This document shows positions 1 through 62,007 of a stretch of DNA of 62,007 nt, in pieces. The stretch's first letter is position 1; each line of letters begins with the position of its first letter. The DNA lies in NCBI GenBank assembly GCA_945862385.1, contig CAMAXV010000017.1, forward strand, positions 1 through 62,007, in the 5' to 3' direction. The notes beneath the pieces are model-generated. The model was not told where the DNA came from and searched no databases. It was given only the letters and a program-made list of their open reading frames with translations. The translations under genes and the position numbers were made by a program. The DNA comes from Chitinophaga pinensis (lineage in GTDB: Bacteria; Bacteroidota; Bacteroidia; Chitinophagales; Chitinophagaceae).

Positions 1-489
1 CGTCCAACACTGGAAGTTAACGGCATCTGGGGAGGCTATACTGGCGAGGGATCAAAAACAGTATTACCTTCCAAGGCAACTGCAAAAATTTCTGCGAGGC
101 TGGTGCCTAACCAATCGTCTGCAAAAATAACTGCCCTACTCCTGGATTATTTCAAATCAATAGCACCCGCGGGAGTTACCGTAAAAGCAACTGAACACCA
201 TGGCGGAGAGCCTTACCTCACACCTATAGATTCAAAAGCTTATCAGGCTGCAGCCAAAGCAATTGAAAAATCATTTGGCAAAACACCAGTACCTGTAAGA
301 GGTGGAGGAAGCATCCCTATCTGTTCCCTTTTTGAAAAAGAACTCGGCGTGAAAATTGTTTTCATGGGATTTGGTTTGGACAGCGACAACCTGCATTCAC
401 CCAATGAAAAATATGACTTGGTTAATTTCTATAAGGGAATTGAAACTATTCCCTACTTCCACCAGTTTTTTGCTGGAAGTGGAGAATAG
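1..489 (+). CDS. M20-family metallopeptidase (dipeptidase), C-terminal part
   Basis: This is the 3' end of a gene that begins before the window; the frame is open from base 1 and ends with TAG at 487-489. The 162 visible residues cover the end of the lid domain and the C-terminal half of the catalytic domain of an M20 zinc peptidase, a family that cleaves dipeptides or short acylated peptides. Diagnostic pieces are the lid-domain stretch around KISARLVPNQS, the RGGGSIPI turn and the late NLHSPNEKYDL motif, whose His is a metal ligand in the family. The Gly-rich turn and the tail ending YFHQFF match the dipeptidase branch. The N-terminal zinc ligands lie outside the window, so the exact substrate cannot be judged. 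Confidence 0.88.
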   Translation, partial: RPTLEVNGIWGGYTGEGSKTVLPSKATAKISARLVPNQSSAKITALLLDYFKSIAPAGVTVKATEHHGGEPYLTPIDSKAYQAAAKAIEKSFGKTPVPVRGGGSIPICSLFEKELGVKIVFMGFGLDSDNLHSPNEKYDLVNFYKGIETIPYFHQFFAGSGE

Positions 490-540
490 TAAATAGAAAA
501 TAGAAGTTAACGTGTTGTGCTATTAAAAACTTCAAAAATT

Positions 541-754
541 CCCCTCCAGCCTACGGCTGGCAAGCCTGGCAGGTTTACCTACCGTAGGTAGGAGGGGTGG
601 CACGAGTGAGTTTGCACCGAAGGTGCAGACGAACGAGCTTGCCTGCCGGAGGCAGGTGACGGGGTGGTGGATTTTAAAACCCGACTCCACCACCCCGCCT
701 CAACAAACTCACTTCGTTCATTTGTCTCGGCTCCCCTCCTGTCCAGGAGGGGAG
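541..754. repeat. Nested multi-hairpin intergenic repeat element
   Basis: The gap 490-886 between two convergent genes holds no credible gene but a highly structured block. Four hairpins share one architecture, a 6-bp perfect stem with a 3-nt loop: 546-560 (CCAGCC/GGCTGG), 578-592 (CCTACC/GGTAGG), 613-627 (TGCACC/GGTGCA) and 642-656 (CCTGCC/GGCAGG). They are followed by an 11-bp stem at 661-671/686-696 (GGGGTGGTGGA) and another at 731-741/744-754 (CTCCCCTCCTG, 2-nt loop). A long-range pairing joins 606-614 (GTGAGTTTG) to 704-712. This resembles a dispersed REP- or MITE-like element; mobility and copy number cannot be seen from a single copy. The flanks (490-540 and 755-886) are AT-rich and show nothing else. 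Confidence 0.75.
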
Positions 755-886
755 TAAGTCTCCATTTTAGTGGCAAAAAACATTAATTTAACACTTCAAT
801 ACCTTTTGTTAATAGGACAATACGTTAGAAGTTAGTGATTAGTAAATGGTTGAGTGGATAAGTAAGTCACAAAAAAGAAATGAAAA

Positions 887-3073
887 TCATCTCCCCCCAG
901 GCGGACAATATAGTTTCAAGTAATTGGTATAAAGTGTCATCAGGTGCTTGGTTGTGCCCTCTCCTTCACTTATGCTGTGACTCCTGTTCGGGTATGCCAT
1001 AAACTGGAATTGTTTGTTGTGTTTGATCAATTCATTCAGCAGCATATCCGCATTCTGGTAATGAACGTTGTCGTCTCCTGTTCCATGAATGTATAGCAGG
1101 TTACCACGCAGATTTTTTGCATGGGTAATGGGTGATCCCTTGACAAAATCTTCGCGGTTCTCCTGAGGCACCCCCATGTACCTTTCCTGGTATATGTTGT
1201 CATAGGTGAGTTGATTTGCCACTGCAGCGATGGATATCCCAGTTTTGTAAATTTCAGGATACCTGAAAAGCAGATTCAGTGTTGCAGAACCGCCACCACT
1301 CCAGCCCCATACTGCAACCCGGGAGGTGTCTATATAGCTGAGTTTAAACAACTCTATCGCCGCGCTTGCCTGATCGTCGATGTTTACCAATCCGATTTTA
1401 CGGTATATTGATTTTCGCCATTCCCTTCCCTTGGGAACAGGAGTGCCCCTGTTATCCATTGTAACATAAATGTATCCATCCTTTCTCATATCACCGGCAT
1501 ACAGCCTGTTGCGACCAACACCATACCGATCCACCACATTAGCCCCAGCAGGCTCTGAATAAACAAAAAACACAATCGGATATTTTTTGGTGGAATCAAA
1601 GTTTTCGGGCTTTACCATCCAGCCATCCATCTCAACCCCAGCCGGAGTAGTGACCGTAAAAAACTCAAGGGGAGAAATCCTGGATGCCGCTCCGGCAACA
1701 GATTCTGCAACCCTGCTTGCCCCTGAAGCATCCTTATGGGTGCTCAAAAGTATTGACTCAGTGGTGAATGGTACATTATGGCTCGAGAAGCTGTGAATGG
1801 CAAGATCTGCATTGGGTGAAATCGTATAGACGTGCGTGCCTGGTTGTGTCAGGGGAGTCAGCCGTTCAGGAGCGCCCTCTCCGTTTAATTTGGAGCGATA
1901 CAAATACTTCTGGGTTGCATTGTCTGGTGAAGCATAATAATAAACATATCCCTCCGCTTCTTTGACAGCAGCAATTTCAATAACATCAAAATTTCCACGG
2001 GTAACCAAAACTTCTTCCTTGCCACTGCGGGAAACATTGTACAGATGACGCCACCCGTCTTTTTCAGACATCCACAAAAATGATTTACCATTATTTAGCC
2101 AGTCCCAACCACCATAACTATAATCATCATCCACCGAAGGCAGTATATCAATCCACGCTTCATCTACCTCTTTGTATGTAGCCAGACTGACACCTGTACC
2201 TGCGTTTGCCAGATACAATATACTCTGATTCTGTTTGCGGTTGAGTTGCTGCACGATCAATTCTGCATTACCAGCCCATTCCATGCGTGGCAGATAATGC
2301 TGACGGGCATCACCCGGGATAGCCATCCATTTTATCTGAGCTGTTGCGATGTCCACTACACCGATCCTGACAGCCGACGGAGACTCTCCCACTTTGGGAT
2401 ATTCAACTGGAATAGGCTTTGAATAAACACCGGCGAGGTTATCCATCATCATGAAATCCTTTGTCCCTTCGGCATCAACCTGCCAGAATGCAATTTTTTT
2501 GCCATCAGGGCTCCACCTGAAACCATCGCGGCAGGCAAACTCCTCCTCATATACCCAATCAAATGTGCCATTTATCAGTCTCCTGTTGCCATTTGAAGTC
2601 AACGCTTTACGCTTACCTGTTGCAATCTCCTCTACATAAACATTGTATTGAGATACATAAGCCACTAGCTTCCCATCAGGAGAAATTTTAGCAAACATAA
2701 GAGACTGGGCAGGCAACCCTTTGCCCAGTTGAAACCATTTTTTTGAATTACTGTTAAAAATCCAGTAATCCCCTTTTGTATTGTAACGCCAAACACGTGC
2801 AGTATTATTGAAAACAAGCAACTGTGCGGAAGCAGGATACCAGAGGAAATCATCCATATTTTTAAATACAGCTGTCTGACCAAAATCCTTTTCGTTAATA
2901 ATAATAGCTCGGTCTTTTCCTGTTTCAGCAGACTCCTCTACCAATGCATTTTTCTTTAGCCTGATCAATGCCCGCCCGTCTTCAGTCCATTGCAGTTTTG
3001 ATTGTGCAACAAGATCCGGGCCTGCAAAAATGATAAAACAAAAAACCATCAAACAGGATATACGCTTTTTCAT
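887..3073 (-). CDS. Exported S9 prolyl oligopeptidase (dipeptidyl peptidase IV family)
   Basis: Serine exopeptidase of the DPP-IV type, which removes Xaa-Pro dipeptides from peptides in the periplasm or at the cell surface. I start it at the ATG at 3073 (MKKRIS, 728 residues), because the longer frame begins with TTG and the ATG is followed directly by a signal peptide ending near FAGPDLVAQ. The N-terminal part is a beta-propeller (DPPIV_N) with WSPDGKKIAF-type blades. The C-terminal alpha/beta hydrolase carries the catalytic triad: Ser592 in GWSGGGS, Asp667 in GTGDDNVH and His699 in NRSHS. An EEF-type segment (DWVYEEEF) corresponds to the double-Glu motif that binds the substrate N-terminus in DPP-IV. 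It is transcribed divergently from the S4-protein gene. Confidence 0.93.
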   Translation of the reverse strand: MKKRISCLMVFCFIIFAGPDLVAQSKLQWTEDGRALIRLKKNALVEESAETGKDRAIIINEKDFGQTAVFKNMDDFLWYPASAQLLVFNNTARVWRYNTKGDYWIFNSNSKKWFQLGKGLPAQSLMFAKISPDGKLVAYVSQYNVYVEEIATGKRKALTSNGNRRLINGTFDWVYEEEFACRDGFRWSPDGKKIAFWQVDAEGTKDFMMMDNLAGVYSKPIPVEYPKVGESPSAVRIGVVDIATAQIKWMAIPGDARQHYLPRMEWAGNAELIVQQLNRKQNQSILYLANAGTGVSLATYKEVDEAWIDILPSVDDDYSYGGWDWLNNGKSFLWMSEKDGWRHLYNVSRSGKEEVLVTRGNFDVIEIAAVKEAEGYVYYYASPDNATQKYLYRSKLNGEGAPERLTPLTQPGTHVYTISPNADLAIHSFSSHNVPFTTESILLSTHKDASGASRVAESVAGAASRISPLEFFTVTTPAGVEMDGWMVKPENFDSTKKYPIVFFVYSEPAGANVVDRYGVGRNRLYAGDMRKDGYIYVTMDNRGTPVPKGREWRKSIYRKIGLVNIDDQASAAIELFKLSYIDTSRVAVWGWSGGGSATLNLLFRYPEIYKTGISIAAVANQLTYDNIYQERYMGVPQENREDFVKGSPITHAKNLRGNLLYIHGTGDDNVHYQNADMLLNELIKHNKQFQFMAYPNRSHSISEGEGTTKHLMTLYTNYLKLYCPPGGR

Positions 3074-3124
3074 ATGAATTACTTGAAAGTTCAAATTAAG
3101 AAACTTCGTTTATAGTCAATTGGC

Positions 3125-3132
3125 TAATTTTG
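3125..3132 (+). promoter_or_regulatory. Bacteroidota-type -7 element (TAATTTTG) for the S4/trmD operon
   Basis: TAATTTTG fits the Bacteroidota -7 consensus TAnnTTTG and lies 23 nt before the ATG of the S4-domain gene. No good TTG -33 box is seen at the usual distance, so confidence is moderate. Confidence 0.4.
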
Positions 3133-3155
3133 TAATTGACCCAGTAATTTGATGA

Positions 3156-3539
3156 ATGGAAAAGGAAAAACTCAGGCTCGATAAATACCTATGGGCGATC
3201 CGGTTATTCAAAACCCGCACGCTAGCCTCAACGGCATGCGAAAAAGGGAGGGTAAAATTAAACGGGGAATCGCTGAAAGCATCCAGGGTTGTTCGGATTG
3301 AGGACATTTATGAAGTGAAAACTGACGACAAAAGATGGGTTATCAAGGTAACCGGACTTTTAATGGCCAGGGTTCAGTATTCAGAAGCCATTAAACATTA
3401 CGAAGACCTTACACCTCCTGAAGAAAAAGAAAGGGTTGCCTACCAGGCTTCGAGTTTTCATTCAGGAAAACGATTGTCGAAAATCGGAAGACCAACCAAA
3501 AAAGAAAGAAGAGACCTCGGAGACTTCATGGGAGAATAA
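3156..3539 (+). CDS. S4-domain RNA-binding protein (Hsp15/HslR-like)
   Basis: A 127-residue basic protein with an S4 RNA-binding fold at residues 4-65 (RLDKYLWAIRLFKTR, then KGRVKLNGE and the ...R-V-x-x-x-D segment). It matches the Hsp15/HslR family, whose E. coli member binds stalled 50S subunits that still carry a nascent chain. The C-terminal 45 residues are Lys/Arg/Glu-rich (SKIGRPTKKERRD), as in the Bacteroidota members. It lies 9 nt upstream of trmD and probably shares its transcript, which places it with translation and tRNA functions. The precise role in Bacteroidota is inferred from the family. Confidence 0.85.
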   Translation: MEKEKLRLDKYLWAIRLFKTRTLASTACEKGRVKLNGESLKASRVVRIEDIYEVKTDDKRWVIKVTGLLMARVQYSEAIKHYEDLTPPEEKERVAYQASSFHSGKRLSKIGRPTKKERRDLGDFMGE

Positions 3540-3548
3540 AAATTAAGC

Positions 3549-4226
3549 ATGAATATTCACATCATCAGTGTTGTACCTGAATTGCTTGAAAGCCCTTTTG
3601 CACATTCCATCATGAAGCGGGCTGCAGAAAAGGGGCTGCTACATATTACCGTACACCATCTCCGGAAATGGGCTGTGAATGAATATGGGATGGTTGATGA
3701 TTATCAGTTTGGCGGTGGAGCAGGAATGGTGATGATGTGTGAACCACTCGTCAAAGCCATTGAAGAACTCAACAGGAATTTTCATTTTGATGAAATCATC
3801 TACCTCACGCCAGATGGAGAGACCTTTAACCAGCAAATAGCCAACTCCCTGTCGCTGAAAGGCAGCCTCCTCTTCATTTGCGGGCATTATAAAGGCATTG
3901 ACCAACGTGTTAGGGATCACTTCATCACCCGTGAGATTTCAATCGGTGACTTTGTGATGAGTGGCGGGGAGTTGGGAGCTGCTGTTATTGTGGATGCAGT
4001 GGGACGATTGATTCCAGGTGTACTCAATGATGAAACTTCAGCTTTGTTTGATTCATTTCAGGATAATTTACTTGCACCTCCAGTGTATACCAGACCCGAA
4101 GAGTTCCGTGGCTGGAAGGTTCCGGAAGTGCTCATGAGCGGCAATCACCGCAAAATTGAAGAATGGCGGTTTGAACAGGCTGTAGCAAGAACAACAGAGC
4201 GGAGACCTGATTTACTGAGGGATTAA
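3549..4226 (+). CDS. trmD: tRNA (guanine-N1)-methyltransferase
   Basis: TrmD transfers a methyl group from S-adenosylmethionine to N1 of G37 in tRNAs with G36, which prevents +1 frameshifting. The 225-residue length and the motifs fit the SPOUT-family enzyme: GGGAGMVMM near residue 57, the knot region [10 protein letters not shown] and [13 protein letters not shown] near residues 118-146, and the C-terminal [19 protein letters not shown] with NHRKIEEWR. It follows the S4 gene by 9 nt. Its last 15 bases overlap the end of the convergent acyltransferase gene. Confidence 0.97.
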
Positions 4227-5510
4227 CTTTTGCCTCACCTGAAGGAGTCCGCGTACAAATTGTGGGTCCAGATTATTGTAATAATTGAATGTTCTTTTTG
4301 CTGACAGCTTTTCCCAAATCTGCCACCAGCGCCAAGCTCCCAGCCAATAAACGGGGGTAAATAGCAATGGAACCACCCAGATTACTCCACCGGCGAAGCA
4401 TGCCATAACACTGATCAATGCCCACCATATTAATCCTGCAAATCCAAGCACCCCACTGTGCACACTCGTAAAGAAATCAATTCGGGTGACAGTTTTATCT
4501 GCAATACGCCTAGACGCCCACAAGGGCAATGCACCCATCAGGAATCCTGCAATGAAGAATGGAAATAAAACAATCAACTTGATATTTTCATTCAGTGACA
4601 ACTCCGGTTGAGAGAGGGATTGGTCGTTCAGCGGATATTTCATCAACCTGAAACGGTAGTTGGCTAATAAATCCTGTTGTTCTTTGTACGTATCTTCATC
4701 CATTGAACTGAGTGATTCACAGATCAGCCTGGAACTGTTGAAGAAATTTCCTGGTTCAAAGCCAGGTAAGTGATACAACATATTCATCAGAAATTCTGCA
4801 TGGGGGGTATGTTCGCTTTTTGCAACATGGATGACATTCTGTACAAACAGTTGCTGCATCGCAGCATTAAGCTTATTGATGGCCTGCGCCGGAAATGTCT
4901 TGTATATTTCCCGGAAAGATGACATTGTCATGTTTTCACCCACACGAATAAACAAATTGGCTCCCCTGCTGTGGCTGGAATAATTGATGGCAACCGACTG
5001 AATGTAAAGCTCCCCGACAAATCCATCATCAAAAGCAGTCTGCAATGCTACCCGAGCAGCACCCTTTTTAAATGTTTCCAGCTGCTTGGACTGTCTGCTG
5101 AATCCTTCCGGAAAAATAAGGAGTAATTTTCCTTGGGATAATAATTTCCTTCCACGGTCGAAGGTTCTTTTATTGCGTTCAAGATTTCCTGTACCGTGTT
5201 CCCTGCTATAGATCGGGATCATGTGCAGCATGGTAAGAACCCTGTAAGCCAGGGGGTGACTGAAAATATCCCCTCTGACATAGAAATAGAGAGAGCGACG
5301 CAGGAAAACAGCCAGCACCATGGCATCCAGAAATGATGCCGGATGGTTGGCAATGAGTATGGACGGATTAGCTTTTTGCAGTTTATCCAACCCAACAACA
5401 TCAATCCTCCTGAAAAAAATTTTAAAAGTCAGCCACATCAGGGCCCACCCAAACCGGTAAAACATTTGCCAAATTACGAAAAAATAAAAACTCCACTCAT
5501 CACGAGCCAT
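4212..5510 (-). CDS. PlsC-type 1-acyl-glycerol-3-phosphate acyltransferase family protein
   Basis: Membrane-associated acyltransferase that probably acylates a glycerol phosphate or a related lipid. The acyltransferase domain spans about residues 40-230: NHPASFLD carries the catalytic His and Asp (with one residue more between them than the classical HX4D), and the glycerol-phosphate-binding FPEG motif occurs in [10 protein letters not shown]. Two hydrophobic stretches near residues 315-390 ([33 protein letters not shown]) form C-terminal membrane helices. The first in-frame start is GTG at 5516, but ATG at 5510 (MARDEWSF) is preferred. Length about 432 residues. The larger size and C-terminal helices resemble GPAT/Gat-like members rather than minimal PlsC. 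Confidence 0.82.
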
Positions 5511-5577
5511 TTCCACTTGCAGGAATTTACTTTATAATTGGCATTAATTTGCGAATTTTGTACCCTTAACGCTTTAA

Positions 5578-7803
5578 ATGCAACCCAACAGAATTCTGAT
5601 AATCTTTGCTCTTTTTTTCTTTTCCTCTGAGCTTACAGCTCAAAATGGCATGCAGTTTCAAGAACAATACCAGGTTCAGATCAGCAAAACACCTGATATC
5701 ATAAAAATTGATGGCCTTCTTGATGAAGCGGTCTGGCAAAAGGCCGGCATTGCCAAAGATTTTTTCATGAAGTGGCCGAATGATGAGGGAAGACCCAAAA
5801 GGCAGACAGAGGTAAGGTTTACACATGACGAAGAATTCATCTATATCGGCATCAAGGCTCTGGATACCAATTTCTACATTGCACAGACCCTGAAACGAGA
5901 TCAGGGCATGTATGAAAGTGATGCCGTTTCCATTGCAATTGACCCTGTTAACCAGCGTACCAACGGATTTATTTTCTCGATAACCCCATATAATGTGCAA
6001 ACAGAAGATCTGGTTACAGTTGGGCAATCTGACGAACAGATGAGCTTCAGCTGGGACAACAAATGGTTTTCTGCTACCAGTCGGCATGAAACCTACTGGA
6101 TTGCAGAGATTGCCATTCCATTCAGCACTTTGAGGTTCAAAGAGGGAAATAAAAGGTGGGGCTTGAATATCCTGCGTTCTGACCTTAAAAACAATGAGTA
6201 TTCCACCTGGACAGACATGCCACTGAATTTCAGTTTTTTTGACTTCGGATACTCTGGTGCCATTATGTGGGATAAGGCTCCGACTTCACCAGGAACAAAT
6301 ATTTCACTGATTCCCTATACAACAGGATCAGTAACATCAGACAGGGAGACGCAGCTTCCTGCAAAAGGTAAAATAAATGGCGGATTTGATGCCAAAATTG
6401 CCCTCACTCCCTCTCTAAACCTTGACCTGACAGTCAACCCGGATTTTTCCCAGGTGGAAGTAGACAGGCAGGTAACCAACCTCACCCGCTTTGACATATT
6501 TTTTCCAGAACGCAGGACATTCTTTCTTGAAAACGATGATCTCTTTTCAAGCTATGGCATCCCCCCAATCAGGCCTTTTTATTCCAGAACAATCGGACTC
6601 GATGCCGATGCGAATAAAGTTCCCATCCTTGCAGGTGCCCGCATCAGCGGAAACATCGCACCCAAAACAAGAATTGGTTTCATGAATATGCAAACCGGTG
6701 CAACAGCAGGTTCTGTTTCCCAAAACTATACTGCTGTTACATTTAATCAGCAGGTTCAGGCAAGGTCAGTTGTAAAAGGATACTTTTTGAATAGGCAGGG
6801 TTTCGAAGATGAAAACCACAAATTCAGAAATGCCCAGGATGCTTATGGCAGAAATGCAGGTATGGAATATGGATTTATTGACAAATCCGGCAGGTGGAAT
6901 GCCTGGGCAGGACATCATCAATCTTATAAACCGACAATTGCCAATCCACAGCATTACACCAATGCAGGAGGCGGTTACCTGAGCAAAAAATTCAACCTGA
7001 TTGTTGATGCAGGCAAAATAACAGATAATTATTTTGCAGATATGGGATTCGTAAATCGGATTAATAACTATGATGCCCTGCTTGATACTTCCATCAGAAA
7101 AGGATTTAACCAGATTTATAATGAAATCAGCTATACCTTCTTTCCCAAAAAAGGTCCCTTAAACCAATTGATGCTGCGGCTGGAAAATTTCATGATTTAC
7201 AACCTGGAGGGCGGATTAAATGAAAGAAACCATGATTTCGAAGTGCGCCTTTTCTTTAAGAACACTTCGAATATGATTTTTCACAGGCATGAAAATGTGA
7301 ACAACCTCCTGTTCAATACAGCTTTTACAGATGCCATGCCCTTACCACCCGGTAGGTACAAAGCACCGTCCTATGGACTCACCTACAACACAGACAGCAG
7401 AAAAAAACTTTACTTCAGAACTGATTTCGAGGCAGGGGATTTCTTCAATGGCAAAATCCTCCGGTATGAATTGAGTGCCACATACAGGGTGCAACCCTGG
7501 GGGAATTTCAGCATGAGTCTGCAGCAGGCAAGACTGAATTTTCCTTCCCCTTACGGTAAGAGTAACCTCTTTCTCATTGCTCCAAGGATTGAGATAAATT
7601 TTACAAACAACCTGTTTTGGACAACTTTTATGCAGTATAATAACCAGCGTAATAATTTTAATATAAACAGCAGGCTGCAATGGCGATATAAACCCATGAG
7701 TGACCTGTTCCTTGTTTACAGCGACAATTATTTTACAGACCCCTTCATGAAAAATAAGAACAGGGCACTGGTATTCAAGTTGAATTACTGGTTGAATTTA
7801 TAA
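5578..7803 (+). CDS. DUF5916 outer-membrane protein with CBM9-like N-terminal domain
   Basis: A 741-residue exported protein. Residues 1-22 are a signal peptide ending LTAQ. Residues about 35-225 form a family-9 carbohydrate-binding-like sandwich (KIDGLLDEAVWQKA; FTHDEEFIYIGIKALD; RWGLNILRSD). The remainder is the DUF5916 region with many alternating polar/aromatic strands, for example FFPERRTFFLEN and QWRYKPMSDLFLVYSDNYF, typical of an outer-membrane beta-barrel with a C-terminal aromatic residue. The function is not established for the family; an outer-membrane role in binding or passage of a glycan or other compound is inference. The next gene follows 40 nt downstream on the same strand. 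Confidence 0.8.
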   Translation: MQPNRILIIFALFFFSSELTAQNGMQFQEQYQVQISKTPDIIKIDGLLDEAVWQKAGIAKDFFMKWPNDEGRPKRQTEVRFTHDEEFIYIGIKALDTNFYIAQTLKRDQGMYESDAVSIAIDPVNQRTNGFIFSITPYNVQTEDLVTVGQSDEQMSFSWDNKWFSATSRHETYWIAEIAIPFSTLRFKEGNKRWGLNILRSDLKNNEYSTWTDMPLNFSFFDFGYSGAIMWDKAPTSPGTNISLIPYTTGSVTSDRETQLPAKGKINGGFDAKIALTPSLNLDLTVNPDFSQVEVDRQVTNLTRFDIFFPERRTFFLENDDLFSSYGIPPIRPFYSRTIGLDADANKVPILAGARISGNIAPKTRIGFMNMQTGATAGSVSQNYTAVTFNQQVQARSVVKGYFLNRQGFEDENHKFRNAQDAYGRNAGMEYGFIDKSGRWNAWAGHHQSYKPTIANPQHYTNAGGGYLSKKFNLIVDAGKITDNYFADMGFVNRINNYDALLDTSIRKGFNQIYNEISYTFFPKKGPLNQLMLRLENFMIYNLEGGLNERNHDFEVRLFFKNTSNMIFHRHENVNNLLFNTAFTDAMPLPPGRYKAPSYGLTYNTDSRKKLYFRTDFEAGDFFNGKILRYELSATYRVQPWGNFSMSLQQARLNFPSPYGKSNLFLIAPRIEINFTNNLFWTTFMQYNNQRNNFNINSRLQWRYKPMSDLFLVYSDNYFTDPFMKNKNRALVFKLNYWLNL

Positions 7804-7843
7804 CAGCTTTTCAGTAACTTCATCCTTACACAAAACAACGAAC

Positions 7844-9244
7844 ATGCCAACAAACAGAAGATCCTTTCTGCGCAACGTTGCGCTGGGTTCAGGAGCCATT
7901 GCAAGTGCCCTGCCCGATAATTCCTATGCCCATGCTATGCAAAGTGCTCAGGCGCCATTCAATATGTGCGGGTTTGCTGCCCCTAAGTTGAGCACAGTAA
8001 GAATCGGCCTGGTTGGAACCGGAAGCCGGGGTACCGGAGCGATTGACCGATTAAGCTATATTGATGGGGTTCAGATAACTGCCCTTTGCGATAAATACCC
8101 AAAGCACCTTGAGAAGTCTCAGGCAATATTGAATAAAAAAGGACTACCTGCTCCCAAAACCTATACCGGTGAAGAAGGCTGGAAAGCCTTGTGTGAGTCT
8201 AACGACGTTGACCTGGTGTATGTAACCACGCCATGGCATCTGCACACCCCGATTTCAGTTTATGCCATGAAACATGGCAAGCATGCTGCATCTGAAGTTC
8301 CTGCTGCCAAAACAATAGACGAATGCTGGGAACTGGTAGAGACATCCGAAAAGACCAGGCAGCACATGATGATGCTTGAAAACTGCTGCTACGATTTCTT
8401 TGAATTACTAACGCTTAATATGGCCAGGAATGGCATGTTTGGTGAAATTTTACATGCTGAAGGAGCCTATATTCATGATCTTGGAAAAGACTACCTGCTG
8501 AATAAAACAGGCTATTCAGACATGTGGCGGTTAAAGGAAAATACCGGTCATCAGGGGAATCTTTACCCCACTCATGGATTGGGTCCGATTGCACAATGTA
8601 TGAATATCAACAGGGGCGACAAGTTTGATCACCTCGTGAGCATGAGCACCAGTGATTTCACCCTTGCACCTGCACTGAAAGAACTGGCTGCCAATGATGA
8701 TTTTTTCAAACCCTATGCTGGTAAGACTTACCGCGGTAATATGAATACAACCATCATCAAAACCGATTTGGGCAAGACACTGATGGTTCAGCATGATGTA
8801 TCATCCCCCAGGCCTTATTCCAGAATACATCTTGTGAGTGGAACCAAAGGTGCTGCACAAAAATATCCCGGACCAGAAAGAATTGCCCTCGGACATTCCT
8901 GGATGAAACCAGAAGAGTTGAAAGGCATGTACGATAAATACACCCCTCCCATCGTCAGACATATTGGAGATATTGCCAAAAATGTAGGTGGACATGGCGG
9001 AATGGATTTTATCATGGACTGGAGACTGATTGATTGCCTTCGTAATGGCTTGCCACTTGACCAGGATGTTTACGATGCGGCTTCATGGAGCAGTATCATG
9101 CCTTTGAGTGAAGCTTCTGCTATCAACAGGTCCAAAACCGTTGATGTTCCAGATTTCACACGTGGTGCATGGAAACAAAACAAGCCACATGACATGACCC
9201 TAAACGGAGGTGGTACAACAGGTGTAAGGGCCGTTTTAAAATAA
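7844..9244 (+). CDS. TAT-exported Gfo/Idh/MocA oxidoreductase, GH109-like
   Basis: A 466-residue NAD-dependent protein. The N-terminus NRRSFLRNVALGSGAI is a twin-arginine signal, so a folded, cofactor-loaded enzyme is exported. A Rossmann domain follows at about residues 48-175 (RIGLVGTGSRGTGAID; AASEVPAAKTIDECW), then the Gfo/Idh/MocA alpha/beta domain. The stretch LYPTHGLGPIAQCMNINRGD matches the GH109 branch, whose members hydrolyse alpha-N-acetylgalactosamine with NAD as a recycled cofactor. Activity as a glycosidase is inferred from this similarity; a plain sugar dehydrogenase remains possible. A bidirectional terminator lies 60 nt downstream. Confidence 0.85.
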   Translation: MPTNRRSFLRNVALGSGAIASALPDNSYAHAMQSAQAPFNMCGFAAPKLSTVRIGLVGTGSRGTGAIDRLSYIDGVQITALCDKYPKHLEKSQAILNKKGLPAPKTYTGEEGWKALCESNDVDLVYVTTPWHLHTPISVYAMKHGKHAASEVPAAKTIDECWELVETSEKTRQHMMMLENCCYDFFELLTLNMARNGMFGEILHAEGAYIHDLGKDYLLNKTGYSDMWRLKENTGHQGNLYPTHGLGPIAQCMNINRGDKFDHLVSMSTSDFTLAPALKELAANDDFFKPYAGKTYRGNMNTTIIKTDLGKTLMVQHDVSSPRPYSRIHLVSGTKGAAQKYPGPERIALGHSWMKPEELKGMYDKYTPPIVRHIGDIAKNVGGHGGMDFIMDWRLIDCLRNGLPLDQDVYDAASWSSIMPLSEASAINRSKTVDVPDFTRGAWKQNKPHDMTLNGGGTTGVRAVLK

Positions 9245-9300
9245 CATTTTACAGACAGAATCTCATTTGCGTTCAAGACTTTCTGTTTGAATATGATCAT

Positions 9301-9333
9301 AAAAAAAGGTGCAAGTAATTCTTGCACCTTTTT
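9301..9333. terminator. Bidirectional rho-independent terminator
   Basis: Perfect 8-bp stem GGTGCAAG (9307-9314) / CTTGCACC (9320-9327) with a 5-nt loop, an A tract on the left and a T tract on the right. It sits between two convergent genes and can serve both. Confidence 0.85.
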
Positions 9334-9351
9334 TGTTATCGGGGAAGTTGA

Positions 9352-12300
9352 TTATTTCAACACAACTACCGGCAATTCCTTTTCCCTGATCAGCTTATTG
9401 AAAGCTTTAACACCCTGATCGAGTACTGTTGCCAGTTTACCCAACTCACTGTCAACCTGAGCAGCCAGTTCCGCATAAACATCTTTTGCCTGCTTGCTTG
9501 GAGCCATATTACCACTGCTGGCCATGTCATAAACACCACCAAGCTTATCATCCAATCTGATTGGATAATTCAATACATCCTGTCCGCTCTTTGCCTTGGT
9601 CTGATGCAGTTTCTCTTCAACAGCTGTTAGGACCTTACCCAGGCTGTCTGCCATGTTTTTAACTTCTTTCGGGCAGGACTTACCTTGTTTCACAACAAAA
9701 TCACTCATCTGTGTTCTAGCCTGTCTGATATCTTTGATAGCCTTCATCGTTTCATTAAACTTACCCTGAACCTGAAGTAGGAAAGCGAGTTGAGCATCAT
9801 AATCTGCTTGTGAACATTTATAATTGGGGTCAGCAAGCAATGTAAAAGGAACCTCAACAGAATCCTTGTCAACCCTTACTACTGCCATATAATTTCCTGG
9901 AATAGCTGTAATACTTCCCGGAACACCATTCCAGAGTATCAGGTCATCAATTTTTTCAGCACCCGGGTACTGCATATCCCACACAAACTGATTATTACCC
10001 TGGGCAAGTTTCAAGGCAGCAGTTTTGGAATCTGTAGCAAACCTGCTGATCAACTTTTTATTGTTGTCATAAACTGCAACTGAACCAGTGCTTGAATCTG
10101 TAACATTACCTGCAAAGAAATTGATTACCGCTCCCTTAGCCGGATTCATGGCAACATTAGCTGGCGTGCCTGTCATCCTGCCCCACCTGCTTATAATGGG
10201 TGGAATCCTGTATGCCGGGTTCGTTTTATATGCAAACAATGATTTTGACTTAATGGCAGGATCCATTTGCTGCACTTGTGAAAGATCATCCAAGATCCAC
10301 AATGCACGTCCCTGCGTTGCAACAATAAGGTCGTTATTCTTGAAAGTCAGGTCCGTAACGGGAACTACAGGAAGGTTCAACTGAAATGATTGCCAGCTTG
10401 CACCATCATTGTAACTGACGTACATCCCAAACTCAGTTCCTGCATAAAGTAAACCCTGCCTTTTTTGATCTGCACGTACAACACGGGTAAAATGCATCGG
10501 ATTGATACCTGTTGTAATCAATTTCCAGGACTGCCCATAATCTTCGGTTTTGTAAACATATGGGGCATAGTCATCTAACTTATAGCGGGTGCCGGTAATG
10601 TAGGCTGCCCCTTTTTTAAAGGGGTCTACTTCGATAGCATTCCACATCATCCATTGTGGTGCATCTTTTGGCGTAACATTACTCCAGTTTTTGCCCCCGT
10701 CTTTACTTATATGAATTAAGCCATCATCACTACCTGTCCACAAAAGATCTTTCTCCAATGAGCTCTCTGATGCCGTAAAGATGGTACTATAATATTCAAC
10801 AGAGGTATTGTCTTTGGTGATAGGGCCTCCACTAGACAGTTGCTTGGATTTGTCATTGGTGGTGAGGTCAGGAGAAATCTGCGTCCAGCTGGCACCTTCA
10901 TTTTCGGTCATAAACAAGGCATTTCCAGCACAGTAAAGCCTTTTGGGGTTATGTGGGGAGAAGAATATGGGGAAGTTCCACTGAAACCTGAACTTCAGCA
11001 CATCTGCACCTGCGCCCATTGGATTGTCTGGCCAAACGGAAATAGCCCTATTCTCACCCGTTCTGTGATCCAGTCTGGAAAGGTATCCACCATAATTACC
11101 ACCATATACAATGTCTGGATTAGTTGGATCTGCCACTACATAACCACTCTCTGAACCGGCAGTTACATCCCAGTCCTGCTCAGTGATATAAGCCCCATAG
11201 GTAGCTGATCTCACCCGAAGCGTTGAATTATCCTGCTGGGCAGCCAATACTCTATATGGGAAAGAATTATCAGTACTTACCCTGTACAACTGAGAGGTAG
11301 GCTGATTCATGTAAGAGCTCCAGTTATTTCCTTCATCAAAACTCACCTGAGCACCTCCATCATCAGCTACAATCATGCGTTTTCCATCTTGTGGATCAAT
11401 CCATAGGTCGTGGTGGTCACCATGAGGCGTTCTGACTGATTGAAAAGTCTTTCCGCCATCCCTGCTTTTCATGAAATTAACATTCGGACAGTAGACCAGG
11501 TTTTCATTTTTCGGATCAACGAAGACTTTTGTGTAATACCAGGCACGCTGACGGATATTGTTGTCGCTGCTTTGCAAAGACCAGGTTTGACCGGTATCTT
11601 CACTCATATATAAACCACCTTTTTCATTTTCGATGATAGCATATACCTTATCGGTGTTAGAAGGTGCTATGGCAACACCAACGATTCCCCATGTACCCTT
11701 TGGCAATCCTTTAGAAGCTGTGATATTCTTCCATGTTTCTCCACCGTCTGTACTCTTCCAGAGTCCGCTTCCATCACCACCACTTTCAAGGCTGTATGGC
11801 GTGCGGATAATCCGCCATGATCCTGCATACAATACAGATGGGTTACCGGGTTCCATAACCAGGTCGCTGATGCCAGTCTGCTCATTTACATAAAGCACCT
11901 GTTTCCAAGATTTACCACCGTCAGTAGATTTGTAAACACCCCTTTCCTTATTAGGACCAAAAAGATGTCCTATTACACCAACCCATAAAGTATTGGCATC
12001 ATCAGGATGAACAATGATATTTGTGATATGCCTGCCATCTTTCAGGCCTATGTTAGTCCAGGTTTTACCCGCATCAACACTTTTCCACATACCACCAAGT
12101 CCTTCGGAAACATTACCACGAACTGTATTCTCACCTTCTCCAACATAGATGATGTTGTCGTTGGATGGAGCCACTTCCACAGCACCTATTGAACTACCAA
12201 AGAAGCCATCAGTGATATTTTTCCAGTTATTACCTGCATCGGTTGATTTCCATACACCACCGCCTGTAGCCCCGAAGTAAAAGGTATTGCGGTTTTTATA

Positions 12301-12489
12301 ACTTGCAGCTACGGCACCACTTCGGCCACCGCGAAACGGCCCGATCAGCCTGTATTTTACATTACCAAGCAATGCCTGATCATACGTGGATGGTTGCGAA
12401 GGCTGTTTGGGCTCACTCGCTTTTTTCTTTTGTGCATTAATTCCTGAAACCATAGAAACGGACAACAGGAAAAAAAGTATTTTTTTCAT
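9352..12489 (-). CDS. Exported VPS10/sortilin-type BNR-repeat protein
   Basis: A 1045-residue exported protein beginning MKKILFFLLS with a signal peptide cleaved around INAQ. Most of the chain (residues about 40-720) consists of Asp-box/BNR blades such as STDAGNNWKNI, SVDAGKTWTNI, STDGGKSWKQV, SEDTGQTWSL, SKDGGKNWSNV and TEDYGQSWKL, which build large beta-propellers of the VPS10/sortilin or exo-sialidase-like type. A C-terminal helical and beta region of about 250 residues follows. Homologues in Bacteroidota are annotated only as glycosyl hydrolase or VPS10 domain proteins; no catalytic residues are recognisable, so the activity is unknown. It lies 42 nt downstream of the ABC operon on the same strand and could be read from it. 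Confidence 0.85.
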   Translation of the reverse strand: MKKILFFLLSVSMVSGINAQKKKASEPKQPSQPSTYDQALLGNVKYRLIGPFRGGRSGAVAASYKNRNTFYFGATGGGVWKSTDAGNNWKNITDGFFGSSIGAVEVAPSNDNIIYVGEGENTVRGNVSEGLGGMWKSVDAGKTWTNIGLKDGRHITNIIVHPDDANTLWVGVIGHLFGPNKERGVYKSTDGGKSWKQVLYVNEQTGISDLVMEPGNPSVLYAGSWRIIRTPYSLESGGDGSGLWKSTDGGETWKNITASKGLPKGTWGIVGVAIAPSNTDKVYAIIENEKGGLYMSEDTGQTWSLQSSDNNIRQRAWYYTKVFVDPKNENLVYCPNVNFMKSRDGGKTFQSVRTPHGDHHDLWIDPQDGKRMIVADDGGAQVSFDEGNNWSSYMNQPTSQLYRVSTDNSFPYRVLAAQQDNSTLRVRSATYGAYITEQDWDVTAGSESGYVVADPTNPDIVYGGNYGGYLSRLDHRTGENRAISVWPDNPMGAGADVLKFRFQWNFPIFFSPHNPKRLYCAGNALFMTENEGASWTQISPDLTTNDKSKQLSSGGPITKDNTSVEYYSTIFTASESSLEKDLLWTGSDDGLIHISKDGGKNWSNVTPKDAPQWMMWNAIEVDPFKKGAAYITGTRYKLDDYAPYVYKTEDYGQSWKLITTGINPMHFTRVVRADQKRQGLLYAGTEFGMYVSYNDGASWQSFQLNLPVVPVTDLTFKNNDLIVATQGRALWILDDLSQVQQMDPAIKSKSLFAYKTNPAYRIPPIISRWGRMTGTPANVAMNPAKGAVINFFAGNVTDSSTGSVAVYDNNKKLISRFATDSKTAALKLAQGNNQFVWDMQYPGAEKIDDLILWNGVPGSITAIPGNYMAVVRVDKDSVEVPFTLLADPNYKCSQADYDAQLAFLLQVQGKFNETMKAIKDIRQARTQMSDFVVKQGKSCPKEVKNMADSLGKVLTAVEEKLHQTKAKSGQDVLNYPIRLDDKLGGVYDMASSGNMAPSKQAKDVYAELAAQVDSELGKLATVLDQGVKAFNKLIREKELPVVVLK

Positions 12490-12531
12490 TTTAAAAGTTT
12501 TGGAGCATTAAATTTAATGTATTTAGGATTA

Positions 12532-13050
12532 CTATTGCTCGTTCAGCATAAACTTTGGAGGGGCCGACTTTGGAATGACCAGTTCAGGACTGATATCGGG
12601 CATAGCTGTTTTAATCTGACTGACATTAAAAAGATTGGTATCGATGAAAGTCCAGGTTTTACCTTTATCGCCAGAAATCGCAATCAGTGATGAAGACAAT
12701 TCGGCATTTCCGAGTAAAGTTATCACAAGCATTTGCTGAGACACAACCGCCTGTAGGGTATTCCTGTATTGAAGTACCTGAGATGGATTACCAAAACTAA
12801 TCCGGCTAACCTTTCCACCAATCTGTTCAACAACCTTAAATGCAGAATCTGCCATCACCCTTAACTGACTTTTTCCACCTGCAAGCCTGATCATGGATGG
12901 ATGCATGTAGCTGAGAAACCTTTCTCCGTCCTTTTTTACAAGTGCATTTCCCATCTCCATTGCAGCCTGCTTAATAGCAGATTGATGTTGTTGTGCGCAG
13001 ACTGCCAGGTAGCAATTAACTGCAAGAATCAAACTGAATAAAAACTTCAT
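12532..13050 (-). CDS. Small exported protein of unknown function
   Basis: A 172-residue protein starting MKFLFSLILAVNCYLAVCAQ, a clear signal peptide. The start is fixed by stop/start coupling: the permease stop and this ATG share one base (TGATG at 13052-13048). A longer frame begins with TTG upstream and is not needed. The mature part has an N-terminal helix (IKQAAMEMGNALVKKDGERFLSYMHP) followed by beta strands, a pattern reminiscent of NTF2/SnoaL-like folds, but I cannot assign a family. Translational coupling to the ABC transporter suggests a shared function at the envelope. Confidence 0.75.
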   Translation of the reverse strand: MKFLFSLILAVNCYLAVCAQQHQSAIKQAAMEMGNALVKKDGERFLSYMHPSMIRLAGGKSQLRVMADSAFKVVEQIGGKVSRISFGNPSQVLQYRNTLQAVVSQQMLVITLLGNAELSSSLIAISGDKGKTWTFIDTNLFNVSQIKTAMPDISPELVIPKSAPPKFMLNEQ

Positions 13051-13883
13051 CAGAGGTCTCTTTTTTTGTAGATATAAAATGCGAGTATCCAAACCAAAAA
13101 GGTAAGCATCAACGTATAAAAAACATGCTGCCCAATGGCATCCATGGCTAATTTATAATCAGCTTCATTGAATTTACCAATTGCAGGTGGAACAGGAATC
13201 AGCCTGTCTGAAATTTCAAAAGGAAGAAAATGCCCGTAATCATACCCGAGTTTTTTTGCTTTCAGTTTAAAAAGTCCAACCAGCATATTTTCTATTATGA
13301 ATCCATAGAAGATAAAGATTCCATATGCGATAAAGGCTTTGCGAATCAACAATCCCAGCAAAAACGCAACGGATAGCTGACTGAATAACTGAAGTGCAAA
13401 TAACAGCATAAAGTATGCCTTTTCATAAAGCACAGCGTTCTCAACTTCCTTTGTTGCAATAAATCCCAACGTTGAGGCTACAGCCATATAAAAGATTGTA
13501 ACAATCAGCGTAATCAGCATAACGCTGATAAACTTACCCCAGATAAACGTATGTTTCTGCCAGCCATCAATGATGTTCTGCCGGTGTGTTTTGAATTGAA
13601 ATTCATTTGTGATCAACATGATTACGACTACTGCCGGAATAAATGCAAAAAAAGAACTCAGGTAGGCCGTAGTATGAAAGGTTTGCGGAAAGGCAAATGG
13701 ATTACCCAGCAACATTTTCATTAACTGTCCGCCTTGAGACGGACCCTCTGCGGCATTCTTGAAAGCAAAATATGCAATGGCATTCACACCCGGAAATGAA
13801 ATTGCTGTTATGGAAAGCAGAACCCAGAAAGCCCTGTAGTGCCTGACTTTCAACCACTCTGTATAAAAAATATTTTTAATCAT
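13050..13883 (-). CDS. ABC-2 type transporter permease
   Basis: Integral membrane subunit of the ABC exporter encoded just upstream. The ATG at 13883 (MIKNIFYTEW) is preferred over an upstream TTG; it overlaps the ATPase gene by 8 nt. About six hydrophobic segments are visible (YRAFWVLLSITAISF; FFAFIPAVVVIMLIT; VMLITLIVTIFYMAVAS; MLLFALQLFSQLSVAFLLG; AYGIFIFYGFIIENML; VFYTLMLTFLVWILAFY), as usual for ABC-2 permeases of about 277 residues. The exported substrate is unknown; relatives act in antibiotic or lipid export and in sodium export. Confidence 0.87.
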   Translation of the reverse strand: MIKNIFYTEWLKVRHYRAFWVLLSITAISFPGVNAIAYFAFKNAAEGPSQGGQLMKMLLGNPFAFPQTFHTTAYLSSFFAFIPAVVVIMLITNEFQFKTHRQNIIDGWQKHTFIWGKFISVMLITLIVTIFYMAVASTLGFIATKEVENAVLYEKAYFMLLFALQLFSQLSVAFLLGLLIRKAFIAYGIFIFYGFIIENMLVGLFKLKAKKLGYDYGHFLPFEISDRLIPVPPAIGKFNEADYKLAMDAIGQHVFYTLMLTFLVWILAFYIYKKRDL

Positions 13884-14775
13884 TTTGTGTGCTTGTAAGT
13901 TCAAAAAACTTTTCTTCCAGCTTCTTCTTTTTCATGGTGATTTGCGACAACACAATGCCATTGTTGAAACAAAAGGCATTTACCTCAGCTGCAGAAACTT
14001 TTCCTTTATCAAAAAAACAGGCTACTCCCTCAGGTGTATCTGCCACACGGGAAATGCCCTTATATCCTTGCATCAGTTCAATAAGCCGATTTTCTGCAGC
14101 ACTCAGTATCAGGCAATCTTCATCCGAAAGTACTGAATCCACTGAGCCGGAAGCAATCAGTTTTCCCTGCTTTAAAATGGCCACATAATCACAAACTTTT
14201 TCAACTTCATCCAGCAGGTGGCTGGCCATGATAATCGTATGTCCGGATTGTGCAAGGCTTTTGATGAGCTCACGAATCTCTGCTATTCCAACCGGATCAA
14301 GTCCGTTTGTGGGCTCGTCCAGCAACAAAACCTTTGGGTCACCCAGCAATGCGGCTGCAATGGCAAGCCGTTGTTTCATTCCAAGACTATATGTACTGAA
14401 CCGGTAATTTTTTCTTTCGTGCAGATTAACCTGTTTCAACACCTTTTCGATGTCACGGTCATCACCTCTCCCACTGATACTTTGGGTGATGCGCAAATTT
14501 TGAACTGCTGTGAGGTAATGATAGAGATTGGGGGTTTCGAGTAAAGAACCTATTCTTTTTCTGAGACCGGCATGGGGCGATTCACCAAACCATTTATATG
14601 AGCCGGAATCCGCCTGCAACACATCAAGAATAATACTCAGGGTAGTTGTTTTTCCGCTGCCATTCGGACCTAAAATCCCGAATACTGAGCCCTCAGGCAC
14701 ATTAAAACTGAGGTTATCCAAGGCTTTTATCTTACCATATGCCTTAGATATATTGTTTATTTCCAGAATGAACAT
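13876..14775 (-). CDS. ABC transporter ATP-binding protein
   Basis: Cytoplasmic ATPase of an ABC-2 exporter, about 299 residues. The start is the ATG at 14775 (MFILEINNISKAYG); the longer frame uses TTG. Walker A is GPNGSGKTT near residue 35, the signature is YSLGMKQRLAIA, Walker B is VLLLDEPTNGLD, and the switch His occurs in IIMASHLLDEV. The C-terminal 80 residues form a small regulatory domain typical of BcrA/CcmA-like proteins. GldA of the gliding machinery belongs to the same superfamily, but no gldF/gldG partners are present, so a general drug or lipid exporter is more likely. It overlaps the permease gene. Confidence 0.92.
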   Translation of the reverse strand: MFILEINNISKAYGKIKALDNLSFNVPEGSVFGILGPNGSGKTTTLSIILDVLQADSGSYKWFGESPHAGLRKRIGSLLETPNLYHYLTAVQNLRITQSISGRGDDRDIEKVLKQVNLHERKNYRFSTYSLGMKQRLAIAAALLGDPKVLLLDEPTNGLDPVGIAEIRELIKSLAQSGHTIIMASHLLDEVEKVCDYVAILKQGKLIASGSVDSVLSDEDCLILSAAENRLIELMQGYKGISRVADTPEGVACFFDKGKVSAAEVNAFCFNNGIVLSQITMKKKKLEEKFFELTSTQND

Positions 14776-14845
14776 GGAGCATTTTGCATCCAAGTTAAGT
14801 TTATTTTACCCAACCGGATTTACCATTCATCCTTAAAGTATGATA

Positions 14846-15109
14846 TTACTGAGCTTTTAACTTTCTGTATTGATTTGCCTTTTTGGCACCAAAAGCAACA
14901 CCTGCAGCAAGGAGTAAAGTGAGCCCCCCATCAATCGGGACGAGATCTGCTACATCATCCTGGAAAGCAGGAGGATCAGAAGTTACTGCTCCCGGCTGGT
15001 CAGTCACACTGCCACCAAAGGGAGGGGGGTCAGATTGCGCCTGAAGACAAACAACTGAAAAAATCAGCAGCGCTGAACCCATTAACTTAAGGAATTGTAC
15101 AGTTTTCAT
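14846..15109 (-). CDS. Small exported protein with PID-CTERM-like sorting tail
   Basis: An 87-residue protein that begins at the ATG 15109; the frame extends two codons further to a TTG. Residues 1-25 form a signal peptide (MKTVQFLKLMGSALLIFSVV, then CLQAQ). The middle is a low-complexity, Pro/Asp-rich segment with repeated DPP motifs. The C-terminus has a VPIDGG motif, a short hydrophobic helix LTLLLAAGVAFGA and a Lys/Arg-rich end. This tripartite tail matches the PID-CTERM signal described for Bacteroidota, thought to be processed by exosortase-like enzymes. No sortase gene is in the window. A promoter lies immediately upstream. Confidence 0.78.
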   Translation of the reverse strand: MKTVQFLKLMGSALLIFSVVCLQAQSDPPPFGGSVTDQPGAVTSDPPAFQDDVADLVPIDGGLTLLLAAGVAFGAKKANQYRKLKAQ

Positions 15110-15112
15110 ACT

Positions 15113-15145
15113 CAAATTTACAATTTATTGTACTTAATTTTTCAA
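15113..15145 (-). promoter_or_regulatory. Promoter for the PID-CTERM gene, near-leaderless
   Basis: On the minus strand TTG (15145-15143) is followed after 22 nt by TAAATTTG (15120-15113), a full match to TAnnTTTG. The ATG at 15109 begins three bases after the element, so the mRNA would have essentially no leader. The -33 box lies across the region just below the stop of the upstream small gene. Confidence 0.55.
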
Positions 15146-15361
15146 TAACTTATCCGCCATCAGCAGTTTTCCGGTTTTGTCGATAAGCTGATACTGGTAT
15201 ATGCCGCGCAGCAGTTGGCTCATTTCCACCTGGTAATCATTTGTACCATCAAAATGAAGTGCATTACTGGCCTGCGCATTAACATGTTGCGTCAGGAAAA
15301 GACATAAGAAACAGATAGTGATTGTGTAAATCCACTTCCTGAAAAGTTTCATACTCTTCAT
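15134..15361 (-). pseudogene. Collapsed LamG / type IX secretion gene remnant
   Basis: A 75-residue frame that looks like the two ends of a large secreted protein joined together. Residues 1-31 are a signal peptide (MKSMKLFRKWIYTIT...NVNAQ-like cut at HVNAQ). ASNALHFDGTNDY is the usual first strand of a LamG/concanavalin domain. It passes directly into MSQLLRGIYQYQLIDKTGK and LLMADKLLKN, which has the form of a type IX secretion C-terminal sorting domain (GIY-Y-L-x-D-x-x-GK). The whole body of the protein is missing. An in-frame internal deletion is the simplest explanation. A short secreted peptide that is still expressed cannot be ruled out. Either ATG (15361 or 15352) could start it. Confidence 0.6.
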
Positions 15362-15663
15362 AAATAATACTTGGTTAACCCTTATTGGCTACTTTATTTT
15401 TTAGTTAGCAACTATTTTAACGAATAATAAACTCGGATATTGCCAAATCTGTGCAGAAAAAAAGGGGAATGGAAATCCTGCAGCCTCCGTTATTCACAGA
15501 ATATCCACAATCAAGTCGATTTAATAAATTATATGGATTCAGGTAATTAAGGGACTAAAAACAGCAGTATTTGTGGCATTCGCCACTGTTCCATTCAAAG
15601 GAATAAAGTATACGAAAAAAAAGTGATATTACCAAATTAATTAGGAGTGCATTTGATTGATTA
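15362..15663. other. Gene-free AT-rich gap with DnaA-box-like pair
   Basis: About 300 bases without a credible gene. It contains TTATTCACA (15490-15498), which fits the relaxed DnaA box TTATNCACA, and ATATCCACA (15501-15509) in the same orientation 11 bp on, followed by an AT-rich stretch (15518-15535). A small hairpin GTGGC/GCCAC with loop ATTC lies at 15573-15586. No convincing terminator for the gene ending at 15664 is visible apart from a T8 tract on the minus strand at 15621-15614. Confidence 0.4.
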
Positions 15664-18051
15664 TCAGTTTCTTATAGGCCTGCCCTGTTTCAGTACAGCC
15701 TGTATGCGTTCTAGGGTTTTCCTTTCACCGCATAGGGAAAGAAAGGCTTCACGCTCCAGGTCGAGCAGGTATTGCTCAGAAACTCTTGCGGGCGCACTGA
15801 GGTCGCCGCCACACATGACGTAAGCCAGCTTCCGGGCTACCAGCGCATCATGGGCTGTTGCATATCCGCCCGTTTCCATGGTATGGACACCTGCGAGCAA
15901 GGCACCCAGTCCTGTTTGTCCGAGTACCTTGATATCTTTTCGTTGAATCGGCATCACATAGCCGCTATCATACAGGTCGAGCACAGCCCGCTTGGCTTCA
16001 CTAATGCGGCGGCCCTGGTTCATAATAATGTCATCCTGACCTTTGCGCAGGATGCCAAGTTGATATGCTTCATGAGCAGAGGTAGCCACTTTGGCTGTTG
16101 CAATGGTGATAAACCTGTTTTTCAGGGTGATGGTTTCCGGTTCATCTTCATGCATTTCATCCGCTGCCCGCAACACAAATTCTTTGGTTCCTCCCCCTCC
16201 CGGAATCAATCCTATCCCCAGCTCAACCAGTCCGATATAGGTTTCAGCTGCCGCACAAACCTTGTCTGCATGCAGACTGAGTTCACAAGCTCCACCCAGG
16301 GAGAGTGCATGTGGTGCTATCACTACCGGGATGGAAGAATAGCGTGCACGCATCATGGTTTGCTGAAAAATCCTGATGGCCATGTCGAGTTCATCGTATT
16401 CCTCTTCGATGGCGAGCATGAAAATCATGCCCACATTGGCACCGGCTGAAAAGTTAATGCCCTCATTGGCAATCACCAGTCCCTTGTACTTTTGTTCTGC
16501 CAGGGAAATGGACCGCTCCATGCCTTCCAGCACCTCGCCGCCAATACTACCCATCTTGGTGTACCATTCGAGGCCGAGTACATCATCCCCCAAATGATAG
16601 GTTCTGCATGCACTGTTTTTCCAGACTGTTTGTCCGGCGAAATATTTCATCACGATAAACGCATGCTCCTGGTCTGCACCACAAACTGAAACATATTGTT
16701 TTTGTGCAGGATGGTAGACCAGCCGCTTACCTCCCTCGATTTTATAAAAGGATTTATTCCCGTTTTCCAGCATTTCCCCTACCCATGCCGGAACGGTTAT
16801 TCCCTGCTTAGTCATCGCAGCAACTACAGCAGCAACACCGAGCAGGTCCCATGTTTCAAAGGCCCCAATCTCCCAGTTGAAGCCAGCCTTGAGGGCTTCA
16901 TCGATTCCTGCGGGGGTATCACCAATTTCTGGAATTCGGTTTGAGATATAGGAGAATAACCTGTGGTGGAATGCAGTATAAAACTGACCAGCCTTATCAG
17001 GTGAGGCACAAAGCATCTGAATCCGCTGCTCTAGATTGTCTATGGTTTTGGCTGTATCAAGCGAAGAGAATCGGGGTTTCTGTCTTTGCCCGTACGCCAT
17101 GGTTTTGAGGTTAAGGGTCAGAATTTCCTTCTCACCAGCATCATTTTTTGTCTTTTTGAAAAACCCCTGACCTGTTTTATCGCCCAGCCAGTTGAGCTCC
17201 CCCATTTTCTTCAACCATTCGGGCAAGCGAAACAGTTCTCTTGATTCATCATGCAGACAATTGGCATACAATCCGTTGGCCACATGGATAAGGGTATCAA
17301 GCCCTACCATATCTGCCGTCCGGAATGTGGCTGACTTGGGTCGCCCGATAACCGGACCGGTAAGGGCATCAATTTCATCTACTGAAAGATTTAGCTGGTC
17401 CATCAGTTCCATCATCACCATAATGGCATAAATGCCAACCCTGTTGGCAATGAAACCCGGAGTGTCTTTACACAAAACTGTTGTCTTTCCCAGGTACAAA
17501 TCTCCGTAATGCATCAGGAAGTCGGTCACCCAAGGAGCCGTATCGGCAGTAGGGATAATCTCCAGCAGCCGGAGATACCGGGGCGGATTGAAGAAATGTG
17601 TTCCACAAAAATGTGTCTTGAAATCTGCTGAACGTCCTTCAGTCAGCTGATGCATGGGAATCCCTGATGTATTGGATGTGATGATTGTACCAGGTTTGCG
17701 AAACGCTTCTACCTTGCTGTACAATTCTCTTTTAATATCCAGACGTTCCACCACCACTTCAATAATCCAGTCGCAACCAGCAATATCTTTCAGGTTATCT
17801 TCAAAATTGCCCGCCTGAATCCTTTCTGGTACATTTTTGGTATATACAGGAGCAGGATTAGCTTGAACGGCACTCCGGAGCGCGTCATGAACAGGCTGAT
17901 TCCTTAGAGCAGCTTTATCGGAAGGATTGGTTCCTTTGGCGGGAAGATCGAGCAATAAAACCGGCACACCGATGCCCGCAAAATGACAGGCTATGCGTGA
18001 GCCCATTAAACCACTTCCGAGAACTGCAACTTTTTTAATCCGGGGTTTCAT
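15664..18051 (-). CDS. fadN: 3-hydroxyacyl-CoA dehydrogenase / enoyl-CoA hydratase (FadN-like)
   Basis: Bifunctional beta-oxidation protein of 795 residues that hydrates enoyl-CoA and oxidises the 3-hydroxyacyl-CoA with NAD. The domain order is that of FadN: a Rossmann domain first (VAVLGSGLMGSRIACHFA, residues 8-25), the 3HCDH helical domains (CKDTPGFIANRVG; a second, degenerate copy further on), then a crotonase domain in the C-terminal half (LVIANEGINFSAGANVGM; GGACELSLHADKVCAA; GLGLIPGGGG-like GIGLIPGGGGTKEF). E. coli FadB has the opposite order. The usual thiolase and acyl-CoA dehydrogenase partners are not adjacent; instead metG lies 29 nt upstream and may share the transcript. Confidence 0.9.
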   Translation of the reverse strand: MKPRIKKVAVLGSGLMGSRIACHFAGIGVPVLLLDLPAKGTNPSDKAALRNQPVHDALRSAVQANPAPVYTKNVPERIQAGNFEDNLKDIAGCDWIIEVVVERLDIKRELYSKVEAFRKPGTIITSNTSGIPMHQLTEGRSADFKTHFCGTHFFNPPRYLRLLEIIPTADTAPWVTDFLMHYGDLYLGKTTVLCKDTPGFIANRVGIYAIMVMMELMDQLNLSVDEIDALTGPVIGRPKSATFRTADMVGLDTLIHVANGLYANCLHDESRELFRLPEWLKKMGELNWLGDKTGQGFFKKTKNDAGEKEILTLNLKTMAYGQRQKPRFSSLDTAKTIDNLEQRIQMLCASPDKAGQFYTAFHHRLFSYISNRIPEIGDTPAGIDEALKAGFNWEIGAFETWDLLGVAAVVAAMTKQGITVPAWVGEMLENGNKSFYKIEGGKRLVYHPAQKQYVSVCGADQEHAFIVMKYFAGQTVWKNSACRTYHLGDDVLGLEWYTKMGSIGGEVLEGMERSISLAEQKYKGLVIANEGINFSAGANVGMIFMLAIEEEYDELDMAIRIFQQTMMRARYSSIPVVIAPHALSLGGACELSLHADKVCAAAETYIGLVELGIGLIPGGGGTKEFVLRAADEMHEDEPETITLKNRFITIATAKVATSAHEAYQLGILRKGQDDIIMNQGRRISEAKRAVLDLYDSGYVMPIQRKDIKVLGQTGLGALLAGVHTMETGGYATAHDALVARKLAYVMCGGDLSAPARVSEQYLLDLEREAFLSLCGERKTLERIQAVLKQGRPIRN

Positions 18052-18080
18052 GCCTGACTATTTTGGGTAATTACATCATT

Positions 18081-20210
18081 TCAGCTCACTTTCCAGCCTC
18101 CGAGTGAAGCTTCACCGGCACTCACAAAATGCAGTTTTCCTGAAGCATCCTCAGCCATGAGTATCATCCCGTTACTGTCAATTCCCCGCATTTTCCTGGG
18201 GGCCAGGTTGGCAACCACCACTACATGCTGACCAACAACAGCTTCCGGTTCAAAGTGCATGGCAATACCTGACAGGATAGTCCTTTTTTCAAAACCCAGG
18301 TCTACTTCGAGTTGCAGCAATTTATCAGCCTTGGGTACTTTTTGTGCAGCTGTGATGATGCCGGTTCTCAGGTCAATCTTTCCAAAATCGTCAAAAACGA
18401 TTTCCGGTTTCAGGTCGTTTACGGGCTGGACAGGTTGATCCGGACTCACCGGTTGATTTTCGGCAACTTGCATAGCAGAAGATTTCAATAATTGTATTTG
18501 TTCAGCGATTTCCTGGTCTTCAATTTTTCTGAAAAGCAGCTGTGGCTCCCGAAGGCTATAACCCATGCTCAGCAGCTTCATGCTGCCAGCATTTTGCCAG
18601 TCGAGCATCTTATCCACCACTTTCATCATGTAACACATCTTGCGGGCTGTTGACGGCAGGAAAGGATTAATGAGGATAGCCAGGTTGGCAGTAAGCTGCA
18701 GACAGTTATACAAACAGTTATCAATCAGCTGTTGGTTAGCCGGATTTTCTGCTACAGTCTTGGCCAGAATCCAGGGTTCTTTTTCCTGCATGTAACGATT
18801 GCCTTTCCTGGAAAGGTCGATCACATCAAAGAGCGCTTCCCGGAACTTGTATTGCTCCAGCAGGGATTCTATCCTGGCTTTCGCTGCAGCAATATCCTGT
18901 ATGAGTTGATTGTCTTTTTCATCAGCAATGTCTGAGTGGTAGCGAGGCACTTTACCGCCACAGAGCTTATGCATCAACACAAAAGTGCGGTTCACATAGT
19001 TACCGAAAATAGAGACCAGTTCACTGTTGACGGCATCCTGAAAACCTTTCCAGGTAAATTCGGAATCCTTGCTTTCCGGCGCAATCTGTGTCAGGTAATA
19101 GCGTAACATATCCACACATTGATCGCCACCGTTATCCTTTTTCACAAATGCCTGAATGAAGTCGCGCATCTCCAGTTTCCAGTTGCGGCTGGTGCTCATC
19201 TTATCGCCTTCCAGATTCAGGAATTCATTGGCCGGCACATTGGCAGGCAGAATGTTTCCATGCAGCTTGAGCATGGTGGGGAAGATGATGCAATGGAAAA
19301 CAATATTGTCTTTTCCGATGAAATGAACCAGTTGTGTATCCTGATCATACCAGTATGGTTTCCAGTCTTTGTTGTTATCCAGCGCCCATTGTTTGGTAGC
19401 AGAGATGTAACCAATCGGGGCATCGAACCAGACATACAATACTTTGCCTGCAGCATCATCCAGTGGAACCTGTACGCCCCAGTTCAAATCTCTTGTCACT
19501 GCCCGCGATTGCAATCCACCATCTATCCAACTCTTACACTGTCCAACCACAGAAGCCCGCCAGTCATCTTTGTGTTCCTCGAGGATCCATTTCCGCAGAA
19601 ATTCTTCGTGCCGGGCCAGTGGCAGGTACCAATGGGTGGTTTTTCTTTTGACAGGCGACTGCCCACTGATGGTGCTGACAGGATTGATGAGTTCATCCGG
19701 GCTCAATGCAGTGCCACAGGATTCGCACTGGTCGCCGAAGGCCCTGACGCTTTTACAATGCGGACAAACACCCTTGATGAACCTGTCGGCCAAAAAGGTT
19801 TGCGATCCCACGTCGAAATATTGTTCAGTCTCTTTGGTTTCCAGCTCCCCACGGTCATGCAGGTAAGTGAAGAACTCCCTGGAAGTTTCATGGTGAAGCG
19901 GATCTGAGGTTCTGTGATACACATCAAAACTGATATGGAGGTCGGCAAAATCCTCCTTCATGGCCTGGTGGTACTTGTCGATGATTGCCTGCGCTGTGGT
20001 AACTTCCTTCATAGCCTGGATAGGTATGGCGGTTCCATGCTCGTCGCTTCCGCAGACAAAAACCACATCACGTTTTTGTGCACGCAGGTAACGGGTATAA
20101 ATATCAGCAGGTATATATGCCCCAGCCAGGTGACCGACATGTTTCAGTCCGTTGGCATAAGGCAGTGCAGAAGTAACAAGATAACGCTTGGGTTGTGACA
20201 CTGTTTCCAT
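18081..20210 (-). CDS. metG: Methionyl-tRNA synthetase
   Basis: Class I synthetase charging tRNA-Met, 709 residues. The HIGH motif appears as HVGH in ANGLKHVGHLAGAY near residue 23, and KMSKS as KMSTS in EGDKMSTSRNW. A zinc knuckle CPHC...CESC lies in the connective domain near residue 150. After the anticodon-binding helical domain comes a C-terminal EMAP/Trbp-like tRNA-binding domain (about residues 600-709: DLRTGIITAAQKVPKADKLL; ANLAPRKMRGIDSNGMIL), the dimeric form of the enzyme. A Pro/Gln/Val-rich linker precedes it. It is divergent from the YiaK-like gene. Confidence 0.97.
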   Translation of the reverse strand: METVSQPKRYLVTSALPYANGLKHVGHLAGAYIPADIYTRYLRAQKRDVVFVCGSDEHGTAIPIQAMKEVTTAQAIIDKYHQAMKEDFADLHISFDVYHRTSDPLHHETSREFFTYLHDRGELETKETEQYFDVGSQTFLADRFIKGVCPHCKSVRAFGDQCESCGTALSPDELINPVSTISGQSPVKRKTTHWYLPLARHEEFLRKWILEEHKDDWRASVVGQCKSWIDGGLQSRAVTRDLNWGVQVPLDDAAGKVLYVWFDAPIGYISATKQWALDNNKDWKPYWYDQDTQLVHFIGKDNIVFHCIIFPTMLKLHGNILPANVPANEFLNLEGDKMSTSRNWKLEMRDFIQAFVKKDNGGDQCVDMLRYYLTQIAPESKDSEFTWKGFQDAVNSELVSIFGNYVNRTFVLMHKLCGGKVPRYHSDIADEKDNQLIQDIAAAKARIESLLEQYKFREALFDVIDLSRKGNRYMQEKEPWILAKTVAENPANQQLIDNCLYNCLQLTANLAILINPFLPSTARKMCYMMKVVDKMLDWQNAGSMKLLSMGYSLREPQLLFRKIEDQEIAEQIQLLKSSAMQVAENQPVSPDQPVQPVNDLKPEIVFDDFGKIDLRTGIITAAQKVPKADKLLQLEVDLGFEKRTILSGIAMHFEPEAVVGQHVVVVANLAPRKMRGIDSNGMILMAEDASGKLHFVSAGEASLGGWKVS

Positions 20211-20220
20211 AATTTGATTA

Positions 20221-20228
20221 CAAATTTA
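20221..20228 (-). promoter_or_regulatory. -7 element (TAAATTTG) upstream of metG
   Basis: Minus-strand TAAATTTG fits TAnnTTTG and ends 10 nt before the metG ATG at 20210. No TTG is present at the ideal -33 distance. The predicted leader is very short. Confidence 0.45.
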
Positions 20229-20287
20229 ATCATAATGCGGCAGCATTTCCATGAAACCATTTCCGTACAATGAATTAACTTACGGCT

Positions 20288-21307
20288 ATGAAAACAAGGA
20301 TATCTTTTGAGGAAATGCAGGAGACCGTGTGCAGGGCATTTATCAGGGCTGGCATGCCCGAAGAAAAAGCTGCAACATGCGCCCGCATTCATACTGAATC
20401 CAGCAGAGACGGGGTTTATTCACACGGACTGAACCGGGTGGAAAGGTTTGTGGAGTACCTCGAAAAAGGATGGGTTGACCCACTTGGCGAACCACAGCTG
20501 GTTGCCGCCATGGGGAGTATGGAAGTGTACGACGGACAACTCGGTCCGGGTATCTTAAACGCCATCAGCTGTATGAACAGGGCAACTGAGATAGCGGCAG
20601 AAAATGGCATGGGCATGGTAAGCCTCCGCAATACCACACATTGGATGCGCGGAGGAGCATACGGCTGGCAGGCGGCAGAAAAAGGTTTTATCAGCATGTG
20701 CTGGACCAACACAGAATCCTGCATGCCTGCATGGGGTGGCCGTTCCAGCGCCATCGGAAACAATCCGTTTATCATTGGTATTCCAAGAGCAGCAGGTCAC
20801 GTAGTGCTGGATATGGCCATGTCTCAATATTCCTATGGAAAGTTGCAGGTAACCAGGCTGGCCGGACAAAAACTGCCTTATCCCGGTGGTTTTGACGATG
20901 ACGGACAACTTACCGATGATCCCGGAACCATTGAAGCAACCAGAAGAATCCTACCCATGGGATACTGGAAAGGCAGCGGCTTTGCAGTGATGCTTGATTT
21001 ATTATCTGCACTGTTTTCAGGCGGACTTACAACAGCAGGTGTAGACAGGAAAAACCTGGGCAGTTGTGGCAGCTGTTGCCAGGTTTTCATAGCCATCGAT
21101 CCACTTAAAATCAACGATCAGGCTTTCGTAGACAATGCCCTGTCAGAAACCATTCAACAACTCAGAGACTCCGTGCCGGCAGCAGAAAACGGAAGCATCA
21201 ATTATCCCGGTGAACGTTCTATTCAAACCCGAGAAGAGAATATGCGCATGGGTATACCTGTTGATGATGGCGTTTGGGCAAAGGTTAAAGAGCTGGCGGG
21301 TATATAA
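20288..21307 (+). CDS. Ldh-type malate/L-lactate dehydrogenase family (YiaK-like)
   Basis: NAD(P)-dependent 2-ketoacid reductase of the type 2 malate/L-lactate dehydrogenase family, 339 residues. The N-terminal segment (HTESSRDGVYSHGLNRVERF) and the catalytic-domain motif NTTHWMRGGAYGWQAA, with the conserved His of the family, match YiaK (2,3-diketo-L-gulonate reductase) more closely than ureidoglycolate dehydrogenase. Cofactor-binding residues lie in the fold characteristic of this family rather than in a Rossmann fold. No other ascorbate- or gulonate-pathway genes are nearby, so the substrate is uncertain. ldcA follows after 9 nt and is probably cotranscribed. Confidence 0.87.
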   Translation: MKTRISFEEMQETVCRAFIRAGMPEEKAATCARIHTESSRDGVYSHGLNRVERFVEYLEKGWVDPLGEPQLVAAMGSMEVYDGQLGPGILNAISCMNRATEIAAENGMGMVSLRNTTHWMRGGAYGWQAAEKGFISMCWTNTESCMPAWGGRSSAIGNNPFIIGIPRAAGHVVLDMAMSQYSYGKLQVTRLAGQKLPYPGGFDDDGQLTDDPGTIEATRRILPMGYWKGSGFAVMLDLLSALFSGGLTTAGVDRKNLGSCGSCCQVFIAIDPLKINDQAFVDNALSETIQQLRDSVPAAENGSINYPGERSIQTREENMRMGIPVDDGVWAKVKELAGI

Positions 21308-21316
21308 ATTATTTTT

Positions 21317-22222
21317 ATGATTATCCCTAATCCCATTAAGCCAGGAGATACCATTGGCATCGTTTGTCCGGCTGGCTTCATGCCCGCTGAGAAGGCCCGG
21401 CGCTGCATACAAACCTTAAAGAAATGGGGCTATCATGTGCTCGAAGGGAAAACACTGGGAGGCAGTTCGAAAAATTATTTTTCCGGCACAGACGAGGAAC
21501 GATTGCAAGACTTGCAACTGATGCTGGACAATCCTGATGTGAAGGCCATCATCTGTGGCAGAGGCGGATATGGAACCACAAGGATACTTGACCAGATCAA
21601 CTGGAATGCATTCGAAAAAAATCCGAAATGGATTGTGGGCTTTAGCGACCTGACCATCCTCCATGGATTCATGCATGAGCAGCTGCAAATTGCCAGTATT
21701 CATGGACCTATGGCAGGGGCTTTCAATCAGGATGAAGGAATAAACAGGTATACCTTATCCCTCAAACATGTTCTTGAAGGGTCATTGACCTGCTATACTT
21801 CAGCACCACATATTTTTGACACTCCGGGAATAGCAAATGCCCAGCTTATCGGCGGAAACCTTTGCCTGATGGCCCATGCGCTTGGCAGCAATGCAGCCTA
21901 CCAGACAGCAGGAAAAATTCTATTTTTAGAGGATGTGGGAGAGCAGCTTTACAACATAGACAGGATGATGCTTCAGTTGAAGCGGGCAGGAGTTTTCAAC
22001 AATCTCAAAGGATTGATTATTGGAGGTTTTACCGATAACCGGGATACCGACAGGCCTTTTGGGAAAAACGCCTATGAAATCATCGGGGAACATGTAAATG
22101 AATACAATTATCCAAAATGCTTTGGCTTTCCGGTAAGCCATGAAAAAGAAAATCTGGCACTCGCCATAGGGGCAATCTACAAATTGAAAATAGACAAACT
22201 TGGTACTGAGTTATCCAATTAG
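21317..22222 (+). CDS. ldcA: LD-carboxypeptidase (peptidase S66)
   Basis: Serine peptidase that removes the terminal D-Ala from tetrapeptide stems during murein recycling. At 301 residues it has the normal family length. GRGGYGTTRILD (near 81-92) shapes the active-site cleft. The nucleophile is Ser110 in VGFSDLT; the Glu of the triad is in LFLEDVGEQLYNIDRM, and the His in FPVSHEKEN. No signal peptide is visible, consistent with the cytoplasmic location of LdcA. The gene fits functionally with the nearby cell-wall cluster but lies on the opposite strand. Its last 12 bases overlap the end of the YfcH-like gene. Confidence 0.93.
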   Translation: MIIPNPIKPGDTIGIVCPAGFMPAEKARRCIQTLKKWGYHVLEGKTLGGSSKNYFSGTDEERLQDLQLMLDNPDVKAIICGRGGYGTTRILDQINWNAFEKNPKWIVGFSDLTILHGFMHEQLQIASIHGPMAGAFNQDEGINRYTLSLKHVLEGSLTCYTSAPHIFDTPGIANAQLIGGNLCLMAHALGSNAAYQTAGKILFLEDVGEQLYNIDRMMLQLKRAGVFNNLKGLIIGGFTDNRDTDRPFGKNAYEIIGEHVNEYNYPKCFGFPVSHEKENLALAIGAIYKLKIDKLGTELSN

Positions 22223-23164
22223 ATGCTTTACCGCCGATTGAATGGTTGGGTAAATAAACGTAAACCCGGTATTCTGGATTTTCTCAGAACTTACGGTAGT
22301 ACTTTTCAATACTTCTATGCTCATTTCGCCCAGCATTAGTTTGAGTACAAAGGTTGGCACTTTTAAAGGTATGGACAATGCCCCATTCATGGCTTTGGCT
22401 ACACCCAGCGTAAGCTCTTTGTTGGTGCATGGCTCAGGCGCTGCAAGATTATACACACCGTGCATTTCAGGGGTTTCGATGGCGTGAATGAAAGCCCTAC
22501 AGAGATCATCAATATGAATCCAGCTAACTACCTGGTTACCGGAACCCAGAACTGCAGCCATGCCGAATCTGGCCGGACGCTTGAATTCAGCCAAAGCTCC
22601 ACCTTCATTGCTCAAGGCTATACCCAAACGAAGTTTAACGAGTCGCTTTCCAGATTTCTGAACCTGGTCAATACTTTCCTCCCATGCCTGACAAGTCTGA
22701 CCAAGAAAATCTTCCGCAGCGGGCATCTCCTCGGTAAAGACAGTACCATTGTCTGGACCGTACCAACCTATAGCCGAAGCAGAGACAACTGATTTTACTT
22801 TATTGGGATGGGTATTCAAACATTTGAACAACAATTCACTGGATTTGGTCCGGCTGAGCCGTATTTCTTCCTTACGTTTTTTTGTCCACCGCTTCTTGGC
22901 AACCCCTTCTCCAGCCAGGTGCACGATGTGATCAGCCTGTGCGAGGGCCTGCGGATCGATCATCATGGTATCGGTATTCCACTTGGCGTAATAAATCCTT
23001 CCGCTTGGCCTGAAGCTGTTTTGTTGTGATGTTGTTTTATATGCTGTGGCTGTTTCGATGGGGTTTCTGGACAAGATAATCACATCATATCCCTGTTGAA
23101 GCAGGTGTCTGCTGAGTGCTGTACCAATCATCCCTGTACCGCCGGTAATCAAAACTGTAGGCAT
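22211..23164 (-). CDS. TIGR01777-type NAD(P)-dependent epimerase (YfcH-like)
   Basis: An atypical short-chain dehydrogenase of about 317 residues. The annotation should start at the ATG 23164 (MPTVLITGGTGMIG), since the Rossmann glycine motif follows directly; the 43 codons upstream cross the ftsZ terminator. Later motifs are HLAGEGVAKKRWT, SASAIGWYGPDNG (Ser and Tyr of the SDR active site), and the C-terminal DUF1731 domain (LTLGVAKAMNGALSIPLKVP...LMLGEMS). Relatives (YfcH, SDR39U1) have no firmly established substrate. It lies downstream of the ftsZ terminator and overlaps ldcA by 12 bp tail to tail. Confidence 0.9.
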   Translation of the reverse strand: MPTVLITGGTGMIGTALSRHLLQQGYDVIILSRNPIETATAYKTTSQQNSFRPSGRIYYAKWNTDTMMIDPQALAQADHIVHLAGEGVAKKRWTKKRKEEIRLSRTKSSELLFKCLNTHPNKVKSVVSASAIGWYGPDNGTVFTEEMPAAEDFLGQTCQAWEESIDQVQKSGKRLVKLRLGIALSNEGGALAEFKRPARFGMAAVLGSGNQVVSWIHIDDLCRAFIHAIETPEMHGVYNLAAPEPCTNKELTLGVAKAMNGALSIPLKVPTFVLKLMLGEMSIEVLKSTTVSSEKIQNTGFTFIYPTIQSAVKHLIG

Positions 23165-23221
23165 AAAAAAGAATTTGTGCAAAATTACGTCATCAGCCGA
23201 CAACCATTGCAACGAAATCAT

Positions 23222-23249
23222 AAAAAAGCCCCGGGTAGAAACCCAGGGC
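23222..23249 (-). terminator. Rho-independent terminator after ftsZ
   Basis: Stem 23228-23236 / 23241-23249 (GCCC and GGGT blocks pairing with ACCC and GGGC, one C-A mismatch, loop AGAA), followed on the minus strand by six T at 23227-23222. It marks the end of the dcw transcript and separates it from the YfcH-like gene. Confidence 0.8.
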
Positions 23250-23320
23250 CGATTGGTACGGTTACATGTTGGTTTTTCATATAGGAACTTCAAGTGTATT
23301 TCCCGGAGGATCTACACCAA

Positions 23321-25099
23321 TCAATCGGGTTTTTTGCCGTCTAAAAAAGTATTGATGGTACTGATTTGTATGCCATTGTCTTCATCGGTTCCAACAGCAT
23401 AACTGCTGTAAAATTTTTCTACCGAAGCAAGCGTTGAACCCTGCAATTGAAGGTTATGGCGCACGTATGCCGGAACCTGTTCGTATTCATTGTGTGGATC
23501 AGTAGCATTAAAATTGAAGGAAAGATTCCTCAGCTTATACAAACGTTCAGCTGCCTTGGCTTTTTGAGCTTCAGCCTCATCAGAAGCCATTTGCCTTTGA
23601 TACTGGCTGGGATCAACTGGAGGAATTTCATCGCGGACTGGCATTGCCGGGCGCTCATTGTGAAAAACCAGTTCAAATGAGTCGTCGCTAACAGGAGCAT
23701 TATTTTTAACTGAAGTTTGTAACTCAGAGGCTTTCGGCTGTTCAGGTTCAACAATGGGTGAAAGTTTCTCCGGAGCACTATCTGCATTCGCATAGATTAC
23801 AGATGGCTTGGTAAGGAATCCTGATGAAGGCGTTGACTTGCGTACTTCGTTTGATGGAACCGATACTGATACAGATTTGATTTCTGCGGATTTAACTACC
23901 TGGGTAGGTTTATCTTCCATACTCAACCCCAGTTCAAAAACAATAGGAGTCTCATCACTGCTCAATTCTACATCAACGATTGGCGTTGCTTGCAAAGCTG
24001 GTACTTCATCTTCAATGGCCTCTGACTTTGTTTCAACAACAGTTTTTGCAGGAGATGCCATTTCAAGTGTCAACATAATCCTGTCATCCTTCGCTTGCTC
24101 ACGTGGTGACTGTCCGATTGCAACGGCTGATGATTTCTGCTCGAAACCAGTTGCAATGATAGTTATACTGATATCTTCACCCAAACTCTCGTCATAACCC
24201 AATCCGAGAATGATGTCTGTATCCTCACCTGCCTGGGCGATAAGGAACTGCTGAATGGTCTCAACTTCGTCCATGGTAAACTCGGTGATACCCGCCTTTG
24301 AATTGATGTTAATCAGAATCCATTGCGCACCTCTGATATCATTGTCATTCAGAAGCGGAGAATTTAGCGCTTGTTCAATGGCAAGCTGCGCGCGATTCTG
24401 GCCTTTTGCCCTGGCACTTCCCAATATAGCTACGCCACCATTGCGCATAACAGTGCAGACATCAGCAAAATCAACGTTTATTTGTCCGGTTGTGTTGATG
24501 ACATCCGTAATACATTTGGCTGCCGTTGCCAGCACATTATCTGCTGTAGAAAGCGCCGCACTCATAGTGAGATTACCGAACTGATGTCTGAGTTTATCGT
24601 TACTGATAACAAGAAGTGTATCTACGCAAGACTTCAGTTGTTCAATGCCATCAGTGGCGTATAATGCCCGCTTTTTGCCTTCATAGGAAAAAGGAGTGGT
24701 CACAATACCAACTGTTAGTATCCCCATATCACGACAGATCTGGGCTATGATAGGCGCACCACCTGTACCGGTACCACCACCCATTCCTGCAGTTACGAAA
24801 GCCATCTTTGTGTTGACTTCCAGAATTTTCCTGATTTCATTCAGACTTTCTTCGGTTGCCTGTCTTCCTATTTCAGGATTTGCACCTGCACCTAAACCCT
24901 GTGTAAGCGAAGGACCAAGCTGAATCTTGTTGGGCACCCTACTCGACGCAAGAGCCTGAGCATCTGTGTTACATACAATAAAGTCAACACCACCGATATC
25001 AAGGCTATGCATATAGTTAACTGCATTGCTGCCACCACCACCTACGCCAATCACTTTGATTATGGAAGATTGTTCTTTTGGAAGATCGAATTGTATCAT
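23321..25099 (-). CDS. ftsZ: Cell division protein FtsZ
   Basis: Tubulin-like GTPase that forms the division ring. The GTPase core covers residues about 12-325 with GVGGGGSNAVNYM at the N-terminus and the tubulin signature GMGGGTGTGGAP near residue 104. The T7-loop region is NVDFADVCTVM. At 592 residues it is much longer than E. coli FtsZ (383). The extra length is a presumably disordered linker (about 326-500), then a conserved Bacteroidota-type segment (AAERLYKLRNLSFNF) and the C-terminal peptide ending NTFLDGKKPD, which should bind FtsA. It follows ftsA by 51 nt and closes the cluster. Confidence 0.97.
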   Translation of the reverse strand: MIQFDLPKEQSSIIKVIGVGGGGSNAVNYMHSLDIGGVDFIVCNTDAQALASSRVPNKIQLGPSLTQGLGAGANPEIGRQATEESLNEIRKILEVNTKMAFVTAGMGGGTGTGGAPIIAQICRDMGILTVGIVTTPFSYEGKKRALYATDGIEQLKSCVDTLLVISNDKLRHQFGNLTMSAALSTADNVLATAAKCITDVINTTGQINVDFADVCTVMRNGGVAILGSARAKGQNRAQLAIEQALNSPLLNDNDIRGAQWILININSKAGITEFTMDEVETIQQFLIAQAGEDTDIILGLGYDESLGEDISITIIATGFEQKSSAVAIGQSPREQAKDDRIMLTLEMASPAKTVVETKSEAIEDEVPALQATPIVDVELSSDETPIVFELGLSMEDKPTQVVKSAEIKSVSVSVPSNEVRKSTPSSGFLTKPSVIYANADSAPEKLSPIVEPEQPKASELQTSVKNNAPVSDDSFELVFHNERPAMPVRDEIPPVDPSQYQRQMASDEAEAQKAKAAERLYKLRNLSFNFNATDPHNEYEQVPAYVRHNLQLQGSTLASVEKFYSSYAVGTDEDNGIQISTINTFLDGKKPD

Positions 25100-25150
25100 G
25101 TTGCAGAAATTTTGAATATGATGGGTTGTATTTAAAGGTTAATTTGATTT

Positions 25151-26557
25151 TCAGAGTTGCTTATCCCCTTCTTCCTTGAAGAGATCTATCAAGCCATGTT
25201 TTATGCTGTTCATGAATTCGTTGATCGTCCTGCCACGTCTCCCATTGACAGCTTTGAAATCTTCTTCAACAGGTTCCGGCAACTCAGATTCAGGTTCAAT
25301 TGAACTTACTGGCTTAACCTGAATTCTATTCTTATCAGGATCCAGCCTTATCTGATTATTTTCATAAACACTGTATCCCTTAAGGATAAGACCAATACAG
25401 GTTGCGTACATTGGTTTCTCCAGGTCAAGCAGGTGATTAGCAGCGAGGTGCTCATTGGGATATCCAATGCGGGCATTGAGTCCTGTTGCATATTCCGTTA
25501 GCTGAATCAGGTGTTTTAATTGTGAACCACCGCCTGTGAGTACGATTCCGCCATTAAGCATTTTGTTATCCAGTCCAACCTGCTTGAGGTGAAAAGTGAC
25601 AAAAGCAAGAATCTCACTCATCCTAGCCTGAATGATGGCAGACAAATTTTTCACACTGATTTCCCGTGAAGGCAAGCCCCGCAATCCCGGAATTTTTATG
25701 AACGCATTGGTCTGTGCTTCTTCCGGAACAGCGCTTCCGAACTGAATCTTCATTTGTTCAGCCTGACTCCGCAATACACCGAGTCCGGTTTTGATATCAT
25801 TGGTTATATTCTCTCCGCCAAATGGAATTACTGCAGTATGTTTCAGTATGCCTTCATAGAAAACGGCAAGATCAGTTGTTCCCCCACCGATATCGAGAAT
25901 AGCGATTCCAGCCTCAATATCTTCCTCACTCATTACGGCAGCTGAAGAGGCCAAAGGCTGTAACATCAGGTCTTTTACTTTCAAACCTGCCATTTCAACA
26001 CTCCTGTTTATATTGCGGATTGCATTGCGATCACCAGTAATGATGTGAAAATTAGCACCTACCTTAACCCCTGTATAACCAATAGGGTCGGCAATATTGT
26101 GGTAATTATCCACTGTATATTCCTGAGGAATGACATCAATAATCTGATCACCAGCGGGGATGTATGTTTTATACTGATCTGCTATCAGCTGATCAATTTC
26201 AAACTGCCTGATGACATCATCGGTTGAGCGCCTGACAATATCTCCTCTTGTCTGAAGGCTTTTGATGTGATGACCTGCAATTCCCACATAGACTTCATTG
26301 ATTTCGAGTCCGGGATTGGAATCATAACAATTTTTCAGTGCTGTTTCTATCGCCCTGATTGTCTGATCAATATTGAGCACCATGCCATTTTGCACACCAC
26401 TGCTGGAAGCGTTTCCGAATCCCAGAATCTCCAGCTTACCAAATTCATTTTTCCTTCCGGCTATGGCTGCAATTTTTGTAGTGCCTATGTCAAGACCTAC
26501 GATGATGGGTTGCTCATTATTCATAACAATTGGTTTTCTGTTATTATTTTCTATCAT
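25151..26557 (-). CDS. ftsA: Cell division protein FtsA
   Basis: Actin-like ATPase that anchors FtsZ to the membrane, 468 residues. The start at 26557 is supported by an ATGA overlap with the ftsQ stop; an alternative ATG occurs 11 codons in (MNNEQP). Phosphate 1 is VGLDIGTTKIAAIAG, phosphate 2 AILDIGGGTTDLAVF, and the adenosine motif GGIVLTGGGSQLKHL. The SHS2/1C domain lies between. The C-terminal amphipathic helix is MNSIKHGLIDLFKEE, the membrane-targeting sequence, preceded by an acidic linker. Confidence 0.97.
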   Translation of the reverse strand: MIENNNRKPIVMNNEQPIIVGLDIGTTKIAAIAGRKNEFGKLEILGFGNASSSGVQNGMVLNIDQTIRAIETALKNCYDSNPGLEINEVYVGIAGHHIKSLQTRGDIVRRSTDDVIRQFEIDQLIADQYKTYIPAGDQIIDVIPQEYTVDNYHNIADPIGYTGVKVGANFHIITGDRNAIRNINRSVEMAGLKVKDLMLQPLASSAAVMSEEDIEAGIAILDIGGGTTDLAVFYEGILKHTAVIPFGGENITNDIKTGLGVLRSQAEQMKIQFGSAVPEEAQTNAFIKIPGLRGLPSREISVKNLSAIIQARMSEILAFVTFHLKQVGLDNKMLNGGIVLTGGGSQLKHLIQLTEYATGLNARIGYPNEHLAANHLLDLEKPMYATCIGLILKGYSVYENNQIRLDPDKNRIQVKPVSSIEPESELPEPVEEDFKAVNGRRGRTINEFMNSIKHGLIDLFKEEGDKQL

Positions 26558-27384
26558 TGAATTACTGAATCACTATTGGTGGTATCGATTTTCATTTGTA
26601 AGCCTGAACTTTTCCTGCAGATTACCTGGTCTTTAAACTGAAGATCAATCTGCCTGTACTTGCCCCATGATTGATCAAGTGCAAATTTTTCATACGTCTG
26701 CTTAAGTTTAGGAAGCAGATTATCCCAGTCACCTCTTTTGCCAAGCAAGACCGTTTCATCACCAAGCTGCATGGATAACTCAAAACTTCCGTCATATTGA
26801 ATTTGCACTGTTTCAACCTGTGCCATCCAGAATTCATCAGCCCTGATGTATCGGGACAAACCTACAATCCGATTCATGGTTGCAGAATCAGTTGCATTCA
26901 ATGGCCTTTTCAAAAGTGTGAAATTGGTAAAAACAGGTAGCTTCAATACATTCGTAGTTTTTAATGGCAATGTCGTGTAATGTGCATCAAGATATACCGA
27001 TGCACCGTCTGGCAAAAACAACCTGGCTATAGGTGTTCTTTGAGAAACATTGATATGCATTACCCGGTGATGATCAAAAAATACATCTGCTTCAGCTACC
27101 CATGGATTCTTTTCAATTTGTTGTTCCAGCCCAAACAAGTTAAAATCAGTTATTTTTTTACCAACAGGCTTAATGCCTGACCTCTCAGGCCAAAGTGATG
27201 CTGTTATTTCATCTGCAGTAACCATTTTCAGGTTGCTTTTGCCATCAATGGTAATTTCAATACGGGCACAGGTAACTGAATTTTCAGTATTCACTGCACT
27301 AACCAGCAATACTAAAACACCTGAGCATAAGGAACCCCATAACAGCCAGGTAAGTATTTTCAATATGTTTTCTTTTTTCAACAT
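26554..27384 (-). CDS. ftsQ: Cell division protein FtsQ/DivIB
   Basis: Bitopic division protein of 276 residues linking the cytoplasmic ring to the septal synthase. One N-terminal membrane helix (ILTWLLWGSLCSGVLVLLVSAV, split over residues 10-31) is followed by a POTRA-like segment (LFGLEQQIEKNPWVAEADV) and the FtsQ beta domain (RTPIARLFLPDGASVYLD; LPVFTNF; VETVQIQYDGSFELSM). Sequence conservation is low, as usual, but position between murC and ftsA makes the call firm. The ATG overlaps the murC end by 7 bases, and its TGA overlaps the ftsA start. Confidence 0.93.
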   Translation of the reverse strand: MLKKENILKILTWLLWGSLCSGVLVLLVSAVNTENSVTCARIEITIDGKSNLKMVTADEITASLWPERSGIKPVGKKITDFNLFGLEQQIEKNPWVAEADVFFDHHRVMHINVSQRTPIARLFLPDGASVYLDAHYTTLPLKTTNVLKLPVFTNFTLLKRPLNATDSATMNRIVGLSRYIRADEFWMAQVETVQIQYDGSFELSMQLGDETVLLGKRGDWDNLLPKLKQTYEKFALDQSWGKYRQIDLQFKDQVICRKSSGLQMKIDTTNSDSVIQ

Positions 27385-28751
27385 GCTTTGCTGATCAGGA
27401 TTTTTCTAATAGGTTCAACCAATGTATCAATGTTACCGGCTCCTGCTGTAATGATCAATTCAGGCATTTTATCCGAAATCCATTCAGGGATTTCTTCAAG
27501 ACTATATAAACTCACTTTTGATTTCATTTGTCCAGCAATCAAGCTGCTGTCAACACCAGGTATAGGTAATTCTCTTGCAGGATAAACCGGCAATAAAATA
27601 ACTTCATCAGCCAGATCAAGGCTTTCTGCAAATTCTGCAGCAAGGTCACGGGTACGGGAAAAAAGATGAGGCTGAAAAATCAGTGTACATTTCTTGGATG
27701 GGAACATTTTCCTCACACCTTTCAACAAAGCGTTTAACTCCGCAGGATGATGGGCATAATCATCAATGTAGACACAATTTTCAGACTTATGTATGTACTC
27801 AAATCTACGTTTGACGCCTTTGAAAGAAGCAACAGCACTTCTTATCCGATCATCATCAATACCCAAAAACTTAGCAACAGCAATAGCTACAAGCGAATTT
27901 TCCACATTGTGCAAACCGCCCATGTGGAGGCAAAGCTTATCAAGAATCCAACCCGGACCAGTTACACTGTATTCAAAAGCGCCTTTATTTACAATACAGC
28001 TGTCAACATGAATGGAAGCATCACTGTCTTCTGCCCCAAAACTAAGCTGCATCGGAGCCTTAAATTCTCCCGCCCTAGCAATCCCCTTTTTATAGAGCAG
28101 CAATCCACCGGGCTTGAGCTTATTACTGAATGCAACAAATGCATCTTCCATTTCACTTGCTGTTCCATAAATATCCATGTGATCAGGATCCATTGATGAA
28201 ATGGAAATAACATCAGGAGATAACTTGAGAAAACTACGGTCATATTCATCTGCTTCTATCACACAGACATTGTTGGCATTACTCCAGAAATTGGTATTGT
28301 AATTACTCGAAATACCTCCTAAAAAGGCATTACAGCCAAATCCAGAATCTCTCAATACATGACCAACCATTGCAGTAGTGGTGGTCTTTCCGTGCGTCCC
28401 GGCGATACAAATATTAAAGCTATTCTCTGAAATAAGCTGAAGCACATCACTTCTCTTCAGCAATGGCATATCAAGCGACTTGCAATAGTTGAAAATCCTG
28501 TTATCAACAGGAATAGCAGGTGTATACACTACTACATCAATATCAGACGGAAACAAGTCTGCATTATCTTCAAAATGAATGAAAACACCCTCGAGCGCTA
28601 AAGCATCTGTTAGTGGCGTCTGCGTTTTGTCATATCCTGAAACACTGATACCGATACTGATGAAATACCTTACCACAGCACTCATGCCGATACCTCCTAT
28701 TCCCAGGAAATATGCTTTCTTAATATCGTGTATGTTTAACCTTTCAGGCAT
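27378..28751 (-). CDS. murC: UDP-N-acetylmuramate-L-alanine ligase
   Basis: Cytoplasmic ATP-dependent ligase adding L-Ala to UDP-MurNAc, about 457 residues from the ATG at 28751 (MPERLNIHDIKKAYFLG); the 40 codons upstream in this frame lie inside murG. The N-terminal UDP-binding motif is LGIGGIGMSAV, the ATP-binding P-loop GTHGKTTTTAM, and the central-domain motif EADEYDRSFL. The C-terminal domain has YIDDYAHHPAEL and the late FQPHLFSRT, both typical for MurC. The start overlaps the end of murG by 8 bases. Confidence 0.97.
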   Translation of the reverse strand: MPERLNIHDIKKAYFLGIGGIGMSAVVRYFISIGISVSGYDKTQTPLTDALALEGVFIHFEDNADLFPSDIDVVVYTPAIPVDNRIFNYCKSLDMPLLKRSDVLQLISENSFNICIAGTHGKTTTTAMVGHVLRDSGFGCNAFLGGISSNYNTNFWSNANNVCVIEADEYDRSFLKLSPDVISISSMDPDHMDIYGTASEMEDAFVAFSNKLKPGGLLLYKKGIARAGEFKAPMQLSFGAEDSDASIHVDSCIVNKGAFEYSVTGPGWILDKLCLHMGGLHNVENSLVAIAVAKFLGIDDDRIRSAVASFKGVKRRFEYIHKSENCVYIDDYAHHPAELNALLKGVRKMFPSKKCTLIFQPHLFSRTRDLAAEFAESLDLADEVILLPVYPARELPIPGVDSSLIAGQMKSKVSLYSLEEIPEWISDKMPELIITAGAGNIDTLVEPIRKILISKAC

Positions 28752-29850
28752 TAGTCTTTCTTGTATTTTGTAAAATCTGCATGGCAATTGCATGATCCGC
28801 ATCAGGGGTAAATAACCCAGTTGCAGCTTTCGAAAAGTCCTGCAGCAACTGAGGATTACTGCCCAACTCAAGTATTTTTTCCATCAGTAGTTTCTGCGCA
28901 TCCTTATCTTCCACAAGCCAGGCTGCACCTGCGTTAACAAGCACCATTGCATTCACCCGCTGGTGATCTTCTGCGGCATGTGGCAATGGAACAAGTATTG
29001 ATGGTTTTGCTGATGCACAAATTTCGGCCAGTGCAATTGCACCGGACCTTGAAACAACCAGGTCAGCCGCCGCATAGGCGTAATTCATTTTTGAAATAAA
29101 CTCGGTTATGCAAACATCCTTTCGCTTCCTGACTGATTCGTCTACGCTATTCAAATTTCCTTTACCTGTCTGCCAGATCAGTTGAACACCTGAATCAGCA
29201 AATCTTTCAATACACCGGGAAATTGCCGCATTGATACTTTGGGCACCAAGACTTCCACCAATGACCAAGACAGTTGGCTTATGCAGCCTTAATCCAAAAA
29301 ATTCCATGGCCTCTTCACGTGTAACAGTTGAATTCACTATCTCTGACCTTACCGGATTACCAGTTTTAACTATTGCTGAACCAGGAAAGAAGACATCCAT
29401 CCCATCAGTTGCAACCATCACTGCCCTGGCTTTCCGAGCGAGTAACATATTTGATTTTCCTGCAAAAGAATTTGCCTCATGCAAAAATGTTGGTATCCCT
29501 TTTTGCTGGGCATATTTTAAGACTGGAAAACTAGAATAACCTCCTACCCCAAAAACAGCATCAGGATTAAATGACCTGAATATTTTCCTTACCTGCAAAA
29601 AACTTTTAATCAGCTTGAAGGGAAGGTTCCAGTTTTTGACCATGGCAGACCTGTCAAACCCTGCAATATCAATCCCTTTAATGTTGTATCCAGAAAGTGG
29701 CACCTTCTCCATTTCCATTTTACCATTGGCACCAATAAAAAGAATATCAATGGCAGGATTGATTTTCTTCAAAGCATTGGCAACAGCAATAGCTGGGAAA
29801 ATATGTCCCCCTGTTCCACCTCCTGCTATGATGATTTTTATTTGGTTCAT
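28744..29850 (-). CDS. murG: UDP-GlcNAc:undecaprenyl-PP-MurNAc-pentapeptide GlcNAc transferase
   Basis: GT28 glycosyltransferase that converts lipid I to lipid II at the inner face of the membrane, 368 residues. The N-terminal lipid-I-binding motif GGGTGGHIFPAIAVA, the second Gly-rich loop GGYSSFPV, GGSLGAQSIN, and the UDP-GlcNAc-binding C-terminal portion (SRSGAIALAEI; LVPLPHAAEDHQ) are all present. ATG at 29850 overlaps the ftsW stop by 4 bases (ATGA). Confidence 0.97.
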   Translation of the reverse strand: MNQIKIIIAGGGTGGHIFPAIAVANALKKINPAIDILFIGANGKMEMEKVPLSGYNIKGIDIAGFDRSAMVKNWNLPFKLIKSFLQVRKIFRSFNPDAVFGVGGYSSFPVLKYAQQKGIPTFLHEANSFAGKSNMLLARKARAVMVATDGMDVFFPGSAIVKTGNPVRSEIVNSTVTREEAMEFFGLRLHKPTVLVIGGSLGAQSINAAISRCIERFADSGVQLIWQTGKGNLNSVDESVRKRKDVCITEFISKMNYAYAAADLVVSRSGAIALAEICASAKPSILVPLPHAAEDHQRVNAMVLVNAGAAWLVEDKDAQKLLMEKILELGSNPQLLQDFSKAATGLFTPDADHAIAMQILQNTRKTNA

Positions 29851-31094
29851 GATGGTACCTCCTGGTGTTTTATATCAACTACTGCATTAGCTTCTTCTTT
29901 TTCTACATGCTTTGCCACACTCAGAATTATCCCTATGGAAACACAGGTAAAAATAAACGAGCTGCCACCCATACTTACCAGCGGTAGTGTAACTCCTGTA
30001 ACAGGGAGGATGTTAACATTAACAGCCATATTAGCCATGGCTTGTATAACCAACGTAAAACTTAATCCGAGCGACAAAAATGCACCAAAAGCATATGGAC
30101 ATTTTTTCATGATGCGGATGCACCTGAATAAGAACAACAGATAAACAGCCATGATAACTACTCCGCCAAATAAACCATACTCTTCAATAATTATAGCATA
30201 TATAAAATCTGAATAAGGATGGGGTAAAAAATTCCGTGCCTGGCTGTTACCCGGACCAAGACCGACCCAACTGCCTTTCGCAATTGCTATTTTAGCCTGC
30301 TGAACCTGATACGACACATCCTGCTTATCTGCATACATAAAATCTTGTGTCCTGCTCACCCATGTCTCCAACCTTGCAATTCTCATCACTTCCGGCAACT
30401 GCTCCTTTTTATGCGCTGCAGGATCATAATAAATTTTGGCAAGACTTACAAGCAGCGCAACAGGGATGGCCGCAATCAATACCACCAAGCCAATATGCTT
30501 TAAACTTATCCTGCCTATAAACATCAGGATAAGACTGGTAGCGCCTGTCAGAAGAGCAGTAGACAAATTAGCAGGAGCGATAAGCACACAAATAATTGCA
30601 ACAGGAATGATCACAGGTAAGAACCCTTTTTTAAAATCTTTAATGTCATCCTGTCTCTTACTGAGTTGCCTGCTTATGTACATGAATAACGCAAGCTTTG
30701 CCAGATCTGATGTTTGGATTGTCAGGTTAATGATCGGCAGCTTTATCCACCTGTTTGCATCGTTCAGACTTGTACCGAAAAACAACGTGTAAATCAGCAA
30801 CGGAATGGAAATGATATAAAGAAGCTGTGAAAACTTAGAATAGAACTTATAGTTAACAAGATGCAAAGCATAAATTATTCCCGCACCTGAAAAAATGAAT
30901 AGAATCTGTTTCAACAAATAGGATTCTGTACTCCGCGAAAGCTTATATGCAAGTGTTCCTGTACTACTGTAAACGGCGAGTAAACTCATCATCGTTAGCA
31001 ATACAACAATAGCCCAGATTACTTTGTCGCCATAAGTGCGACGGGTAAGCTGGCCGAATGAAAACGCTTTTATATCGTTGGTTTTATACTCCAT
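29847..31094 (-). CDS. ftsW: SEDS peptidoglycan glycosyltransferase FtsW
   Basis: Polytopic SEDS-family enzyme that polymerises lipid II at the septum together with FtsI. The 415 residues contain about ten hydrophobic segments. Characteristic pieces are NDANRWIKLP near residue 110, QSDLAKLALFMY-like TSDLAKLALFMYI, GPGNSQARNFLPHPYSDFIYAIIIEEYGLFGG (catalytic-site loop region, seen in parts) and the end VTLPLVSMGGSSF. It sits between murD (6-nt gap) and murG (4-nt overlap), the standard position. Confidence 0.95.
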   Translation of the reverse strand: MEYKTNDIKAFSFGQLTRRTYGDKVIWAIVVLLTMMSLLAVYSSTGTLAYKLSRSTESYLLKQILFIFSGAGIIYALHLVNYKFYSKFSQLLYIISIPLLIYTLFFGTSLNDANRWIKLPIINLTIQTSDLAKLALFMYISRQLSKRQDDIKDFKKGFLPVIIPVAIICVLIAPANLSTALLTGATSLILMFIGRISLKHIGLVVLIAAIPVALLVSLAKIYYDPAAHKKEQLPEVMRIARLETWVSRTQDFMYADKQDVSYQVQQAKIAIAKGSWVGLGPGNSQARNFLPHPYSDFIYAIIIEEYGLFGGVVIMAVYLLFLFRCIRIMKKCPYAFGAFLSLGLSFTLVIQAMANMAVNVNILPVTGVTLPLVSMGGSSFIFTCVSIGIILSVAKHVEKEEANAVVDIKHQEVPS

Positions 31095-31100
31095 TTTAAA

Positions 31101-32438
31101 TTATAAGGCCATCACTGCATTTTTAAATTGCATACCCCTGTCTTCATAGTTTTTAAAGAGATCAAAACTGGCACAAGCAGGACTCAACAAAACCACATCA
31201 CCCTTCTGAGATAGTTTATAAGCAGCCTTTACCGCATCCACTGCACCTGATACATCCACTATTACAGGAATAATTTCTCCGAATGCCTCATGAATCTTTT
31301 CATTATCTGTACCAAGACAGATAATAGCCTTGACCTTTTCCGCAACCATATCTCTGATAAGGGAATAATCATTACCCTTGTCAACCCCGCCAAGGATCAG
31401 TACAACAGGCTTTTCCATACTTTCCAATGCAAACCAGGTGCTATTTACATTCGTAGCCTTTGAATCATTGATGTAATCAACGCCACGAATTGTGGCAACT
31501 TTTTCCATACGATGTTCCAGACTTTCAAAAGATGCAACAGCATCCCTTATCCTGTCTTTACGAATACCAACAACAGATGATGCAACTGCAGCAGCCATGG
31601 TATTGTACTGATTATGTTTCCCCTTCAGGGCAAAGTCTAAAATATTCATAGCGAAATCTTCTCCGTGTTTGACCTGCATAGAACCGTTTTTAATAAATGC
31701 ACCGTTGGGAACTTCTTGTTGCATACTGATGGGTAATGGTTGGGAATGAATTGGAAATTGATTCAGATATTTCATAGTAACGGGATCATCTGCATTGTAA
31801 ATGAAAAAATCCTTGCCCGTCTGATTTCTAGTGATATTGAATTTGGAAGCGATATAATTTTCAAAACGATAATCATAGCGATCCAGGTGGTCTTCCGTGA
31901 TATTTGTAAGTACTGCGATATCAGGCCTGAAAGACTTGATATCATCGAGTTGAAAACTACTTATCTCCGCTACGTAAAGGGGTTTGGGATTAACTGCTAT
32001 CTGTCTTGTAATGGCGTAACCAATATTGCCAACCAATGCGCAATCCATGCCCCCAGTCAGACATATATGATAAATCAATGATGTCGTTGTTGTTTTGCCA
32101 TTGCTGCCCGTAATACCAATAATCATACTGTCACCTTTGTAACGGTACGCAAGTTCCATTTCACTGATTAAAGGTATTCCTGCCGCAATAATTTGCTTCA
32201 CTACAGCGTTATTATGTGGTATACCCGGACTCTTCATCACCTCATCTGCATTGAGGATTTTATCAAGCGAATGAGAACCGGATTCAAATGGTATCTGATT
32301 ACTGATCAGCTCGTCTTCATAAGCGGATTTGATCTTACCGCCGTCAGAAACGAATACATCATAGCCCTGCTGCTTGCACAGCAATGCTGCACCTACACCG
32401 CTTTCTCCTCCTCCTAGAATGACAATTCGTTTCTTCAC
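31101..32438 (-). CDS. murD: UDP-N-acetylmuramoyl-L-alanine-D-glutamate ligase
   Basis: Adds D-Glu to UDP-MurNAc-L-Ala. The frame starts at GTG 32438 (then AAGAAACGA), and the next upstream in-frame codons lead to a TAA within 10 bases, so GTG is the only good start; 445 residues result. Motifs: N-terminal GGGESGVGAALL, ATP loop GITGSNGKTTTTSL, EISSFQLDDI, TEDHLDRYD, INDSKATNVNST and C-terminal LILGGVDKGNDY with LSPACASFDLFKNYEDRG, the last being a MurD hallmark. Gap to mraY is 21 nt. Confidence 0.97.
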   Translation of the reverse strand: MKKRIVILGGGESGVGAALLCKQQGYDVFVSDGGKIKSAYEDELISNQIPFESGSHSLDKILNADEVMKSPGIPHNNAVVKQIIAAGIPLISEMELAYRYKGDSMIIGITGSNGKTTTTSLIYHICLTGGMDCALVGNIGYAITRQIAVNPKPLYVAEISSFQLDDIKSFRPDIAVLTNITEDHLDRYDYRFENYIASKFNITRNQTGKDFFIYNADDPVTMKYLNQFPIHSQPLPISMQQEVPNGAFIKNGSMQVKHGEDFAMNILDFALKGKHNQYNTMAAAVASSVVGIRKDRIRDAVASFESLEHRMEKVATIRGVDYINDSKATNVNSTWFALESMEKPVVLILGGVDKGNDYSLIRDMVAEKVKAIICLGTDNEKIHEAFGEIIPVIVDVSGAVDAVKAAYKLSQKGDVVLLSPACASFDLFKNYEDRGMQFKNAVMAL

Positions 32439-32459
32439 TGAATTTATTTATTACTTATA

Positions 32460-33731
32460 CTATCTGATTTTCAAAGACATGATGGTGAATACCACAAACA
32501 ACAAGGTCACAATCCAGAACCTGACTGCTATTTTACTTTCATGAAAACCTTTTTTCTGATAATGGTGATGCAAGGGACTCATCAAAAATATTCGCCTCCC
32601 CTCACCATATTTTTTCCTGGTATATTTAAAATATCCAACCTGAATCATTACACTCAGATTTTCAATAAGAAACACCGCACAGAAAAATGGTATCAACAAT
32701 TCTTTTCTAATAATAATGGCAAGCGCTGCAATAATTCCACCGAGTGCCAGACTCCCAGTATCGCCCATAAATACCTGAGCTGGATAAGCATTGTACCATA
32801 GAAAACCAATACATGCACCAATCATTGCTGCAATAAAAATGGACACCTCACCAAGATTAGGTATGTACATGATATTGAGGTAATCAGCAAGTACAAGATT
32901 TCCGCTGGCATATGCAAACAATCCAAGACAGCCCCCTATCAAAGCTGATACACCAGTAGCAAGTCCGTCTAAACCATCAGTAATATTGGCACCATTGGAA
33001 ACAGCTGTTACAATGAAAATTATAACGAGCATATAAACCACCCATCCATATTCACGCATTGATTCGGGAAGTAAGCGCGTATAATTAAATTCATGCTCTT
33101 TAACAAATGGTATGGTGGTTACCGGCTCATTGGCTTTGACGAAGTAACGAACACTTCCCTGATAACGGATTTCACTGGCACCAGTAGGCTTTTTATCACC
33201 TTTATATTCCCTCATGACACTTACATCTTCATTGAACAATAGAGTAGCACTGATGATGATACCCAATCCAACCTGACCAAGCACCTTGAACCACCCTGCT
33301 AACCCGTCCTTATTACTCTTTTGAAATTGTATACCCTTTTGCTGTGCCAACCTTTTTGCCCTCAACTTCAGGTAGTCATCCACGAACCCAACTAGGCCGA
33401 GCCATATTGTACTCAGCAATAACAGCTGTATATAAATTTTTTCAAGGTTTGCAAACAAAAGAGTTGGAATCAATATGCCCATCAATATGATGAAGCCACC
33501 CATTGTGGGTGTACCCTTTTTTTGCTCTTCACCCTGCAAGCCAAGCTCACGAACACTTTCACCCACCTGCAGACTGCGAAGTTTATTAATGATTTGCTTT
33601 CCAAAAATCAGGGTGATAACCAATGAAAGTAATACAGCCATCATTGCCCTGAAAGTAATGAACTGAAAAAGCCCGATTCCCGGAAACCGGTAACCCTCCT
33701 GCTGCAACCACTGATAAAACTGATACAACAT
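32460..33731 (-). CDS. mraY: Phospho-N-acetylmuramoyl-pentapeptide transferase
   Basis: Integral membrane enzyme making lipid I from UDP-MurNAc-pentapeptide and undecaprenyl phosphate. 423 residues with ten or so membrane helices. GTPTMGGFIIL is the first catalytic motif, FVDDYLKL the Mg-binding Asp-Asp motif, NGANITDGLDGLA the substrate loop, and SPLHHHYQKKG the C-terminal His motif. The protein is about 60 residues longer than E. coli MraY (360); the extra part is a periplasmic-type insertion near residues 180-225, as in other Bacteroidota. It starts 5 nt after murE. Confidence 0.97.
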   Translation of the reverse strand: MLYQFYQWLQQEGYRFPGIGLFQFITFRAMMAVLLSLVITLIFGKQIINKLRSLQVGESVRELGLQGEEQKKGTPTMGGFIILMGILIPTLLFANLEKIYIQLLLLSTIWLGLVGFVDDYLKLRAKRLAQQKGIQFQKSNKDGLAGWFKVLGQVGLGIIISATLLFNEDVSVMREYKGDKKPTGASEIRYQGSVRYFVKANEPVTTIPFVKEHEFNYTRLLPESMREYGWVVYMLVIIFIVTAVSNGANITDGLDGLATGVSALIGGCLGLFAYASGNLVLADYLNIMYIPNLGEVSIFIAAMIGACIGFLWYNAYPAQVFMGDTGSLALGGIIAALAIIIRKELLIPFFCAVFLIENLSVMIQVGYFKYTRKKYGEGRRIFLMSPLHHHYQKKGFHESKIAVRFWIVTLLFVVFTIMSLKIR

Positions 33732-33736
33732 GTTTC

Positions 33737-35203
33737 CTACTTTTTAAATTCAATGAATGTTTCAGTCAAAATCTGTTTGTCATCAAATGGCATTTTAACA
33801 CCCTTGATTTCCTGATACTTTTCATGTCCTTTCCCTGCAACAAGCAAAATATCTTCTTGACGTGCCATCATCACTGCAGTCCTAATTGCCTCTCGCCTGT
33901 CTGGTATGGATAATACTTTCAACCTTGCGCCAGGTTCAACCCCTTCAAGCATATCATTGATGATGGCAACAGGGTCTTCACTTCGCGGATTATCCGAAGT
34001 AAGAATAACCTTGTTACTGAAATCAACCGCAGCAGCTGCCATCAATTTTCGTTTCGATTTATCCCTATCGCCTCCGCAGCCAACAATGGTTATGATTTGT
34101 TCCCCGCCCTGCTGCATTTTTTTAATCGTGGCAAGCACATTTAACAAGGCATCAGGTGTATGTGCATAATCCACAATTCCTGTGATTTGCTGGTGAACGG
34201 ACTTGATGCAATCAAATCTTCCTTCTGCACCAGTGAGGTTACTCATGGCAGTAAGAACATCCTGACGATCCTCGCCAAGGCATATTGCAGCAGCGTATAC
34301 AGCCAAAAGGTTATAGGCATTGAATTCGCCTATGAGCCTGAAATGAACATCCATTTCATTGACCAGCATCTGCAGACCCGTCATGTTGTTTTCAATGATG
34401 CGACCTTTGAAATCTGCAACAGATTTAAGGCTGTAATAAAACTTATCAGCATCTGTATTCTGCAACATAATCGCACCATTCCTGTCGTCCATATTCGCAA
34501 TGGCAAAAGCCCTCGAAGTAAGACTATCAAAAAACCCTTTCTTTGCTTTTATATAGGCATCGAAAGTTTTATGGTAGTCAAGGTGATCATGTGTAATATT
34601 TGTAAATATACCGCCGTTAAAATGCAGTCCTGCTATACGGCGTTGGTCAACAGCATGACTGCTTACTTCCATAAACGCATGACTACATCCTGCATCAACC
34701 ATTTTCTTCAACAGCGCATTGAGTGATATGGGATCTGGTGTTGTATGAGATGAGGGAATTACATCATCGGCAATCTTATTTTCAACAGTTGAAATGAGTC
34801 CGCTCAGAGCATCCAGAGACATGAATAATTTATAAAGCAGGGTTGCCACAGTAGTTTTACCATTTGTTCCGGTTACTCCTACCAACTTGAGCTTAGTTGA
34901 TGGTTCTCCGTAAAAAGCATGCGCCATGATACCTGCAGCAGTTGCCGAATCTGCTGTTTGAACGTACGTAACCCCTTCGCTGATTTCCTTAGGCAACTCT
35001 GTACAAACAACAGCAACTGCACCGTTTGAAATCGCAGTTTGAATGTATTGATGCCCATCCTGACTACCCCCTTTAATGGCAATAAAGCAGGAACCATTTC
35101 CAACATTCCTCGAATTAATCTGCAAATCTGTAATCTGCAAATCAGTCCGGCCAGTCAGTGACCTTATTCCTACCTTGTATAATATGTCTTGCAGTAATGC
35201 CAT
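33737..35203 (-). CDS. murE: UDP-MurNAc-L-Ala-D-Glu:meso-diaminopimelate ligase
   Basis: Third amino-acid ligase of murein precursor synthesis, 488 residues. ATP loop GVTGTNGKTTVATLL, carbamylated-Lys region THDHLDYHKTFDAYIKAKKGFFD, DYAHTPDALLNVL, and the amino-acid selectivity motif DNPR in LTSDNPRSEDP, which indicates meso-diaminopimelate and therefore a Gram-negative-type peptidoglycan. Its ATG shares one base with the ftsI stop (TAATG at 35205-35201), so translation is likely coupled. Confidence 0.97.
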   Translation of the reverse strand: MALLQDILYKVGIRSLTGRTDLQITDLQINSRNVGNGSCFIAIKGGSQDGHQYIQTAISNGAVAVVCTELPKEISEGVTYVQTADSATAAGIMAHAFYGEPSTKLKLVGVTGTNGKTTVATLLYKLFMSLDALSGLISTVENKIADDVIPSSHTTPDPISLNALLKKMVDAGCSHAFMEVSSHAVDQRRIAGLHFNGGIFTNITHDHLDYHKTFDAYIKAKKGFFDSLTSRAFAIANMDDRNGAIMLQNTDADKFYYSLKSVADFKGRIIENNMTGLQMLVNEMDVHFRLIGEFNAYNLLAVYAAAICLGEDRQDVLTAMSNLTGAEGRFDCIKSVHQQITGIVDYAHTPDALLNVLATIKKMQQGGEQIITIVGCGGDRDKSKRKLMAAAAVDFSNKVILTSDNPRSEDPVAIINDMLEGVEPGARLKVLSIPDRREAIRTAVMMARQEDILLVAGKGHEKYQEIKGVKMPFDDKQILTETFIEFKK

Positions 35204-37344
35204 TATCTATCTGATTTATTACCAAGATCAAGGTATATTGTCTGCCTCCTGAATACCTGAGTTCCAGCAGGGATCGACTGTCTGCTAATTTTTCCCTTAC
35301 CAACTGCTATCACTTGAAGCTGTTGCGCCTCAAGTAATTCAAGCGCATCCTTTAGTCCAAATCCCCGCAGTTCTGGCATGATGCCTGTTTTGGCAGGCAA
35401 GGCCTCAGCTACGGCTGACTTCTTTCCGGTTTCAAGTCGGGCCCAATCTGAAGCACGGCTCACATCATTGAACTTCATACCGGTATGCTTAGCTATCATT
35501 TTGAAATCAGCAGCGGCTCCAGTATAAGCCCCTCCAGAACTATCCTGATCTGTATGGTGAGTATAACTGGCATACATTTCTTGATCTACTGTCATGAGTT
35601 TATCCGATATGGCTTTGAAAACCGGACCAGCAACTGCGGCACCATAGTATTTTGAGGCAAAGGGTTTGTTTTTAATGACCACAATACAGGAATACTTAGG
35701 AGCATCTGCCGGGAAATAACCCGCAAATGATGACTGGTAAATACGCTCACTGTATCCCTTTTTCCCATTGGCAACAAGCGCAGTACCGGTCTTGCCGGCA
35801 ATGCTGTAATATGGAGAACGAAGACCTTTACCCGTACCGTTTACCATTACCCCTTCGAGGCAGGTTTTAAGTTGTTTCAGGGTGTTGGGACTACAAATTG
35901 CCTTCCTCAATTCAACAGGAGTAAATGTCTTTATTGACTTGCCATCCTTAACTACCGCATTAACCAAATAAGGCTTCATCATCCTGCCTTCATTGGCTAC
36001 CGCATTGTAAACCATGAGTGTCTGAAGCGGACTTATAGAAATATTGTAGCCGAAAGACATCCAGGGAATTGCTATACTGCTCCATCCTGATTGGCCCGGC
36101 CTTGGGATCAAAGGTTTTGATTCGCCAGTAAGATCGATACCTGACAATGAAGTCAGATTCAAATCCTCAAGGTGTTTCAGAAAAAGCTGTGGATCTCTGG
36201 CATAATAATTCACCCCAAGTTTGGCCATTGCCACATTTGAACTAAGCTCAAATGCGCGCTGGTAAGTAACATCATTTTCTTCGTGCCGCTCACTGTCGTA
36301 AACCGTTCTGCCTGAAAAAAGCCACTTGCCATTTTCAAGATTAACGGGTGTATTCAGGTTTATAAACTGATCTTCCAGGGCAGCAAGCATGGTAACCAGC
36401 TTAAATGTAGATCCGGGTTCTGAACGTGTGATGGCATAATTAAAATCCTCTTTGTAAGCCCCATCTGCTTGCCTGCCCAGATTGGCTATTGCCTTAACTT
36501 TACCCGTCTTCACCTCCATTACAATGCAGGTTCCGGTTGTGGCTTCATTTTCCTGCAAAGCCTTTAACAAAGCCTGTTCAGCAACATCCTGTATATTAAT
36601 ATCCAGTGTTGTGAGGATATCTTTTCCATTCTCAGGTTCAATTTCCTGGCCTTCAACAGGTACATATGCACCTCCGGAAATACGCCTCACCAATCTTTTC
36701 CCGGTTACACCCCTGAGCAGACTGTCGTACGTTCGTTCCAAACCCACATTAATTGAAACCAACTTACCATCTTCATTCAGGTATTCCCTGGACAATCCAA
36801 TCGTTCTGTTTGCCAGCAATCCGAATGGCGCCATACGCTTCTCTTTCTCCACAAAAATGAACCCGTTCCTATTCTTGTTCTTGGCAATAAAATCAATTTT
36901 CCGCAATGAACGGTACTGATTGAAATTAATATTTCGCTTGAATAAATAGTAACGATCTCCCCGGTTAAACACCCCCATCAATTCCCGCCTGTATCCGGCA
37001 ACAGATGCATCCGCAAATATTTCAGCCAGCTGAATAGCAAGGCTGTCCACTTTACTCCTGAAAAAATTGCCCTCTTTTTGCTGAACACCCTCCGAACCAA
37101 AATCAAGATATATATCGAAAAAAGGTATTGAACTGCTCAACATCCTGCCATCTTCACTGAATATGGTACCCCGCTCTGCATCCATTTCGCGGTACTGGAG
37201 ATGCAAGCTGTCGCTTAACGAACGCCAATATGCGCCTTCAGACTGCTGGATAAAGACTGTTTTGGCAACAATACCTCCTCCCACCACCAGCATAAGCAGG
37301 TAAACCAGGTAACTGCGCCACAATATGTCTTTTTTTGCTTCCAA
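35203..37344 (-). CDS. ftsI: Penicillin-binding protein FtsI (PBP3-type transpeptidase) with PASTA domain
   Basis: Septal D,D-transpeptidase, 713 residues, anchored by an N-terminal helix (YLVYLLMLVVGGGIVAKTV). The dimerisation domain is at about 50-230. The transpeptidase domain has S312-T-F-K, S368-S-N and K518-T-G-T. A single PASTA domain ends the protein (about 646-709: MPELRGFGLKDALELLE; AVGKGKISRQSIPAGTQV). The only workable start is TTG at 37344: an in-frame TAA lies directly before it, and the next Met (residue 18) would cut the membrane helix. It follows ftsL by 13 nt and is coupled to murE. Confidence 0.95.
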   Translation of the reverse strand: MEAKKDILWRSYLVYLLMLVVGGGIVAKTVFIQQSEGAYWRSLSDSLHLQYREMDAERGTIFSEDGRMLSSSIPFFDIYLDFGSEGVQQKEGNFFRSKVDSLAIQLAEIFADASVAGYRRELMGVFNRGDRYYLFKRNINFNQYRSLRKIDFIAKNKNRNGFIFVEKEKRMAPFGLLANRTIGLSREYLNEDGKLVSINVGLERTYDSLLRGVTGKRLVRRISGGAYVPVEGQEIEPENGKDILTTLDINIQDVAEQALLKALQENEATTGTCIVMEVKTGKVKAIANLGRQADGAYKEDFNYAITRSEPGSTFKLVTMLAALEDQFINLNTPVNLENGKWLFSGRTVYDSERHEENDVTYQRAFELSSNVAMAKLGVNYYARDPQLFLKHLEDLNLTSLSGIDLTGESKPLIPRPGQSGWSSIAIPWMSFGYNISISPLQTLMVYNAVANEGRMMKPYLVNAVVKDGKSIKTFTPVELRKAICSPNTLKQLKTCLEGVMVNGTGKGLRSPYYSIAGKTGTALVANGKKGYSERIYQSSFAGYFPADAPKYSCIVVIKNKPFASKYYGAAVAGPVFKAISDKLMTVDQEMYASYTHHTDQDSSGGAYTGAAADFKMIAKHTGMKFNDVSRASDWARLETGKKSAVAEALPAKTGIMPELRGFGLKDALELLEAQQLQVIAVGKGKISRQSIPAGTQVFRRQTIYLDLGNKSDR

Positions 37345-37357
37345 TTATTCTTCAGTT

Positions 37358-37675
37358 TTATTTCTTTTTTAAGGCTTTGTCAAGCACCACAGGCGGTTCT
37401 GTTATCTCCTTCAAACCCTGACCTTTTACCGCTTCAACCACTTCCGACTGCTTTGTCATAAACATCCACTCACTCCTGACCATCTTAAATTCATACTGCA
37501 AGTCTTTCAACTCCTTGCCGGTTCTGTTTATATCTTTCACAGATTTCTCTGCGTGATGAACATTATATATGTAAAGAACTGCCAGTGCGGAGAGGAACAA
37601 AAAAAATGGAACATTCTTAACCAACCAGACCTGACTGATCATTAACCTGCTCGCTTCTTTTTGTTGTTCGTTCAT
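37358..37675 (-). CDS. ftsL: FtsL-like cell division protein
   Basis: A 105-residue bitopic protein with a basic N-terminus, one membrane helix (VPFFLFLSALAVLYIYNVHHA, seen as residues 23-43) and a C-terminal coiled-coil-prone segment (VKDINRTGKELKDLQYEF). Primary sequence is poorly conserved for FtsL; the assignment rests on size, topology and position between rsmH and ftsI. In the family FtsL joins FtsQ and FtsB to control FtsW-FtsI. The ATG at 37675 is 41 nt after rsmH. Confidence 0.85.
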   Translation of the reverse strand: MNEQQKEASRLMISQVWLVKNVPFFLFLSALAVLYIYNVHHAEKSVKDINRTGKELKDLQYEFKMVRSEWMFMTKQSEVVEAVKGQGLKEITEPPVVLDKALKKK

Positions 37676-37716
37676 ATGCTTTCAATGACAAAATCTGTAT
37701 TTTGATAACACCAACC

Positions 37717-38676
37717 TTACCGCTTTATCCCAACCCTTAAACGTGCACTCCTCGAACGCGGATTTCTTTTAACCTCTTCAGCCGAAGGTTCCACGGGCTT
37801 TCTCGACACCTGAATGAAAGCAGACTCACTCCTTGTGCCAAAAACCGGATCCTGCTTTGCTGCACCATTCAACTCTCCTCTCAGAAACTGTTTCACCATT
37901 CTGTCTTCAATGCTGTGAAAGGTTATCACGGCAAGTCTGCCCCCTGGCGCAATTGCATCACTGCATTGCTCCAGTAATGCATGCAATGCTCCCAACTCAT
38001 CATTAACTGCAATCCGCAATGCCTGAAATACCTGGGCAAAATATTTGTTCGGATTGCCCTTTACCACTGGCGCCATGACCGCTTTAAGAGAAGCAATAGT
38101 CTTAATTGGAGCCCTCCTAACCTGATCACAAAGCAAGTGGGCAAGCGTTTTGGCATTGGTAACTTCCCCGTATTCCTGCAAAACGAGCTGAAGCGACTCC
38201 GGCGTTGACTGCATCAGAAACTCTGAAGCAGTTAGTGTAGCAGATCGATCCATCCGCATATCCAAAGCAGCATCAAACCTTATCGAAAATCCCCGTTCGG
38301 GCTCATCAAACTGGTGACTACTCACCCCCAGGTCTGCAAGAACACCATCTACTTCCCCAATTTGGTACAACCTAAGAAACCGGGAGAGGTGACGAAAATT
38401 ATGTGGCACAAAAACCAGTCTGCTGTCCTCCGGCAAATTTGCCCTGGCATCCTCATCCTGGTCAAAAGCCACCAATCGTCCAGCCGGACCCAATCTGGAA
38501 AGAATTTCTCTTGCATGTCCTCCCCCACCAAATGTGCAATCCACATAAAGCCCATCAGGCTTTATGCACAAAGCATCAACCGCCTCTTGCAACAAAACCG
38601 GAATATGATACGGACGATCACTCCCGGCATCACCGCCAGTTGCACTTTCGCCCATATCATACATGGCCCTAACCAT
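37717..38676 (-). CDS. rsmH: 16S rRNA (cytosine1402-N4)-methyltransferase
   Basis: RsmH (MraW) methylates N4 of C1402 in the ribosomal P site. 319 residues. The substrate and SAM motifs are YHIPVLLQEAVDAL, VDCTFGGGGHAREIL, LADLGVSSHQFDEPERGFSIR, and FQALRIAVNDEL with VITFHSIEDRMVK and the basic end NPRSRSARLRV. The ATG at 38676 overlaps the mraZ end by 8 bases; alternatives at 38664 and 38655 would lose poorly conserved residues only. Confidence 0.97.
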   Translation of the reverse strand: MVRAMYDMGESATGGDAGSDRPYHIPVLLQEAVDALCIKPDGLYVDCTFGGGGHAREILSRLGPAGRLVAFDQDEDARANLPEDSRLVFVPHNFRHLSRFLRLYQIGEVDGVLADLGVSSHQFDEPERGFSIRFDAALDMRMDRSATLTASEFLMQSTPESLQLVLQEYGEVTNAKTLAHLLCDQVRRAPIKTIASLKAVMAPVVKGNPNKYFAQVFQALRIAVNDELGALHALLEQCSDAIAPGGRLAVITFHSIEDRMVKQFLRGELNGAAKQDPVFGTRSESAFIQVSRKPVEPSAEEVKRNPRSRSARLRVGIKR

Positions 38677-39130
38677 TACTATCCTTCTTTGCCATCACTT
38701 CAGCGGCAAGTCCACTAAATGAGTCAGATGAAAAGTTGTCAAAGAGCTGCTGATATTTTTGCTTATCCCAGATTTCCATTTTATTCATTGCCGAAACCAG
38801 CACAATGTCTTTTTCCAGACCTGCATGCTCCATCAGGCTCTTAGGCAATAAAATCCTGCCTGCACTATCCAACTCGAGCTGCATCGCTCCGTTTAAAAAA
38901 TACCTCCTGAACTCACGAACCTTCGGATCAAAATCATTAAGCGTACTCAGGTTTTCATAAAGCGGCTTCCAGCTTTGCATCGGGTACATAGTGAGGCACT
39001 TTTCAAAACCCCGGTTGATTACAAAAACAGGTTCCTCACCCTCCGGCAGCTGTTTTTTTACGCCTGCCGGCAGAAGAAACCTACCTTTGCTATCGAGGGT
39101 AGCCTCATATTCGCCGATGAAACCATTCAT
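38669..39130 (-). CDS. mraZ: Transcriptional regulator MraZ
   Basis: First gene of the dcw cluster. MraZ is a ring-forming DNA-binding protein that represses its own operon in E. coli. The true start is the ATG at 39130 (MNGFIGEYEATLDSKGRF); the 16 codons upstream begin with TTG and lack conservation. Two SpoVT/AbrB-like halves are visible: EATLDSKGRFLLPAGVKK (residues about 8-25) and MQLELDSAGRILLPKSLM (about 82-99), each with the D-x-x-G-R-x-x-x-P DNA-binding signature. 153 residues. Candidate operator sequences lie upstream (see separate entries). Confidence 0.96.
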   Translation of the reverse strand: MNGFIGEYEATLDSKGRFLLPAGVKKQLPEGEEPVFVINRGFEKCLTMYPMQSWKPLYENLSTLNDFDPKVREFRRYFLNGAMQLELDSAGRILLPKSLMEHAGLEKDIVLVSAMNKMEIWDKQKYQQLFDNFSSDSFSGLAAEVMAKKDSNG

Positions 39131-39182
39131 GGAGGATATTTTAAACCTAAACTTACATTTATTGACACAAATTAACACATTT

Positions 39183-39200
39183 TCCCACTTTTAAACCCCA
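39183..39200 (-). promoter_or_regulatory. Candidate MraZ operator (two TGGGN boxes)
   Basis: On the minus strand TGGGG (39200-39196) and TGGGA (39187-39183) occur 13 nt apart, start to start, about 53-70 nt before the mraZ ATG. Known MraZ sites are tandem TGGGN or AAAGTGK-type repeats, and the second box lies within AAAAGTGGGA. The spacing is not the 10 nt seen in E. coli, so this is tentative. Confidence 0.35.
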
Positions 39201-39228
39201 TGGACTATGTTAAATTTTTCCACAGCGC

Positions 39229-39269
39229 AAATGCAGTGCTGGACTGCATTTCATTGATTTCGATGAAAT
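39229..39269. promoter_or_regulatory. Adjacent palindromes between mraZ and queA
   Basis: A perfect 9-bp inverted repeat (AAATGCAGT at 39229-39237, ACTGCATTT at 39243-39251, 5-nt spacer) is followed by a perfect 7-bp one (ATTTCAT at 39248-39254, ATGAAAT at 39263-39269). They overlap by four bases and lie in the shared upstream region of two divergent genes. They look like binding sites of dimeric regulators; no regulator can be named. Confidence 0.4.
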
Positions 39270-39272
39270 TAA

Positions 39273-39324
39273 TGTGCATTACATGAAATATAATGTGGAC
39301 ATCCTGTGGATACAATGTGAATAA
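39273..39324. promoter_or_regulatory. Phased TGTG boxes resembling DnaA boxes
   Basis: TGTGCATTA (39273), TGTGGACAT (39294), TGTGGATAC (39305) and TGTGAATAA (39316) share orientation with spacings of 21, 11 and 11 bp, which places them on one face of the helix. TGTGAATAA is an exact reverse complement of TTATNCACA, the DnaA box; TGTGGATAC has one mismatch. A further TTTTCCACA lies at 39216-39224 in the opposite orientation. The last box ends 2 nt before queA. Confidence 0.4.
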
Positions 39325-39326
39325 CC

Positions 39327-40589
39327 ATGCAAATAGTAAACCCAGAAATTATCAGAATAGAGGACTACGACTACCTCCTTCCCCCAGACCGTATCGCTGA
39401 AAAGCCGCTTGAACAAAGGGATTCATCGAAATTGCTGATTTCAAAGGAAGATGAAATAAGGCATAGTTTTTACAGCAATCTGGCTGATGCGCTCTCCATA
39501 AAAACAGCGCTTTTTTTTAACAATACAAGGGTTATACCAGCCAGATTACACTTTATAAAGTCTTCCGGAGGTGTTATTGAGGTCTTTTTGTTGGAGCCTG
39601 AAACAGGAAACTATGAAGATCTCTACCAAAAAACAGCTGTTTTCTGGAAATGTATGGTCGGCGGTGTCAAAAAGTGGAAAAATCAGGAAATACTGACTTC
39701 CATGCTTGTTATTAACAATAAGGATATTGTGCTGGAAGTTCACCTCATGTCAAAATCACAGAACTACTGCACCATCAAGTTTGTATGGCATACTGAAAAT
39801 ACTTTTCTGGAGGTCATCAATGCTGCCGGACAAATCCCCCTACCGCCATATATCAAAAGAGAGGTGGATGAAAATGATAAACTAAGATATCAGACCGTTT
39901 ACGCAAATCACAATGGGTCTGTTGCTGCGCCAACTGCCGGACTTCATTTCAATGAGCAATTGATGGAAAGACTACATGTGGCGGGAATAAGTTCATCATT
40001 TTTAACGCTCCATGTAGGAGCCGGCACTTTCAGACCCGTTTCTGCTGAAACAATCGCAGGTCACGAGATGCATGAGGAATATTTTGAAGTTGACATGGAT
40101 GCGTTGCAGTTCCTTACTGACGAAACCAATAAAATCATCCCTGTTGGAACCACCAGCATGCGCACGCTTGAAAGCCTTTACTGGATTGGAGTTAAATTGT
40201 TAAAGGAAGGCCAACTGACCGACCAACAGCTACTTACATTGAATCAGTGGGAAGATAGGGAGCTCTCAATACTGTCTCCTCCTCCAAAGTCAGAAGTTTT
40301 CAAATGGCTTTTAGCGCAACTATCCGCTAAAGGCATCAGGAAACTAAGGGGTAAAACCGGAATATGCATAGTTCCGGGTTATCAGTTCAGGGTTTGTGAT
40401 GGACTGATTACAAATTTTCACCAGCCACGGTCAACCCTACTTTTACTGATTGCAGCCATGGTTGGTGATAAATGGAAACACATGTATGAAACAGCTCTTT
40501 CCAATGATTACAGGTTCCTGAGCTATGGAGATGGATGCCTGATTATCCTTCCGGATAATCATTTTAGTGGAAGCGAAATCGTAAACTGA
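39327..40589 (+). CDS. queA: S-adenosylmethionine:tRNA ribosyltransferase-isomerase
   Basis: QueA moves the ribosyl part of SAM onto 7-aminomethyl-7-deazaguanine in tRNA to form epoxyqueuosine. Motifs: YDYLLPPDRIAEKPLEQRD at the N-terminus, FFNNTRVIPARL, GQIPLPPYIKR, YQTVYANHNGSVAAPTAGLH, LHVGAGTFRPV, GTTSMRTLESL, and the late DGLITNFHQPRSTLLLL with FLSYGDGCLI. At 420 residues it exceeds the usual 345-360. The extra 50-60 residues lie between TSMRTLESLYWIG and the IVPGYQFRV strand. The last 31 bases overlap the convergent kinase gene, and a hairpin lies in the overlap. Confidence 0.96.
   Translation: MQIVNPEIIRIEDYDYLLPPDRIAEKPLEQRDSSKLLISKEDEIRHSFYSNLADALSIKTALFFNNTRVIPARLHFIKSSGGVIEVFLLEPETGNYEDLYQKTAVFWKCMVGGVKKWKNQEILTSMLVINNKDIVLEVHLMSKSQNYCTIKFVWHTENTFLEVINAAGQIPLPPYIKREVDENDKLRYQTVYANHNGSVAAPTAGLHFNEQLMERLHVAGISSSFLTLHVGAGTFRPVSAETIAGHEMHEEYFEVDMDALQFLTDETNKIIPVGTTSMRTLESLYWIGVKLLKEGQLTDQQLLTLNQWEDRELSILSPPPKSEVFKWLLAQLSAKGIRKLRGKTGICIVPGYQFRVCDGLITNFHQPRSTLLLLIAAMVGDKWKHMYETALSNDYRFLSYGDGCLIILPDNHFSGSEIVN
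40540..40565 (+). terminator. Hairpin in the queA/kinase coding overlap
   Basis: A perfect 9-bp stem TGATTATCC (40540-40548) / GGATAATCA (40553-40561) with loop TTCC, followed by TTTT on the plus strand. It lies inside the last codons of queA and extends into the 3' end of the kinase gene. Most likely the queA terminator; no T run is present on the minus strand. Confidence 0.55.
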
Positions 40590-41902
40590 CTCCCTGAGCC
40601 GGGTGTACTGGTAACATCAATGGTTCCCTCATGGGCTTCCACCATCTTGCGGGTATAGTTGAGACCCAATCCAAACCCCTTGACATTGTGAACATCGCCA
40701 GTATGTGCTCTGTAAAACTTGTCAAAAATACGGGCAAGGGTTTCCTTCGTCATCCCAATTCCATTATCCTTTATTGTAAGGACAATCCTGTTTTTCCTGT
40801 TGACCGTTGCAACTTCAATTTCTGGAGCAACGTCTTCCCGGGCATACTTGAGTGCATTATCAAAAAGGTTGCTTATCATATTGACAAAATGAACGGGATG
40901 TCCAACAACAAGATCCTGCTCAGCATCCATTCTGTAAATAACTTTTGCATCCTTCTCGGCTACCTGCAGGGCAAATTTTCCTTCAATTTTTTGAAGCACT
41001 TCATGAACATGCAAATCCTGTTTATCTTTTAGAACCTGATTGATATCCAGCTGAGCAGCCTGTAATATCTGTTCAACCTGGGTATTCATCCTGGCATTCT
41101 CTGTTTTAATTACCTGCCCGATTGCCAGCAACTGCTCCCTGTTGCCAATTATTTTTTCATTCTTAAGTGTATCGACCGCAATGGAAATGGTTGCAAGAGG
41201 GGTTCGAAGCTCGTGCGTCATATTGTTGATGAAATCAGTCTTCATCTCACTCAGTTTTTTCTGGGTTAAGATAGTTCTGATAGTAACATAAAAAGCTGCA
41301 ATGATTACCAGGGTAAAAAAGATTGCAACACCGATCATCCAGCCTACAGACTGCATCACAAAATCATTCATGTCATAGGTAATCAAAACCAGCCTTTCAT
41401 CCGGATCGAGAGACATGATCTCATCACCTGTAAGGTTAACCAATGGCCAGTTGTGAATGTTATAATTAACAGAATCCTTTGTGGCCAGATCATAATGCTT
41501 CTCGAAGTCTGGTGATGACATATCCACGCCAGTGGAATTGGCATTTGAAAAAACTGCGAATTGAAACTTTGCCCCCTTAAGCCCATTATCAGCAAAGGAT
41601 TTTTCAATCCGCTTGTTAATATCTTCAACAGAAAACTGATCTGCAAGGGAATGCCTGGAAAGCATTTCCCTGATCTGTTCTTGTGCACCCTCAGGTAAGA
41701 CCTCCGCAGGTAAAATGGGTGCATATTGCATTTTCTCTTCCACCAATGCTTCCACAACTTCATACTCAACTTGTTCCACCAAATCAGCAATCCTGTCTTG
41801 CTGGATTTTGATGATATTTTTCAACCAGGAGTATTGAATCACGATAATACCAATAAGTGAGATCGTAATCAACACTGTGATAAGTGAGAATAGTTTTTTC
41901 AT
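40559..41902 (-). CDS. Two-component sensor histidine kinase
   Basis: A 447-residue membrane kinase. Membrane helices at about residues 5-27 and 186-208 enclose a periplasmic sensor domain of about 160 residues without recognisable family. HisKA follows with phospho-acceptor His230 in MTHELRTPLATIS, then HATPase_c with the N box NLFDNALKYA, G1 DNGIGM, F box IFDKFYRAH and G2 GFGLGLNYTRKM. No HAMP domain is obvious. A response-regulator gene is not adjacent, so it may be an orphan kinase or paired elsewhere; the signal is unknown. Confidence 0.92.
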   Translation of the reverse strand: MKKLFSLITVLITISLIGIIVIQYSWLKNIIKIQQDRIADLVEQVEYEVVEALVEEKMQYAPILPAEVLPEGAQEQIREMLSRHSLADQFSVEDINKRIEKSFADNGLKGAKFQFAVFSNANSTGVDMSSPDFEKHYDLATKDSVNYNIHNWPLVNLTGDEIMSLDPDERLVLITYDMNDFVMQSVGWMIGVAIFFTLVIIAAFYVTIRTILTQKKLSEMKTDFINNMTHELRTPLATISIAVDTLKNEKIIGNREQLLAIGQVIKTENARMNTQVEQILQAAQLDINQVLKDKQDLHVHEVLQKIEGKFALQVAEKDAKVIYRMDAEQDLVVGHPVHFVNMISNLFDNALKYAREDVAPEIEVATVNRKNRIVLTIKDNGIGMTKETLARIFDKFYRAHTGDVHNVKGFGLGLNYTRKMVEAHEGTIDVTSTPGSGSQFTISLPLK

Positions 41903-41993
41903 TGAATAACAAAAATAAGCGGGCTTAGGGTTAAAAATGTGAAAAAGCTACTATTTAACGCAGGATTAAGATTAATATTGGCTATATTAGGGT

Positions 41994-42545
41994 ATGCAAA
42001 CCGTGGAAAAGGGCACTATATTGATTGCTGAACCATTTTTGCAGGATATTAATTTCCAGCGTTCGGTTATATTGGTCTGCGAGCACGACCTGGAGGGGAC
42101 GTTTGGTATTACCATCAACAAGGATACAGGAGATCCCCTTGGCTATTACCTGGAAGATTCAAATGAAAGTTTTTTGCCGCTGTTTGATGGAGGTCCGGTT
42201 GGGCGTGATCAGCTGCATTTCCTACACACAGTACCCGACCTTCTTCCGGGAGGATTACATATAACAGATGGCATTTATTGGGGAGGAGATTTTAAAACCA
42301 TGACTGCCCTCATCCGTGATCGGGATATTAACGAGGATGAGATACGGTTTTTTTTAGGCTATTCCGGCTGGGAACCACTCCAACTTGATGAAGAATTGAA
42401 AGAAAAAAGCTGGCTTTGTATTCCCGGCAATGCATCCCTGGTTTTTAACAAAGATTTAAAATCAATATGGAAGGATGCTGTAAGGGAACTAGGAAACGAT
42501 TATCTTCCCATGATCAATTACCCGTTGGATCCCTCATTCAACTGA
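41994..42545 (+). CDS. YqgE/AlgH family protein (UPF0301)
   Basis: A 183-residue cytoplasmic protein of the YqgE/AlgH (DUF179) family. Typical segments: GTILIAEPFLQDINFQRSVIL at the N-terminus (seen in two parts), HDLEGTFGITINK, FDGGPVGRDQLHFLHT, YWGGDFKTM and RFFLGYSGWEPLQLDEELK. AlgH was once reported as a transcriptional regulator in Pseudomonas, but the fold shows no DNA-binding domain, and the molecular role is unknown. The gene stands alone; its end overlaps the broken MFS gene by 12 bases. Confidence 0.92.
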   Translation: MQTVEKGTILIAEPFLQDINFQRSVILVCEHDLEGTFGITINKDTGDPLGYYLEDSNESFLPLFDGGPVGRDQLHFLHTVPDLLPGGLHITDGIYWGGDFKTMTALIRDRDINEDEIRFFLGYSGWEPLQLDEELKEKSWLCIPGNASLVFNKDLKSIWKDAVRELGNDYLPMINYPLDPSFN

Positions 42546-43676
42546 GTCTTTCACCCGAAACGCCAGCAGTATAATAAAACATCCCAGCACGGCTATAATC
42601 CATAAAGACAACCTTAACCCTGTTTCCTCAGCCACAAAACCAATCATTGGCGGACCTAGCAAAAAACCTGTGAACCCCACACTGCTCACAGCAGCCAGAG
42701 ATGCTGAGGGTGACATGGACTTACTTTTCGCAGCAAGCATATATACAATGGGAAAGACGGAGGAAACACCCAATCCAACAAGTGCAAATCCGCTTATCAC
42801 AACCCATTTCACCGGGAAAACCAACGCCAGAAATATTCCTGATAAAATTAGTAACCCGTTTATCCTAAGCAATTGGGCATGGGTCAGAAGCTGCAATAAC
42901 CTGTCGCCTGCAAACCTGCCCATGGTCATACACAGTGCAAAAGCAGTATATCCCGCCGTACTTGATGTGTGCATGGCATGAATAACCTGTCTGTAATAAA
43001 GTGAACTCCAGTCTGCCATTGCTCCTTCAGACATAGCCACACAAAAACAGATTAAGCCTAGCAGGAGCAATCCTCAGCCAGGCAATACAAATACTTGCTG
43101 CTTTTCTCCGGTTGCGGCGGGATCCGGAACCAAAAAAAAATAAAAAAGTAGGGCTGATACACCGGCAACAGCACCTATCCATGCAAAATGTCCACCGACC
43201 TCAATATCAAAATGCATCATCCACCCGCTTACCGCCGCTGCAGCGAAAGCACCAAGCCCCCACATGGCATGCAGACTGGATAGAATGGTCTTCCCGATAA
43301 GCTGCTGAATGGCAATCCCCTGGGCATTCATGGCGATATTGCCCAGGTTTCCTAACATACCAAAAAGAAAAAGTGATACAGAAAGCGCCTCAAGGTTGCC
43401 CGAGATTCCTGTTATGAACAAAAATAATCCATATAGAACAATAACAACAGCACTTACCTGCCTACTACCCCACCGCTGTACCAACCACCCAGACGCAGGC
43501 AAGGCTGCAAGGGCACCAAGCGGCAACATGAACAAAATACCACCGAGTTCTGCTTCACTCAAGCTGAACCTGTCTTTCACATCCGGAATCCTTGAAGCCC
43601 AGGTTGAAAAAACCATACCAAGAAAGAAGAAATACACGGAAATAGCCGGCCGGCGCATGGATTGTTGCTTGAACAC
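42534..43676 (-). pseudogene. MFS transporter (YbjJ-like) interrupted by an in-frame TGA
   Basis: Two reading frames in the same phase form one MFS protein of about 380 codons. The N-terminal half starts at GTG 43676 or ATG 43658 (MRRPAISVYFFFLG) and has six membrane segments with the MFS loop WLVQRWGSR. It ends at TGA 43076-43074, codon 201 from the GTG, in the central loop (VFVLPG then stop). The very next codons continue the protein (GLLLLGLICFCVAMSEG) through the remaining six helices to 42534. TGA is an ordinary stop elsewhere here (murC, ftsQ). A CGA-to-TGA change is the simplest origin. A sequencing error or readthrough remain possible. Relatives such as YbjJ are putative sugar or drug exporters. 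Confidence 0.82.
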
Positions 43677-43728
43677 TTCTAAATTTTTAAAAAAACGAAA
43701 TTAAACGAAAGGAACAACTTTCAGTCCC

Positions 43729-44952
43729 ATGAATTATATTCGGACAAAATTACTTACTGTGATAAAAAGATATGTTTTTCTGTTATGTATTGGTTTCTCA
43801 TTCACGCAATGCAAAAAAGAAACCAACGGTGGAGGTTCACCTGAAACCACACCTTCTGTTTTTGTATCAGATGTAAAACAACCAGAGGGTAACACCGGTA
43901 GCAATAAGATGATTTTTACCATTTCCCTAAGTGCTGCTTCAACAAAAGAGGTCAGCATTAAGATTGTTACCAAAGAAGTCTTTGCCAAAAGTATTGAAGA
44001 CTTTACTGCAGTTGACCAGCGTATCACTTTTGCACCAGGAGAAATAACCAAATCACTTTCTGTGGATATTGTTGCGGATGACATCAAGGAAGGTACAGAC
44101 GACTTTCAGCTTTTCGTCTCAGAGCCTGTCAACTGCATTGTGCCAAGTCCGTTTGCAACAGGCACCATTGAAAACGACGATTCCAAAATACCTGTAAATG
44201 AAGCAGGCTATACCACACCTGCAAGCTATGCAGGTAAAACACTGGTATGGGCTGATGAATTTGAGGGAAGCGGATTAAACACAACCAACTGGAATTATGA
44301 TGTGGGCGATGGCTGCGCCAGGAACAATTGTGGATGGGGAAACAACGAACTGGAGTTCTATACAGAAGGAGATAACCTCATTTTCGCAAATGGAAAAATG
44401 ATTATCGAAGCGAGAAAAGAAAGCAGAAGTGGGAAGAATTATACTTCAAGCCGACTGACAACAATGGGCAAGAAATCATTTAAGTTCGGAAGAATTGATA
44501 TACGGGCTAAACTACCAAAAGGTCAGGGAATCTGGCCAGCACTCTGGATGCTTGGCGATAACTTCCCTACTGCCGGATGGCCTGCGTGTGGCGAAATTGA
44601 TATGATGGAGTTTCTGGGTCACGATCTCACAAAAGTATACTCTACCATTCATTTCAAATCTGGCAATAATCCGAGAAATATTTCCAAATCCTTCATCAAT
44701 AGCACACCCCTGCCTGACGAGTTCCATGTTTACTCCCTTGTTTGGGAAACAGATAAAATGCGCATGTTGATTGACGATAAGCTCATTGGAGAATTTTTAG
44801 CCAGCGAATTGGGTGGCGCTACCAACCCGTTTAACGACAAATTCTTCTTCCTTTTTAATGTTGCAGTAGGCGGCAACTGGCCTGGTTCGCCCAACACAAC
44901 CACTTATTTTCCACAGTGGATGTTTATTGACTATGTAAGGGTTTTCCAGTAA
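43729..44952 (+). CDS. GH16 beta-glucanase lipoprotein with Calx-beta domain
   Basis: A 407-residue surface or periplasmic glycosidase. The lipobox Cys is residue 28 (GFSFTQCKK), so it is lipid-anchored. Residues about 40-140 form a Calx-beta domain (SVFVSDVKQPEGN; DFTAVDQRITFAPGEITKSLSV in two parts; GTDDFQLFVSEP). GH16 spans about 160-407: WADEFEGSGLNTTNWNYD, WGNNELEFYT, RIDIRAKLPKGQGIWPALWML, and the active site G-E289-I-D291-M-M-E294-F, where E289 is the nucleophile and E294 the acid/base. The E-x-D-x-x-E form is typical of laminarinase, beta-1,3-glucanase, porphyranase and agarase branches; the exact polysaccharide is not determined. No SusC/SusD genes are near. Confidence 0.92.
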   Translation: MNYIRTKLLTVIKRYVFLLCIGFSFTQCKKETNGGGSPETTPSVFVSDVKQPEGNTGSNKMIFTISLSAASTKEVSIKIVTKEVFAKSIEDFTAVDQRITFAPGEITKSLSVDIVADDIKEGTDDFQLFVSEPVNCIVPSPFATGTIENDDSKIPVNEAGYTTPASYAGKTLVWADEFEGSGLNTTNWNYDVGDGCARNNCGWGNNELEFYTEGDNLIFANGKMIIEARKESRSGKNYTSSRLTTMGKKSFKFGRIDIRAKLPKGQGIWPALWMLGDNFPTAGWPACGEIDMMEFLGHDLTKVYSTIHFKSGNNPRNISKSFINSTPLPDEFHVYSLVWETDKMRMLIDDKLIGEFLASELGGATNPFNDKFFFLFNVAVGGNWPGSPNTTTYFPQWMFIDYVRVFQ

Positions 44953-44958
44953 AGACAT

Positions 44959-44990
44959 AAAAAAAGGGACCATGAAGGTCCCTTTTCAAT
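44959..44990. terminator. Bidirectional terminator between GH16 and atpC
   Basis: Perfect 10-bp stem AAAAGGGACC (44962-44971) / GGTCCCTTTT (44977-44986) with loop ATGAA; the A/T ends supply U tracts for both strands. It separates the convergent GH16 and atpDC units. Confidence 0.85.
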
Positions 44991-45005
44991 TTATTCCAGG
45001 CAGAA

Positions 45006-45263
45006 TCAAACTGCTGTTGCCCCTTCCAACAATACAGTGACTTTATTATTGAATACTTCAATGAAGCCACCCTTTACTGCATAGGAGGAGTTGTTTTTTC
45101 CTGATTTATCCAACAGGATTTTTACAACGCCATTGCCCAGGGCACTTACTAAAGGGGCATGTTTTTCAAGCACTTCGAAGGAACCCTCAACACCAGGCAA
45201 CTGAATACCATAAGCATCACCTGCAAAGAGTTTTTTCTCGGGAGTAAGTATTTCAATCTGCAT
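45006..45263 (-). CDS. atpC: ATP synthase epsilon subunit (short form)
   Basis: An 85-residue epsilon subunit. It covers only the N-terminal beta-sandwich (MQIEILTPEKKLFAGDAYGIQ; LPGVEGSFEVLEKHAPLVSAL in family pattern; GGFIEVFNNKVTVL) that contacts gamma and the c-ring. The C-terminal two-helix domain used for autoinhibition in E. coli (about 50 residues) is absent, with a clean stop and terminator behind it. This short form is common in Bacteroidota. It follows atpD by 18 nt. Confidence 0.93.
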   Translation of the reverse strand: MQIEILTPEKKLFAGDAYGIQLPGVEGSFEVLEKHAPLVSALGNGVVKILLDKSGKNNSSYAVKGGFIEVFNNKVTVLLEGATAV

Positions 45264-45281
45264 TTCCTGAATGTGTTTTAA

Positions 45282-47593
<2,312 letters not shown>

Positions 47594-47619
47594 GGCAAAC
47601 AAATTTTAACCAATATAAA

Positions 47620-49194
47620 TTAATTTTCTGAAAATATATTACCTGCGATATACCCTCCAGCCAGTTCGTGGAAAGATTTTACCTGATGTGTAATCCAATC
47701 CTCATTTTCATTTAGCAGTCCTGCCATCAACTGCGCTACTGGCAATGCAGCTGCAATGGCCTTCTCTGCATCTAAGAAAAGCAACCTTGATCTTCTGGCC
47801 AGAATATCCTCGACAGTCATGGCCATTTCTTCTCTAACAGACCAGATAATTTCAGCCTTGCAGTAGGAATGCCCTTCTGCAATTGGCATCCCCAGTTCCG
47901 GATCCTGCTGAATAAGCTGCTTAATATGAACTGCATCTGTTCCATAGGAAGAAAATCTCTCCCCGTAATGAATGGAACCGGATGCACCATGAAGTTTAAG
48001 CTTTCTTGTTTTACACTTAATTACGGGCAGTTTGGCCACAAAAGCAGCATTGTTTACAGCATCCTTGGCCATTTTTCTGTAAGTTGTCCACTTTCCTCCG
48101 GTAATTGTAATAAGGTTACTTCCTGAAACGAAAATAGTATGATCACGAGACGCCATTGCAGTGCTGCCACTGTTTGAAGTCTTTACCAGTGGTCTCAAAC
48201 CGGCAAAAACCGAACGTATATCAGCATACGTTATTGGCTTCTGACTGTAGGCATTGAACTGAGCAATGATGAAATCAATTTCCGACTTCAACGCAACTGG
48301 CTCCTCCCTGATCTCGTTTAAGGGGGTATCAGTGGTCCCGATAACAATTGATTCCTGCCAAGGTAATGCAAACAATACCCGTCCATCTTTGGTTTTGGGT
48401 ATCATGAGGGCCTGATTGCCCGGGAAAAATGCTTTGTCAACAACCAAATGGACCCCCTGGGAGGGCATAACGGCTGCTGGCGAAGCCTGATTATCCATAT
48501 CCAGTATACTATCAACAAAAACCCCAGTTGCATTGATAACAACCCGGGATTCGAGGTTATAGTGTACATCTCTGAGTTCATCCTGTACTGTTACGCCGGT
48601 CACCTTGCCATTCACTTTAACAAGTGCAGAAACGCACATGTAATTTATCAATACAGCTCCCTGTTCATGAGCAGTTAATGCGAGTGTGATGGCTAGCCTT
48701 GCGTCATCAAATTGCCCATCGAGGTAAGCAACTCCTCCTTTCAATCCATCCTTTTTCAAAAAGGGAATTTCTGACAAAACTGTTTTCCGCCCCATTACTT
48801 TTGTCCTGCCCAGACTGAGTTTACCAGAAAGCAGGTCATAGATCGCCAGTCCGATGCCGTAAAACCATTTGTCAAAGAAACTGTATACGGGTATAACGAA
48901 TTGCTGAATGCGTGTGAGATGAGGTGCGTTGGCAAGCAAAAAGCCCCGCTCCCTGAGGGCTTCAACAACCAGTTTGATATTTCCCTGTGCGAGGTATCTC
49001 ACCCCACCGTGAACCAATTTGGTGCTGCGGCTTGAAGTACCTTTGGCAAAATCACCCTTTTCGAGCAGCAACACCCTGAATCCCCTTTGTGCAGCATCAA
49101 CAGCAATACCCAGCCCTGTTGCACCACCCCCAATAACGATGATATCCCATACTGGCACTTTACCCAAAGCTTCAATGGAGAGATTTCTATTCAA
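47620..49194 (-). CDS. glpD: Glycerol-3-phosphate dehydrogenase (FAD-dependent)
   Basis: Membrane-associated flavoprotein oxidising glycerol 3-phosphate to dihydroxyacetone phosphate and passing electrons to quinone; 524 residues. FAD-binding motif DIIVIGGGATGLGIAVDAA at about 18-36, then TSSRSTKLVHGGVRYL, VINATGVFVDSIL and a C-terminal helical domain. The start must be a non-ATG codon: the frame opens at TTG 49194 four codons after a TAA, and there is no Met before the FAD motif (other choices are TTG codon 10 or GTG codon 13). It lies 28 nt after glpK. Confidence 0.95.
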   Translation of the reverse strand: MNRNLSIEALGKVPVWDIIVIGGGATGLGIAVDAAQRGFRVLLLEKGDFAKGTSSRSTKLVHGGVRYLAQGNIKLVVEALRERGFLLANAPHLTRIQQFVIPVYSFFDKWFYGIGLAIYDLLSGKLSLGRTKVMGRKTVLSEIPFLKKDGLKGGVAYLDGQFDDARLAITLALTAHEQGAVLINYMCVSALVKVNGKVTGVTVQDELRDVHYNLESRVVINATGVFVDSILDMDNQASPAAVMPSQGVHLVVDKAFFPGNQALMIPKTKDGRVLFALPWQESIVIGTTDTPLNEIREEPVALKSEIDFIIAQFNAYSQKPITYADIRSVFAGLRPLVKTSNSGSTAMASRDHTIFVSGSNLITITGGKWTTYRKMAKDAVNNAAFVAKLPVIKCKTRKLKLHGASGSIHYGERFSSYGTDAVHIKQLIQQDPELGMPIAEGHSYCKAEIIWSVREEMAMTVEDILARRSRLLFLDAEKAIAAALPVAQLMAGLLNENEDWITHQVKSFHELAGGYIAGNIFSEN

Positions 49195-49222
49195 TTTTAT
49201 AAATTATAGTTTAAAAAATGAG

Positions 49223-50710
49223 TTAAGAGGCAGACCAGGTGAGTACAGCATCTACAGCCCTTTTCCATGCACTTAACTTTTCTTGTACCAGGTCATTTTC
49301 CATCCCGGGCTGAAAATCCCCCGAAACTTTCCACTGAGCTGAAATCTCTTCAACAGATCCCCAGAAACCCACAGCAAGTCCTGCAAGGTAGGCAGCACCT
49401 AATGCAGTGGTTTCAATAACGTCCGGCCTCAACACCCTTACAGAAAGTATATCACTTTGAAACTGCATCATAAGGTCATTGACTGTAGCACCGCCATCAA
49501 CACGCAGTTCAGCAATAGAAATTCCGGCATCAGACTCCATGGCTTTAAGTACATCATGAGTCTGGTATGCAATACTCTCGAGGGTTGCTCTGGCAATATG
49601 TGCATCTGTAGTACCTCTAGTTATGCCAAAAATTGTTCCCCTGGCATAAGGATTCCAATGTGGCGCACCCAGTCCTGAAAATGCGGGAACAACAACCACA
49701 CCATCCGTGTGGGGGACAGACGCGGCCAAAGCCTGAACATCAGCAGAACTCCGGATGATTTTCAATCCGTCTCGGAGCCACTGAACAGCAGCTCCGGCAA
49801 TGAAAACGCTGCCTTCCAAGGCATAGTTTGTGACACCATTGATTTGCCAAGCCACCGTTGTTAGCAGGTTATTGACGGAAGCAACTGCCTGGGTACCGGT
49901 ATTCATCAACATAAAACACCCGGTTCCATAGGTGTTTTTTACCATTCCTTCACGTATGCACATTTGTCCGAATAAAGCCGACTGCTGATCGCCAGCCATT
50001 CCGGCAACAGGCATTTCATGCATCCCAATAGCAGAAGCATATCCATACACTTCACTGTTTCCCCTTACATCAGGCAATACTGAAGCTGGGATACCGAGTA
50101 AGTCAAGCAGGGTCTCGTCCCACTGAAGGGTGTGCAGGTTGAACAACATTGTTCTGGATGCATTGCTCACATCAGTTGCATGTACTTTGCCTTCCGTAAG
50201 CTTCCAGAGCAGCCAGCTGTCAATTGTACCAAAAGCAAGCTCTCCCCGCTCTGCACGTTCGCGGGCTCCTGGAACATGATCCAGAATCCATTTGAGCTTT
50301 GTGCCGGAAAAATAAGCGTCAAGCACTAATCCGGTCTTGTTTTTAATCATTTCAGCATGCCCTTCATTCCTCAACTTATCACAGAACCCTGCCGTACGCC
50401 TGTCTTGCCAGACTATCGCTCTGTAAACGGGTTCCCCGGTTTTTCGATCCCATACCACTGTGGTTTCCCGTTGATTTGTTATGCCAATGGCCGCAAGCTG
50501 ACCGGCCTTTAAAGCAAGTTTCAACATAACTTCCTTGGCAACTGTAGCCTGAGAAACCCAGATTTCCATGGGATCATGTTCAACCCATCCGGGTTCAGGG
50601 AAATATTGTGTAAACTCCTTCTGGGCTACAGCAGCGATATTTCCCGCATGATCAAATAAGATTGCCCTGGAACTGGTGGTACCCTGATCAAGGGCTAGAA
50701 TGTATGACAT
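49223..50710 (-). CDS. glpK: Glycerol kinase
   Basis: ATP-dependent kinase converting glycerol to glycerol 3-phosphate, thereby trapping it; 495 residues, the normal length. FGGY-family motifs: [18 protein letters not shown] at the N-terminus, [41 protein letters not shown], and [17 protein letters not shown] with [18 protein letters not shown] in the C-terminal domain. First gene of the glp operon and divergent from dnaX, with 152 bp between. A GlpR-type repressor is not present nearby. Confidence 0.97.
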
Positions 50711-50862
50711 AAGTTTGAGTTGTGATTTTCACTTTCAAGATATTGATTAATAAGATGATCCGGTTACATCAGCTGAAAAAATAATTTTAAATGCCTGAAA
50801 GAGCATCCTAAAATTTCTCCTCATCCATATGATAACCACCAAGCTTTATTATCTTGCACCTG

Positions 50863-52665
50863 ATGGATAATTTTGTTGTTTCAGCCAGAAAATACAGACC
50901 TCAGCATTTTTCCACGGTAGTGGGGCAATCCCATATCACCACCACATTGAAAAACGCCATCCAGCAGCATCACCTGGCTCATGCATTCCTGTTTTGCGGC
51001 CCACGGGGTGTAGGCAAAACAACCTGCGCAAGGATTCTTGCGAAAACCATCAACTGCGAAAACCTGGGGCAAGATGGTGAGGCATGCGACAAATGCAGCT
51101 CCTGCCTGTCTTTCAACCATGGTAATTCATTTAATGTGCATGAGCTTGACGCTGCGAGCAATAACTCAGTGGATGATATCAGGGAACTCATTGAACAGGT
51201 CAGGTTTTCACCACAGGCCGGCAGATACAAGGTATATATTATTGATGAGGTGCACATGCTCAGTGCCGCTGCCTTTAATGCTTTTCTTAAAACACTTGAA
51301 GAACCACCGGCACACGCCATCTTTATCCTGGCTACCACTGAAAAGCACAAAATCCTGCCTACCATCCTTTCCAGGTGTCAGATATTTGACTTCAAAAGGA
51401 TCACGCCTACTGATATTGCCGAACACCTGCAGGAAATCACCATCAAGGAAAACATCCAGGCTGAGCCGGAAGGCCTTCAGGTTATCGCACAAAAAAGCGA
51501 TGGCTGCATGCGGGACGCACTGAGTATCCTAGATAAAATTGTGAGTTTTACAAATGGAAAACTCTCTTACACCAATACGCTCGAACACCTCAACCTGCTG
51601 GATGAAGACTATTTTTTCCAACTGCTCGATATGCTCTTCAACGAAGACTTACCGGCAGTCTTGAACCTGTACGATGAAATCGACCAGAAAGGGTTTGAGG
51701 GTGATATGTTTTTAAACAACCTCTCAGAGTTTTTCAGAAACTTACTCGTGAGCAGAGACCCCAGGTCTTTACCACTGCTGCAGGTTGTTGACGGATTCAG
51801 AAACAAATACATTGCAAAAGCTACCGATATCCCTGCCGCTTTCATGATTGGTGCACTTAACGTACTCAATGAAGCTGAAATGGGCTTCAAACAGGCCCGC
51901 AATAAAAAACTGCATGTGGAATTCCACCTGATCAGACTCACACACCTCAAGCAGGCCGTGGAATTTGTTTCTGATGGTGAACCGGGTAAAAAAAAACGAC
52001 TTGAGGGATTAAAACCTGTAGCCTTCAGACCAATCGCAATCCGTTCCAAAGAGAAATCTGAAGCAAAACTGTATATCCAGGAAGAGCCTCAGCAACCGGC
52101 CCCGGCACAAACCATAAAGCCCGCTGAAACAAAGCCTGCAGCTCCATCACAAACAACATTGCCTGCCAGAGCTAAGCAGGAAACACCTCCACAGCCTGCT
52201 ATGCCTGCTGCAGGCGGACTGGGTTCGCTGAAAAAAATCAGGGAGCAAATACAAAACAGAAAAAATGAACAGGAACTTCCTGAGCAATTGTCTGAGGATA
52301 AGCTCGAGATCGTTTGGCTGGAGTTTCAGGAAAAACTCGCAGAAAACAACCAGGTTACGAGTCATTCCAATTTCAGGATGGCCTCAATCAAAATTATAGA
52401 CGACCTGATTTTCGAGATACAGGTTGGATCTAAAATTCAACTTCAGTTCATTGAAGCTGAAAGAACCCTGCTGCTCATGCATGTGCAGGAACGCTTCAAC
52501 AACCCAAGGATACAATTCAGGGTAAACCTTGAAGAGGAAACGGAATCAGCCACAGCAAAACCTGAATTAACCCTGTCTCTCAGAGATCAGTACCTGAAAA
52601 TGGTCTCCCTCTATCCAATTATAGGTACAATGCGGGACCAGCTAAACCTTGACCTCGATTATTGA
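50863..52665 (+). CDS. dnaX: DNA polymerase III subunit gamma/tau
   Basis: Clamp-loader ATPase, 600 residues from the ATG at 50863 (MDNFVVSARKYRPQHF); the frame opens three codons earlier at TTG. Walker A is GPRGVGKT (46-53), zinc ligands C65, C75, C78, C81, Walker B IIDEVHM (126-132), sensor 1 ILATTEKHKILPTI, and an Arg-finger region SRCQIFDF. The collar domain ends near residue 370. Then comes a Pro/Ala-rich linker and a C-terminal tau domain of about 130 residues. At 51988-51996 nine A residues encode Lys376-378 exactly between collar and linker. Both alternative frames stop within five codons, suggesting programmed production of a short gamma form (see findings). Confidence 0.96.
   Translation: MDNFVVSARKYRPQHFSTVVGQSHITTTLKNAIQQHHLAHAFLFCGPRGVGKTTCARILAKTINCENLGQDGEACDKCSSCLSFNHGNSFNVHELDAASNNSVDDIRELIEQVRFSPQAGRYKVYIIDEVHMLSAAAFNAFLKTLEEPPAHAIFILATTEKHKILPTILSRCQIFDFKRITPTDIAEHLQEITIKENIQAEPEGLQVIAQKSDGCMRDALSILDKIVSFTNGKLSYTNTLEHLNLLDEDYFFQLLDMLFNEDLPAVLNLYDEIDQKGFEGDMFLNNLSEFFRNLLVSRDPRSLPLLQVVDGFRNKYIAKATDIPAAFMIGALNVLNEAEMGFKQARNKKLHVEFHLIRLTHLKQAVEFVSDGEPGKKKRLEGLKPVAFRPIAIRSKEKSEAKLYIQEEPQQPAPAQTIKPAETKPAAPSQTTLPARAKQETPPQPAMPAAGGLGSLKKIREQIQNRKNEQELPEQLSEDKLEIVWLEFQEKLAENNQVTSHSNFRMASIKIIDDLIFEIQVGSKIQLQFIEAERTLLLMHVQERFNNPRIQFRVNLEEETESATAKPELTLSLRDQYLKMVSLYPIIGTMRDQLNLDLDY
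51988..52012 (+). promoter_or_regulatory. dnaX: Putative slippage / frameshift site in dnaX (A9)
   Basis: A run of nine A (51988-51996) in phase AAA AAA AAA. After a -1 shift the reading is ACG ACT TGA (stop 52002-52004). After a +1 shift it is GAC TTG AGG GAT TAA (stop 52010-52012). The expected short product has about 380-382 residues, containing the ATPase and collar domains without the tau tail. Thermus thermophilus dnaX is known to use an A9 run for transcriptional slippage. Confidence 0.6.
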
Positions 52666-52693
52666 CAATTACCGAAATCTTTGGAACAACCTG

Positions 52694-52725
52694 TTGCGGC
52701 ATTTCCCCAAATTGATGTAATTTCG
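52694..52725 (+). promoter_or_regulatory. Promoter of the E2 gene
   Basis: TTG (52694-52696), a 21-nt spacer, then TAATTTCG (52718-52725), one base off TAnnTTTG. It lies 43 nt before the ATG at 52768. Confidence 0.45.
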
Positions 52726-52767
52726 GCCCTCAATCTTTATTCATAACCAAAACCTAAATACAGGTAT

Positions 52768-54381
52768 ATGGCCGAAGTGATCAGAATGCCCCTTCTCAGC
52801 GATACCATGACAGAAGGCAAGATCGTGAAATGGAACAAATCTGTTGGCGATTCTGTTAAAAGTGACGATGTGCTGGCAGATGTTGAAACCGATAAAGCAA
52901 CCATGGAAGTGGTAGGCTATGCCGATGGCACCCTGCTCTATATTGGTGTAAAAGAAGGTGATGCTGCCAAAATAAACGAAATCATTGCCATTGTAGGCAA
53001 ACCCGGTGAAGATATACAGGGATTGATTGGATCAGGTTCGCCTGCTGCTTCATCGCCTGCACCAACTGCCGCTCCTGCCCCGACTCCGGCTCCAGCTAGT
53101 ACAACCCCCACAGTTACCCCTGAACAACTGGGTGTAACAGTTATCAGAATGCCGCTTCTGAGCGATACGATGACTTCCGGTAAGATTGTACAATGGAATA
53201 AAAAAGTAGGTGATACCGTAAAGGCTGACGACAACCTGGCTGATGTAGAAACAGACAAGGCAACCATGGAAGTTGTTGGATATGCGGATGGCACCCTCCT
53301 TCACATTGGTGTACCCGATGGTGAATCTGCCAAAATAAATGATGTCATCGCCATCATTGGCAAAGCCGGAACAGATATATCCGGATTGCTTGCTTCCCTG
53401 GGTAATCCTGCAGCTACAGCTGCTCCAGCACCGGCTCAGTCTGCTCCTGCATCAGCTCCGGCTGCTGCCCCAGTAACTGTTGCTGCTCCAACTCAACAAA
53501 CAGACGGACGCATCAAAGCATCTCCCCTTGCCAAAATGCTTGCAAAAGATAAAGGAATTGACCTTGGTCAGGTTGCAGGATCAGGTGATGGTGGCAGAAT
53601 TATCCGCAAAGACGTGGACAACTTCACACCTGCAGCCCCTGTTTCAGCTCAGCCTGCGGCTCAGGCGGCTGCTCCGGCTCGCACAATCACAACTGGCCAG
53701 GAAGGTTTTGTTGATACACAGCTGACATCCATGCGGAAAACAATTGCCCGCAGACTGGGTGAGAGCATGTTTACAGCTCCTCACTTCTACCTGAAAATGG
53801 ACATCTGTATGGACAATGCCGTCAAGGCAAGGGCCCAGATGAATGAGGTGAGTCCAACAAAGATATCTTTCCAGGATATGCTCATCAAGGCTTCTGCACT
53901 CGCTCTGAAAAAACACCCAGCTGTCAACAGCAGCTGGATGGGGGATTTCATCAGAACCTATGACCATGTGCACATTGGTTCAGCCATTGCACTTCCTGAG
54001 GGTCTTATTGTTCCTGTGCTGCGTTTTGCCGACCAGAAATCTCTCTCCCAGATTGCACTGGAATCAAAAGAGTTATATGACAAGGCCAGGAATAAAAAAA
54101 TCCAGCCTGCCGATTTCACAGGAAACACTTTCACCATTTCCAACCTGGGCATGATGGATATTGATGAATTTACAGCAATCATCAATCCGCCAGACAGCTG
54201 CATCCTCGCAGTTGGAAAAATCAGGGAAGTTGTCATTAAAAAAGGTGACGGATTTGGCACTACCCAAATGATGAAACTGACACTTAGCTGCGATCACAGA
54301 AGTGTGGATGGTGCAGTAGGTGCTTCTTTCCTGCAAACACTTAAAAAGTATATGGAAAATCCGGTTACCATGCTGGTTTGA
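52768..54381 (+). CDS. pdhC: Dihydrolipoamide acetyltransferase (E2) of the pyruvate dehydrogenase complex
   Basis: Core subunit of a 2-oxoacid dehydrogenase complex, 537 residues. There are two lipoyl domains, residues about 2-80 (lipoyl Lys43 in ETDKATM) and 123-200 (Lys164 in the same motif), nearly identical to each other. Ala/Pro-rich flexible linkers are at 90-120 and 211-247. The peripheral-subunit-binding domain is at about 248-285 (IKASPLAKMLAKDKGIDL; GGRIIRKDV). The catalytic CAT domain is at about 312-537 with DHRSVDGA near the end, holding the active-site His and Asp. Substrate assignment to pyruvate rests on the RMPLLSDTM-type lipoyl domains; E1 and E3 genes are elsewhere. Confidence 0.93.
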   Translation: MAEVIRMPLLSDTMTEGKIVKWNKSVGDSVKSDDVLADVETDKATMEVVGYADGTLLYIGVKEGDAAKINEIIAIVGKPGEDIQGLIGSGSPAASSPAPTAAPAPTPAPASTTPTVTPEQLGVTVIRMPLLSDTMTSGKIVQWNKKVGDTVKADDNLADVETDKATMEVVGYADGTLLHIGVPDGESAKINDVIAIIGKAGTDISGLLASLGNPAATAAPAPAQSAPASAPAAAPVTVAAPTQQTDGRIKASPLAKMLAKDKGIDLGQVAGSGDGGRIIRKDVDNFTPAAPVSAQPAAQAAAPARTITTGQEGFVDTQLTSMRKTIARRLGESMFTAPHFYLKMDICMDNAVKARAQMNEVSPTKISFQDMLIKASALALKKHPAVNSSWMGDFIRTYDHVHIGSAIALPEGLIVPVLRFADQKSLSQIALESKELYDKARNKKIQPADFTGNTFTISNLGMMDIDEFTAIINPPDSCILAVGKIREVVIKKGDGFGTTQMMKLTLSCDHRSVDGAVGASFLQTLKKYMENPVTMLV

Positions 54382-54398
54382 GTACATCAATAAACCTG

Positions 54399-54427
54399 AA
54401 AAAGCCGGCCTTAAACCGGCTTTTTTT
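54399..54427 (+). terminator. Rho-independent terminator after the E2 gene
   Basis: GCCGG (54404-54408) pairs with CCGGC (54416-54420), extended by flanking A and T runs, with seven T from 54421. The following gene starts only 10 nt beyond, so it must have its own promoter or be read through. Confidence 0.8.
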
Positions 54428-54436
54428 ATATGCTGA

Positions 54437-54802
54437 ATGATGAAAAGAAAAACCCTCGTAATTGGGGCCTCTGCAAGAGAATCTCAATACAGCAACATTG
54501 CAATCAGACAATTGAGAGAAAAAGGTCAGCCCGTGGTTGCATTTGGCAGAGAGACATGCACCATCGCAGATGTTACCGTAGAAACTGTTTTTCCGGTTGA
54601 CCAGGACATTGATACGGTAACGCTATACCTGAATCCTGAACGTCAGCAAGCATTTTATGAGCAAATAATCAACCTGCATCCTGAGCGGATCATTTTCAAT
54701 CCAGGAACAGAAAATCCCGAACTGGCTAAGCTGGCAGCGGAAAATGGGATAGCAACTATCGAAGCATGCACCCTGGTGATGTTGTCTGTTGGCAACTACT
54801 AA
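54437..54802 (+). CDS. CoA-binding domain protein (YccU-like)
   Basis: A 121-residue stand-alone Rossmann protein of the CoA-binding (YccU) family. Seen: LVIGASARESQYSNIAIRQL at the N-terminus (dinucleotide/CoA-binding loop), GQPVVAFGR, and the late IIFNPGTENPELAKLA with EACTLVML, typical of the succinyl-CoA-synthetase-like fold. The function of solo members is not established. Two ATG codons in tandem (54437, 54440) can start it. It begins right behind the terminator of the E2 gene. Confidence 0.85.
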   Translation: MMKRKTLVIGASARESQYSNIAIRQLREKGQPVVAFGRETCTIADVTVETVFPVDQDIDTVTLYLNPERQQAFYEQIINLHPERIIFNPGTENPELAKLAAENGIATIEACTLVMLSVGNY

Positions 54803-55001
54803 AAACGATTTTGCGTAATTTCTGCAACCCATTACTTACACTTCTTAAGTAGTAATACCCAATTTACCTGAATAACTACGAAGAATGTACGAATCCGCAT
54901 TTATCCTGCGTTTCAATTATACAGCAAGCTGATCAGTCAGCAACTGGCCCGTTTTTAATCCAATATCCAACCTTATTTCTCCCATCCATTGACCACATTG
55001 T

Positions 55002-55032
55002 AAAGGGGTTTTGCCAATCGCATCACCCCTTT
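55002..55032 (+). promoter_or_regulatory. Inverted repeat upstream of gltX
   Basis: Perfect 8-bp arms AAAGGGGT (55002-55009) and ACCCCTTT (55025-55032), 15-nt loop, ending 13 nt before the gltX -7 element. It could terminate the upstream gene (no U run follows) or be an operator across the -33 region. Confidence 0.4.
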
Positions 55033-55044
55033 ATCTTATCTGCT

Positions 55045-55052
55045 TATCTTTG
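55045..55052 (+). promoter_or_regulatory. -7 element (TATCTTTG) of gltX
   Basis: Exact TAnnTTTG, ending four bases before the gltX ATG (55057), so transcription would begin at or near the start codon. No TTG at the ideal -33 distance. The rest of the 54803-55056 gap shows no gene. Confidence 0.55.
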
Positions 55053-55056
55053 TGAT

Positions 55057-56586
55057 ATGGAAACAACAAGTGTGAGGGTTCGGTTTGCTCCGAGTCCAAC
55101 AGGTGGACTGCACCTTGGGGGTGTAAGAACAGCCCTTTTCAACTATCTTTTTGCCAGGAAACACAATGGTAGCTTTGTACTTCGAATTGAAGACACAGAC
55201 CAGACAAGGTTTGTACCCGGTGCAGAGCAGTATATCATAGACTGCCTGAAGTGGTGTAACATTGCCCCTGATGAAGGTCCGCACCTGGACGGCCATTTTG
55301 GCCCATACAGACAAAGTGAACGAAAAGCGACATACAGACAGTACGCTGAACAGCTTATCACCCAGGGTAATGCCTACTACGCATTCGATACCCCTGAAGA
55401 GCTGGAGAACATGCGAAACAGGTTCAGGACAGAAGCCAACCCATCCCCACAATACGATGCCAGGGTAAGGATGGAAATGAAGAATTCCCTCACCATGACC
55501 GCCGAAGAGCTGCATCAAGAACTGGAAAAAAAGACACCATATGTTGTCCGCATAAAAATGCCTGCAGGCAGAGAAATACTGCTGAATGACATGATTAGAG
55601 GCGAAGTACGCTTTCAGACAGACCAGGTAGATGACAAGGTGTTACTCAAAGCAGACGGAATGCCAACCTATCACCTTGCTGTAGTAGCAGATGACTATGC
55701 CATGCAGATTACCCATGCTTTTCGCGGTGAGGAATGGTTGCCCTCTGCACCAGTACATGTTATGCTCTGGGAATACCTCGGCTGGAAGGAAAAAATGCCA
55801 GAATGGGCCCATTTGCCATTGATATTGAAACCTGACGGACAGGGCAAACTGAGTAAAAGAGATGGTGACAGGCTGGGTTTCCCCGTGTTTGCAATGGATT
55901 GGCAGGATCCGAAAAGTGGAGATATAGCCAAAGGCTTCCGAGAAATGGGTTTTCTGCCAGAAGCATTTGTGAACATGCTTGCCATGCTGGGCTGGAATGA
56001 TGGCAGTGGTGAAGAAATCTTTACCCTGGAAGAACTGGCAGAGAGATTCAGTATTGAAAGAATTCAAAAAGCAGGAGCAAAATTCGACTTTGAGAAAGCC
56101 AAATGGTTCAATCAGGAATGGATTAAAAAATCTTCTGTTGCAACGTTGCAACCGCTTGTTAGGACAACCTTGCAGGCAAATGGCATAGAAGCAGCGGAAG
56201 AAATGCTTGGAACCATCATTCCTATGGTTAAAGACAGGTGTCAGTTGCTTAATGATTTTGTGCAGCAATCAGCTTATTTCTTTCAGGATCCGGCTAAGCC
56301 TGAACTTGAACTCATCAAGCCCAAATGGGATAGTAATAAAACCGCTTTTTTTGAAGGATGGCTGGAAAAAACAGAGGCTACTTATGCTGATAACGCAGCA
56401 GCACTGGAAGCTGAGTTCAAGGAAATGGCATCCGCAGCACAACTTAAAGTCGGAGAGCTTCAACTACCACTCAGAATCATGCTTGTAGGTGGCAAATTTG
56501 GTCCACCTGTTTTTGAAATCATTTCACTGATTGGCATGGAAGCAACCCAGAGAAGGGTAAAAACAGCACTTAGCGAATTAGCCTGA
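55057..56586 (+). CDS. gltX: Glutamyl-tRNA synthetase
   Basis: Class I synthetase charging tRNA-Glu, 509 residues. HIGH-like motif is [20 protein letters not shown] (residues 9-28), and the KMSKS equivalent is [21 protein letters not shown], and [24 protein letters not shown] near residue 208 complete the catalytic domain. The C-terminal anticodon-binding cage domain is helical. No GatCAB genes are nearby, so whether the enzyme is discriminating cannot be told. A B12-binding gene follows after 10 nt. Confidence 0.97.
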
Positions 56587-56596
56587 ATACCTGAAT

Positions 56597-57019
56597 ATGA
56601 ATGAAAAAAATATCCATAGGCCCGTTCGGGTGCTGATTGCGAAAGTTGGACTGGACGGGCATGACCGTGGAGCCCGGGTGATTGCAACAGCGTTGAGGGA
56701 CCTGGGCATGGAAGTGATTTATACCGGACTCCGACAAACCCCGGAAATGGTTGTACAGACTGCATTGCAGGAGGATGTTGATGTCATCGGTATAAGTATT
56801 TTATCTGGAGCGCACATGACCGTTTTCCCGAGAATAATGGAATTGATGAAGCAGAACCAGCTGAATGATGTGTTACTTACCGGGGGTGGTATCATACCAG
56901 AAAAAGAAAGGCTGCAGCTTGAGGCAAATGGTGCAGGCAAGTTATTTGCACCAGGTACAACAACAAGTGAAATAGGAACTTATATTACCAACTGGGTAAA
57001 AGATAATCGTCCTTTTTAA
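56597..57019 (+). CDS. Stand-alone B12-binding domain protein (methylmalonyl-CoA mutase small-domain type)
   Basis: A 140-residue cobalamin-binding domain resembling the C-terminal domain of methylmalonyl-CoA mutase. The base-off/His-on motif D-x-H-x-x-G is visible in [11 protein letters not shown], the S-x-L motif in [10 protein letters not shown], and the GG motif in [10 protein letters not shown]. No mutase large domain or MeaB-type G-protein gene is nearby. It may be the small subunit of a split mutase whose catalytic subunit is encoded elsewhere, as in archaea and some Bacteroidota; that is inference. It follows gltX by 10 nt and probably shares its transcript. Confidence 0.9.
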
Positions 57020-57044
57020 TTTCTCCCTTTTACACCCAATAGCA

Positions 57045-57076
57045 TTGGCAGTAAAGATGAACATTTATTAACTTTG
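57045..57076 (+). promoter_or_regulatory. Promoter of fumC
   Basis: TTG (57045-57047), 21-nt spacer, TAACTTTG (57069-57076), a full match to the Bacteroidota -33/-7 pattern, 17 nt before the ATG at 57094. The best promoter in the window. Confidence 0.65.
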
Positions 57077-57093
57077 CATATCAAATTTTCAAT

Positions 57094-58494
57094 ATGGAAT
57101 ACAGGATCGAGAAAGATACAATGGGAGAAGTAAAAGTGCCTGCAAATGCCTATTACGGAGCTCAAACCCAGAGAAGCATTGAGAATTTCAAGATTGCACA
57201 GGACATCAACAGGATGCCTAAAGAGATTATCCGTGCATTTGCATACCTCAAACATGCGGCCGCTCTCACCAATATGGAAGCCGGAGTGCTTTCAGAAGAT
57301 AAAGCCAAATCCATAGCACTGGTATGCAATGAAATCCTGGAAGGTAAACTTGATGACTATTTTCCACTTGTTGTATGGCAGACAGGAAGTGGAACACAGA
57401 GTAATATGAATGTCAATGAAGTGATTGCCTACAGAGGTCATGTGCTCAATGGAGGCTCACTTGCAGACAAGGAGAAAACCCTGCATCCCAATGATGACGT
57501 AAACAAGTCTCAGTCATCCAACGACACCTTCCCTACTGCCATGCATATTGCAGCATACAAGCTGCTGATTGAAAACACAATTCCGGGTATTGAAAAACTC
57601 AGGGATACCCTTGCAGCGAAGAGTAAATCATTTATGCATGTTGTCAAGATTGGCAGAACACATTTCATGGATGCTACACCATTGACACTGGGTCAGGAGT
57701 TTAGTGGCTATGTATCCCAGCTCAACCACGGTTTAAAAGCTATCCATAACAGCCTAAGCCACTTGTCTGAACTTGCACTCGGAGGCACTGCTGTAGGAAC
57801 AGGCATCAATACACCCGAAAATTATGCGGAAAATGTAGCGAAGCATATTGCTGATCTTACAGGGTTGCCATTTGTTTCTGCAGAAAATAAATTTGAAGCC
57901 CTTGCAGCCCATGACGCCATTGTAGAGGCACATGGCGCACTGAAAACAGTAGCTGTGAGTCTGATGAAAATAGCCAACGATATCCGCATGCTTTCATCCG
58001 GACCCAGAAGTGGTATTGGTGAAATTTTTATTCCCGATAATGAACCTGGCTCATCAATCATGCCGGGAAAAGTAAATCCTACACAGTGTGAAGCACTCAC
58101 CATGATTGCAGCCCAGGTATTGGGTAACGATGTGGCCATCAATATAGGGGGCGCAACCGGACATTTTGAGCTGAATGTTTTCAAGCCCATGATGATTTAC
58201 AATTTCCTCCACAGCGCCAGACTGATTGGAGAGGGTTGCGTGAGTTTCAATGACAAATGCGCAGCAGGAATTGAACCCCTGTATGAAAACATTGAGAAGC
58301 ACCTCAATAACTCACTCATGCTGGTAACAGCCCTGAATACAAAAATCGGATATTATAAATCAGCTGAAATTGCCCAGAAAGCACACAAAGAAGGAACAAC
58401 ATTAAAAGCCATGGCAGTCAAACTCGGTTACCTGACCGAAGAAGAGTTTGATGCCTGGGTAATTCCTGGTGATATGGTGGGTAAACTGAGTTAA
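57094..58494 (+). CDS. fumC: Class II fumarate hydratase
   Basis: TCA-cycle enzyme interconverting fumarate and malate; homotetrameric, iron-independent; 466 residues. Motifs: [15 protein letters not shown] at the N-terminus, [38 protein letters not shown] (in parts), [29 protein letters not shown] and the superfamily signature [15 protein letters not shown]. These fit FumC rather than aspartase (AspA), although the two are close. It has its own promoter. Its stop is one base from the end of the convergent nucleotidyltransferase gene. Confidence 0.95.
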
Positions 58495-58495
58495 A

Positions 58496-59488
58496 CTAAC
58501 CCAGGTCTATCTCTGTGTTGTCTCCAATATTCAGGGTTCGGGTCTCCCCCTTGATTTCAGTATCAGATCCAATCAAAGAATCGTTGAGTACCACGTCATA
58601 GAGCTTAGAAAAAGAGCCTACGATAGAATCCTTTACGATAGAATATTGAATCAGTGTTTGCTCTCCAATGGTTACATTAGGGCCAATTATGGCATTGCTA
58701 ATCTGACAACCAGGAGCAATTCTTACTGGGGGAACAATGATTGTATTTTCAAAGTTTTCCTGTCCGTTCACTTCACTCCCCCATTTCCTGAGCAGGGTTG
58801 CATTGCTCTCGAGCAGGGTTTCCTTTTTGCCGCAATCGAACCAATTGGTCACTTTTAGCGAACTGAAACGCTCTCCAGATGCAATCATACAATCCAGCGC
58901 CGGAGTCAGTCCCATCTCATCATCTTCACTGCAGCAAACCTTCATAACCTGTTCTAGACACCTGAACATCATGTCAGAATCAGCAATTTTATAGATACCT
59001 ACTAGTGCATTGTTGGTTCTTGGAATCTGTGGTTTTTCAATAACCCGGGTAACGGCACCTGTTTCATCAGTTTCAGCAACACCAAACTCCCTCGGGTCAT
59101 CTACTTTCTTGATACAAAGCACAGATCCCGGCCTGGACATCATTTCTGCAACGTTGTATTCACAGATGGTATCCCCCAGCGTAATAATCACTTCGTCATG
59201 TTGCACGGCATCCTTACAGAGATAAACTGCGTGGCCAAGTCCCTTCCGCTCATTCTGGTGAATGATGGTGATATTGAGGTGAGGATAATTGGTTTTGGCA
59301 TAATCCATTATCTTATCTCCCAGATAACCAACCACCAGGATAAATTCAGTTACCCCAGCCTCCGCCAATTGCTCTATGATATAACTCAGTACTGTTTTCC
59401 CGGCCACAGGAATCAATGCTTTGGGTTGGGTATATGTATGTGGCCTGAGTTTTGTACCCGCACCTGCAACTGGTATAATCGCTTTCAT
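58496..59488 (-). CDS. Sugar-phosphate nucleotidyltransferase (RmlA-like)
   Basis: A 330-residue enzyme that joins a nucleotide to a sugar 1-phosphate. The N-terminal nucleotidyltransferase domain shows KAIIPVAGAGTKLRPHTYTQPKALIPVAGK (in parts), with the Lys/Arg nucleotide-binding loop slightly altered from the usual GGxGTRLxPLT. Later are ITLGDTICEY and the VIEKPQIPRTN product-binding stretch. The last 80 residues (about 250-330) are left-handed beta-helix hexapeptides (CQISNAIIGPNVTIGEQTLI in part). Glucose-1-phosphate thymidylyl- or uridylyltransferase are the likeliest activities. It is the last gene of tsaE-ald-this, 15 nt after ald. Confidence 0.88.
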   Translation of the reverse strand: MKAIIPVAGAGTKLRPHTYTQPKALIPVAGKTVLSYIIEQLAEAGVTEFILVVGYLGDKIMDYAKTNYPHLNITIIHQNERKGLGHAVYLCKDAVQHDEVIITLGDTICEYNVAEMMSRPGSVLCIKKVDDPREFGVAETDETGAVTRVIEKPQIPRTNNALVGIYKIADSDMMFRCLEQVMKVCCSEDDEMGLTPALDCMIASGERFSSLKVTNWFDCGKKETLLESNATLLRKWGSEVNGQENFENTIIVPPVRIAPGCQISNAIIGPNVTIGEQTLIQYSIVKDSIVGSFSKLYDVVLNDSLIGSDTEIKGETRTLNIGDNTEIDLG

Positions 59489-59503
59489 GATTTTAGTTTT
59501 TGC

Positions 59504-60715
59504 TTAACGCTGACTGGCAATGAGCAGGTTAAGGTCGGTGTATTTCAGGTTAAAACGCTGACTGAGATGAAAATTAGTCAGTGACCCCTTGAAAAGGTAA
59601 ATACCGTTGCGGATATTCAGCTGATGCCAAACGAGTTTTTCCAAACCTCCTTCATCTCCGATTGTCATCAGCAAGGGCATTAAAACATTGCTGATTGCCT
59701 GTGAAGCAGTTCTGGCAAAACCAGAAGGAATATTGGGAACGCCGTAATGAATAACTCCATATTTGGTAACAACAGGTTTATCATGTGAAGTTACTTCAGC
59801 TGTTTCAAAACATCCACCCCTGTCAATACTTACATCTACAATCACACTACCCGGCCTCATCTGTGAAACCATCTCTTCAGTAACAACAACAGGTGTTCTG
59901 CCGGTATGTGAAGTGAGTGCTCCTACCGCCACATCACAAGATTTAAGTTGTTTTGCAAGTATTTTAGGCTCCAGCACAGAAGTCCAAAGCCGCACGCCGA
60001 TATTGTTCTGCAGCCGCTTTAATTTGTAGATATTGTTATCGAATACTTTCACACTGGCACCCATTGCGAGGGCAGTTCTGGCAGCATATTCTCCCACAAT
60101 ACCTGCTCCGATGATAATTACTTTGGTAGGCGGAATACCGGATATGCCTCCCAGTAACATCCCTTTGCCATTATTGGCACTGCTGAGGTATTGACCGGCT
60201 ATCAGCATGACCGAACTGCCGGCGATTTCACTCATACTTCTCACAATAGGATTATGCCCAGACTCATCCTTCAGGTTTTCGAAGGATAACGCTGTAATCC
60301 TTTTTTCCATCATCTTTTCCAGAATATGGGTCTTCATGACCGGAAGATGTATCGGGGAAATGATGGTCTGACCAATTGAAAGCATGGGTAATTCTTCGTC
60401 GGAAACTGGTGCAGATTTTACAATCATGTCGTTCCGGAATACTTCCTTTTTATCATGGAGGATGATGGCACCCGCCTCAGCATAATCATTGTCAGAAAAA
60501 TGAGCTCCGGTTCCTGCCCTGGATTCTACCGAAACAGCATGACCATTGTTAACGAGCACACCAACAGCATCTGGTGTTAAGGCAATCCTGTTCTCCTGAA
60601 AGGCATTCTCCCTGGGGATAGCAATGGTGAGCGCTGCTGCAGCGGGTCTGATATCCAGGGTCTCCTCCAAAGGATCATAGCTGAACGCATTACTTACAAA
60701 TGGCTTCCTGGGCAT
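59504..60715 (-). CDS. ald: Alanine dehydrogenase
   Basis: NAD-dependent enzyme converting L-alanine to pyruvate and ammonium, 403 residues. AlaDh/PNT N-terminal domain (IAIPRENAFQENRIALTPDAV; VESRAGTGAHFSDNDYAEAGA in parts; MIVKSAPVSDEEL), then the NAD domain (KVIIIGAGIVGEYAARTALAMGASVKVFDN in parts) and the return to the catalytic domain (VIVDVSIDRGGCFETAE; YGVIHYGVPNIPSGFARTAS in parts). It is somewhat longer at the N-terminus than B. subtilis Ald, as in other Bacteroidota. Position between tsaE and the nucleotidyltransferase gives no metabolic hint; gaps are 25 and 15 nt. Confidence 0.92.
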   Translation of the reverse strand: MPRKPFVSNAFSYDPLEETLDIRPAAAALTIAIPRENAFQENRIALTPDAVGVLVNNGHAVSVESRAGTGAHFSDNDYAEAGAIILHDKKEVFRNDMIVKSAPVSDEELPMLSIGQTIISPIHLPVMKTHILEKMMEKRITALSFENLKDESGHNPIVRSMSEIAGSSVMLIAGQYLSSANNGKGMLLGGISGIPPTKVIIIGAGIVGEYAARTALAMGASVKVFDNNIYKLKRLQNNIGVRLWTSVLEPKILAKQLKSCDVAVGALTSHTGRTPVVVTEEMVSQMRPGSVIVDVSIDRGGCFETAEVTSHDKPVVTKYGVIHYGVPNIPSGFARTASQAISNVLMPLLMTIGDEGGLEKLVWHQLNIRNGIYLFKGSLTNFHLSQRFNLKYTDLNLLIASQR

Positions 60716-60740
60716 TGATAAACAATTCAGTACAAGTTAG

Positions 60741-61181
60741 TCATTTTTCACGGGATATAACCCGCAAACGACGTTCCTCAGGTCCAACAACAGTCAAATT
60801 CACCTCCAGCCGTCTTGCAGGAATCAATTTCCATCCCCTGGATGGCCACTCTACCAGACAAATTACGCCACTGAACAAATGCTCCTCCAAACCTGCATCA
60901 ATTCCTTCCGCAACAGATTTGAGCCTGTATAAATCGAGGTGATAAATGGCATTCCCTTTCGGCAAGTTTGAAGCCTCATATTGGTTAACAAGTGCGTAGG
61001 TAGGACTGCTTACCGTGTCTTTTACACCCCAGCTACTGCACAAAGCTGCAATAAGGGTTGTTTTGCCAGCACCCAGGTCACCCTCAAAAGTACAAATACT
61101 GTAATCCGCTGCCAGTGAAGCCAGTTGACCTGCAACTGAGCCTAAATCATCCCTGAAATAGCTAATATCCATCATAATCAT
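60741..61181 (-). CDS. tsaE: tRNA threonylcarbamoyladenosine biosynthesis ATPase
   Basis: Small ATPase that, with TsaB and TsaD, drives formation of t6A37 in tRNAs; 146 residues. Walker A is FEGDLGAGKTTLIAALC (residues 32-48), followed by the conserved VSSPTYALVNQY switch region and IYHLDLYRL, and the late VCLVEWPSRG-type Walker B region ICLVEWPSRGW. Three in-frame ATG codons occur (61181, 61175, 61172); the promoter element ends only 5 nt before the first. First gene of the three-gene minus-strand operon. Confidence 0.93.
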   Translation of the reverse strand: MIMMDISYFRDDLGSVAGQLASLAADYSICTFEGDLGAGKTTLIAALCSSWGVKDTVSSPTYALVNQYEASNLPKGNAIYHLDLYRLKSVAEGIDAGLEEHLFSGVICLVEWPSRGWKLIPARRLEVNLTVVGPEERRLRVISREK

Positions 61182-61186
61182 GAATG

Positions 61187-61194
61187 CAAAGATA
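61187..61194 (-). promoter_or_regulatory. -7 element (TATCTTTG) of tsaE
   Basis: Exact TAnnTTTG on the minus strand, 5 nt before the first tsaE ATG. The only space for it is the 35-bp gap shared with the divergent ATPase gene. Confidence 0.5.
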
Positions 61195-61204
61195 ATTTAA
61201 TCAG

Positions 61205-61212
61205 TAAATTCG
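61205..61212 (+). promoter_or_regulatory. Possible -7 element (TAAATTCG) of the P-type ATPase gene
   Basis: One mismatch to TAnnTTTG, 4 nt before the ATG at 61217, and back to back with the tsaE element. No TTG -33 box. Weak. Confidence 0.3.
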
Positions 61213-61216
61213 TAGT

Positions 61217-62007
61217 ATGGAGACGATACAGTGGAAAGTAGACGGGATGACCTGTGCAAACTGTGCACTGACCATCAACAAGTACCTCGACAAGCAAGGG
61301 ATGAAAAATGTACGTGTAAACCCACTTGATGCCGAAGTCACTTTTGACATGGTAGAGGCAGCCCCTGTTGGTGAGCTTATCAAAGGTATCGAGGGACTTG
61401 GATACCAGGTAACCGAAGGCAGTCAGGTAACTGCAGTACCTAAAAAAGGATTTCTGCACAGCCAGACACAAAAATTACTTTTTTGCCTGCCATTCACGCT
61501 GGTGCTCATGCTGCATATGTTTGATTCCTGGATACACATTCACTGGCTCATGAACCCCTGGATACAACTAACACTCTGTATTCCGGTTTACCTGGTTGGC
61601 ATGTCGTTTTTCGGAAAAAGTGCTGTCATCAGCCTGAAAAACAAAATGCCTAACATGAATGTACTCGTGGCATTGGGTGCTTCTGCAGCATTCTTCTACA
61701 GCCTTACGGGCACACTGATGGGACGTGGAGAGGAGTTCCTTTTTTATGAAACTGCTGCTACCATCATCACACTTGTATTTTTTGGTAATTACCTGGAAGA
61801 CCGTTCCATGCAGTCGACCCAGCGTGCCCTGAAAGCCCTCATGAAGTCCCAAAAAGTGATGGCCAATATGATTGCTTTTGATGAAAATCATCAGGAGGTA
61901 ATTTTCCCCATCGAAAATACACAACTGAAGGTAGGCGACCTCATCCTTATCCGAAGCGGTGAACAGGTTCCAATTGATGCAAAAATCTTGTGGGGCGACG
62001 CACATGT
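61217..62007 (+). CDS. Heavy-metal (copper-type) P1B ATPase, N-terminal part
   Basis: The frame opens at ATG 61217 and runs off the window; 263 codons are visible. Residues 1-70 are a heavy-metal-associated domain with the metal site GMTCANC near residue 11. A cytoplasmic linker is followed by membrane helices (LLFCLPFTLVLMLHMF; WIQLTLCIPVYLVGMSFF), the MPNMNVLVALGASAAFFYS segment, the FYETAATIITLVFFGNYLE helix typical of copper ATPases, and the start of the actuator domain (KVGDLILIRSGEQVPIDAKI). The CPC membrane motif and phosphorylation Asp lie beyond the window. Cu(I) export is the likely role, inferred from the family pattern. Confidence 0.92.
   Translation, partial: METIQWKVDGMTCANCALTINKYLDKQGMKNVRVNPLDAEVTFDMVEAAPVGELIKGIEGLGYQVTEGSQVTAVPKKGFLHSQTQKLLFCLPFTLVLMLHMFDSWIHIHWLMNPWIQLTLCIPVYLVGMSFFGKSAVISLKNKMPNMNVLVALGASAAFFYSLTGTLMGRGEEFLFYETAATIITLVFFGNYLEDRSMQSTQRALKALMKSQKVMANMIAFDENHQEVIFPIENTQLKVGDLILIRSGEQVPIDAKILWGDAH

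Follow-up and report, generated by a model that had tools for sequence, protein, structure and literature searches.

A nine-adenine run at the gamma/tau border of a Chitinophaga dnaX gene, a probable programmed slippage site with conserved counterparts across Bacteroidota

The dnaX gene of Chitinophaga pinensis carries nine consecutive adenines just behind the part that encodes the clamp-loader core, which raises the question of whether this run is a chance feature of the linker or a programmed site from which a shorter, gamma-like subunit is made. In Escherichia coli, dnaX is decoded by programmed -1 ribosomal frameshifting at A_AAA_AAG, with an SD sequence on the 5' side and a stem-loop on the 3' side, and why cells make a short gamma in addition to tau is a matter of long debate, drawn mainly from that species. 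Here we follow the run from the stretch of 62,007 nucleotides in which it was noticed (the window) through the dnaX genes of the phylum.

The gene lies on the forward strand at 50863..52665 (ATG at 50863, stop codon at 52663-52665) and encodes DNA polymerase III subunit gamma/tau of 600 aa, its full product being tau-like. The protein matches the NCBIfam model NF011531 over residues 1-599 with 705.2 bits (cut-off 685), a full-length gamma/tau match. The clamp-loader core of AAA+ ATPase, lid and collar occupies residues 1-364 (50863..51954) and is made up of the Pfam domains DNA_pol3_delta2 (residues 22-180), DNAX_ATPase_lid (185-232) and DNA_pol3_gamma3 (243-364); among PDB entries, gamma/tau chains of E. 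coli match it at E 1e-70. Its closest named relatives, judged by the four best among the best 80 loci, belong to the Chitinophagaceae and share 72-74% identity. The A9 run follows the last Pfam core match at 51988..51996, in phase 0, as codons 376-378 (Lys-Lys-Lys), and the linker and tau-specific C-terminal part (51997..52662) are read only when the frame is kept. Behind the run the -1 frame reads ACG ACT TGA, stopping at 52002..52004, and the +1 frame reads AAC GAC TTG AGG GAT TAA, stopping at 52010..52012, four codons past the hybrid AAC. These positions agree with the original prediction, which had placed three lysines between core and linker, a -1 stop after two codons and a +1 stop after four, and had expected products of about 380 and 600 residues; by script, A10 in the mRNA gives 380 aa, A8 382 aa, A11 383 aa and A12 601 aa.

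Very likely, the run programs slippage during transcription. On the nine adenines, RNA polymerase would slip and produce a pool of dnaX mRNAs with varied run lengths, in which messages with nine (or 12) A would encode full-length, tau-like DnaX of about 600 aa. A message with one extra A would end at the TGA and one with a single A fewer, or two more, at the TAA, so that the predicted gamma-like product of about 380 aa would comprise the clamp-loader core without the tau tail. That slippage occurs in this gene, its transcriptional nature, the ratio of the two products and the use of a gamma-like subunit are all points that we infer from comparisons at the sequence level.

A single A9 means little in this genome. 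The pattern has 64 matches in 3.07 Mb (both strands, overlapping matches counted), and in five of the 19 sites inspected among these the run reads as A within an open frame of at least 250 codons; a lone A9 in a gene is therefore not unusual by itself, and we rejected the idea that A9 is a rare feature of the genome. The excess over chance is the conservation of the run among relatives. Control regions of the relatives contained few such runs, namely one of A9 or longer in 302,752 bases of dnaX cores, three in 140,821 bases 3' of the run and eight in 255,918 bases of flanking long open frames. The window itself holds a second A9 at 43132-43140 (context AAAAAAAAATAAAAAAG).

Conservation was assessed in 318 dnaX loci, of which 310 yielded usable records, 290 of them distinct. 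The loci were chosen rather than drawn at random, with about one per genus in the class draw, chosen families in the phylum draw and the best 80 of a scan of named genomes, and the run was scored in a 429-nt linker segment from the core end. A run of 9-13 A was present in 237 of the 290 distinct loci, 7-8 A in eight and 3-6 A in 45, a two-humped distribution with a step at nine. The 237 runs comprise A9 (55), A10 (160), A11 (19), A12 (2) and A13 (1), and 229 of them are no more than 100 nt from the core end. By group, runs of nine or more were found in the window genome (1/1), the same genus (30/31), the same family (6/6), the same order (21/22), the same class (101/114), other classes of the phylum (23/40) and named GTDB contigs (55/76); L023, from the window's own genus, has A7 only. 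The 53 loci without such a run, some of which may end at a contig edge (189 nt are left in L155), include all six loci labelled Bacteroidaceae by NCBI and all five Prevotellaceae, and a FastTree tree of 287 cores requires at least 25 gains or losses of the run. AT-richness was rejected as the cause of the run, because 21 of the 32 loci whose core GC is at least 0.55 carry one.

The protein could in principle account for the run if it were only a patch of linker lysines without any decoding role. The Lys-Lys-Lys stretch is widely conserved, and redrawing synonymous codons with the protein fixed still gives 74.2 loci with A9 or more among 220 single-frame loci, a third, so conserved lysines explain part of the run. 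The observed number, however, is 174 of 220. Mixtures of AAG and AAA in close relatives had been named beforehand as evidence against programming; in 46 loci of the window's family, lysine codons overlapping the run are AAA 130 times and AAG three times, whereas 14 conserved lysine columns in the same genes have AAA 441 times and AAG 164 times. Adjoining codons also start or end in A, bringing the run to ten. A lysine patch would leave unexplained the paired stops and split genes described below as well, and we regard it as a most improbable explanation.

The stops behind the run are kept together with it. Among 175 single-frame genes with a run, 145 have a stop in each of the two other frames inside the next 20 nt (taken alone, the +1 frame has one in 146 and the -1 frame in 174); for both frames together, control positions of the same genes give 16.3, 15.5 and 14.5%. 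In a further 61 genes dnaX is split, as frame 0 terminates within 16 nt past the run and a second frame remains open over 387-713 nt; this is the -1 frame in 55 genes and the +1 frame in six. L227, with A13, is one further split gene, cut by the contig end. Homology between the shifted-frame tails and normal tau tails is seen at E < 1e-3 in 59 of 61 genes and at E < 1e-10 in 50, and purifying selection on the shifted tau frame is seen in ten of ten close pairs (pN/pS 0.07-0.51). Judging from these reading frames, the tau part of the 61 split relatives is reachable only through a shift at the run. Together with the AAA bias and the run's occurrence in 237 of 290 loci, these genes and the paired stops support the programmed slippage originally proposed and its expectation that run and flanking stops would be conserved.

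Single-frame and split architectures have changed into one another at least 34 times on the tree of 287 cores, on which L227 was counted as single-frame. Such frequent flips are to be expected if either frame gives both products. They also mean that run length changes over evolution, and poly-A runs are hypermutable, which fits slippage at the DNA level, by phase variation or as an assembly error, in place of a mixed pool arising from each mRNA or ribosome. We find this hardly credible. A replicase gene should be needed in every cell, so clonal loss of tau is implausible; moreover, both stops stay in place and the pattern recurs across loci from many independent assemblies.

Ribosomes rather than RNA polymerase might do the shifting. 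A programmed -1 frameshift of the E. coli dnaX kind, at A_AAA_AAA inside the run, would end at the same TGA (52002-52004) and give the same gamma-like product. Any A9 contains A_AAA_AAA in frame whatever its phase, 56 of the 237 runs end with an in-frame A_AAA_AAG, of the two stops the one in the -1 frame lies nearer and varies less, and 55 of the 61 split genes need -1. This heptamer, however, needs only seven A, yet 7-8 A occur in just eight of 290 loci, and a -1 ribosomal site needs the -1 stop alone, so that the close +1 stops favour transcription, as do the six split genes that need +1. The runs stand in all three phases (phase 0 in 49 loci, phase 1 in 115, phase 2 in 73). SD-like sequences precede the run in 45 of 237 loci (19%, against 10% in the control; 6.3 against 1.8% for a strict form), an excess that speaks for ribosomal shifting though it concerns a minority of loci. 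Structure on the 3' side is at the control level (mean MFE -9.6 against -9.0 kcal/mol, mean rank 0.48); for want of such structure and of a general SD, E. coli-type stimulators were rejected as a general explanation. At the window run, which is followed by C (AAA AAA AAA CGA), there is no in-frame A_AAA_AAG, none of GGAG, GAGG and AGGA was found in the bases just 5', and the 60 nt on the 3' side fold to -6.5 kcal/mol. A 2025 paper also reports poor frameshifting at the SD-dependent prfB site of Flavobacterium johnsoniae (PMC12421855).

Taken together, the step at nine A, the stops in both frames, splits in both directions, the use of all three phases and the want of general stimulators favour transcriptional slippage, and ribosomal frameshifting appears unlikely. 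According to a 2005 survey, many bacterial genomes show selection against A/T runs, usually at a length of nine (PMC1088944), and a 2013 survey takes shifts in both directions as a mark of transcriptional realignment (PMC3711429). The original prediction had offered Thermus-type slippage and E. coli-type frameshifting side by side; the former is favoured by our comparison and the latter less so.

The kind of system is already known from Thermus and Chlorobi. As far as the available text of the Thermus thermophilus studies goes (PMC1088944, PMC5009743), the dnaX of that species resembles the gene in the window in its sense-strand A9 within a single frame, in stops of both frames close behind, and in a full-length tau with a shorter gamma, which is predicted here. 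It differs in that slippage was measured there and is inferred here, and the position of the window run (63%, directly after the collar) is a further difference. E. coli dnaX is the same gene with the same two kinds of product and an A-rich site, but the window gene has no AAG and has stops in both frames, and its run-bearing relatives have no general SD or stem-loop and need nine A.

Split dnaX genes with a poly-A at the gamma/tau border occur in Chlorobi and other genera (PMC3711429), and our 61 split relatives are built alike, whereas the window gene is single-frame with tau as the default and gamma as the shifted product. The accessible text of that 2013 survey reports 17 split dnaX genes with A7-A10 in 12 genera, nine of them with A10, and names only three Chlorobi species. 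Because the survey took in 22 Bacteroidetes genomes, its 12 genera may well include Bacteroidetes. The remark in the original prediction that such a site had not been described for Bacteroidota thus could not be confirmed, most of these genera being unnamed in the text. In our literature search, dnaX, Bacteroidetes and transcriptional slippage co-occurred in that survey alone, and no paper was returned under the name Bacteroidota. What is new here is the breadth of conservation in Bacteroidota and the frequent flips of architecture.

Loci without a run offer a second view of the border. In one Bacteroidales family, the starting loci L221 (2788-2790) and L233 (4101-4103) lack a run; the border of each is interrupted by a single TAG in frame, behind which frame 0 goes on to encode tau. 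Of 149 genomes drawn from this family, 144 gave a match, and 73 of the matches contain exactly one TAG; among the 73, G703 is of a +1 type (below), and G649, listed without a stop, is of the TAG type. We read 41 distinct TAG loci (L233, L221 and 39 among L369, L379-L416 and L424). The stop is always TAG, followed by AUU in 29 or AUA in 12, then GCA in 37 and AGA or AGG in 40 of the 41, although in the corresponding cores 61% of Ile codons are AUC, 12% of Ala codons are GCA and 6% of Arg codons are AGA or AGG. The full signal consists of UAG-AUW-GCA-AGR, a short stem and RGRCAYR, the last standing in two reading registers. Since rare codons are kept and RGRCAYR is indifferent to register, the signal presumably acts at the nucleotide level. 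The stem is paired in 123 of 124 cells over three subgroups; its covariation is weak, as the observed level of pairing was reached by 133, 164 and 2000 of 2000 shuffles for the three subgroups, and there are only two double changes, in L369 and L413.

UAG is not reassigned in these genomes: tau itself ends in TAG in seven of the 41 loci, and flanking open frames of at least 200 codons (frames rather than proven genes) use TAG too, ending in TAG 26, TAA 25 and TGA 23 times. The tails behind the UAG are homologous to tau in 40 of 41 loci (E < 1e-3) and are under purifying selection (16 pairs, pN/pS 0.16-0.63). The signal pattern matches 82 of the 149 family genomes, in 71 of them inside the dnaX match or immediately at its 3' end, and elsewhere it matches 24 times against 21 for the reversed pattern. 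Order-wide, 19 of 295 genomes have a pattern match (17 for the reversed pattern), and the stem was present only in that of the starting genome. Among the matches listed in a class-wide search of 395 genomes with the UAG-type protein there was no other TAG-type gene, none of the Rfam hits to the element from 10 loci was credible (all below the gathering score and on the other strand), and a literature search on dnaX stop-codon readthrough returned no paper on it among the matches listed.

The likeliest reading of these features is a candidate programmed readthrough, in which termination at UAG would give gamma and readthrough would give tau. Re-initiation at the AUU or AUA could instead yield a separate tail protein; against this, AUG stands at that codon in none of the 41 loci, and its position is taken by UUA or CUA in the +1 loci. 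These +1 loci (L417, L422, L423 and L425) end frame 0 in AGG CYU AGC UAG, with tau in the +1 frame and a stem and CAUA motif like those of the UAG type, and judged by this arrangement their dnaX looks like a case of +1 shifting.

A third type of border has a GGGC-loop-GCCC element within 110 nt of the core end. It was found in 13 of 23 run-less Bacteroidales-like loci (L100, L208, L211, L214, L220, L222, L226, L231, L232, L234, L238, L241 and L246), Bacteroidaceae and Prevotellaceae among them, against none of the 237 run-bearing loci; as background, the cores of the run-less loci hold three copies in 24,501 bases. Although the loop varies in length and thereby moves the codon register, the GCCC arm is conserved.

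These borders together suggest that Bacteroidota probably keep two DnaX products by interchangeable recoding devices at one spot. Slippage on A9-A13, with tau or gamma as the default, would serve most lineages examined. In one Bacteroidales family, a UAG readthrough signal would take its place in roughly half of the drawn genomes and a +1 shift ahead of a comparable signal in a few; a GGGC-loop-GCCC hairpin may be the counterpart in Bacteroidaceae and Prevotellaceae. A border signal kept in most examined lineages and swapped for other decoding signals where it is lost implies that the short form matters, and such convergent replacement, if true, would mean that the gamma-like product is itself under selection. 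UAG readthrough, if true, would be a third route to gamma and tau beside slippage and -1 frameshifting and, once confirmed, a case of conserved stop-codon readthrough in a bacterial replication gene. The set of architectures forms a natural series in which the role of the short form could be tested. It also calls for care in annotation, as a split dnaX with a run resembles a broken gene or gamma alone, with tau encoded in the shifted frame.

Single genomes show further arrangements. L110, which has no run, carries A_AAA_AAG in frame 69 nt past the reference codon, with an SD-like AGGGAGG on the 5' side and a -1 stop; its congener L319 lacks the site in register, and we did not build upon it as an E. 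coli-type site. In L162, from a genome of about 0.5 Mb, the core ends at a stop 15-21 nt past the core end with no tau tail in the stretch examined, and tau may have been lost in this reduced genome. In L247, frame 0 stops at a TAA 72 nt past the core end and tau lies in the +1 frame, with GGGAG just 5' and no A run.
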